This document shows positions 1-39,524 of a stretch of 39,524 bases of DNA, one piece after another (the first letter of the stretch is position 1; every line of letters starts with the position of its first letter). The translations under genes and the position numbers were made by a program. The DNA lies in contig WION01000492.1 in NCBI GenBank assembly GCA_015039365.1, positions 1-39,524 of the forward strand. Reading direction: 5' to 3'. The DNA comes from Amanita rubescens (lineage: Eukaryota; Basidiomycota; Agaricomycetes; Agaricales; Amanitaceae). A model generated the notes under the pieces. That model did no database searches. It was not told the DNA's origin and saw only the letters and a program-made list of their open reading frames with translations.

Positions 1-951
1 CTGGTCCGCTGGACGTCTGCCAGTCCAAGGATGCGTCAAGGGACACATGAACGGAAAGAATGGTGTTGATCCTTCGCGGTGGGTACGTTCCTGTTTTCGT
101 GATTGTATTCTCGTCCGAGCTCATTACGTGCAGGAGGGACCAAGTGCCCACTGTTTCACTTCATATACCTTTGAAATTTCCGTGTGTAACTCAAAGCTGG
201 CTTCTTTCGAAATCGCTGAATCCGCGAAGAGAACTTGGTATGGAGCGTGCAGGAGTATGTTTCCTCACGAAATTAGGAATAATAACTAGGTAACGTGGGC
301 GGATGAATGATCTGAACGTGAGTCATTCATCCGGTTATATGCGAAGATTGCTGACTTTTTGCTGCGTATATTTGCTTCGCTACCAATCGCCTTCATCCGC
401 CAACCCAAATGAAGAAACGAGGTTTAGGCGAAGATCGTGTGCGAATGGTCCTGGACGTCATCGAGGGTGACTAGTTAACTAGCTGCGAGGGAGTTACGTG
501 AGTGCGTTTCTGGGCTTGTCTTATAGATGTTGGTCAAGACCGTATGCAGTTCCCCATTCATAACAATCAACCATCTTGTGACATTCAATGGGATTGGAAT
601 CAAATCACGCAAAGCACCCCCCTCAACTTACACATGGCGTTCAGATATTCGGGCGAGTACGAGGCATGTGCATTACACGAAAGCCACACTTCTTTGCTAA
701 CGACGGGTTCACGATACGTATCCAGCACATATAATATGTCTGAGGATCACATAAAACATACACAATTCAATGTCCATTCTACCCCATGTCCATAACACTT
801 AAAAAAGACCATCTACGATTGACGTAAATGAGATCCGTCAGGTTTACTTTATTTGTGAAACTCACGAATGCGGATAACCATTTCCCTACGAAGCAGCTGC
901 GTTAGGTGAGCTATAATCATGGCACCTGATATTGTTACTCACAATCGCTTA
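1..951. other. No recognisable gene
   Basis: Several reading frames of 70-100 codons are open on the + strand (47-293, 502-795). They have no recognisable motif, no plausible intron structure and an unremarkable composition. I see no RNA gene or repeat here. Confidence 0.6.
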
Positions 952-1392
952 TTACAGGCCACACCCAGAAGCAGGGACTTGGACGGCAGTTACAGGGACA
1001 CGTCCCAGTGCTACAGCCTGACCATTTGTAATGTTGTTCATGGCCTTCAACGCGATGTTGAACGAGTCGGCGCCAGCGTGATCAACGGCCGTTACGTTGA
1101 TGCTTCTGCTCACGCCTTGTGCGTTGGTATACGTGAGCTGCCAGCAAGTGCCACAGGCGGGCGAATTCCAGGCCGTGACTGCATAGGCACCACCGATATT
1201 CGGGAAGCTAGGAAGGGAGCCGAGAGTGGTATAACCACGCGACTCCAAGCCGTTGGGACCGTTCGAACATGCGACGGTGTTCAGAGAAGCCGTACCATCG
1301 TCATACCAAGTGTCGTAGGCGACGGTGATTTGACCCAACACGGGAACAGCGACGAACGCGAGAAGAGATGCGAAGTAGGCTGTGAGCTTCAT
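952..1392 (-). CDS. Cerato-platanin family secreted protein
   Basis: This is a single-exon gene of 146 codons. Residues 1-20 (MKLTAYFASLLAFVAVPVLG) form a clear signal peptide, so the mature protein is secreted at about 126 residues, the usual cerato-platanin size. The family hallmarks follow in order: a YDTWYDD-type start to the mature chain, VACSNG near residue 42, the central CGTCW motif, a VTAVDHAG segment, and the C-terminal SGCGL. These supply the four cysteines that form two disulfides in the family. Cerato-platanins are small double-psi beta-barrel proteins, related in fold to expansins, that bind chitin oligomers and the fungal wall and can elicit plant defences. The start at 1392 is chosen because it gives the signal peptide. 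No intron is needed and no defect is seen. Confidence 0.93.
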   Translation of the reverse strand: MKLTAYFASLLAFVAVPVLGQITVAYDTWYDDGTASLNTVACSNGPNGLESRGYTTLGSLPSFPNIGGAYAVTAWNSPACGTCWQLTYTNAQGVSRSINVTAVDHAGADSFNIALKAMNNITNGQAVALGRVPVTAVQVPASGCGL

Positions 1393-1430
1393 TGCGTGGG
1401 CTTGGACGATATGGCTCAGTTGGAGGTCAT

Positions 1431-1436
1431 TTTATA
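1431..1436 (-). promoter_or_regulatory. TATA-like box upstream of the cerato-platanin gene
   Basis: On the minus strand the sequence reads TATAAA, 39-44 bp before the start codon at 1392. This position would leave only a very short leader, so it is a candidate only. Confidence 0.35.
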
Positions 1437-1439
1437 CGA

Positions 1440-2960
1440 AAAGAGGATGCGGTTAGCTTAACATGGGGCTCACATACGCGGTGTCGTAAGATCGGACAGA
1501 CATACGGGCAGCTACAACCACAGCATCACTTGACAGAACTCGGTGCACGCTCGCTTACCCCTTTTGCGCTTTTTCGTCTTTTGCCGTCGAAACATGGCCA
1601 TTTACGCCGAAGCACTTGACTAGTCCAGTCATTGATTCAGGGATGATGGGCGCCAGCGTCGATCAAATGCGCATGTGAGGAAAGTCCTCATTTCACGGTG
1701 CTCTCTGACCGTCAGTACTATAGCCTTGATGCCTATCACGGTGTTGTACTACCGGAGTTGCCGGAAGCCATGTGCTTAATGCAACTTTGATTCTAACATG
1801 CACTCGGCAGCCGACTTTCGCTACGTTCAAGATTCGGGGACTTTTCGCCATCGAAACACGGTTTTGAATGTCGTCCCTGCAACGGAGCCTTTCCTTGAAG
1901 GCGCATCGGAAAGTGTGACACCTGTTGATCAGCTGATAGTAATACCTCATGGAGCTTCTCTGGGTCGTGATCCGGAGGTCAGCGAAACACGTTCAAGTTG
2001 GGCCAGTCGTGCAATTTAATGTGCTTCTCCGAGAGCACAACTAAGTTGAATGTTTTTCCAATTCGGACCAGGTACTTCCTTGTCGAGTGAATGCAGGTCA
2101 CTGTGTGATTGCATGACAGGTGATCAATTTGTAGGAGGTTGACTTGAATACGTACGATGGTGACAATGGAGAAAAGAAGGTGCACAAGGAAGCAAGAGGA
2201 TAATGAATCATGATGATCAATGATCATGGGTTCTCGAGGTATAGTGCTGCACTCACCAGACACTTGATTAGCCATGTTGTTTGGATGATAATGTCATTCA
2301 ACCTTTACCTACTAGTACTATTGGGAGTCAATTGTGAAATTTGAATCTACCAGAATAGCAGCTCAAAATGCCACTGACTCAAGGTGGATTGGTTCAGCAT
2401 TGCCAACTTCTGAGCTCAACCATATATATTAATATATATGTTGCCTGCACCCCCACTGTGCAGCAGAGGGGTGCATTAACACAGTAACTCAACAAATTCA
2501 GATACAAATTTTCAACACTATTGAACCTACTACTCCTCCCTGATATCCCAGATGATGTGCATGTAACAATGGTAAATTGATATGTAGTTGCAGTGGTACT
2601 TTTCAAATGAAACTCATCCAATAACCAGTGAATGTACATATACAGATGTAGTATATCAAATTCAATTCATGCCTGGAAGCATTCTGGATGAAAAGCACAC
2701 CTTCAGAAGCATGATCTCAAATCACCTTTTTAGCTACTTGAAATGTTTGCTAATACATGGGTTAAGCAGTGAGTTCATAAACAATCTATTTTTGTATTTC
2801 TGTCTCACAAATTACAATGTCACAACTTGAAAAATGATATCTGGTCATAGTTGTCAAACCAACAGCAAGCATGTATACACGATATATGTAGGAAAAATTT
2901 GGGCTAAAGGGCCTTTGAAGTACAGTTTTATCAAGGAAAGCATGTGAGGAAAAGATCACA
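1440..2960. other. Intergenic; composition turns AT-rich near 2.0 kb
   Basis: No open frame here carries a recognisable domain. From about 2.0 kb the sequence becomes visibly richer in A and T, as in the G-domain gene that follows. The stretch 2.4-2.96 kb is probably that gene's 3' untranslated and downstream region. A short palindromic cluster of TGATCA sits near 2215-2226. Confidence 0.45.
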
Positions 2961-2969
2961 AATATAGGC

Positions 2970-5900
2970 CTAGGAAGGAAAGGTGTTTTTCCATTTGCAG
3001 GTGACCATATCTATGCAGATTAAAAGCAAATTGGACAAAAATGTTAGCTTTCAGATTGTAAATGAAATGCACACCATTAGAGGAGATAGTCAAATCATAC
3101 AGAAAGGCAGTCAAAGCCTTTTTGTCAGAAGGCAAAGATTCAGAAGTAATGTGCATCTTGAGTCTGCCCACGAAGTCTTGTTCCTTGAACTGGTTAAAAG
3201 CTTGTAATGATATAAGGAGTGGCTTCCTTATAAAAAATGACAGCTTGACAAGGATAGTCATTGCTTGTATATTGTTAGTTTAAAACCATAAATCAAGCAT
3301 TGTGTATTACAGACTAAGATTTGGAAGGCTATGGGCTGATTATATTATGTCAGCTGTGTGCTGCAGGCATAAATATAACTCCTACAGTTTCTTCAAAATT
3401 TGATACATCCTCTCCAAACAAAGAGAGAAGTCCAGCCTAGTGACTGATGAGCAGAATATCAACTTAATTTGGTAATGAGCACACAAGCTAAGTGCTCATT
3501 AGCATGTATGTATATCAATCTTTTGTGTCTTTTACCACTGACCTAGAGAACCAGTATTGAAGTTAAGAATGTGCAGAATGTACTGGTTGGAAGGCCATGT
3601 ATAACATCTTACAATCTATGGATAATTTGAAGTGTGAGTGATGGAAAAGAATATAAAAGACAGTATATTTCCTCACTTGCTGTTTGTTGTAATCAGACTC
3701 CAGGACAGGAAACATTGCAGTATTGCTCACAGCCTGTTTGTATAAGGATAAGATCAGATCCTGATAAATCCAACAATTACTCACAAAGTTTGTTAGGGTA
3801 TGGGATATGTACGGTCAGACCAGGTTGCAGAACAATGAAAACAGTGATGCAACCAACAATCTGTTGGTGACTGGAATCAGTATACATCTCACTATGGCTG
3901 AAGCCTAGTGTGGTGCTACTGACATGCTGTTTATTATGAGGTGTGACATGATCAAGCTGAATGGAATGCAAACATGTTGTGTCACTCACATCCTGGTGGT
4001 CTTAAATGAGACTTGTTTGCATGAAAAAAGATTAATGTTTTACTCACAAGCTATTCATCATGGGATACACTGTGGTTAGAGTGCCTTGCAGAGCTATACA
4101 CTAACATCACTAACTTGCTATTGGTAATGGGATGAGTTTTGATCAGGCTGCCTTGAATACAGTTTTGTACACTATTACTCACTTCCTGTTGGTTATGGGA
4201 TGTGATGTCATTAGAGTTCCAAGATAAAATGACAATATTGCTCACAAGCTGTTGGTCATAGAGATATGTGATCAGACTGACCAGTGGAAGAAGAAACTGC
4301 AGGAGTACTCACTTGCTTTTTGTATTGGGGGATATGGATATGTGACTGATATCTTGGCAGAAATCACTGGAGTCCCACTTACAAACTGTTTGGTGTGGAA
4401 TGAGGTATCACACTTTCTGGAACAAAAAACCACATTATCACTCACTTGCTGTTAATTGATCAGCACATAATGAGATATGATTGCAACTGTTTGATGCATC
4501 ACCACTTACTAACTGTTAGCAATTTTATGAGATTGACTAGCAGCACAACAAAGACAATAGTATTGTCACTTACTGCCTATTGATTGTGAGAAGAATGAGT
4601 AGTGGAAGAACCAGGGATGTAGTATTACCCACTTCCTGTTAGTCATAAGATGAGATTTTATCATGGTGTTCTGCAGAAGATCACTGCAGCATCACTCACG
4701 GCCTTATATGGAGGGCAATATTTGATCAAATCATCTGACAGAAAGATGGCTCTAACTCACTTCCTATCATTTATGGAATGGTATGAGTTGAATGATTAGC
4801 AGGGAAACACTGCACTGTCACCTACTTTCTGTTGGTATTGGGGTGATATGTATCCATCTCAATAAATTGCCAAGCACAAATGCAACACAATATCACTCAC
4901 TGCTATCTGTTGTTCATGGAATGCAATTACATCCTTCCAGGCAGAAAAACAAAGACAGTAGTGCTACTTACTTCCTGTTGGTCATGGGTGTGATCATTTG
5001 ATGTAATGAGTCAGACAATGTACCACAAGACATTGTAGTGCCCTCACCAGCTATGTATGATCAATGCATAATGAGTGATTATACTGGCAGGCAAAAGTTC
5101 TTCAGTGTCACTCACATTCTTTTGGCCATTGAATGGGATGGGATGAGATTGCTTGGCAGAAAACACTGCAGTATCACTCACCTCCTATTGGTCATAGAAT
5201 GACAATGATTAGATCTGGTGTAAACAAGTCACAGAGCCACTCACTATCTGTTGGATGTGATCAGACTGTCTGCCAGAACATCACTTGAGTGTCACTCACT
5301 TCCTGTTTGTCATGGGAAGAGGTTCAGGCAAAGGCCATGGAAGAAAGTCACCATGGTACTACTCACTTCCTGTTGGTTGTGATATGGCATGCAATTAGAC
5401 TATCTGAAAAGTGGCACACACTTTCTGAAAACCAGCATAAGGTAGATTAATCTGATTGTCAGGAAGAATAGGATCTGAATGCTAGTAACACTCACTCTCT
5501 GTTGGCCCTTGGATAAGATGTAATCACATCATTGCATGATAACTCACTTGCTGTGGACTCTGGATTGTGTACATGTGGTGTAGAGAGGCTGTCAGGAAAA
5601 AAAGCTACCCCATCACTTACAAGCTGTTGGTTATGCAATAGACATCAGAAAACTGCCTGACAGACAAAATTTTGTGCCACTTGCTTCCTGAGATAAAGAA
5701 ACACATGACCAGGCTGCTTCAGTTTGGCCAAAAAATGGTGCACTTTTACTCACAACCTGTTAACAGATTTCATCAGACTCTCTGCTAGCACATACAGCAC
5801 CATTATTTACAATCTGTTGATTATTGCACAAAACATGATTAGGATGCCTGATAGGAATGACTGCATGTCACCTCCTGTTTGTCATGAGATGAGTCTTGAA

Positions 5901-8900
5901 TAATTGCTTGACAGAAGAACCTGAAGCATGACTTACAATCTGTGGTTGATGTCATGAGAAGTGATTGGACTACATGGCAGGAAAAGACTGGATTGCTACT
6001 GACTTGCTGTTGGTTATGAGATAGGATATAAATACTCAGATCTTAAAGCACTCATACCTTCTGTTCATTATGGAGTGTATTGTGATCAGAGATACTGCCT
6101 GATGAACATTGCAATGTTACTTACCTGCTGTTGGTCATGATGAGATGTACATGTTCAAACAAGTGGGATGGGATGAGTTTACTGCCACTCACAAGCTACT
6201 CAATGTCACAGTGAGGATGTGTTTCAAAATGACCATGCAGGAACATTGCAGTGTCACTCACAAACTGTTATTATCACATGAGATATGATGATTGTATGAG
6301 GTGGTAACAAATTTTACTAACATCCTGTTATGATAGAATGTTGTGATCAGATTCCTAGAAAAAAAGTGCAGCAATAATACCATAGTCTATTGATCATGGG
6401 AAGAGATATCGATCAAACTGCATGAATGAAAAATGTTGCAATGTTGCTCACCCACTGCATATGTTGAGAGTGATCAAATGAGACAGCTAATGGAAATCAC
6501 TGCAGTATCACTCAACTATCTGTTGGTATGGTGTAAGATGTGATCAAAGTGTCTGATGGAAGACACTGCAGTACTACTCACTTCCTATTTGTCATGGAAT
6601 AAAATACATATCATCAAGCTATATGTGAGAAGAAATGCAGTGCAACTTACTGACTATTAGTCAAGAGATTAGGTGTACCAGTTTACTTGCAGTGAAAAAT
6701 TCATGCCAGAATTACTCACTTCCTGTCAGTCATCAGGTAGCATGTGATCAGACTAGAGCATCTGGCAAAAAGTACTGCTCACTTGCTGTTGGTCAAGGGA
6801 TGAAATGCAATAAGACTACCTGGCAGGGAAAGGGGTAGTGTTGCTTACCTGCTGATGGTCATTGAATGAGATTTGATCCAGTTACTTGGCAGAACAACAT
6901 TGCAGTGACTGTACTCACTTGCTGTTGGTGATGGATAAGATGTCATCATTGCCTAGAAACAATTCCTGCAGTGTTACTCACAAGCTGCTCTTAGATCATG
7001 AGATTTGGTCAGATCAGCCAACAGGAATTACTTACATCCTATTGTGTAATAAGGAGTGATCAGACTATTAACTGCAAAGATTCCAAAGTCACCCACAACC
7101 TATTCCCATCATATGAGATGTGATCAAAAAATCCTACATCATCACAACTCACAACCTGTTGGTCACCAGAAATGTAATGAGATTGGCTCCCTGATACAAA
7201 AGTGTTTATTGGCACTTACACTCTGGAGGTCACATTATGAAAAGGATGGATGAGAGAAAAGCACTGCAGTAACTTACAGGCTGTTGGTCATGGTAAGACT
7301 ACATTTCTGAAGGCCACTGCAGTGTCACTCACCCACTGTTTGCCATGGATATGATGTGATTATCTTGTTTTCATAAAGTATGCTGGCCCTACTCACCCAC
7401 TATTGGTCATAGGATGTGATGCAAACAGTTGAGAAACAAGAAACAAAGCATGCACTCCTACTCACTTCCTGTTTGTCATAGAAGATTAATTTTATCAGAC
7501 TGCTTTGCAGAAAATTGCAGACCTCCTGTCATCATAACATTGGATGTAATCAGACCCCAAGTAATAAAAAAACAATGCAGGATCACTTACAAGCTTTGGA
7601 ATGACATGTGGTATCATCAGAGCATTTAAGACAAAAACTGCACTGGCACTTACAACCTATTTATTATGAATTGAGACAGGAATTAGAATGTCTGGTAAAG
7701 GACTCTAGTGTAACTGACAGACTGAATAACAGGTGATCTGAGGCCCCAAAGAACATAAGTGAAGTTCCACTCACTTGCTGTTGGTCATGAGAAGAAAAGT
7801 GGTTAAATTGGCTTGTATATGCCACTTGCCCACTATTGATCATGGGAGAAGTTTTAATCAGTCTCCCTGGCAAAAATACTTTGCTCACTCCCTGTTTTTA
7901 TAGGGTGAGGTGTTCAGGATATATAAAGAAAATCAGCACCACTCACAATCTGTTGGCCATATGTGGTCAAACAGCCAGGAAGAGGCAGTTTTACTCACTT
8001 GCTGTTGTTGGTTATGGATGTGATGTGATCAGGCCACTCATTTGAGGGATGTGTCACTCACCCCCTGTGATTCATTAATGAGATGTGATAAAATTGTCCA
8101 GTAGAAAATGCAACACTGTTACTCACCCCCTGTTGTTATGTGATAAGATGTAATCAACTGCCTGACAGAAAAACACACCACAGTCACTCACTTTCTATTT
8201 GTCATAAGACATGGTGCAAGAAAACTGTGAGGATACCTAGTGTCACTCACAAGCTATTCCCCATGGGATGAGGTGTAATCAGACCATCACAATAAAAATA
8301 TCACAGCATTGCTCACAATCTGTCAATAATGGGTGTGATGTATCAGACTGCCTGACAAAAAAGCAATGCAGCATCATTTATGGACCTTCTGTTGTGAAGA
8401 AGTATGGATGTGGTTAAATTGTTCAATAGAGAATAGTTAAATTACCCTCACTTGCTGTTGGTCATATTATAATACAAAAATTGATTGTGGTGCAGAAGGC
8501 CAAGGACTCCTGGCCACCCACCTTCTGTTGGAATGGGATGAGATTCAAATGCTATTTCTGGTAGTAATGTAGGTAGCTCACAAGCTAATGGCCACAGCAT
8601 GAACATCATCAGATTGTCCACCAGAGCAAAACTGTATTGTCTTGCTCACTGTCTAACAATCATGGGACAAGTTTCATTAGACTGCCTGGTGGAAAAATGA
8701 CAACTGTAGAGTCATTTACTTGCTGTTGGTTGTGGTGGGTGATATGATTAGATTTCTGGGCAGGAAAAAAGACTATTGTGTCACTTACTGACTAATCATA
8801 TCATGAAATGTGATTAGGCTGTCTGGAAAAACACAATGCAGGATCACATACATGCTGTAGTACTTAGTATGATCAAACTGTTAAGAAAAACATACTGCAG

Positions 8901-10503
8901 TATCACTCACTTCCTGTTCATGATAATGAGGTATAATCAAATTTCCCAAAGAAATGATGCTGAAGCATCACACACAAGCTGTTGGGAGTGAGATGTGATG
9001 TGATTAGAATTTCTAAAACACTGTAGTGTCAAGCCATGTGTCTTACATTTTTTTCATCCTGTTCAATGTGCCATGATTGAGCACATCAGTGCAAGGGGAT
9101 GTCAATACACTTACAACCTATTACATACTTCAATTGTTGCATGACTCATTAATATTGAAGGAACATACTGCTACAATACTCTATCCTTTATCTTAGATTT
9201 TTTAACATTCCCATTAGAGGGTGCCACACACTCACCCAATAGTGTGGAAAGTGGATCAGAACCAACATGAAAATTATCTTCCATCTGGAATCCCCTGCAG
9301 CCAAAATACATCTAAAAATTGTGAAATTCAGAGTGATGATCCTAATGTGATTTCTTACTTCAGTGCAGCTTTGATGCAAATATTGACATTGTTCATCTGT
9401 GTTGAGACAAACAACTGGAGAAGACTAGCATCATCAATTACATCAGCAGTCCTCTCAGTCAATTCTGGACAGTTATTCCCTGGAATATCCATATCTGTTG
9501 AGCAACATTAGGACATAATATATTTAGGTTTTTTGTTTTAATTTCTACCTTCCAATCGCACATAGGCTTTTGGGGGATATCTTGTACTCAGGACTTTAGG
9601 AAGATAAACTCCCAGAAAAGTCTTATCAGCATTTTCTCTAGCCTTCTCCCACTTATCTTCAGCTTCATTCAACTGAGTAGATTCTTGAATTATTTGACCA
9701 TCAAATTTGGTGAATATCACTACCAAAGGCACTGAAAATGTATCATTCAGTTGAGAGTTGCAAAAAAAGGCTGAGAGGCTCTTGCCAACTCAACCAAATA
9801 TTATGACAATGTGTAATTGGCTGCAGGACTAACCTTTCCCAATGCCTTTGGCAAAAAATTCAAGCTCTGCACATAGAAGAGGACGAGGACTGTCCATGGG
9901 TATGCAGTACCTATAAAAAGCTTAGCCTGTTTACTGTTGAAAAGAATAAACAACATAAATACCAAATTGCATGTAATTGATCCTTAACTCGAGTTGCACT
10001 TGACCTCTTATCAATAAATTTCCAGACATTTACTAATTCCTCGCTTGCACCAGCTTCAAAACCCTGAGAGTCATGGAAGATAAAGTTGCTTCCAGGGTAT
10101 GTAATTTGGTGTTCAATATCATGAATGCCTCGCTATAATCTATTGCATCTGATCCAATTGTTCATTTTCATAAGTCAACTCACCTCCATTGATGGTGTCA
10201 AATGTATTGTGGAAGGAACCAATTGTTGATCTAAAGCACAGTGAATACACATACAGTAGGTGAGGGTTTGGTTTAGCTCACCATTCTGATCATAAATGAC
10301 AGGCTCTGTCCCACTTTCTACACCACAGACCTTCTCAAGAATGGTTGTTTTGCCCGCATTGGCCCTTCCTATGATAAGAATCCGAAAATGGGGGCATTTG
10401 TATTGTTCCTTAAGCACTTTGATATATCCTACATCAGTCTCTGCAAGGCACAAGTCTGAATATTTGACATACCTGATACATGTGCACCAGCAGTCTCTGC
10501 CAT
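2970..10503 (-). CDS. Predicted GTPase (G-domain protein) with about 99 exons, 87 of them micro-exons
   Basis: I join exons 10473-10503, 10282-10440, 10184-10230, 9963-10132, 9834-9910, 9549-9731, 9359-9494 and 9236-9311, then 87 micro-exons (listed under the repeat entry), then 3386-3436, 3311-3335, 3075-3263 and 2970-3010. The product is about 486 residues. Seen: the P-loop GRANAGKT in exon 2; a DxxG motif (HDSQG) in exon 4; and the guanine-specifying TKFD in exon 6. The C-terminal half of the G domain continues through NCPELTERTADVIDDASLLQ (exon 7) to a hydrophobic segment ending FPHYW (exon 8). This fits the large, poorly characterised agaricomycete family of P-loop GTPases. All exon phases agree (0/1/2 matched at each junction), and phase 0 is reached exactly at 9236, where the single-codon exons begin. 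The micro-exon part would encode a Glu/Gln/Leu/Lys/Ile-rich, helix-prone stretch. The 3' exons (including a SESLPSDKKALTAFLYDLT segment) end at TAG 2970-2972. The 5' exons are firm, the 3' exons are likely, and micro-exon splicing is inference. Confidence 0.72.
3485..9117 (-). repeat. Tandem array of about 64-nt intron units separated by single-codon micro-exons
   Basis: Read on the minus strand, each unit is donor (mostly GTGAGT or GTAAGT), an ACACTGCAGTG-like palindrome, TGCCAGGCAG, a CTGATCACAT branch-point-like core, CATGACCAACAG acceptor, then a variable codon. The period is 52-76 nt. Low coordinate and encoded residue(s), in order: 9115 V; 9047 DEKN (12 nt); 8976 L; 8911 E; 8852 H; 8789 S; 8720 Q; 8650 T; 8582 L; 8522 K; 8452 Q; 8386 K; 8317 I; 8251 L; 8192 K; 8127 G; 8062 G; 7999 Q; 7947 I; 7889 G; 7830 W; 7775 Q; 7719 S; 7654 V; 7591 L; 7523 E; 7466 E; 7397 W; 7333 W; 7278 P; 7220 S; 7153 V; 7097 V; 7036 D; 6982 L; 6919 Q; 6849 Q; 6783 Q; 6720 E; 6651 S; 6582 E; 6517 I; 6452 W; 6381 TM (6 nt); 6322 D; 6262 F; 6193 L; 6125 Q; 6058 K; 6004 Q; 5937 I; 5872 E; 5811 I; 5754 V; 5685 E; 5621 L; 5548 Q; 5496 R; 5422 K; 5367 E; 5300 E; 5245 I; 5182 E; 5116 N; 5048 L; 4972 E; 4901 IA (6 nt); 4826 K; 4761 E; 4700 A; 4633 E; 4574 A; 4510 L; 4446 Q; 4383 F; 4313 Q; 4246 L; 4183 E; 4115 Q; 4048 L; 3990 D; 3924 H; 3858 I; 3731 A; 3677 Q; 3613 I; 3485 L. 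Two further units (3785, about 3543) are decayed. Units were found by eye. Confidence 0.88.
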
Positions 10504-10814
10504 CGTCTCTGCTTGTACAATACGGGTTTCCAGCAATAGGAAGTAGCAGAAAAGTAATAATGAACTGGTGGGCCTACACGTGGAGTCACCACCAGCAACT
10601 GCCAGGGATCAAGGGGCTAATGAACGAGGAGTGAAGCTTGAAGGATGATGTGCTACAGAATTAGACTATGGGAAGTAACAGTCACTGCGTCAAAATTGAG
10701 AACGGTATGCAACGTTTGATACAATGAAGTCGAGACTCGACTGTGAATGCGCAATAGAAAAGTTGGGACGATGGGCTGGAGCGTGAGCGTGCGAGGCAAG
10801 CGATGATAAAGAAT

Positions 10815-10825
10815 GGGTTAGGGTT
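10815..10825 (+). repeat. Interstitial telomere-like motif
   Basis: GGGTTAGGGTT is nearly two units of the TTAGGG telomere repeat, inside the chromosome segment. A short match like this could arise by chance, but three more occur in the window (30393, 35194, 38585). Confidence 0.5.
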
Positions 10826-11341
10826 GATAAGATGCCCTTCCGATCGTGTCCGAGCTTCGCGCCTTCGGAACTACATCTAAGGCTTCCTCATTTGGGAGTT
10901 ATAGACATCTGATCGAATCCTCATGCACCTGCCAGATATCGCTCAGGATCCCTTTACCATTCATCTCGCGATATATCACATATGAATATTCGTGCGACAC
11001 CTAGCTCTGCGCGTTCACTACTATGTGTGATGTCCTCTTCGATTAATTGGATGAAGAAGCGGCACGTAGACCATGGTCCCGACTGGTCATTGTGGTCTGA
11101 AGGTCCCATCAACATCGATCGCGCGCCCAACATGAAGTATAACCGAAGTCCTGTTTGATTTGGACGTCATCTAGCGAAATCAATGGTGAAATATTCAAGT
11201 GTAGACCGCTAATCCAAGGATCCGTCCAAATCGCACTGGAAATATCGGCCGCGCAAGCCTCCATCTATGCCAACGTGAGTCGCTAGTACAGCCATATGTT
11301 GATAAATGGGGTAACGAGATTCATCGATTGCTGTTGGTGTG

Positions 11342-11529
11342 CTATATAAGCAGTTGCGGGATATGATTGTATAGAAAGCTCTGTGAACGTTCGTAAATTT
11401 AGCTAGGCGAGTTAAAGAAAGACAGTCGGGAAGCTTGATGGCGCGACCCCGCCACGGCGAAGAACGTTCTTTGCCACCCCAGCCCAAGACTCCAGTATCA
11501 CCGTATTGGAAGTCTTATTCGTCCTTGGT
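11342..11529 (+). pseudogene. Possible gene start without a body (TATA box plus short first exon)
   Basis: A good TATA box (CTATATAAG, 11342-11350) lies about 90 bp before an ATG at 11438. The frame from there is basic and Pro-rich, reading MARPRHGEERSLPPQPKTP and then a YWKSYSS segment. The layout MA(K/R)PR...YW..SY...V resembles the first exon of the gene at 15216-16301 (MAKPRDAPKYWDDSYETVV). No downstream coding exon can be joined with confidence. It may be a truncated paralogue or chance. Confidence 0.22.
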
Positions 11530-12653
11530 GTAGTTGACGTAAGTGGAAGTTGGAACTCTGCTTCGAGTCGGAGATGCACTGGCGTTGCTATATGACGAAG
11601 TAACTGCCCCTAAACCCGATACTTTTCGTCGCGGGTCTCAAGAGGGGAACGTTGACATAGAAGTCAGTAACCGAGATGGGGTATGAGATAGCCTGCTGCC
11701 GCAGAATATAGATAAATGGGATCTAAACATCACATCAATAATGTATCGTAAAAAATCGAACCAACAAGAAAAGAGTCTTACCCCGCCACCCTCAATCCAC
11801 CGTTCTAACTTCTCATATGCTTTGGCGGAATGACAGAATCCGCAGAATGCCTCACCCCCCCTGTCATGTTAAATCCTCTGCATCGCGGAATCACCGGCTT
11901 GTCCGTGGTCATCATGCTGCGCGGGGCTGATTGACGCTTACGTTCTGCTGTGTTGGCAGCGCGCTGAAGTGCAGATGGGATGGGGGGGCCGTGTTGGGAA
12001 GAACGCTGGTGATGATCTGCTTGACAGTGTATACGTTGCAGAAACGGACTGTCGGGCCAGCGCGACGTCACGGCTACGTGACACAACCGCCCAGCGCTGG
12101 CATGACTTCCATTCAACACTCTAAATTTCTTGAAACTCTCGTTTCAAGAGCTTCCCCGTCAAGCAGATGTTCCAAAAATGCAAACTGATTGCGCGTGTGA
12201 GTAATCGATCGCGCTTGACAGGTTCACAAACATAATTTTTCCATTCTTAGACATAAACATGACCTACACGAAGCAGGAAACCCTCATCTCAATTCATTGG
12301 AGGCTGTGTAAAGACAATTCACGTTGGAGCGAATACGTACGTCGGGACCCGAGGTGAGTTCATATTGTCGCTATGCTTATCACCAATTTGACCAAAGGCA
12401 GTTAGACACTGTTAGGCATCGTCTAACATAGACACGCCGATACTGCATGACCGACGCCAAGATCAACAGGAATCTATGGAGCTCCCGCTTATGTCCATTC
12501 TTTCAGCATTCCAACAGCGCCAACTTACGTCTTTTACGGAGCCATAAACTGATAGCAATGATGTGCAAGCACTTTTTCACGCATGGCCCCATACAAATAT
12601 CATGCTTAGGTGAAACGGTGTCATTCTCATTGTCTTCCAGTCCCCCTTCCACG

Positions 12654-14625
12654 ATGATGGCGTATGCTGTGTGGCTACTACTGTCCACTCTGCTTTCCTA
12701 TGGTTCTACCAAGCAGCCGCCGTCTTGTCGATGCTTATCGTATCAACCGTGCTGGCCGTCTGCGTCCGACTTTGCCCAACTCGAAACTCAACTCTCTGTA
12801 CCATTGATCAAGCCCATTCCTCCGGCCTCTGCTTGCTACCCGCCGTCTCATCCCTCCGGGAACTGCGCCGCAGTCCAGGAACACCTGACTGACGCGACTT
12901 GGCGCTCAAATCTACCAGGGGCGATGCAGATACTCAACTTTGAGAGCTACGTTTTCAAAAACGGTACCATCGATGCATGTTATTATAACACGACCCTCGG
13001 ATATCCATGCGAGCAGGGGAATATACCAATCCTCGGTGTAGAAGCACAGAAGGTCAGCGATATTCAAGCCGCGGTCAGGTTTGCAAAGCAGCACAACTTG
13101 AAGCTGATCATCAAGAATACTGGGTATGTCCAAATGCCTACGAAACATTCTCTGCCATTGACGTCGTTGTTTCCAAAGCCATGACTTTTTGGGTCGAAGC
13201 TCCGGTCGCGGCGGGTTCATGTTATGGACGCATAAACTGAAGGACATCACATACGACGACCACTTTGTCCCAGATGGCGCGCCTTCAACCGAATCATATA
13301 AAGGTACGGGGTTATTTATTGATTTAAACACGTTTTTTAGTGACATCTGCAGCTCTTACAATCGGTGCTGGGGTACAATGGTCAGAAGCCTATGCCGCCG
13401 CAAATGCCAGCGGACGTTTCATACTTGGCGGAATATCTGGCGGAGGGTCAGTCGGGGCTGCTGGTGGATGGATTCTTGGCGGTGGTCACAGCGCGTTTTC
13501 AGCCAAATATGGACTAGGTGCGTAAATCTGCCGCCTCGGATGCATATAATTGAAGTCCTGCGCAAGGTGTGGACAACGTTATTCAATTCACACTCGTCCT
13601 TGCTTCGGGCGAATATGCCATCGCAAATGATTACAAAAACAGTGACCTCTTCTGGGCCTTACGAGGAGGCGGCGGTGGCACATTTGGTGTCATCGCGACT
13701 GTTACTTATCGCACCCACGAGGTCCTGCCATTCGCCTCGTTCAACTCCAGCGCCACATTTGCAACCCCCGAAGTTGCCAAGAAATTCATGACGGAATTCA
13801 TCCGCCTTCACCCAGATCTTTCAGATAAAGGATGGGGTGGTTATGGTTCTTGGTCCAACACGTCCTTTAACCATGTTTATATTGGCCCCAACATATCAGT
13901 ACTTGAGGCAAAAGAGACGTTTTCGCCGTTCATCGAACCTGCGAAATCCATTGCGAAAGACTTTCAGTTCGAATTCGGAGATTTCAGCTCGTTTTACGAG
14001 TTTGAGCATCTCTTCCTCAGCACGCCGAGTGGTTCCGGGGGGTTATTGGAACTCACATCAAGGTTGATGTCTCGAAAGAAGGCCCAAGAGGAGCCTGAAA
14101 GGGTTGCCGAGTTAACGCTTGCCCTCGGCGTTGGTTTCTCGCAAGTCACCACCTTTTTACCGTTCAAGCCTAAGCTGATGTCGGTCTTAGCTTTGTCGCT
14201 GGGGGTGCTGTTGCACGTGTTGACCCTGATAATGTTGGACTTAATCCAGCATGGAGAAAGGGGCTTGGAGTGCTGACCGGCGGGGCATCGTGGGATGAAG
14301 GCACCTCAGCGGCCAAGATAGAGGTGTTAATACGGGATAGCCTCGATCAACTCAACAATTACCTGGACAAGGTATCTCCAGACTCGGGCACCTACTTCAA
14401 CGAGGTACGAGGCTTCATATTTGACGCAAAGTCGAATGTAAAACTAAAATTCGAACCATTTAGGCTTCCTTACATGAGAGAGACCCGAAAAGGACGTTTT
14501 TTGGCTCCCATTACAATCGCCTGAGGCAAATAAAGAGGAAATATGACCCTGATGACTTGTTCTTGGTTGCGGAGGGCGTTGGATCGGACGAATGGGACAA
14601 GTCACTGGATTGTCGCTGGTATTAG
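12654..14625 (+). CDS. FAD-linked oxidoreductase, berberine-bridge-enzyme type
   Basis: Six exons (12654-13123, 13179-13303, 13341-13517, 13567-14133, 14175-14404, 14464-14625) join in consistent phase to about 576 residues, the family's usual size. An N-terminal hydrophobic segment suggests secretion. It is followed by the SCRCLSYQPCWPS motif seen at the start of fungal members. The FAD-binding domain runs from about residue 115. It includes NTGHDFLGRSSGRGG, where the His is the likely covalent FAD ligand, and GAAGGWILGGGHSAFSAKYG. A substrate domain follows, and the C-terminal BBE segment has NYNRL-like HYNRLRQIKRKYDPDDLF and ends CRWY. The VxGxC cysteine used for a second covalent FAD bond in plant berberine-bridge enzymes is not visible, so mono-covalent FAD is inferred. 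The fourth intron (14134-14174, 41 nt, donor GTTTCT) is the weakest junction. The substrate is unknown. An alternative start at 12657 is equally possible. Confidence 0.9.
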
Positions 14626-15215
14626 TAGGAGCTATGCTAAATGGCATCACACATGGAAACACGGCTCTGACATTAGTACACTACTTTACATACATATTCA
14701 ATTGAGATTGTATTTACCCTGGTGTCCCCAACGACCATTTCATTTTCATTGAGTCGTTCGCCTGCACATAACCTCCTGTCTAGCCACGCTTTGAGTGGCA
14801 CGCTTCAATTCTTCCGATCGCCTGTTTGCAAATATACATGCTACTGATGATCTACATATATCAATCAATTTTGTTCAATATGCAACAGATGCGCCTCACA
14901 CTGTGCAACTCGCTATGGCCGAATTGATGATAGAAAACCCTCAGACAACGTGCACGGGTCGGATCCTGCCGATCTTCCACGTTCACAGACCGAGTGGCAA
15001 TGACGCAGTGGACACGCGCCTAAATATGGACTTGCGTAACCCTAGTAGAACCCCAGCCATTGGCTCAATTCACAAATCACACAATGTGTTGACAAGATAT
15101 AGCTATTAGTAAGGACGTACGGAGTCGACGCTTATCTAGAAATAGCAATAGTAACAGGACCGTAATTGACCAGGAGACATCTAAGCATGACGTCGGACGC
15201 TCGCGGTGACGCTCC
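14626..15215. other. No recognisable gene
   Basis: This stretch between the convergent 3' ends of the FAD oxidoreductase and the repeat-containing gene holds one 104-codon + frame (14795-15109) without motifs. Nothing else is seen. Confidence 0.55.
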
Positions 15216-16301
15216 CTAGCGCCTCCTCTTCTTAGCGCCTGTTTTATCAGTGCTCGCTTTCCTCTTCTTACTAGTAGAGCCTCTCTCATCGCTGCTCGCT
15301 TTCCTCTTCTTACTAGTAGAGCCTCTCTCATCGCTGCTCGCTTTCCTCTTCTTACTAGTAGAGCCTTTTTCATCGCTGCTTGCTTTCCTCTTCTTACTAG
15401 TAGAGCCTCTTTCATCGCTGCTCACTTTCCTCTTCTTAGCGCCTCTTTCATCACTGCTCGCTTTCCTCTTCTCTCTAACAGCCTCATCCCCACTGGTCTC
15501 TTCCCCACTGGTCTCATCCTCATCGGAACGACCATAGTAATCTTCCTCCCCTTCATCTTCCTCATACACGCGTGGACGCCCCCCTTTTACCGACCGCTCC
15601 ACACTCCTAAACCTGACCTCCATCCCCAACCGGTCCCGCTCTTTAGCCGTCAACCGCCACTCCTTCCCCTTCACCAATCGCTTCCCCAGATAATAGCCGG
15701 ACCACGAACTGTGGCCCCCTCCCTGAAGGTGCCACTCAAACACCAAAAACGGGGACCCATTATCATCCAGCACCACCGAAACGCCCACTGCATTGCCCTC
15801 CGTATCCAACCATGTTGCGCTGTCCTCGTCGTCCTGCTCCTCATTCAGCAGCACCTCCCAATAGCTCTCCACGACAGCCGCGTTCGAAGACTTCCCCTTC
15901 CGCACATGCCGCATGCCGTCAAACGCGACCGTGCACGTACCCCAGGCGATGTGCCCGCTAACGTCCTCGGGCGCGACTGACTGGCCAGGACGGTGCTTTG
16001 CAGCGCCGAGCATGATGCTGTGCCTCGCGATGAAAGCCGCGTCGTCCTTGTAGTCGCTGCGGTGCATATCCTCGACATCCCCGCCCCACTCTGGGTCACC
16101 GCTGAACAGCCAGACGTAGGTGCCCAGGATGTCGGCAAGCCGTGTGGGGGTGTCGCGCATTTCCTGTGTAGTAGGTTGAGAAACATGCGAAACTTTTGCA
16201 GGGTTTTTTCCCGCCCAAGTCTAAGAATTACTCACAACTCCTGCAACGACTGTTTCATATGAGTCATCCCAATATTTCGGAGCGTCGCGCGGCTTGGCCA
16301 T
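15216..16301 (-). CDS. Hypothetical protein with C-terminal KKRK/SSDE repeats
   Basis: Two exons, 16236-16301 and 15216-16163, are joined across an intron with donor GTGAGT and acceptor ACACAG in phase 0. The product is about 337 residues. I prefer the upstream start at 16301, giving MAKPRDAPKYWDDSYETVVA, because the ATG at 16160 lies just inside exon 2. Residues about 23-215 look globular, with Trp- and Gly-rich strands such as SYWEVLLNEEQDDED, FLVFEWHLQGGGHSSWSGYYLG and KGKEWRLTAKERDRLGMEVRF. This part resembles other unassigned agaricomycete proteins. An acidic linker (EEDEGEEDYYGRSDEDE) leads into five to six copies of a 14-residue unit, SKKRKASSDERGST, rich in nuclear-localisation-like KKRK. 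The chain ends KKRRR. Nuclear location is likely. The function is unknown. Confidence 0.75.
15251..15470 (-). repeat. 42-bp coding minisatellite
   Basis: Four nearly exact 42-bp copies start near 15251, 15293, 15335 and 15377. A shortened (about 36 bp) and a more diverged copy follow. On the minus strand each encodes the 14-residue KKRK-ASSDE-RGSTS unit of the gene above. Differences are mostly single bases (E/K, A/V swaps). The opposite strand is also open (repeating LLAFLFLLVEPLSS), which I take as a shadow. Confidence 0.9.
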
Positions 16302-17216
16302 TGTTTATGGCCAAGTTGGTCTTCGTGGAGCTATATAGAATTGAAGTTGTGTTTTCCCACACCAATAAAACGCGTACGTGTAAAACTCCCGTAATGAACA
16401 AGGAAAAACACTGAGACGCGCGATGACAGAACTAGAGCGTGTATTCGCTATCGAGAGTGAGATGCGATGGCAGGAACTCCGAACGAATGAAAGAAGCAAG
16501 TAAGTTCAGTAAGTACGTTCGCGCGGTTGAAATGCCTTTTATATCCTATTTGTATCTGTTTGTTGTATGCAACTGTCAAGAACGAATCCTCACTGTTTCT
16601 GATCGGCAGCTTTGTGCAATCTGAGGAGGGTGGAAGATAAGGCACTCCACTTATACACCGGCTCACAGCTCGTTTACGTACTCCTGACCCATGACCGTAA
16701 TGGTTGATTTAGATTCTACACCACTGCTTCACGAACGTGTTTAAATTTCTAGACTACGGCGTTATAACTCCCCCCCTCCCCCCACTTGCCCACTCCTCCC
16801 CGCGCAACCGTTTTCCTCCTGCTCTGTTGTAAGCCCACTCCTCTGTATACTGGCCGCGGTCCGGTCCGGTCCAGGTTCGGGACCCTTGAGGCCGGACCTG
16901 CACCGGACATGGAGGTTCGGTTCGGGGGGGGGCGAACCTGAACCTGCACACGGGGTTCAGGTCCGGTTCGGGTTCGGACCATGCCTGGACCCCAAATGAG
17001 TGGCGAGCTGGGTGCTTGTAGCTTTGAAAGGTTCATGGAAGGCCTCGCTTCACTAAAATTACTTGGTTATGTGGGCCGCTGCAGTGCACGGCAAGTCCGA
17101 GGCCTATTTAGGCTATTTTATCTAATTATATCAAATCTGACATGATGATTAACTATTAAGAGTAACTTACATTTAAAGTCAACATTCCATTCTTGAACAC
17201 TATATCCTCTATAAGA
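16302..17216. other. No recognisable gene; GC-rich repeat patch inside
   Basis: Short frames only (16439-16666 both strands, 16749-17036 -). A TATA-like CTATATAG at 16331-16338 lies upstream of the 15216-16301 gene, but only about 30 bp from its start codon. The GGTTCGG-rich patch is listed separately. AT-rich Helitron-like DNA starts near 17.1 kb. Confidence 0.45.
16855..16985. repeat. GGTTCGG/GGTCCGG-rich inverted patch
   Basis: The heptamers GGTTCGG, GGTCCGG and GGTTCAGG and their complements (CCGGACC, CGAACCTGAACC) recur many times in about 130 bp. They can fold back on themselves. Its GC content is far above both flanks. It may be the end or remnant of a small fold-back element. Confidence 0.5.
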
Positions 17217-17968
17217 TTAGTTTTTTGTATAGATGGCAATGGATGCATTCTTTCCTCTGCAGTGGTATAAATTTTGTATTGTGTTTATCATACCATCATA
17301 TATTGGCTCATCACCCGTAGTAATACCATCATGGAACCATGTCATTCCATTTTCATATACAATTCGAGAGGTGAAATGGTAATTTGAAAAGTAAATGATT
17401 CCTCTCAACATATATGTATGATGTTCCTGATCTATTGTCACATTGAATCTACTATTAATCTGGAATTCATGACCTGATACATCCAAAGCTACAATTGGAA
17501 GTGCATAAGCAAATCTGAATTTTCTATATATGTTTATTTGACATAAATTGCATATCCCTACTATGTCTTCTCTGAAATTTGTCATCCAAGATTCAGTAGA
17601 TAATTCCCCTGTGCACCAGCAACTATTAGACAACTATTGTTGCGAAGCTGAACATCTTCCACTAAGTGTTCATTGTAGCAATGTATAGATCTTTGAAGAG
17701 TATCTATTGGAGTCTCAAGTAGGATTTCCAAAAGCCTAGTGATACTAGTGTAGCGTCCCCATGCAAAGTTTATTGGAGATAACTGTTCTAATCTGAAACG
17801 TAAATTATCTCTGCTTGCATTCAATGATATCAGTCCAATATTGGATGCTGTGAAGTTGTTTAAAAGAGGACCCATTATTCTCTCATTCATGTTTCTAAAT
17901 GTATCATCCCATTTCATACAGTCACTCCTCCAAATAGCATGTAATATGCAAAGCAGAATCATATGCAC
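17217..17968 (-). pseudogene. Transposon-associated peptidase-like ORF, frameshifted
   Basis: Two overlapping frames, 17582-17968 and 17217-17633, continue one another. The first runs through WGRYTSITRLLEILLETP to CLIVAGAQ. The second continues with CNLCQ and a conserved C-terminal block containing ALDVSGHEF, LRGIIYFSNYHFTSRI, WFHDGITTG and SIAIYTKN. The shift lies near 17610 and is best read as an indel. The Y/HF...WFHDG pattern recalls the His-containing end of ubiquitin-specific-protease-like peptidases that recur in agaricomycete transposons. The upstream catalytic Cys is not placed. It may belong to the Helitron or be a separate nested ORF. Confidence 0.5.
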
Positions 17969-19257
17969 AGCTGTTTTCAGTCCAATAAAATCCAGAAGGT
18001 GTTAGTGATGAAACAGATATCACTTTACTGTCTCTATGTCTGGTTGATTTGTTTGTTTTTTTTTAATCTTTTTCAAAATTGTTACAGTCTTTTTTATTTT
18101 TTAGATTGTAGGAGGATGTTACACTCTTTCAGATTTCTTTTTTTATTTTAAAGGGATACTTCCTTTCGCAGGAATAAAAGAGTTTATGACATTGGTGTTG
18201 AACCAAGATTGGCACACTTTTATTTGATTTCTTCAGTATCTCCATTCTACATCACCTTCTATTGGGTCAAGCATAGGGTCAGATTTGCTCCATCTAATTG
18301 CTCGATGTACAGCTGAAGGCACATAAGACTCCCTTTATACTTTCTGTAACTTGTATTAAAGTATTCCTTCTATATCCACTACATTACTTGGCAGCTTGCT
18401 CTCATGTTCAGCTTTGTTATTTCATCTAGCAACTCCAAGTCTCTGAACTCTTGTCTCAAAGCTCTAGAAGCTCTGCCTGTTATCTTTTTTGTCAAAGCTT
18501 TGCAGGATGATTGTCCTTCAGCAGTTGCACTCCTTGAAAGTGCAGTATAATAAGCTGATGTGATCTACAGTTGACAGATCAACAACATTATATGGGCGAG
18601 TTTTCCCTTGTGATGCAAAGTCAGTCATGGCAAAGTTTGGAAGAACTTCTACTTGAGATCTGGACAAGCAGATTTTGCTATCATCAGGCAGTTTGCAATT
18701 ATTGCATTTGTAGTACGAGTCAGTGGAACTACATTTAGAGGTAAAGTATTAATGTGATGTCTCTTGGAGGGTTCAAGCTTTACAAATAGTGTCTCCAGAA
18801 TAACTGCCCTTAGTCCCTGTTGTTGATCCAACCAACAACAATAGCCTCTTGGCCATTTGTGATGCATAGTTCAGTTGCTGCATTGCATTAATGATGACAG
18901 GGAGCCTATACAGAGTGACAATTTACCTGGTACATGCTTATCAGCAGAGGAATGTGGAAGGTTCCATATAATCTGTTGCATTCATTAGAGATAGCAGCCA
19001 ATTTCTAGTTTTCTTTTCTTCTTGTAGTATTTTCATCAGTTGTGACCCTTACTGAGTCTTCTGAATAGAACATAGTTAGTTGTTACCAGTTTCTTGTGCA
19101 AACTTTATACACCTAACCTGTTGATTCATCTTTTGTATGTTCCTTGCAGTGATTATTGATATATTTCTGAACTTTGGATCACATTGAGGGTTTCCTGGAC
19201 AAGAGATGTAATCTTGATCTTAGAACTGTATGTCATCAGTAGTGCAATCTTTGTGTC
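17969..19257. other. AT-rich transposon interior without readable ORF
   Basis: No frame here exceeds about 70 codons or shows a domain. It lies between the helicase and the peptidase-like ORF and is probably eroded element sequence. Confidence 0.45.
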
Positions 19258-20558
19258 TCATATTTTCCAATGCTGAGCGAACTTATCATCATCTTCTGTA
19301 TTTTGTTGTTGTCTCATATTTTGCCTAAGAATCACAACAGTTGTACTTGGTGCCAAACAGCTCTTCCAATTGCTTCTTCTTGTGATCTCAGGGATGTTCC
19401 AAATTGTCCTATGTACGGCTATATAGGGACACATTTTCTCCACCTATTGGTGGAGGCAGTTGTGCAAAGTCACCAAAATTATGTTTATACCTCCAAAGGG
19501 TGTATCTAATCGATTATTACCCTTGCAAGCTGTGTGCTGATCCTGTATAAATCATGGCATGAAAGCATTGACACCTCATCCAAGCATAATCAACACCTTG
19601 TAATCGTGTTCGGACTTGAGATAACATCTTTTCAGATGCATTTTCACTTAGGTCATTTTCCTAAAACCGAGTGATATGTTGATCCAGACAACAGTGCAGC
19701 AGCTGAACCTGTTGGAGCAACAGCAATTAACTGATAGCTTTATTTTGCAAAAAAAGAGATGTAACTGCTTTATTACTTGAGATTTACCTGTTCCTCCCAT
19801 TCCTCCAATATACATCTTCAGTTGACCTGAGTTCACCATTACAACATGATGTGCAATTATTTTGAATGCACGTTCCTGCTCTTGATTTAATTAAACTCTG
19901 TACATAATGAGTTGATAGAATATTCATGAATGGTTTGTAATGTTTTTTTTCCAAATATGATTGTCAATGACTTGACAACATTTGGTTTACCATGACACTT
20001 TGAGAGACCTTCTTCTGGAGAATCAGATTGATGTTTGATTCTATCTGCAATACTTTTTGCTTTTCTTTACAATCCTTCCAATCAGATCCTTTCAAGTTTG
20101 CAGACTTGATTGGATTTATTGTTTGGAATCAATCTGAGAGAAATTTCATTTGTCCAGCCAGTTTGTCGCATCACAGCCCTAATATCTGCCATTTCTCTCT
20201 GTAGCTTTAATTCCTTGTTGCCTATTATGTTCTGATTGGTTTCAATGCCATCATGTAAGTAAATCCCATCAACATAACTTTCTGGAGATATTTCTTCATC
20301 ATTAGTCTCTATGTTTTCATTAAACATGAACAATGCTGCTCCCTTCCCTGCCTTCATTTGAGCACGATAGTCATCTCGAGCATCAAGGCACTCATATTTA
20401 ATATTAAAGTTTTCATCAATTGATACTGTCTTTGTGTAAAGTTGTGATTTATAAATGTTCATCCCAAGAAATCTCATGTTTTTTAAGGAATTCCTGTTCT
20501 CCATGGTTTGAATAAAGTCAGCATTGTCATACAATAGTATTCTCTGTTGCCTGGTCAC
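19258..20558 (-). pseudogene. PIF1-family helicase of the Helitron, fragmented
   Basis: The Walker A segment MYIGGMGGTGKSQVIKQL is at about 19.77-19.81 kb (minus). A downstream helicase motif, VVILRQNMRQ, is at about 19.32-19.36 kb. The upstream ORF 20082-20558 carries YRAQMKAGKGAALFMFNEN and MADIRAVMRQTGWT, as in the linker between Rep and helicase in fungal Helitrons. Frames between these islands are interrupted by stops and shifts, so no full helicase can be read. In an intact Helitron this enzyme unwinds the donor strand. Confidence 0.75.
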
Positions 20559-21125
20559 ACTAGGTAATGTGCCTCCTATAAAATTTACAACTTATTTCTT
20601 TGTCTGGGTAACATGAGTACATGTGTTTCACACAAGGGATGTGACTTCTTGAAATAGTACATATTATTCTGCAGTTTCTTAGACTTACCTTCATCTTCAC
20701 CTTCACTATTTTCATCCCTATCATATTCATCAATCAATTCACACTCAGAAGGACAATCTTCACATTCATCATCACTAAATGCACATTGACTTTACTTGTC
20801 TTCTTATTTAAGTCTCTGGATGAAATACGCTTTCGTCACATCTTCTAACCCAGTCATACAAACACATGTCTTCTAATTCATTGGCCTGTAAATGTAGTCA
20901 TACAGGTGAAAATCCAATTATTCTTTTTTTACTTTTAGAATTGCAACTTTACTATTTAGTAGATGCCACATCAGAGTCCCACACACTATGCACCTCATTA
21001 ACAAATGATTTCCAGTAGAACGAGACAAATTTATGTGAGGTGTAGTGATCTGGATTCCAAGGAGGTACATGCAACCATTGGTCCACCCATTTCTGATTTG
21101 GTTGACAGCAAGTTTACCATTTTTG

Positions 21126-22680
21126 TCAGCAATTGTCGAGCTTTATCCTTTTCAGAAATTGAACTCCAATGATTTCTTGATTTCTATCAAATATGCTTTT
21201 TATTGCTTCAAACACTACATGTGTTTTTAAGCTGCTTTTAGTAATATAGTCAGAAATGTAGACAATAACTGCCTTTAATGCAGTACCTGACCACATGCTT
21301 GTTACATCTGTGTTGCACCTGAATATATATGTCAAATAAGTAGTAATGAAGTTCATCCAAGGTTCACCTTTTTTCAGGTTCAAGCCCCAGACTCTGCATC
21401 AATTTGAGTCACTTCAAAAGTAGGTCTTGGAAAGCGTGCTTTGCATGTTCCATATTTGTTGTCTCTACACCCCACATATGCCACCCTTTTGTTAATTGAA
21501 CCATCCTTGTTTAACCTCTATCACAGTTATGAATGTTTGACTTGCTGACAATATCATCCACTACAAGTTCAAAATTTTTCCACCAAGATTCAACATCAGA
21601 ACATTTCTGGCAGTCATTACATTCAGTTGGGCACATTGGGGGAGGCATCAGGCAAAGTTTCAGTAGGGTCTTTATAGTCCTCTGATTTACTAATGTGGTC
21701 CATCTTTGTAAGATTTCATCTTTTGTCCTGTCAAAAATTCTCCAATCTGACAACTTTCAATCCATGCAATGATTTTTTCTTGGAAGTCAGAGTTTGGATC
21801 CAGAATGAGGTCACGCATTTCCTGTGGTGTCAAGTTTCCCTTGATCCATAGCATCATATGTAAATGAAGAGCCAATCTGCCTTGCTGTTCAACAGTACCA
21901 TAGAAAGCTTTAGTATGACCATACAAGCCCATATGTGTAGAACCAACCCCAAGAACATCACAAATAAATGTGTCTAAAAAGTGGAAAAATCTTGCACATG
22001 CCACTGGATTGCTGCAAATCCGCCTTAGACGTTCATCATAAGGTAGGCTAATTGGTTCAAATAATGCCTCATTTCCGCATAGTAAATGCAAATAGGATGT
22101 TTTACATCTGCTGGAGATAATGTGATATACCAAAATGGTGCTCCACAGTGTGCAACAAGAGACCAAATCTCATTTCTCATCCATTCTTGCTTGTATTGGA
22201 TCCTTTAACTTTACCAGAAACATGATCTAAATCTCTAATCAGTTGAAAACACTGCTTTTCTGCTTCAGTATTTGGCTCAACAAAGTCATCCTTTGACAGG
22301 CGATGAATGATTGAGTTCAGTGCATCAGCATCATACTCAGAAGCTCCCTGATATGTCATCAAAAATACGCTTTTCAGCTAGCAAAAACCATTAGTTGTAG
22401 CTGCTTTAACTTGTTCATGACTAAATGCTACAAAAGGGAAGTTAGGATCTGTTTGAAATCTTTTATCATGATACATAAGTAGTCGTCTTTTGTGTTCAGC
22501 ATCTGACAATCTTGGTACACTTCCTATACCACCTAATCCATAAGGAAGCCAGGAAACATTTGAGGATATAAATGGGGATTTTCCAGATGCTTTCAGCTTG
22601 GGCACCATGTCCAACTGCAAGAACTTGCCTTGATTGTTTAAGTGATGCAATGCCTTAGCCTTGACTTCATTTAATGACAT
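21126..22680 (-). pseudogene. Helitron Rep (HUH endonuclease) region, fragmented
   Basis: The ORFs 22378-22680, 22177-22362, 21690-22166, 21511-21753 and 21126-21383 are successive parts of one Rep. The N-terminal block has WLPYGLGGIGS, KRRLLMYHDKRFQTD and FPFVAFSHEQVKA. The catalytic block VEQQGRLALHLHMMLWI contains the HUH motif (H-L-H) near 21.86 kb. Later come CPTECNDCQKC and FRCNTDVTSMWSG, and a candidate catalytic tyrosine in YISDYITK. Rep nicks and joins DNA in rolling-circle transposition. The key His residues are intact, but the frame is broken between blocks, some breaks perhaps being introns. Confidence 0.8.
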
Positions 22681-22840
22681 TATTTAAGTTGCTCTCCTGT
22701 TAATCCATGGACTGTGAAAGCACATACCTTCCTCTGTCCATCTTCATCCTCCATATCATGCACACTTGTACCTCAGCAGTTTTATTGGTAACAATTGTTT
22801 GAATTCTACACTAACTGGGGCATATCTTCAGGATAGCTTT

Positions 22841-24216
22841 CTAGATTTGATTCAGATAACACACATCAGCATAATCTGCATGATTTAGAATGAGCCAGTT
22901 TAGAGCTCTCTTTACATGATTACGACGGACTAGAAATGGTGTTCTCTTGAAATCAGCTGCAGATGGTTTACAAGGTCCTGTAAACATGATTGCCAAAACC
23001 TCTTCTATGTCATCCTTTGGAGGTAGCATGTCTATACTTTTGGTAGAGGAGAAGGGAAGGCTATAGCATTTGCTTTCATTTTCCGCATTCCTGATGCAAT
23101 TTTTATGGAGCAACAAGAATGTCGCACCCTGGCAACTAGCATTTGCTCCACTAGTCTTAAGGAAGACAATTCATCTGGAATTTCACCAATCCAAAGCCCA
23201 TTGGCAAGCGCATGTTTAGGCACTTTGCCTTTGCGCAGAGCAGTTCTACATGTGTTACATACATGTTTGCAAGAATGATCTATGACCACAGGATATTCTT
23301 TTAATTTATCATGCTCCTTGTGTCTCTCCTGTCTAGTAACACCCGGAGTATTTAACACATGAAGAAGGTTCTTAACATTTTTTAAACTTGAGAGAAGTTT
23401 TACACTGGTCAACTGCCCACATACAGCACATCCTAATTCTTCAATGTTTATCTTAGACATTTTTTGGCATGCTCCAGTAATAACTGTATGTGCAATACTT
23501 TTAGTAATTGGGGGCGGTGGAAATATTGAATCCAATGTTTCTTCTACAATAGTTGAACTATCTGCTAATTTATAATATGTGTCTACTGATTTGTCCTTCA
23601 TATCATTTATATTATTCACTTTCATATTTTTAATAAATTTTCTGGTCTTAGATCTAGTATCTGTTATCTCTAGTTTGAACTTATCAACAATTTTTGGGGG
23701 TTTTTCCATTTTATCTGGTTTGTTCACAGCAAATATTGTAACAAATTTGTGACACTCAGAACAAGAATGTAATAAGAAAAGGTTGTGAAGCATAGCTGAA
23801 GTTGATCGTGAGCCTACATTCATCCCATGTGATTGAGCCAGTTGTCGACATGCTGATACAGGGATGATCTTTACAAGTGCACTCAGAGGTATGGATGTCT
23901 GCACATACATTGAATCAATATATTGATCCTTTGGCTCTTTGGTGTGTTCAATATATTGGAAAGTGCAACCAGATTTTGCTAAGTGACCTTGTATCGCTTT
24001 AGGCAGATAAGGCATCAACATATCATAGGAAATAGGACGCATTCTATAGCCACCAATATGTTCAGACCTTTTAGATGCTGAGAGTTTAAATTGACTAATG
24101 TCATGCCATACATTCAAACACATTTCAATGACCACCAATGTGATGAAAGCAGCAAATTGCATCTCATCTGAGACAATATGTAACCATACTTGTATGATAA
24201 CAAGCAAAAGAGTCAT
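22841..24216 (-). pseudogene. Helitron N-terminal domain (DUF6570-like), one-base frameshift
   Basis: A 394-codon frame (23032-24216) has MRPISYDMLMPYLPKAIQGH, a Cys-rich part (CAVCG, HVCNTCRTALRKGK) and the conserved ALANGLWIGEIPDELSSL followed by MKANAIAFPSPLPK. It then hits a stop. The continuing sequence, DMLPPKDDIEEVLAIMFTGP and then FKRTPFLVRRNHV, is in the next frame (22841 to about 23045). The expected PKVYDMLPP junction lacks one base near 23046. This is a clean mark of decay in an otherwise well-kept domain. The domain is found at the N-terminus of fungal Helitron proteins. Its own role is not established. Confidence 0.8.
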
Positions 24217-25853
24217 ACCCCTGTCTTGGGCAACTAAGTTAAGAATATATGCTATTCTACATTGAACATAAAGTTGCTGTTATACATATATTATGGTGTT
24301 AGAACATTATATGGAATCATAGCTTGAACTTACAGATAAGAATGTATCTGATATTGAATAAACACAAGACATTGAATTGTGAATCAAATCTATAGGATCA
24401 TATGTATTAAGACCTTGAGGGTAATATCGAATATAGATTCTTACCATGTACAAGAACTGCTATTTGCAAAGCCCTGATGTCTCTGACTAATATGCATGCC
24501 ACGATGACCACTAGGCACACAAGCGTAGGATAAAAAGACAACGCATGTTGAAATGCTATTAAAAACAAAAATAAGGAACGTCATAACGTCGTCATCTCAT
24601 ACTAGACTCACAATTCATGATATCCCATTTTGCAAAAGAGGTCACTGAAGCTGCGTTGATTACATGCAACATCATCTGTATATCCATCTGTGTAGACATA
24701 AATACTGATATCCCAATGATCATCACTCACGCATAGCTTTTCGCGCATCAAGCTTATCAGATGTGGTGAACCGTACAGGAAACTCCTTAAGTTGGTAATG
24801 GACGATTCCTGTACAAGTCTTGTGTAAATCATTTTTGAGAAAAGTAACAGCGCTTTTCCAAAAGTCAGGTCAGCTTAATCATGGACAATGTAATGGATTG
24901 CACCATTGACGAGAACACAATCAATATCTATCCCCACCGCTACACATAGGCCATAGAACGGTTGGATAGTTGTTGAAATGAGAAGATGCTAAATGGATAA
25001 CGAAATCAGACAGGGATGGATGATCACATAGTGCAAACTCACCAAGTCTTTCAATTCGCACGACATGTACATCTTCACTTTGTAGTAGTTACGTTGGAGG
25101 ACTGTCGAGGTCGGTCACAGGGTTATCAGTTATAATTGGATTCCCATCGCACGTGCAACATGCTAGCCTATATCAGATACAGTCAAGACATTTACATAAT
25201 ATTTATCTGTTCCTGCCTATACACACGACATCAACTCATTGCCGAAGCATGTTACAAATAACCGATTGCAGATGTGGAACGTGTGGGCCGCTGATCAAGG
25301 AGATCCCGTCTCATTCACTGAATTGATCTCCTGTGTGAGTCGTGACTGACACCATTTGACGACTGTACATTGTCTACGGTGAGGCGCATTGTTAACGTAA
25401 AATTTAGGCGCTCATGATATACATGGAGTCAATTTCAATCATTATCGCCCACGCGCACTGCGATAACCAGTCACCGACGCGGAACGCGCGTCCCTTGTGA
25501 GAGACACCATTTGAAGACTTGGAGATGGCGTCTTGATCCATGAAAAGCACCATTATGGCTACCGGGTGCGTTAATGTTTGCACGTAAAGCTATCGGCCAT
25601 GTTGACGCAATGACAGATTAGGTGGACTTGGACGGAAATCCGCAGCGATCCATCCTGAAATTCTCGCTTCCGATTCAAAGTGTTACTATGGATACAGGAT
25701 GATCAAGTCGGATGGATGTGAGTACGGGCTTCCGCAGATTACACCCCGCGCGGCATGCATGGATGACAGTTTAGCTCAATAGGACTGCCCTGCAACGATG
25801 AAGCTAAGCGTGTTGGTTGGAACCGGCAAGTCGGATGACGACGGTTACATCCT
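24217..25853. other. No recognisable gene
   Basis: The AT-rich character fades near 24.5 kb. A 74-codon minus frame (24608-24832) has no motif. The 5' end of the Helitron should lie somewhere between 24.2 and 24.6 kb but could not be pinned. Confidence 0.5.
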
Positions 25854-26474
25854 ATGGATTACATGTTACGTGACTTCCACCACCGACTCGTCTTAGCTCC
25901 CAAAGTCACCTTCACTCAGACATCATCTACTTCTATCTCTCGGGCCCCTCATATGCGACGTTCGGAAATTCTTAAACTAAGTGGCGAAGTTGCTGTTGTA
26001 CGTACAATTTCATCCACCGATAACGTTTTTGAATTCTTATCAAGCGCAGGAATCCTATCCAACTTTCAAGGCGTTACTATTTCCTGACTCGTCGAAGCTG
26101 CCCATTCTGATCAATATCCCTCTAATTCATCCATCATTACAACCAACTTTGCAAAATATGAATTTGGATATGTATTTTGAGGGCTCTACACCTCGACAGT
26201 GAAAACTCGTGTGAACGAATTTCCACTTGGTTCTCCTCTGCCATTGAAATATCAATATGTCTTTTTCTTCTTGTCGTTGGTATGTTTCACTCATATTCTT
26301 GGCTATAACGACGTTAAAGACTTAGTAAAGACAGATCAAATTGTCAATTCATGTATCATGAACTTATCCGCCGGTCATTCGTTATGGTTTGGCAATGTGC
26401 TTATTTTGAAGACCACCAAAACAGAAGAACAAAGGCTTGTTTCTATCACGGCGACTGACCGGTTTATTGGCTGA
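25854..26474 (+). pseudogene. Hypothetical agaricomycete protein, apparently frame-broken
   Basis: Three overlapping + frames read in sequence. The first is KLSGEVAVVRTISS (about 25975-26085). The second, ALLFPDSSKLPILINIPL, runs to DMYFEG (about 26063-26200). The third, KTRVNEFPLGSPLPLKYQY, runs to LWFGNVLILKTT (26199-26474). The order and motifs, above all the terminal W.GNV(L/V)(I/V)LK, resemble an unassigned multi-copy protein family of mushrooms. A shift is needed near 26195 with room for no intron. I therefore call it a probable pseudogene. Confidence 0.4.
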
Positions 26475-26967
26475 ACGCATCGTTTTATCGTGAGATCAAC
26501 ACTACTTTCAAGTCTCTCTTACTGATTTAATTTGTATTGTAAAGCTTAACGTATGGAACAAATTTATCGCAGTCCTCTGTGTCGACGTTGTAGATAGGTG
26601 GAGGACGTTAGACAGAGTACTCACATGAATCATATACGTTATCAATGAATGTATCCTTCAGTTCTTAATACAAGTGCACGAACAGACGCAAGTTCGAGGC
26701 GGCTTCTACACGCGTGGGACATATTTAAACCATTCGGAAGAGGAATGATCGAAGTATTCCTATTGGACGTGAACAACTATAAGTACCGTCAATGCTGGTT
26801 CTAGATGTCACCTCTATTCCGTTCGTGCACGTTCTATCCGTTCTCATATCTTTTGCATAACAAAGCCGATATTGTCATTGATGATCACCTTCGATATGTG
26901 TGTAACACTTTTCAATCGCTGTTCGTATTATTTTGATGACCGGAAATTAAGGACAATTTCAGCGTAG
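26475..26967. other. No recognisable gene
   Basis: No frame with a motif. The 3' part may hold an upstream exon of the F-box-like pseudogene (an acceptor TTTCAG lies at 26955-26960), but it could not be joined in frame. Confidence 0.45.
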
Positions 26968-27886
26968 AATTGTGGTTCAAAATTTTTGATCTCCTGCCGA
27001 TCGAAGACATTTTGGTCCTAGAGCGTACCTCACAGAGACTGAGGGATCTGAAGGATGAATACTGCCAGTCAGTTTTCAAACTGACAAGAGTCCTTATGCC
27101 ATTCTTGTCATCGGAGAATGATGTACAAGAATTTGTCAAAACGATGAAGGGTACCGACGCGCTTATCAGCGGTTCCACCGCGTTGCCAGTTTTCGACAGG
27201 ACATATTATCAATATGCCGATTTTGGACCTCTCTACTTTGAAGCGAAGCACCTCGAAGTCTGGAAGGACGCAGATGATCGCATTTGGGTATACCTTGGTT
27301 CCAAGATAGGAAATAATGCATTGGATGTCTGTCGAAAACATCTATGAGTATTCCCAGCTTCCAACAAATAGAGGCGCTGGAGACCTTCAAGCACAGAAGT
27401 ACAGCCAAGGTCGTACAATTGATGGCGACGAGGCCTCACCGATTCGTGCAATATTGGCTTTTCATTCCAGTGCGTAGGCGTTCCCTAATGTGATTTGTTC
27501 TTAAAACTGAGATACATAAAGCCTGCGTTATGAATGTGATTACACACGCGCGTGCATACTCTTTATATCCCGTCAGCACCTTTATCCAGCGAGAAACAAT
27601 AGTTTGTGGACCGATAAACAAAAAGGCGTTGAAAGCACTTGATAAATACAAGAAACGCGGTTGGCTTGCGGTACACACAATACTTACTGAAAACTTCCAA
27701 TGCGCAGCGGATGAGTTGAAAATGAGGACACGTTGGCTCGGAGACAGTCGGTGCTGGATGATAAATCTTGAAGGAGAGAATAAAGAATGGTCTAAACTTG
27801 AGGGGCATAACATATTGTGGTGTATAAAACTGACGAAGTACGCCAAAACTTACCAGTTTAACCCACAGATGGTGATAAAGAATTAA
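26968..27886 (+). pseudogene. F-box/nucleotidyltransferase-fold-like gene, disrupted
   Basis: The 5' part reads ELWFKIFDLLPIEDILVLER, an F-box-like start. It then has LISGSTALPVFDRTYY, matching the GS-x-D-x-D region of the nucleotidyltransferase fold that in relatives reads FDR..Y..SDLDLYV. Here the DLDLY motif is changed to ADFGPLY. The reading then shifts frame near 27255 and meets a TAG near 27305. The open continuation has AFGYTLVPR and RAILAFHSSA. An intron (about 27475-27519) leads to VMNVITHARAYSLYP and an ORF ending at 27886 with RWLGDSRCWMINLEG, all recognisable family landmarks. Active-site change plus two breaks mark it as a pseudogene. The relatives form a large unassigned mushroom family. 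Confidence 0.6.
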
Positions 27887-28473
27887 ATAGAAAGATGTAA
27901 TTTCATACACGACATGTTTAAATGCTCATCGTAATGTTGCTCTGTAAGCTGGGGATTGTTCTCAATGCTCATAATAGAGCATCAAACCATCAAAAGACAG
28001 CAACTAGTCGGCGACGTAGCTCGTATAGCATTTATATGTGTGATGGTCACCGCTTCGAGACATGAGGATAGGTCCTTACATTGGCATTAGTACGAGTGTC
28101 AATGCTATACTACAGCTAGTTCGTGTGATGCCACTGCCAGACGGAAGTCTACTGATGCGTCCACTTCGCCTACTCACTTCAGCAAACAACTTAGGTGGGG
28201 TGGGGACGTCAGGCACAGGATCTTTCTGGAGAATTTCCTGGAGCATTTTGGAACGCTCCAGCAGGAATGCGATCGTGCGATGGATCACGGCTGACTCTAG
28301 TGTGGATGATGAATTAACGCAAAGGGCGCAGCAACTCGGAACGGATCACCAAACCTACAGTATTCCGGAGCTCAAAGTTTTGCCATCATGTGATGCGCAA
28401 TGTGACGACGCAATTCTAGAACACCCTGTCTGCCTTTGGCAAAGAAGCACCGCAACCTGAAAGGTGAAGGGTT
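27887..28473 (+). other. No clear gene; possible eroded helicase 5' part
   Basis: A 132-codon frame (28062-28460) is open. Its only suggestive piece is GGVGTSGTGS (about 28190-28230), which could be a worn Walker A of the helicase fragment that follows. A small inverted repeat, TGGAGC...GCTCCA, lies near 28240-28261. Confidence 0.3.
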
Positions 28474-28816
28474 TTGGGAAAGGTTCATCCGCATCATTCA
28501 TCCCTTGCTCCTGCTCTATTGGCGCGCCTTCTTTCCTGCCAAGCACAAATGACCAAATTGTGGTATGGTCTCGACTACCTGTTCATTGACGAAGTGTCCA
28601 TGGTCAGTTTTGGGTCTCTTCGAATGCTTAGCCTCATGCTCTCCTGGCCCTCCGATTGCTTATCTATGATTGACGAGAGAAACATCATCGTCGCAGGGGA
28701 CGTAGCGCAACTTCCTCCTCTCACCATAGCGGGTAATCACTATGTTGGACACCGTCCGGTGTGTCTTCCCATCTTCTCTATTAACAGGGAGTCGCTGACC
28801 TTGTTTATTGTACTAT
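28474..28816 (+). pseudogene. PIF1-like helicase fragment
   Basis: MTKLWYGLDYLFIDEVSMVS holds the Walker B DEVSM. NIIVAGDVAQLPPL is the following helicase motif. Both are characteristic of PIF1/Helitron helicases. Neither the ATP-binding loop nor the later motifs can be read in frame, and the frame dissolves after about 28780. It is a separate, older scrap from the Helitron at 17-24 kb, on the opposite strand. Confidence 0.7.
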
Positions 28817-28819
28817 TAG

Positions 28820-29207
28820 AATCACAACATCATAGACGACAAGTTCTATCAGATTTACACGGAGAGAGTCAAAGGAGTCATACATTCGGAGGAACCAATA
28901 GATGAACGATTTACATGTCTCTCGATCAACAACTCCACTAGCAACAAAGAAGGGAGTAAAACCGACAGCGACGACGATCGCCTAAGACCTTTTGCGATTG
29001 TCCCGCCTGTTGATGGTGGACTTGAAAATAATGTAGCGGTAAGGTCATTTTGGGTAGTTATCCTTCCTTTGCACATCATTGCTTTTGCAGTCTTCTACAT
29101 CCTCTGTCTCTAGTAGCACAGCACTCGCATCCCGCGTCAAGCAGGCCAAGACCTCAGAAAAGAATGCCGGGAAGAAACGTGATACAGAGTACACAAATGT
29201 CGATTGA
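28820..29207 (+). CDS. 3' exons of an unidentified protein
   Basis: An open stretch from 28820 to 29038 (IIDDKFYQIYTERVKGVI, an acidic Ser/Asp linker, AIVPPVDGGLENNVA) joins in phase 0 to 29091-29207. The intron has GTAAGG/TTTGCAG borders. The last exon encodes SSTSSVSSSTALASRVKQAK and ends NVD. The composition and clean splice sites suggest a real C-terminus. Its 5' part is missing or lies within the eroded helicase region. Function unknown. Confidence 0.35.
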
Positions 29208-29754
29208 CAGTGACGCTCTTCAATTGTTTCTTTTTACACTACAGTTTAAATTTTCACATGACTATCATACGAGTATCGAACAGACTCTATAAGAGAAATG
29301 ATATTGGTGAGCTAGGTAAACAAATGGTATGTAACTAGATGTATGCAAGTACAGAGCACATTTGGGCGTATATCCGATTTCGAAAGACGCAGTATGACAT
29401 GGAACGATGTTAGTCACCTCTCTGAATCCCATCAATGAACGTCAAAAGGTGCGCTCCTGGAGAGATTTGTAAAGGATGTGAATCGTACGGTGGCTGTGAT
29501 TGGGTCGATTTGTAGGCGGTTTCGGATACGTACGGGGGGGGACCGTAGGCGTATTTAGTAGCATAGGCGTGAACCACGGGCCCTTTCTGATGGTGAGCGG
29601 GCAAGTTGATAAGACCGGGGTTCGTTTTCTGATAGTGACAGGGTGAATTCGCGATTCGCAGATGTTGAGAGAGGTGAAAACAGAGAGCCGGAGTTTGTGA
29701 GATGGGCTCTAGGGCCGTAAGGGTATGAGTGATAGGCTTGTAGGCCAATTGGGA

Positions 29755-30090
29755 TATATAGGGGGGGGGGCACGTGTAAGGCTGGGGGGGAGGGGGGGGC
29801 ACGTGTAAGCCTTAAGGCCATTTGTAGAATAGATGCGAGAGCCGCTATTGAGGGTGAGGGAGTAGGTGTATGGGTCGTTTGTGAGAAGGACTTGAATGCC
29901 GTGAAGATGTGTTTGGGATGGGCGGCTATTTCAGATACGTAACGGGCGGAGGGGGGGCCGTGCTATGGCCATTTGTAGAGTAGGTTTGAGACCCTCTTGC
30001 GAGCGTGAGCGAGTAGACATATGGGCTTTTTGTCAGAAGGGCATGAACGCCGTTTGACCAGGTGTCAATGTGTTTGGGACGGGCTCCAGA
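29755..30090 (+). repeat. G-run doublet and two about 150-bp direct repeats
   Basis: Two runs of G, each followed by CACGTGTAAG, lie at 29761-29779 and about 29791-29811. Then come two imperfect copies of a unit beginning GGCCATTTGTAGA at 29817 and about 29966. Both contain GAG-rich, YGTGGGY..TTTGTCAGAAGG-like blocks and end near TGTGTTTGGGA. The long minus frame here (29410-29802, Pro/Tyr/His-rich) follows this simple composition, and I do not count it as a gene. Confidence 0.6.
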
Positions 30091-30392
30091 GCCGCTTGTA
30101 GAGGCGACTTTGGTATGGCGGCCGACGGAGATGAGGTGAGAGATTTGAGAGCCGTCGATGGTTCTGGCGTGAGCGCCATTTGAAGGTTAGACTTGAAAAC
30201 TATTCCAGTTGCTGACAAATCAAGGTAAGTCGAGTTGGAGCGAACCGAAGGGAGAATTACCCTAAGCGTCTCAACAACAGGAATGGAACACATGTCATAT
30301 GGCGGATGGGAGTCCAACGTTAAGTAAAGAAGAGATAAACAGCGGTGAAATGCTTGCTGGCGACGTTGAGATCGGCTTGACGTTATATAGTA

Positions 30393-30611
30393 GGGTTAGG
30401 GTTAAGATGAAGGGAACAGCAGATTCCCTATATGTAAATGTCGTGGACAGCAAAGGTTCTTTACCGATCATTCACATATATATGTGTTGTTCGGGGTCCT
30501 CTTGTTTCTCGACGTTTGAACGGACGCGTTCACTGAAACCGCATCCTGAACGTGAGGAGGACGGAGAGATGCGTGACAATGACGAGTTTCCTTTTCCTTC
30601 AGATTACATAA
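30393..30611 (+). repeat. Left terminal inverted repeat
   Basis: It starts with GGGTTAGGGTTA. The best-conserved core, TGTGTTGTTCGGGGTCCTC and onward through CGGACGCGTTCACTGAAACC to GAACGTGAGGAGGA (about 30483-30560), matches the reverse complement of the right repeat with few differences. The inner end shares CAGATTACATAAG (30600-30611). Confidence 0.85.
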
Positions 30612-30909
30612 GTCATTTAATTGCATGAGGTCATTGATGACTCGTCATCATGCCCATGCGTTTTACCTCAAGGACCCACTCAAGTAAAGCGTATCTCATT
30701 TACTCTTGCGAATGAACCTTTCCCAAAAACTGATATCTGCACATTGAAACATGTAGAGAAGATGGAGGAGACATGGGTGCAAGAGTTCATATAACGTCAA
30801 CTACAACCGTCATTTATGTTATACGTGTATCATACATAACAATCAGATAGATGTTATCATGCGAGGTCTTTAACGTCAACTTTGCCCAGTATGATTATGA
30901 ACTGAATAT

Positions 30910-33030
30910 TTAAGCTCGCACAGCTTCTGATGGTGTCATCATCAGCGCTCGCTCTTGTTTTCCAGCTGCCCACTGTATAGCCAACAGTAGCGATGTACTT
31001 GCAAGGGGGATGTCTGTCTTGCCGTTTTTATATATCGGCAAATCCGTGATATTCTTCAATCCTTCCTTGTCAAACATAAACTCTGGTCTTTTGCGCACAT
31101 CGTAAACAGGTACTTTGAAGGAGGATGTTTTAAGACACATAACGTTGACAGAAAATTGTACGTACCATTGTCTTTGAACCCAAGTGATGGAGGAAAATGC
31201 GTAGATTTTCCCTTGTTTGGATTCGGCGATGATCCAAGTTTGACTGGCGATGAAGTGAGAAGTCCTGCAGGTACTCGCGTACGTGAAGGGGAGCTTGAAG
31301 CTTGATTACAAAAGATTTAGGGAAGTCAAAGAAGATCAGGAACGAAAACGCACAGGATGCATAATTTACAGAGTTGTTATAATCTGCACCGGCCCCTTCT
31401 CTGCGAGTAGTAAGAAGCAAACTCCCTGAGTCTAATAAGCAAAGATATTCGTCCGTTTCAAAACACAGTTCCTATATAGGCGAGAAGCCGTTGTACTTCT
31501 CCCGCAAAAGGAAGTAAGACAACCTGTCGAATCTAGCAAATAGCAGCACCATATCAGTTTATCAGAACGAAGTGCAGAAGATAATAAATATAATCTCACC
31601 TTGTGACTAGCATTAATCGAACTATCCGTCGGATTTTTCAATTGAGATTCGACAAACTAGTCCAGTCGTAAGGAACACCGCGTTCCTGCCTTGTTTACTG
31701 TTTTCGCCCTTGAAGCATATTTTGCCAGCATCATATGCTACTAGATTAGGCGATGCACGAGAAGGATTGAGAAAAGGTAATGTGTGGGTAAATTTCACTG
31801 CCGCTGTTAATTGCCTAAAAGGAAACATGGTAATCGGCACATTGGGTCAAGTTTTTAGTATACGTACCGTTTACCCTCAGGCCCCGCTACCATGTTTAAA
31901 ACAACTTTCTCATATCCAAGAGCAACGTTAGAGCCTGGCTCAGGTTGAGGTTGGCCAAACCGAACAAATTGAATAACAGATGCATTCCTTTAATGTTGAA
32001 AACGTTAGCACGAAACGAAGAGTCACAAAGATGTTGGATGCATCGAAACTTGCCTAAGAGTGGGTAGAGTCTTATGTTCTTCGCGTAAGAGGGGATCAAT
32101 ATCTTCTTCTTCTAATATCAAGGGATTATTCTGAATATCTTTGTTTCGTGTAACACCGGAGTCCGTAATCTCCGGAAAAGAGTCCAGATATGTTGTTTTT
32201 GTTTCTTTTGCTCGATAGTTTGTCAAAACATTCGTTGAGTTTCTCGATTTGAGTGAATGGGTACTGTGCATCGCATCGGAATCGTCCCCGCTTTCATTTG
32301 AGTTGTCGATATCGGAATCGGAAAACCTGAGTCGATATCTCGTTTGGCGGAAGAACATAGAGTTAGAATTGAACATACGAGTGTCTATCTTTGTTATCGT
32401 TTATACCGAAATCAGAGTCTCCTTCGGTACTAGAAGCGCTGAGATATGAAACACGTTGAGTGCCAACGTCATGAGGAGAAAAACGGAAAGCGACAACATA
32501 CACAGTAGAGGATTCTTTTGTTGTATGCGATTGAGATTTTATGCGGGGCATCCCTCTGGTTGGACGTGCTGTCTGAATAGGTTTGGCAAGGTCCGAATCA
32601 CTGGATGCGATAAATGTCTACATCAAGCATTGAAATGAACGAAATGTACCTTCGTAACTTGAAAAGTCTTGGTTTCTTGACATTTACGACAGCATATTCA
32701 TCTGTATCAACAGCGACATTTGTAGAGAGGTTAGGGCTACAATAGACAGAAGTAAGAAAAGAATAAGAGAAAGCTTAAAGAATGACATACATTTGCTCAG
32801 GTTCTGTGATCTCGTTTTCGTGAGCGACAGTTTCAGACAGGATGTTGGCGCTTGAAACACGCGCAAGTGGAACGTCGCTATCATCATCGCCTGGAATGAC
32901 GAAGCTATAGAAGTATGCAAAATGAGAAACGTGTGATGGACAGACAAGAGACATACTTGTCTGACTCCGGAACAACCGAGGAAGACTTTACTTGTTTGGT
33001 GTTACTTCGTTTCCTTTTCCTTGGAGCCAT
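30910..33030 (-). CDS. Unidentified agaricomycete protein, basic N-terminus, Ser/Asp-rich middle
   Basis: The start at 33030 gives MAPRKRKRSNTKQVK, a nuclear-targeting-like basic head. It is followed across introns of about 50-60 nt by a long Ser/Asp/Glu-rich, presumably disordered part (32.0-32.95 kb, e.g. FSDSDIDNSNESGDDSDAMH). Globular pieces come next: TAAVKFTHTLPFLNPSRASP and FKGENSKQGRNAVFLTTG at 31.65-31.83 kb, and LLTTRREGAGADYNNSV at 31.36-31.42 kb. A C-terminal block VPVYDVRKRPEFMFDKEGL, DLPIYKNGKTDIPLAST, ending AVRA (stop 30910-30912), completes it. The VPVYD.R...F.F....L..I..LP.Y..G..(I/D)P block is one I recall from many unassigned mushroom proteins paired with genes like the next one. 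Internal exon borders are only partly fixed. Confidence 0.55.
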
Positions 33031-33268
33031 TGAGACACGAAGACCACAGATCAACGGTGAGAGGTGAAAGACTGGTTGTGGGGAGCAGGATAGCACACGG
33101 AAAAAAACTTGAACATACCCTCATATGATAAGGGTAACGATGGTGGTGAACTTGAAGCCGCATCGTTCAGGCGAGAAGCTGACTGTAGATCGTATTGCGA
33201 TCGAATTCAACACACCAGAAATAGAACAGTAGTAAAGGCGCATCATCTGATGGTTAATCATTGAGCAT

Positions 33269-33301
33269 CGGAGCACCGTTATTGTGGCCTTCGGTGCTCC
33301 G
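33269..33301. promoter_or_regulatory. Hairpin in the divergent intergenic spacer
   Basis: CGGAGCACCG (33269-33278) and its exact reverse complement CGGTGCTCCG (33292-33301) flank a 13-base loop. It sits between the divergent starts at 33030 and 33648, close to the middle of the TIR element. It could be an operator, a structural element of the transposon, or chance. Confidence 0.5.
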
Positions 33302-33647
33302 TTAGATGTTTCGCCTGTCAGAAATGATAACGCGCATGAAGTCCGAAGTACTTACCGTGACGACCATAGGCTAATCACTTGAAGTATGATCTTTGAGCTG
33401 CGGGATACTGTTCGATATAGTAATATTCGGTGAGCCGTCGGATGCGGCGCCCGTTGCGTCAATGCTTATTTCAGCAGCTACTGCGTCATCTGACGTTGTC
33501 TATTGTAGTCAAGTCCATTCGGCGATCCGTCGATCCCTATCCCTGGGAAGGAAGATCACGAGTTCAGGATCGCTGTAGGTCCTATATAGAAAATGTATGA
33601 GCTGAGGAGCAGATGACGGCATCAATCACTGGTAACCAATCACATAC

Positions 33648-34937
33648 ATGAACGGCGACTACGACTTGAAAGCCGCAGGTAATGATCACATTACATCTGT
33701 CAATTGTAAAGCTCTTTGGCTAACGCAGCATAACCTATTAGCAGATCAACTTGAATACCTTTCAGGGGAAAGAAGTGTCAGTGCTGTATCGGGGATACAG
33801 TTATCGCGTTTCACCAACGTGAGTTTTGTTGGTATTAAGTTTTCATCGCAACTCAATAATTGAGGCGATTTCCGACCAGGTTTCAGACTGGCCCAATGCG
33901 TATAGAGTCCTCCATATGAAATCCGCCAAGCAGCTTGTATATGCAGAAGGAACACGTAAAGATCCAGAGACTACGATGAGCGACTTGGTCGAAGTTGTCG
34001 TACATGTGCAAGGTATTATTTGGAGGCATGATCTCCCTCCCTTTAGGAACCAAGAAATGTAAGTTTGGTATTTATTACACAATCTCTCCACTAACCAGGT
34101 CGCGACAAAGAACGGCAAAGAAAGCAAGGTACCTTCGTCAAAGTGTATCACTCACCGGCCTTGGGACTCCCACGTTCGAGGCAGCAGTGAAAGGGATTCT
34201 CGATGTATATTCACTATTTGGAGGCCATGTACCACGAGATAAACTGAAACCGTGTGGATGTATTGATGCTTATGGCGAGTTCACGAGCATTGATTCATCT
34301 AACCGTTACTTTTCTTCAATTAAAGATTGTGGCCCGACAGAGAGACAAATCCCATTTTCAAGTGATACCGACCCATATGGAATTCTGTCAAATCTCGAAA
34401 ACTCAGGCTATGTTCATAACATTAACAACGTTGTCGAATATTACGAGCGTACCATTTTGGAGACGGGCGAAACGAAGTGAGTTGAAAAAAACTTTGGCGC
34501 GGAGAAAAAAACTTACAGTGTGTTGTGTGGTAGATATGTGGAAATATCGCCGGTTCGATTTCAAATTGGCGATATCGTTGAGGCGCAAATGACATTTATG
34601 TTGGTATCGCTACCTGGAAACGATTACAAGATGGTATCTATCTTGCGAAGCATGACGATGCTTGACAATTCGTTCTCACAGGTAAATAGATACATTGTGG
34701 TCAGCTCAAAGCGGATGAATGATTTTATGTTTACAGAAAGCGTTTGCATCTAAAGCAGCTTCTAAATTGCATCAGAACTTGAAAACGCAAGGGAAGCATT
34801 GCGTAGTAAAAAGAAAGATTGGATATGGGGATGAAGAACGTGCCAGCATAAGGGTGAAGTTGGGCCAAATGATCATTGATGATGATAACTCAGAGAATCA
34901 GCGAAACGACAGGGCGAGCGAAGAAGGTGAAGAATGA
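33648..34937 (+). CDS. Unidentified agaricomycete protein of the VRF(Q/R)(I/V)GDIVE family
   Basis: Exons 33648-33678, 33742-33818 and 33865-34012 join in phase and encode MNGDYDLKAAADQLEYLSGE followed by AISDQVSDWPNAYRVLHMKS. A middle region (34.05-34.2 kb) has unclear borders. The open frame up to 34476 includes GTPTFEAAVKGILDVYSLFG and GYVHNINNVVEYYERTILET. Then 34519-34681 encodes the most conserved block, VEISPVRFQIGDIVEAQMTF followed by KMVSILRSMTMLD, and 34737-34937 encodes a basic then acidic tail (KRKIGYGDEE, ending SEEGEE). The GDIVE...M.(V/P)(V/I)LRS(I/M)T(L/M)LD pattern is a recurrent mushroom family of unknown function. Its placement inside the TIRs suggests it travels with the element. 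Confidence 0.6.
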
Positions 34938-34985
34938 TGCAGTTGCTGAAGCGGTTGATCGACCTGGGACAATCTAAGTTAATTT

Positions 34986-35206
34986 TCTTATGTAATCTGA
35001 CAAGTAAAAGTACTCGAATCATTCTCACGTTTCTCTTTGTCCTCCTCACGTTCTGGATGCGGTTTCAGTGAACGCGTCCGATCAAGCGTCGAGAAACATG
35101 AGGACCCCGAACAACACAGCAATGTGTCTGATCGGTGTCTAAGAACCCGGTTCCATTACATTTACACATATGAAATCTTCTATCATCCGTCGACCTAACC
35201 CTAACC
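34986..35206 (-). repeat. Right terminal inverted repeat
   Basis: This is the inverted partner of 30393-30611. On the + strand it runs from TTATGTAATCTG (inner end, 34988 on) through TCCTCCTCACGTTC, GGTTTCAGTGAACGCGTCCG and GAGGACCCCGAACAACACA to CCTAACCCTAACC (35194-35206, outer end). The outer half, between about 35130 and 35190, is more diverged than the core. Confidence 0.85.
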
Positions 35207-35552
35207 ATACAATGCCCCTCAAGTGGTTGCTCGTTCGCGACACCATCTCTTGTTCCTGTGGATCCAGCAACAACGACAGCTCAGGCCACTAACGCGCAAG
35301 CGACAACCAATCACAACACTTTGGCTTTATCACTATGAACCTCAAGTATGAGGAGGTATTCTCGTTACCCCTTCCCGAGAAGGAGAAGGGATCTCGTGCT
35401 TCACGAAAAGAATTGAACATCATTTATTACAAGTTTGAGACTCATTACGAGTGAAAGCATGAAGTTTGAACGATCTTCAGTACAAAGATGGCCCTCCGAC
35501 TTCTAGTATACTGTATGGCCAGTTCGAATCTCCAGCGCTTCCCAGCGGATCG
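35207..35552. other. No recognisable gene
   Basis: The frame of the next gene is open back to 35466, but no ATG precedes 35553 in it. No other feature was seen just outside the right TIR. Confidence 0.4.
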
Positions 35553-36929
35553 ATGGTACCGCGATGGGGTTCAGATTTGACGTCGGAATCAGCGACAACG
35601 GCGATGGTACAGAGACAGACAGAAGGGTCCAGCACTTACCAAGGTGCGTTCATCCCTTTCTGTATGTACCGAGCCAGTGACCAACCCCCTTCTGCAGGAT
35701 CCTTCATTCGGGCCGCCAACATCCTTGATCTGCACCTAGCGCCCCTCCGCCACCCAAATGGGACCTCAACGTTTATAAACGCCACATCGGTGCCATCTCC
35801 CACCCGATTACACTCCATCTACAAACATCAAGATATTCTTATTGGATCTTTTCCCGAGATTCTCTTCCAATCGCTCCGAGTCTCGAGTCATAAACTCGAC
35901 GGTATGCCGATCTCTTCCCTTTTCATGTCCAATCTGACCATTCCACTAACAGTGATCCTCACAACACTACCGTACGTCCATCAACACCCGTCTTTTCCTA
36001 AACTCGACCGGCAGCTTACCCCAACCAACACGGTATCGATCCCCACCCGCTCAATTGGGGAACGCAAGACCCAAAGACACGCGGGCCCGTCATATACTCC
36101 CGTCTCTCTTCTTCCATTAAACACCGCAATACCATCGGCGCCCAAACCGGGTCCTACTCCATCTACCGCGCCCTCTCCACTGTGGCCATGGGCGCTCTTT
36201 CCCCCTCTCACAAGCCCGACTACGCCCTCACCCAACTCCCTGTCTCAATTTCACCCCAACCCTCTTGGTACGACAAACACAAGTTCGTCACCCTGCGTCC
36301 ACAATCTCGCTGACCGCCGTTCACAGCCTGACTTGCTTGCTGACAGGTTGCGGTACCAGAAAGAGGAACTGGTACAGAGTCAAAGGATGTACACGACGCT
36401 GGCAGTGGAGAGAGTAGATGCGCGCGATCATACGACCGTGTTGGAGGCGTATTTGAGAGTGGTAGAGGTATGTGGTTTTGGGTCGAGTGTGGATGGCGAT
36501 CTGAAAATACTAAGTGGTGCAAGATGCAGGTGAATTTAAACGTTGGCGCACTGGGCGAGAACGCCGTCGAGCGTTATGCGCTGATCCTTGTCTTGTTTAA
36601 GTTGGGTAAGGGTGAGTTGCGTTCGTTTACATAATTTAAGTAATATATAGACATTTTCGGAGATGAAGGTATAAGAATCGAAGGAGTGTATGGAGGAGAC
36701 TTGATCGAAGAATGGAGACGGGCGTTGCTGCGAGCGCGCGAACATGAGCAGGATGTGAGCCGCGTTGCGGTCGTTGCTGTGGAACGGTTTGTGGATAAGG
36801 CTTTTGAGGTTCGTTACTTTTCGTGTCTCTTTTCAATGTCTCATTCTTTGCAATTGTTACCGCCAACATCAACTAAAGGCCGCTTCCATCTCTTGTTGCT
36901 CTCGAATCGGACAACACTGGTGCGGTTGA
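35553..36929 (+). CDS. Ser/Pro/Thr-rich protein with C-terminal coiled coil
   Basis: Exons 35553-36467, 36530-36605, 36651-36808 and 36879-36929 join in consistent phase to about 399 residues. Residues 1 to about 255 are low-complexity, rich in Ser, Pro and Thr. A helical part follows (DLLADRLRYQKEELVQSQRM, DHTTVLEAYLRVVE), then GALGENAVERYALILVLFKLGDIFGDEG-type helices split over two exons, GGDLIEEWRRALLRAREHEQ and AVVAVERFVDKAF. The chain ends IGQHWCG. The start is the first ATG in the frame; an upstream exon cannot be excluded. The last acceptor (TAAAG) is weak. No family is recognised. It converges with the dioxygenase gene at 37.1 kb. Confidence 0.55.
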
Positions 36930-37084
36930 GTGTATCGACAATGCCCGGCGGATGAGTGTAGTCGATGCGAATGTATAAACTTATAAATTGCTACAATACG
37001 TAAGCTGATGCGCCATAACATTCAATGAAGTGATATGGTGTAATATATATATAGGAAGCGATATATACTAGCGATAAAAGAGTC

Positions 37085-38379
37085 TTAGTATCCTAATTTG
37101 GAGAACACTATCGAATCAAACAAAACGTTCTTACATGTGAACAGAGTGATAACAATCCTACGACCAGAAGTCACAGGCGTGCAAAAATGAGCAAGAATAT
37201 TAGCACTGAAACCAAGTAGTTGACCGGGATACACATCTATCTTCATCTTCAATTGAGGAAAGACTAATGTTCCTCCAGTCCACTTTCCCAACGGTAGAAT
37301 CCATGTTATACCGTGGTCGTTGGCATCAATGTGTATTTTTTCAGAACTGCCTTCCAGAACCGCGACGGTTGTGAACGCGCCTTCAAAATCAATTGCAGAC
37401 CTAGCAGCTATATCTTCAAATATTGAAAGAAACCGAGGAATACTTAATAAAATATGAATTTGATAAGTTGAAAGTATATAGAAGTGGACGAACTTTGATT
37501 GAACTTTCCAGACATTTGGAGAATAGTATTTGGTGAAGGTGGCGATTTTAGACGCGACACGGTTGCGTAACATGGTTAAAAACCCATCCAACGCGGCCTG
37601 AATATCGCAGTTGTCGGATTTGGTATCGCTCGTGATGAAGGGAATCTTCTTATAACGTCTCCAAATGCCAAAATGGAAAGCGGCTGTCATTGAACGAGTT
37701 TTATGTTTCTTTCCCTTTGGTCTTACTCCTGTATCAATAAAAGCCTGCCATTTGGTGATTAGCTGTTTCATCTGGCCATCGGTTATTACGTTTCCAAATT
37801 GTTTGACCAAAAAATCGGGGAAGATGAAACGTAAAGTTGACAGCGTGGAAAGTTTAGCTCTCGAAACCAAGCTAAATCGAGGTGTTTTGAATAGAACAGT
37901 TTTTGCGTATGAGGGACAGGAAACGTGGATGTTGCCTGTGTTATAGATGGAGTGTTTACTTTTGCCATATTTTGTACGAATTGTATGTTCAACAACACTC
38001 TTAGACTTGCGGGTTAAGAAATCGCGTGGTATCGCGGAACAATGATGATACACTGAGATGATTGTTAAACAAGCTTTGAATATGCTGACGCTAAACTCAA
38101 ACAACACATGCGATATTCAGCAACAAGCCTCGCTGTATTCCGAAAATGGATCCGACGGAGGAAACGTCGGTGTCTCGCCTCTTTCGATCGGCGGCCCCTT
38201 GGACGATCTATTTATCGATGTCAAGCGTAATTCGGTCAAAGACTTAAACACAAACCAGATCGTCGTCGTTTCTTTTTCACAACATCATTTGTCACAACAT
38301 CTGTTGTCTTCTTATTCCTCTTCCATCGTAATTTTGCTTTCTTATTTCTATTAACTCTTCCTTCTTCCGAACGAGTCAT
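37085..38379 (-). CDS. TET/JBP-like 2-oxoglutarate/Fe(II) dioxygenase
   Basis: A long frame (37085-38107) reads DFLTRKSKSVVEHTIRTKYG, FPDFLVKQFGNVITDGQM, HKTRSMTAAFHFGIWRRY and YYSPNVWKV. Then come the double-stranded beta-helix motifs: EGSSEKIHIDANDHGITWIL with the Fe-binding HxD (H-I-D, about 37325-37340), and GGTLVFPQL. LAHFCTPVTSGRRIVITLF carries the distal His (about 37165-37175) and the 2-oxoglutarate-binding Arg. Upstream exons from an ATG at 38379 give a basic head (MTRSEEGRVNRNKKAKLRWK) and a GPPIERGETPTFPPSDPF segment. Both fit the family, but the join across 38.0-38.2 kb is approximate. A short in-frame intron may lie near 37440-37500. TET/JBP enzymes oxidise 5-methylcytosine or thymine in DNA. 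In mushrooms they are expanded and linked to KDZ transposons. No KDZ transposase is seen here. Confidence 0.72.
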
Positions 38380-38584
38380 GAACTAGGAGGGTATAATGTA
38401 AGTTGACGTCGTTCATAAGCAAAATATTGACATTTGAATACGCCTAGAAAGAAACTCATCGTAGATCATGATTTAGTTAATGGAATGTAAAAGTTAATAA
38501 TACATACCAACTTTTAGCTTTGTAGTCGAAGACAATGTCTTGAGTGGAAGGTAAGTGTCGACGTGTTCTATTTGTGACCCAACG

Positions 38585-38599
38585 CCCTAACCCTAACCC
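38585..38599 (-). repeat. Interstitial telomere-like motif
   Basis: CCCTAACCCTAACCC is 2.5 units of the telomere repeat and the longest of the four in the window. The DNA around it does not match the TIRs of the 30.4-35.2 kb element by eye. Confidence 0.6.
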
Positions 38600-38903
38600 G
38601 ATATGAAAGCAGGGTCACGAACGGAATTCAGCTTATATTCAGTTACAACTAAGGCACATCACTAACGGAGCTCGACTGCTCTGAGAGTGGTTTCGTGTCC
38701 GAGCAAAGCAGTTCAAAATAGAAAAAAAGATCGTTCCAATTGCCTGCGTCGTATTACAGCAGTGGTGACAAAAACCATAAGAAGTGAGAGAACTGTACAA
38801 GTAGCGGGGTAACGCAATAAGAAGTGAGAAAACAGTGAGGTAGGTAACAATAGAGAGAGTGATAGTGTTTGAGGAGTAGCATAAAGTGTGCGATGAACGC
38901 AGA

Positions 38904-39056
38904 GAGTTCTTTTTTCCGTCAGTCACCAAACGTTGTACGACGTATCGTACCATAAGCGTCTGATCAACGAGGATCCGAGAAGATAGTCCGAGTTCTTTTC
39001 TCCCTCAGTCACCAAACGTTCTACGACCTATCATGATCAACGAGGATCCGAGAAGA
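38904..39056 (+). repeat. Direct duplication of about 70-80 bp
   Basis: GAGTTCTTTT...CCGTCAGTCACC and onward through AAACGTT to TGATCAACGAGGATCC and GAGAAGA occurs at 38904-38983 and again at 38990-39056. The second copy is shorter by about a dozen bases in the middle. Confidence 0.8.
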
Positions 39057-39524
39057 GAGCACGCAGCGCTGCCGAGCAACCCGCACAAGAGCGTGAGCGA
39101 TCAGATGCGAAGGCGATGCAGAAAGTGGGGGAATGTGAGGATTGAGAACTTCGTGCCGGTGAAAGTGGTTTGGAGGACATTGCGACAGGGGGGCAGCAGC
39201 AAGATTCAAGCACGAGAATGTAGCAGTAGGCGATAATGATGACATGGTGTAGGTGACGGGTTATAACATAGCGGTGGTGGTGAACAGCATGGTTCATGCG
39301 AGCTGGAGTACATGGCAGAGGGGGCGGGCATTAATGCAGCGGGAGGACATTGAATTGAAAGGCGGTCAGCAAGAATGTGGACGCTGGGTTAGTCTAAGGG
39401 GCAAGAGCGAAAAGTATAAGTATATCGCATTTGTCGCCAGAGTGTGGTAGCGTCGCTGGCGCGGGGGATCGAGATGATTGTCAAAGCCAGGAGAGGCTAA
39501 GACGTTTGGCGTTTGTGACGTATG

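What the first reader, a model, noticed from the sequence alone, without database searches (positions are those of the whole stretch)
3485..9236. A gene in which about 85 consecutive codons are each their own exon
Seen: on the minus strand, acceptor AG + 3 nt + donor GT recurs 84 times at 52-76 nt spacing, plus three exons of 12, 6 and 6 nt, all multiples of three. The three bases vary over 28 different codons while the bases on both sides (CAACAG and GTGAGT) are kept. None of the 84 codons is a stop (about 2 % by chance at equal base use). The frame worked out independently from the start codon and eight ordinary exons enters the tract in phase 0 at 9236 and leaves it in phase 0 into exon 3436-3386. 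The two other frames of the joined codons contain stops (e.g. TAG across units 5300/5245, TGA across 7097/7036). The joined product is Glu/Gln/Leu/Lys/Ile-rich, e.g. DFLQKQIEIVELQRKEEI, as expected of an amphipathic helix. Single exons of 1-6 nt are known in plants and animals; an uninterrupted run of this length is unknown to me.
Basis: partly seen in the sequence, partly recalled or inferred. Interest (0 to 1): 0.96.

Follow-up and report, generated by a model that had tools for sequence, protein, structure and literature searches.

The report
Genes spliced together codon by codon
In the mushroom Amanita rubescens a large family of predicted GTPase genes carries long stretches in which nearly every codon stands alone between its own pair of splice-site motifs, and for two relatives of the gene in this window, proteins read from likely RNA-derived sequences carry the matching residues in that same order, so this gene, too, is likely spliced one codon at a time, a limit of gene structure that our paper searches did not find described.

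Summary
The window is Amanita rubescens. On the minus strand eight ordinary exons of a predicted P-loop GTPase end in phase 0 at 9236 (FPHYW); then follow about 83 exons of 3 nt plus a few of 6 or 12 nt, between introns of mostly 49-73 nt, down to conserved C-terminal exons. The genome holds 3,050 exact CAACAG-NNN-GTGAGT sites (reversed control 4), against 31 with 4-5 nt between (control 19); 2 of the 3,050 are TAA or TGA. In 733 decoded units there is no stop (41 expected). Decisive: two spliced, likely RNA-derived proteins carry the decoded peptides of two sister genes residue by residue (41 of 49 and 26 of 40 identical). The window's own transcript was not seen. In a modelled relative the tract is a helix, a variable loop and a helix between the G domain and a C-terminal helical domain. 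How adjacent introns are removed (a 5'-to-3' relay) is inferred. The introns form one sequence family and are almost free of CpG. Nothing like it was found in ten paper searches of a partial library. Verdict: real, very surprising; an extreme new variant of micro-exon genes.

The parts
10473..10503 (-). ordinary exon 1, start codon, MAETAGAHVS
   Evidence: GT donor; frame continues into the P-loop exon
10282..10440 (-). ordinary exon 2 with the P loop GRANAGKTT
   Evidence: AG/GT borders; 150 scored places in the genome match it, a capped list with duplicate contigs
10184..10230 (-). ordinary exon 3
   Evidence: AG/GT borders
9963..10132 (-). ordinary exon 4 with FHDSQGFE (G3-like)
   Evidence: AG/GT borders
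9834..9910 (-). ordinary exon 5
   Evidence: AG/GT borders
9549..9731 (-). ordinary exon 6 with TKFD (G4-like)
   Evidence: AG/GT borders
9359..9494 (-). ordinary exon 7
   Evidence: AG/GT borders
9236..9311 (-). ordinary exon 8, ends ...HFPHYW in phase 0
   Evidence: FPHxW is shared with relatives
3485..9235 (-). tract of single-codon exons: 81 found by the chain, plus ATA 6519-6517 and CTT 3487-3485 by hand; two 12-nt and one 6-nt exon; introns mostly 49-73 nt; two units with GC donors (7832, 5687)
   Evidence: all units with coordinates; length-free rerun and controls; paralogue L024 (79% identical)
9169..9180 (-). 12-nt exon AGTATTGTAGCA (SIVA), first of the tract
   Evidence: L009 has a 12-nt exon VGRE at this place and L031, read by eye, VDSN
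9047..9058 (-). 12-nt exon GATGAAAAAAAT (DEKN)
   Evidence: DEPN in L024
4901..4906 (-). 6-nt exon ATAGCA (IA)
   Evidence: the same motif recurs on C56, C276 and C427
3542..3543 (-). likely zero-nt exon (TCTCTAG|GTCAGT) between these two bases, like a recursive splice site
   Evidence: kept letter for letter in paralogue L024; like site TTCTAG|GTAAGT in L009
3485..3487 (-). last single-codon exon CTT (L), followed by exon 3436
   Evidence: seen in the sequence, not chosen by the chain; fits I-L-P-G-L-L-S-L-F of P0024
3386..3436 (-). ordinary exon after the tract, AGLLSLFGEDVSNFEET
   Evidence: resembles PGLLSLF / PELFSVFGE of P0024 / P0017
3075..3263 (-). C-terminal exon, MTILVKLSFFIRKPLL...TSESLPSDKKALTAFLYDL; lacks 3 nt near 3201 that copies C427 and C56 have
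   Evidence: aligns with P0121 and resembles P0017

Best explanation
The tract is a coding segment cut at nearly every codon: about 83 single codons and a few pairs or quartets each lie between a 3' and a 5' splice-site motif, about 60 nt apart, and are likely joined codon by codon into the linker of a predicted GTPase. Shown: the anatomy, the genome-wide 3-nt rule, the absence of stops, and the decoded peptides of two sister genes inside spliced proteins. Inferred: that this very copy is spliced so; that the short introns are recognised one by one (intron definition) and, because the two sites of a 3-nt exon can hardly be occupied at once, are removed as a 5'-to-3' relay in which each splice hands the next donor a longer upstream exon; that the unit of evolution is intron plus codon, so residues are gained or lost in the loop without changing the frame. 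The product would be a G domain, then helix - variable loop - helix from the single-codon exons, then a C-terminal helical domain.
For: (1) Whole genome: 3,050 exact sites with 3 nt (reversed control 4); 31 with 4-5 nt (control 19); 61 with 0-2 nt (control 13); 89 with 6-9 nt (control 40); 2 of the 3,050 are TAA or TGA (control 1). (2) 733 units in 37 tract pieces: no stop, 41.3 expected from position-wise composition; 176 of 608 intron lengths are multiples of three; stops by frame of the joined units 0/6/106. (3) P0024, 478 aa on a 1,486-base contig, so without introns: its residues between FPHYWV and LLSLF have no tblastn match in L009 but are there codon by codon: 41 of 49 identical, z 16.5 against shuffled order, one 4-nt unit left out as X. 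P0048, 418 aa on 1,669 bases, and L031: 26 of 40 identical, 38 of 40 similar, z 13.2. L031 was picked by its ordinary exon; only the end points of the chains came from ordinary exons, the chains used splice-site scores alone. (4) Paralogue L024: of 81 window units 51 codons identical, 1 synonymous and 27 replacing changes, no stop, 2 gapped; intron triplets identical 55%. (5) 31 of 38 tract chains lie between G-domain and C-terminal matches on the same strand. (6) A model of P0024 (mean pLDDT 82.7) puts residues 361-376, single-codon exons in L009, in a confident helix 361-382.
Against: No transcript of the window gene was found. That the jgi contigs are RNA is inferred from length; their DNA and species were not seen. 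Of 22 decoded pieces (15 or more units; two pairs overlap) compared with ten such proteins, 4 pieces from 3 loci beat all 100 shuffles, 18 did not, the window's two among them. P0016 and P0029 leave the expected reading soon after FPHxW, and P0025, P0026 and P0086 end without the C-terminal part: retained introns or other isoforms may exist. Each decoded tract has irregular units: 8 and 7 nt in the window, 4, 13 and 7 nt in L031, two of 4 nt in L009; for the comparison I read the 13-nt call in L031 and one 4-nt call in L009 as zero-nt sites. The length-free window chain has one stop. First codon positions differ between window and L024 as often as intron bases (0.785 and 0.800 identical), so this copy may be relaxed. 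Seven of 38 chains lack a G-domain or C-terminal partner in the fetched stretch. The relay order rests on no data.
Confidence: 0.92

Rival explanations
1. The tract is one long intron, or a non-coding repeat array, that is skipped or left in; the splice-like motifs are only the conserved core of a repeat.
For: The introns are related in sequence; 11 of 13 NCBI models that I read end before or shortly after FPHxW; model P0083 runs from FPHYW to the C-terminal part with few residues between.
Against: A repeat has no reason to vary exactly three bases, to avoid stops (0 of 733) or to keep the spacing at 3. Spliced proteins contain the decoded residues.
Confidence: 0.03
2. The coding tracts are real in the family, but this copy is a decaying or unexpressed pseudogene.
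For: Codons diverge from L024 mainly by replacement (27 against 1 synonymous); strong CpG loss, as in the transposon-like stretch of the window; a few weak splice sites and small indels.
Against: No stop in the chained codons of the window or in 79 aligned codons of L024; both ends keep phase 0; the window's AG loss at 3787 is absent from copies C427 and C56. Replacement excess is partly forced: third-position C is excluded by CpG loss.
Confidence: 0.2
3. The source species of the spliced proteins encode the linker in ordinary exons and A. rubescens alone cut it up; the decoded match then shows coding descent, not present-day splicing.
For: The DNA of those species was not seen.
Against: Without splicing the A. 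rubescens codons should have drifted into stops; none did in 733, and a sister gene keeps them. P0093, a jgi protein that closely follows L009's early exons, suggests expression of a near-identical gene, but it ends before the tract.
Confidence: 0.06
4. The tract grew only by tandem duplication of one unit (intron plus codon), so the peptide is repeat-born rather than an old exon cut up.
For: All introns compared are related and more alike within a locus (0.486) than between loci (0.413; shuffled 0.332).
Against: Similarity does not fall with distance, and neighbouring codons are not alike beyond chance (49 of 608, shuffled 43.6, s.d. 5.9). The outer parts of the tract (WFxxA..xER.Y and the helix before ILPxLLSLF) recur in several family members, so those at least were likely protein first.
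Confidence: 0.3

Closest known systems
Micro-exon genes (MEG) of Schistosoma
   Same: Runs of very short exons, mostly multiples of three (PMC10526429: abstract and passages read).
   Different: That paper gives exons mostly of 15 bp (abstract 3-81, text 6-81) between introns of 100 to almost 5,000 bp, in secreted proteins. Here nearly all exons are exactly 3 nt, introns about 60 nt, in a predicted GTPase of a fungus, in far larger numbers.
Single very small exons: 1-nt exon of Arabidopsis APC11 (PMC4674806, listing only) and of Fusarium CYP621A (PMC12940212, passages read)
   Same: Show that an exon of 1 nt can be used, also in fungi.
   Different: One isolated exon per gene, not an unbroken run of about 85.
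Recursive splicing
   Same: A 3' site directly followed by a new 5' site; AG|GT zero-nt sites occur inside these tracts.
   Different: Recursive sites leave nothing in the mRNA (recalled; PMC6224609 seen in listing only); here each step leaves a codon.
Introners / introner-like elements of fungi (PMC9860276 passages; PMC4457414 listing only)
   Same: Many related short introns in one genome.
   Different: Introners are reported across many genes; here the family was seen only within one gene family, about one intron per codon.
Immunity-related GTPases (IRG, Irga6 and relatives)

Membership tests
Micro-exon gene (MEG-type) | series of very short symmetric exons in the coding region | tested here: met
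   84 of 86 exons divisible by three with no length preference
Micro-exon gene (MEG-type) | long introns between them (100 to almost 5,000 bp, PMC10526429) | tested here: not met
   608 introns of 44-79 nt, mode 62 (only lengths 44-80 were counted); window 49-73 nt except four of 99-132
Micro-exon gene (MEG-type) | secreted product with signal peptide | not tested
   no signal-peptide predictor was run; the product starts with a G domain
Introner-derived introns | near-identical introns at new positions in unrelated genes | tested here: inconclusive
   introns related (0.413 between loci, 0.332 shuffled), but only one gene family was sampled
Introner-derived introns | target-site duplications or terminal inverted repeats | not tested
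   no search for them was made
Recursive splicing | AG|GT zero-nt site that rebuilds a donor | tested here: met
   sequence only: sites in L009, L031 and the window, the window's kept in L024; CAACAG|GTGAGT 19 times by my count, not checked to lie in tracts
Recursive splicing | observed stepwise removal | not testable with these tools
   needs nascent RNA or lariat sequencing
P-loop GTPase (Pfam MMR_HSR1) | Pfam gathering score | tested here: not met
   19.8 bits against cut-off 21.9 (run on the protein with the mis-framed last exon); the hit is the P loop. Some other members carry PF01926 in the database
P-loop GTPase (general) | G1, G3 and G4 motifs | tested here: met
   GRANAGKTT, DSQGF, TKFD, and G-domain folds among the best matches of the modelled relative; motif names recalled
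Immunity-related GTPase (IRG) | G plus helical domain fold of Irga6 type | tested here: inconclusive

The most novel reading that the evidence does not exclude
A gene architecture at the limit of what splicing allows: coding segments saturated with one intron per codon, of the order of 12,000 single-codon exons in one genome assembly (duplicate contigs included), spliced by a 5'-to-3' relay in which every step rebuilds the next donor, and used to evolve, and perhaps to vary by skipping, a hypervariable loop of a large IRG-like GTPase family one residue at a time without ever breaking the frame.
Probability: 0.45. Interest if true: 0.98.

Novelty: new variant of a known kind. Interest (0 to 1): 0.95.

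Why it matters
It bears on how small an exon can be, and how many in a row, before splicing fails: here likely dozens of 3-nt exons per gene in many genes. It gives an unusually clean natural test of intron definition and recursive splicing, of intron gain without frame change, and of gene annotation: of 13 public gene models of this family that I read, 11 end before or shortly after the start of the tract, one passes it by and one holds only the C-terminal part. It may also be a way to evolve protein loops residue by residue.

Tried and rejected
Rejected: long intron or non-coding repeat (stop and length statistics, spliced proteins). Rejected: chance, by reversed-pattern controls and by path searches on reversed and opposite strands that found no path (the script prints this as 'control failed').

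Own errors corrected: exon 8 was first read in the wrong frame (and the queries); one search has the right exon.

Led nowhere: an intronless copy of the window tract in the genome (none; only a 39-residue piece was asked for, and the tool warns that an empty answer shows little); relatives of the window's own tract in the protein database (one hit only, in the C-terminal exon); close loci for P0017 and P0026 (none at the cut-offs set); CTRAY branch sites (110 of 608 introns, 111 shuffled); a first structure model from 5 sequences (mean pLDDT 50.8). Tandem Repeats Finder does not list the tract. TAG was not counted genome-wide (one search covers TAA and TGA); it is 0 of 733. The 733 units come from chains of 21 sources (the window and 20 loci), which left out the copies L021 and L022, the short L001-L008, and L025. 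The periodicity script would have dropped runs with a stop. AlphaFold was run on P0024, not on the window protein.

Paper searches for precedent: (held open-licence library only, Amanita with microexon, gave 0 papers). Papers read in passages: PMC10526429, PMC12940212, PMC9860276; all others seen only in listings.
Full report
What was checked. I rebuilt it with splice-site weight matrices seeded from 3-nt sites and a chain forced from the last ordinary donor (9235) to the next ordinary exon (3436). It contains 81 exons of 3 nt, two of 12, one of 6 and two irregular ones, no stop, and introns of 49-73 nt except four of 99-132; two units have GC donors. With no preference for any length between 1 and 15 nt the chain still has 79 of 86 exons of 3 nt, and one stop in a 6-nt alternative; on the reversed sequence and on the other strand no chain exists. 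Frame: eight ordinary exons, 879 nt, end in phase 0 with FPHYW; the exon at 3436-3386 continues in phase 0.

It is not one gene. The genome (75.7 Mb, 786 contigs) holds 1,554 + 1,496 exact CAACAG-NNN-GTGAGT sites, against 2 + 2 for the reversed pattern. Replacing the 3 nt by 4-5 nt leaves 31 (control 19), by 0-2 nt 61 (control 13; 14 on one contig, C749, that seems to have lost bases), by 6-9 nt 89 (control 40). TAA or TGA fill the three positions in 2 of 3,050 (control 1). In the fetched loci 733 units were decoded; 186 of them carry the exact motif, which scales to about 12,000 units in the assembly, duplicate contigs included (an extrapolation). There are 40 codons in use, no stop, 41.3 expected.

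What organism and gene. A database search with the window's G domain found 1,355 proteins, 120 of them listed; named hits on contigs of the same lengths as this assembly's C1, C56 and C235 are Amanita rubescens. The P-loop exon has 150 scored matches in the genome, a capped list with copies on duplicate contigs. Of 38 tract chains in the loci examined, 31 lie downstream of G-domain matches and upstream of C-terminal matches on the same strand; one (L018) has the G domain only, two (L012 plus strand, L020) the C-terminal part only, being cut by the fetched stretch, and four (L014, L019, the second chain of L020, L029 plus strand) neither. Of 13 NCBI models of the family that I read, 11 end before or shortly after FPHxW; P0083 passes from FPHYW to the C-terminal part, and P0121 holds the C-terminal part.

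The decisive comparison. Among the hits are proteins of 311-478 aa on contigs of 1.0-1.9 kb. P0024 has 478 codons on 1,486 bases, so it lacks all introns that its genomic relatives have; I take it as RNA-derived. tblastn places it on locus L009 by ordinary exons up to FPHYWV and again from LLSLF; between these there is no match. The 3-nt exons of L009, chained on splice-site scores alone, read WFESADNAAAKERQYYDDGVH-x-AGYGYYGGEKISEKERDKRKDFVEREIL; P0024 has WFESADDAAGKEREYYDDGIHSGGYGYYGGKKISEKERDHRRDFVEREIL: 41 of 49 identical, z 16.5; x is a 4-nt unit, and a second 4-nt call before the last L was read as a zero-nt site. A second, independent case: P0048 and locus L031, chosen by its ordinary exon: 26 of 40 identical, 38 of 40 similar, no gap once a 13-nt call (AACAG|GTAAGT) is read as a zero-nt site, z 13.2. 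A third locus, L012, also beats all shuffles against P0024 (70, shuffle maximum 49). In all, 4 of 22 pieces from 3 loci do so; the other 18, the window's included, do not, perhaps because none of the ten proteins compared is close to them. P0017 and P0019 have nearly the same G domain but different tracts, so the loop is variable also at the level of spliced sequences. Against: P0016 and P0029 leave the expected reading soon after FPHxW, and P0025, P0026 and P0086 end without the C-terminal part.

Selection. Window against paralogue L024 (8 kb, 79% identical): of 81 units 51 have identical codons, 1 a synonymous and 27 a replacing change, none a stop, 2 gapped; splice dinucleotides are 97.5-99.4% identical, intron interior 80.0%, codon positions 78.5, 88.6 and 90.0%. 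So the reading frame is kept while residues move, often to similar ones. The third position is C in 0.1% of units. This is CpG loss: C would stand before the G of GT. In the ordinary exons of the same gene C ends 1 of 95 codons before G but 43 of 197 before other bases. CpG observed/expected is 0.03 in the tract introns, 0.16 in the G-domain region and about 1 in flanking genes, which suggests past cytosine methylation of these genes (inference).

Introns. They are one sequence family (62-nt consensus), more alike within a locus (0.486) than between (0.413; shuffled 0.332), with no fall-off with distance and no excess of equal neighbouring codons. Simple recent tandem duplication is therefore not supported; insertion of a common intron, or old growth with homogenisation, fits better. 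Likely zero-length exons (AG|GT) also occur, one at the same place in the window, L024 and, in similar form, L009.

How it likely works. Introns of about 60 nt can be recognised one by one. The acceptor and donor of a 3-nt exon overlap in the space their factors need, so neighbours can hardly be processed together; a relay from the longer exon 8 onward is the simplest order (inference, no data). Each step works like a recursive splice that leaves one codon.

Known or new. Ten paper searches found single exons of 1 nt or a few, and the schistosome micro-exon genes, but no run of single-codon exons; Amanita with microexon gave no paper. The library is partial, so this is not proof. The mechanism is ordinary splicing at an extreme, hence 'new variant of a known kind', with very high interest.

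Noticed in passing
window 2001-10000 and 17001-24000: CpG observed/expected falls to 0.00-0.31 per kb in the tract gene and in 17-24 kb, against about 1 in most other stretches; both look like past cytosine methylation.
   Followed up: partly
window 20082-24216 (-): ORFs in the CpG-poor stretch look by eye like a Helitron-type transposon (recalled resemblance, not searched).
   Followed up: no
window 952-1392 (-): A cerato-platanin-like secreted protein gene in a stretch of ordinary CpG (resemblance recalled, not searched).
   Followed up: no
window 3787, 3776, 3628, 3201, 3081: In the stretch compared, the window contig differs from the copies on C427 and C56 only by small indels, one of which removes a micro-exon acceptor; likely assembly errors.
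   Followed up: yes
G000 C749:2075-4150: A tract with many 1- and 2-nt (and some 4-nt) spacings in place of 3; seems a low-quality contig, or a decayed tract.
   Followed up: no
L018 and L019/L020 (C3:115.7-132 kb): A short tract start after a G domain in L018 and a 75-unit tract about 11 kb further with C-terminal matches behind it: perhaps one gene split by a large insertion.
   Followed up: partly
L031:1036: A micro-exon site likely reduced to zero length (AACAG|GTAAGT) where its relative P0048 continues without a missing residue.
   Followed up: partly
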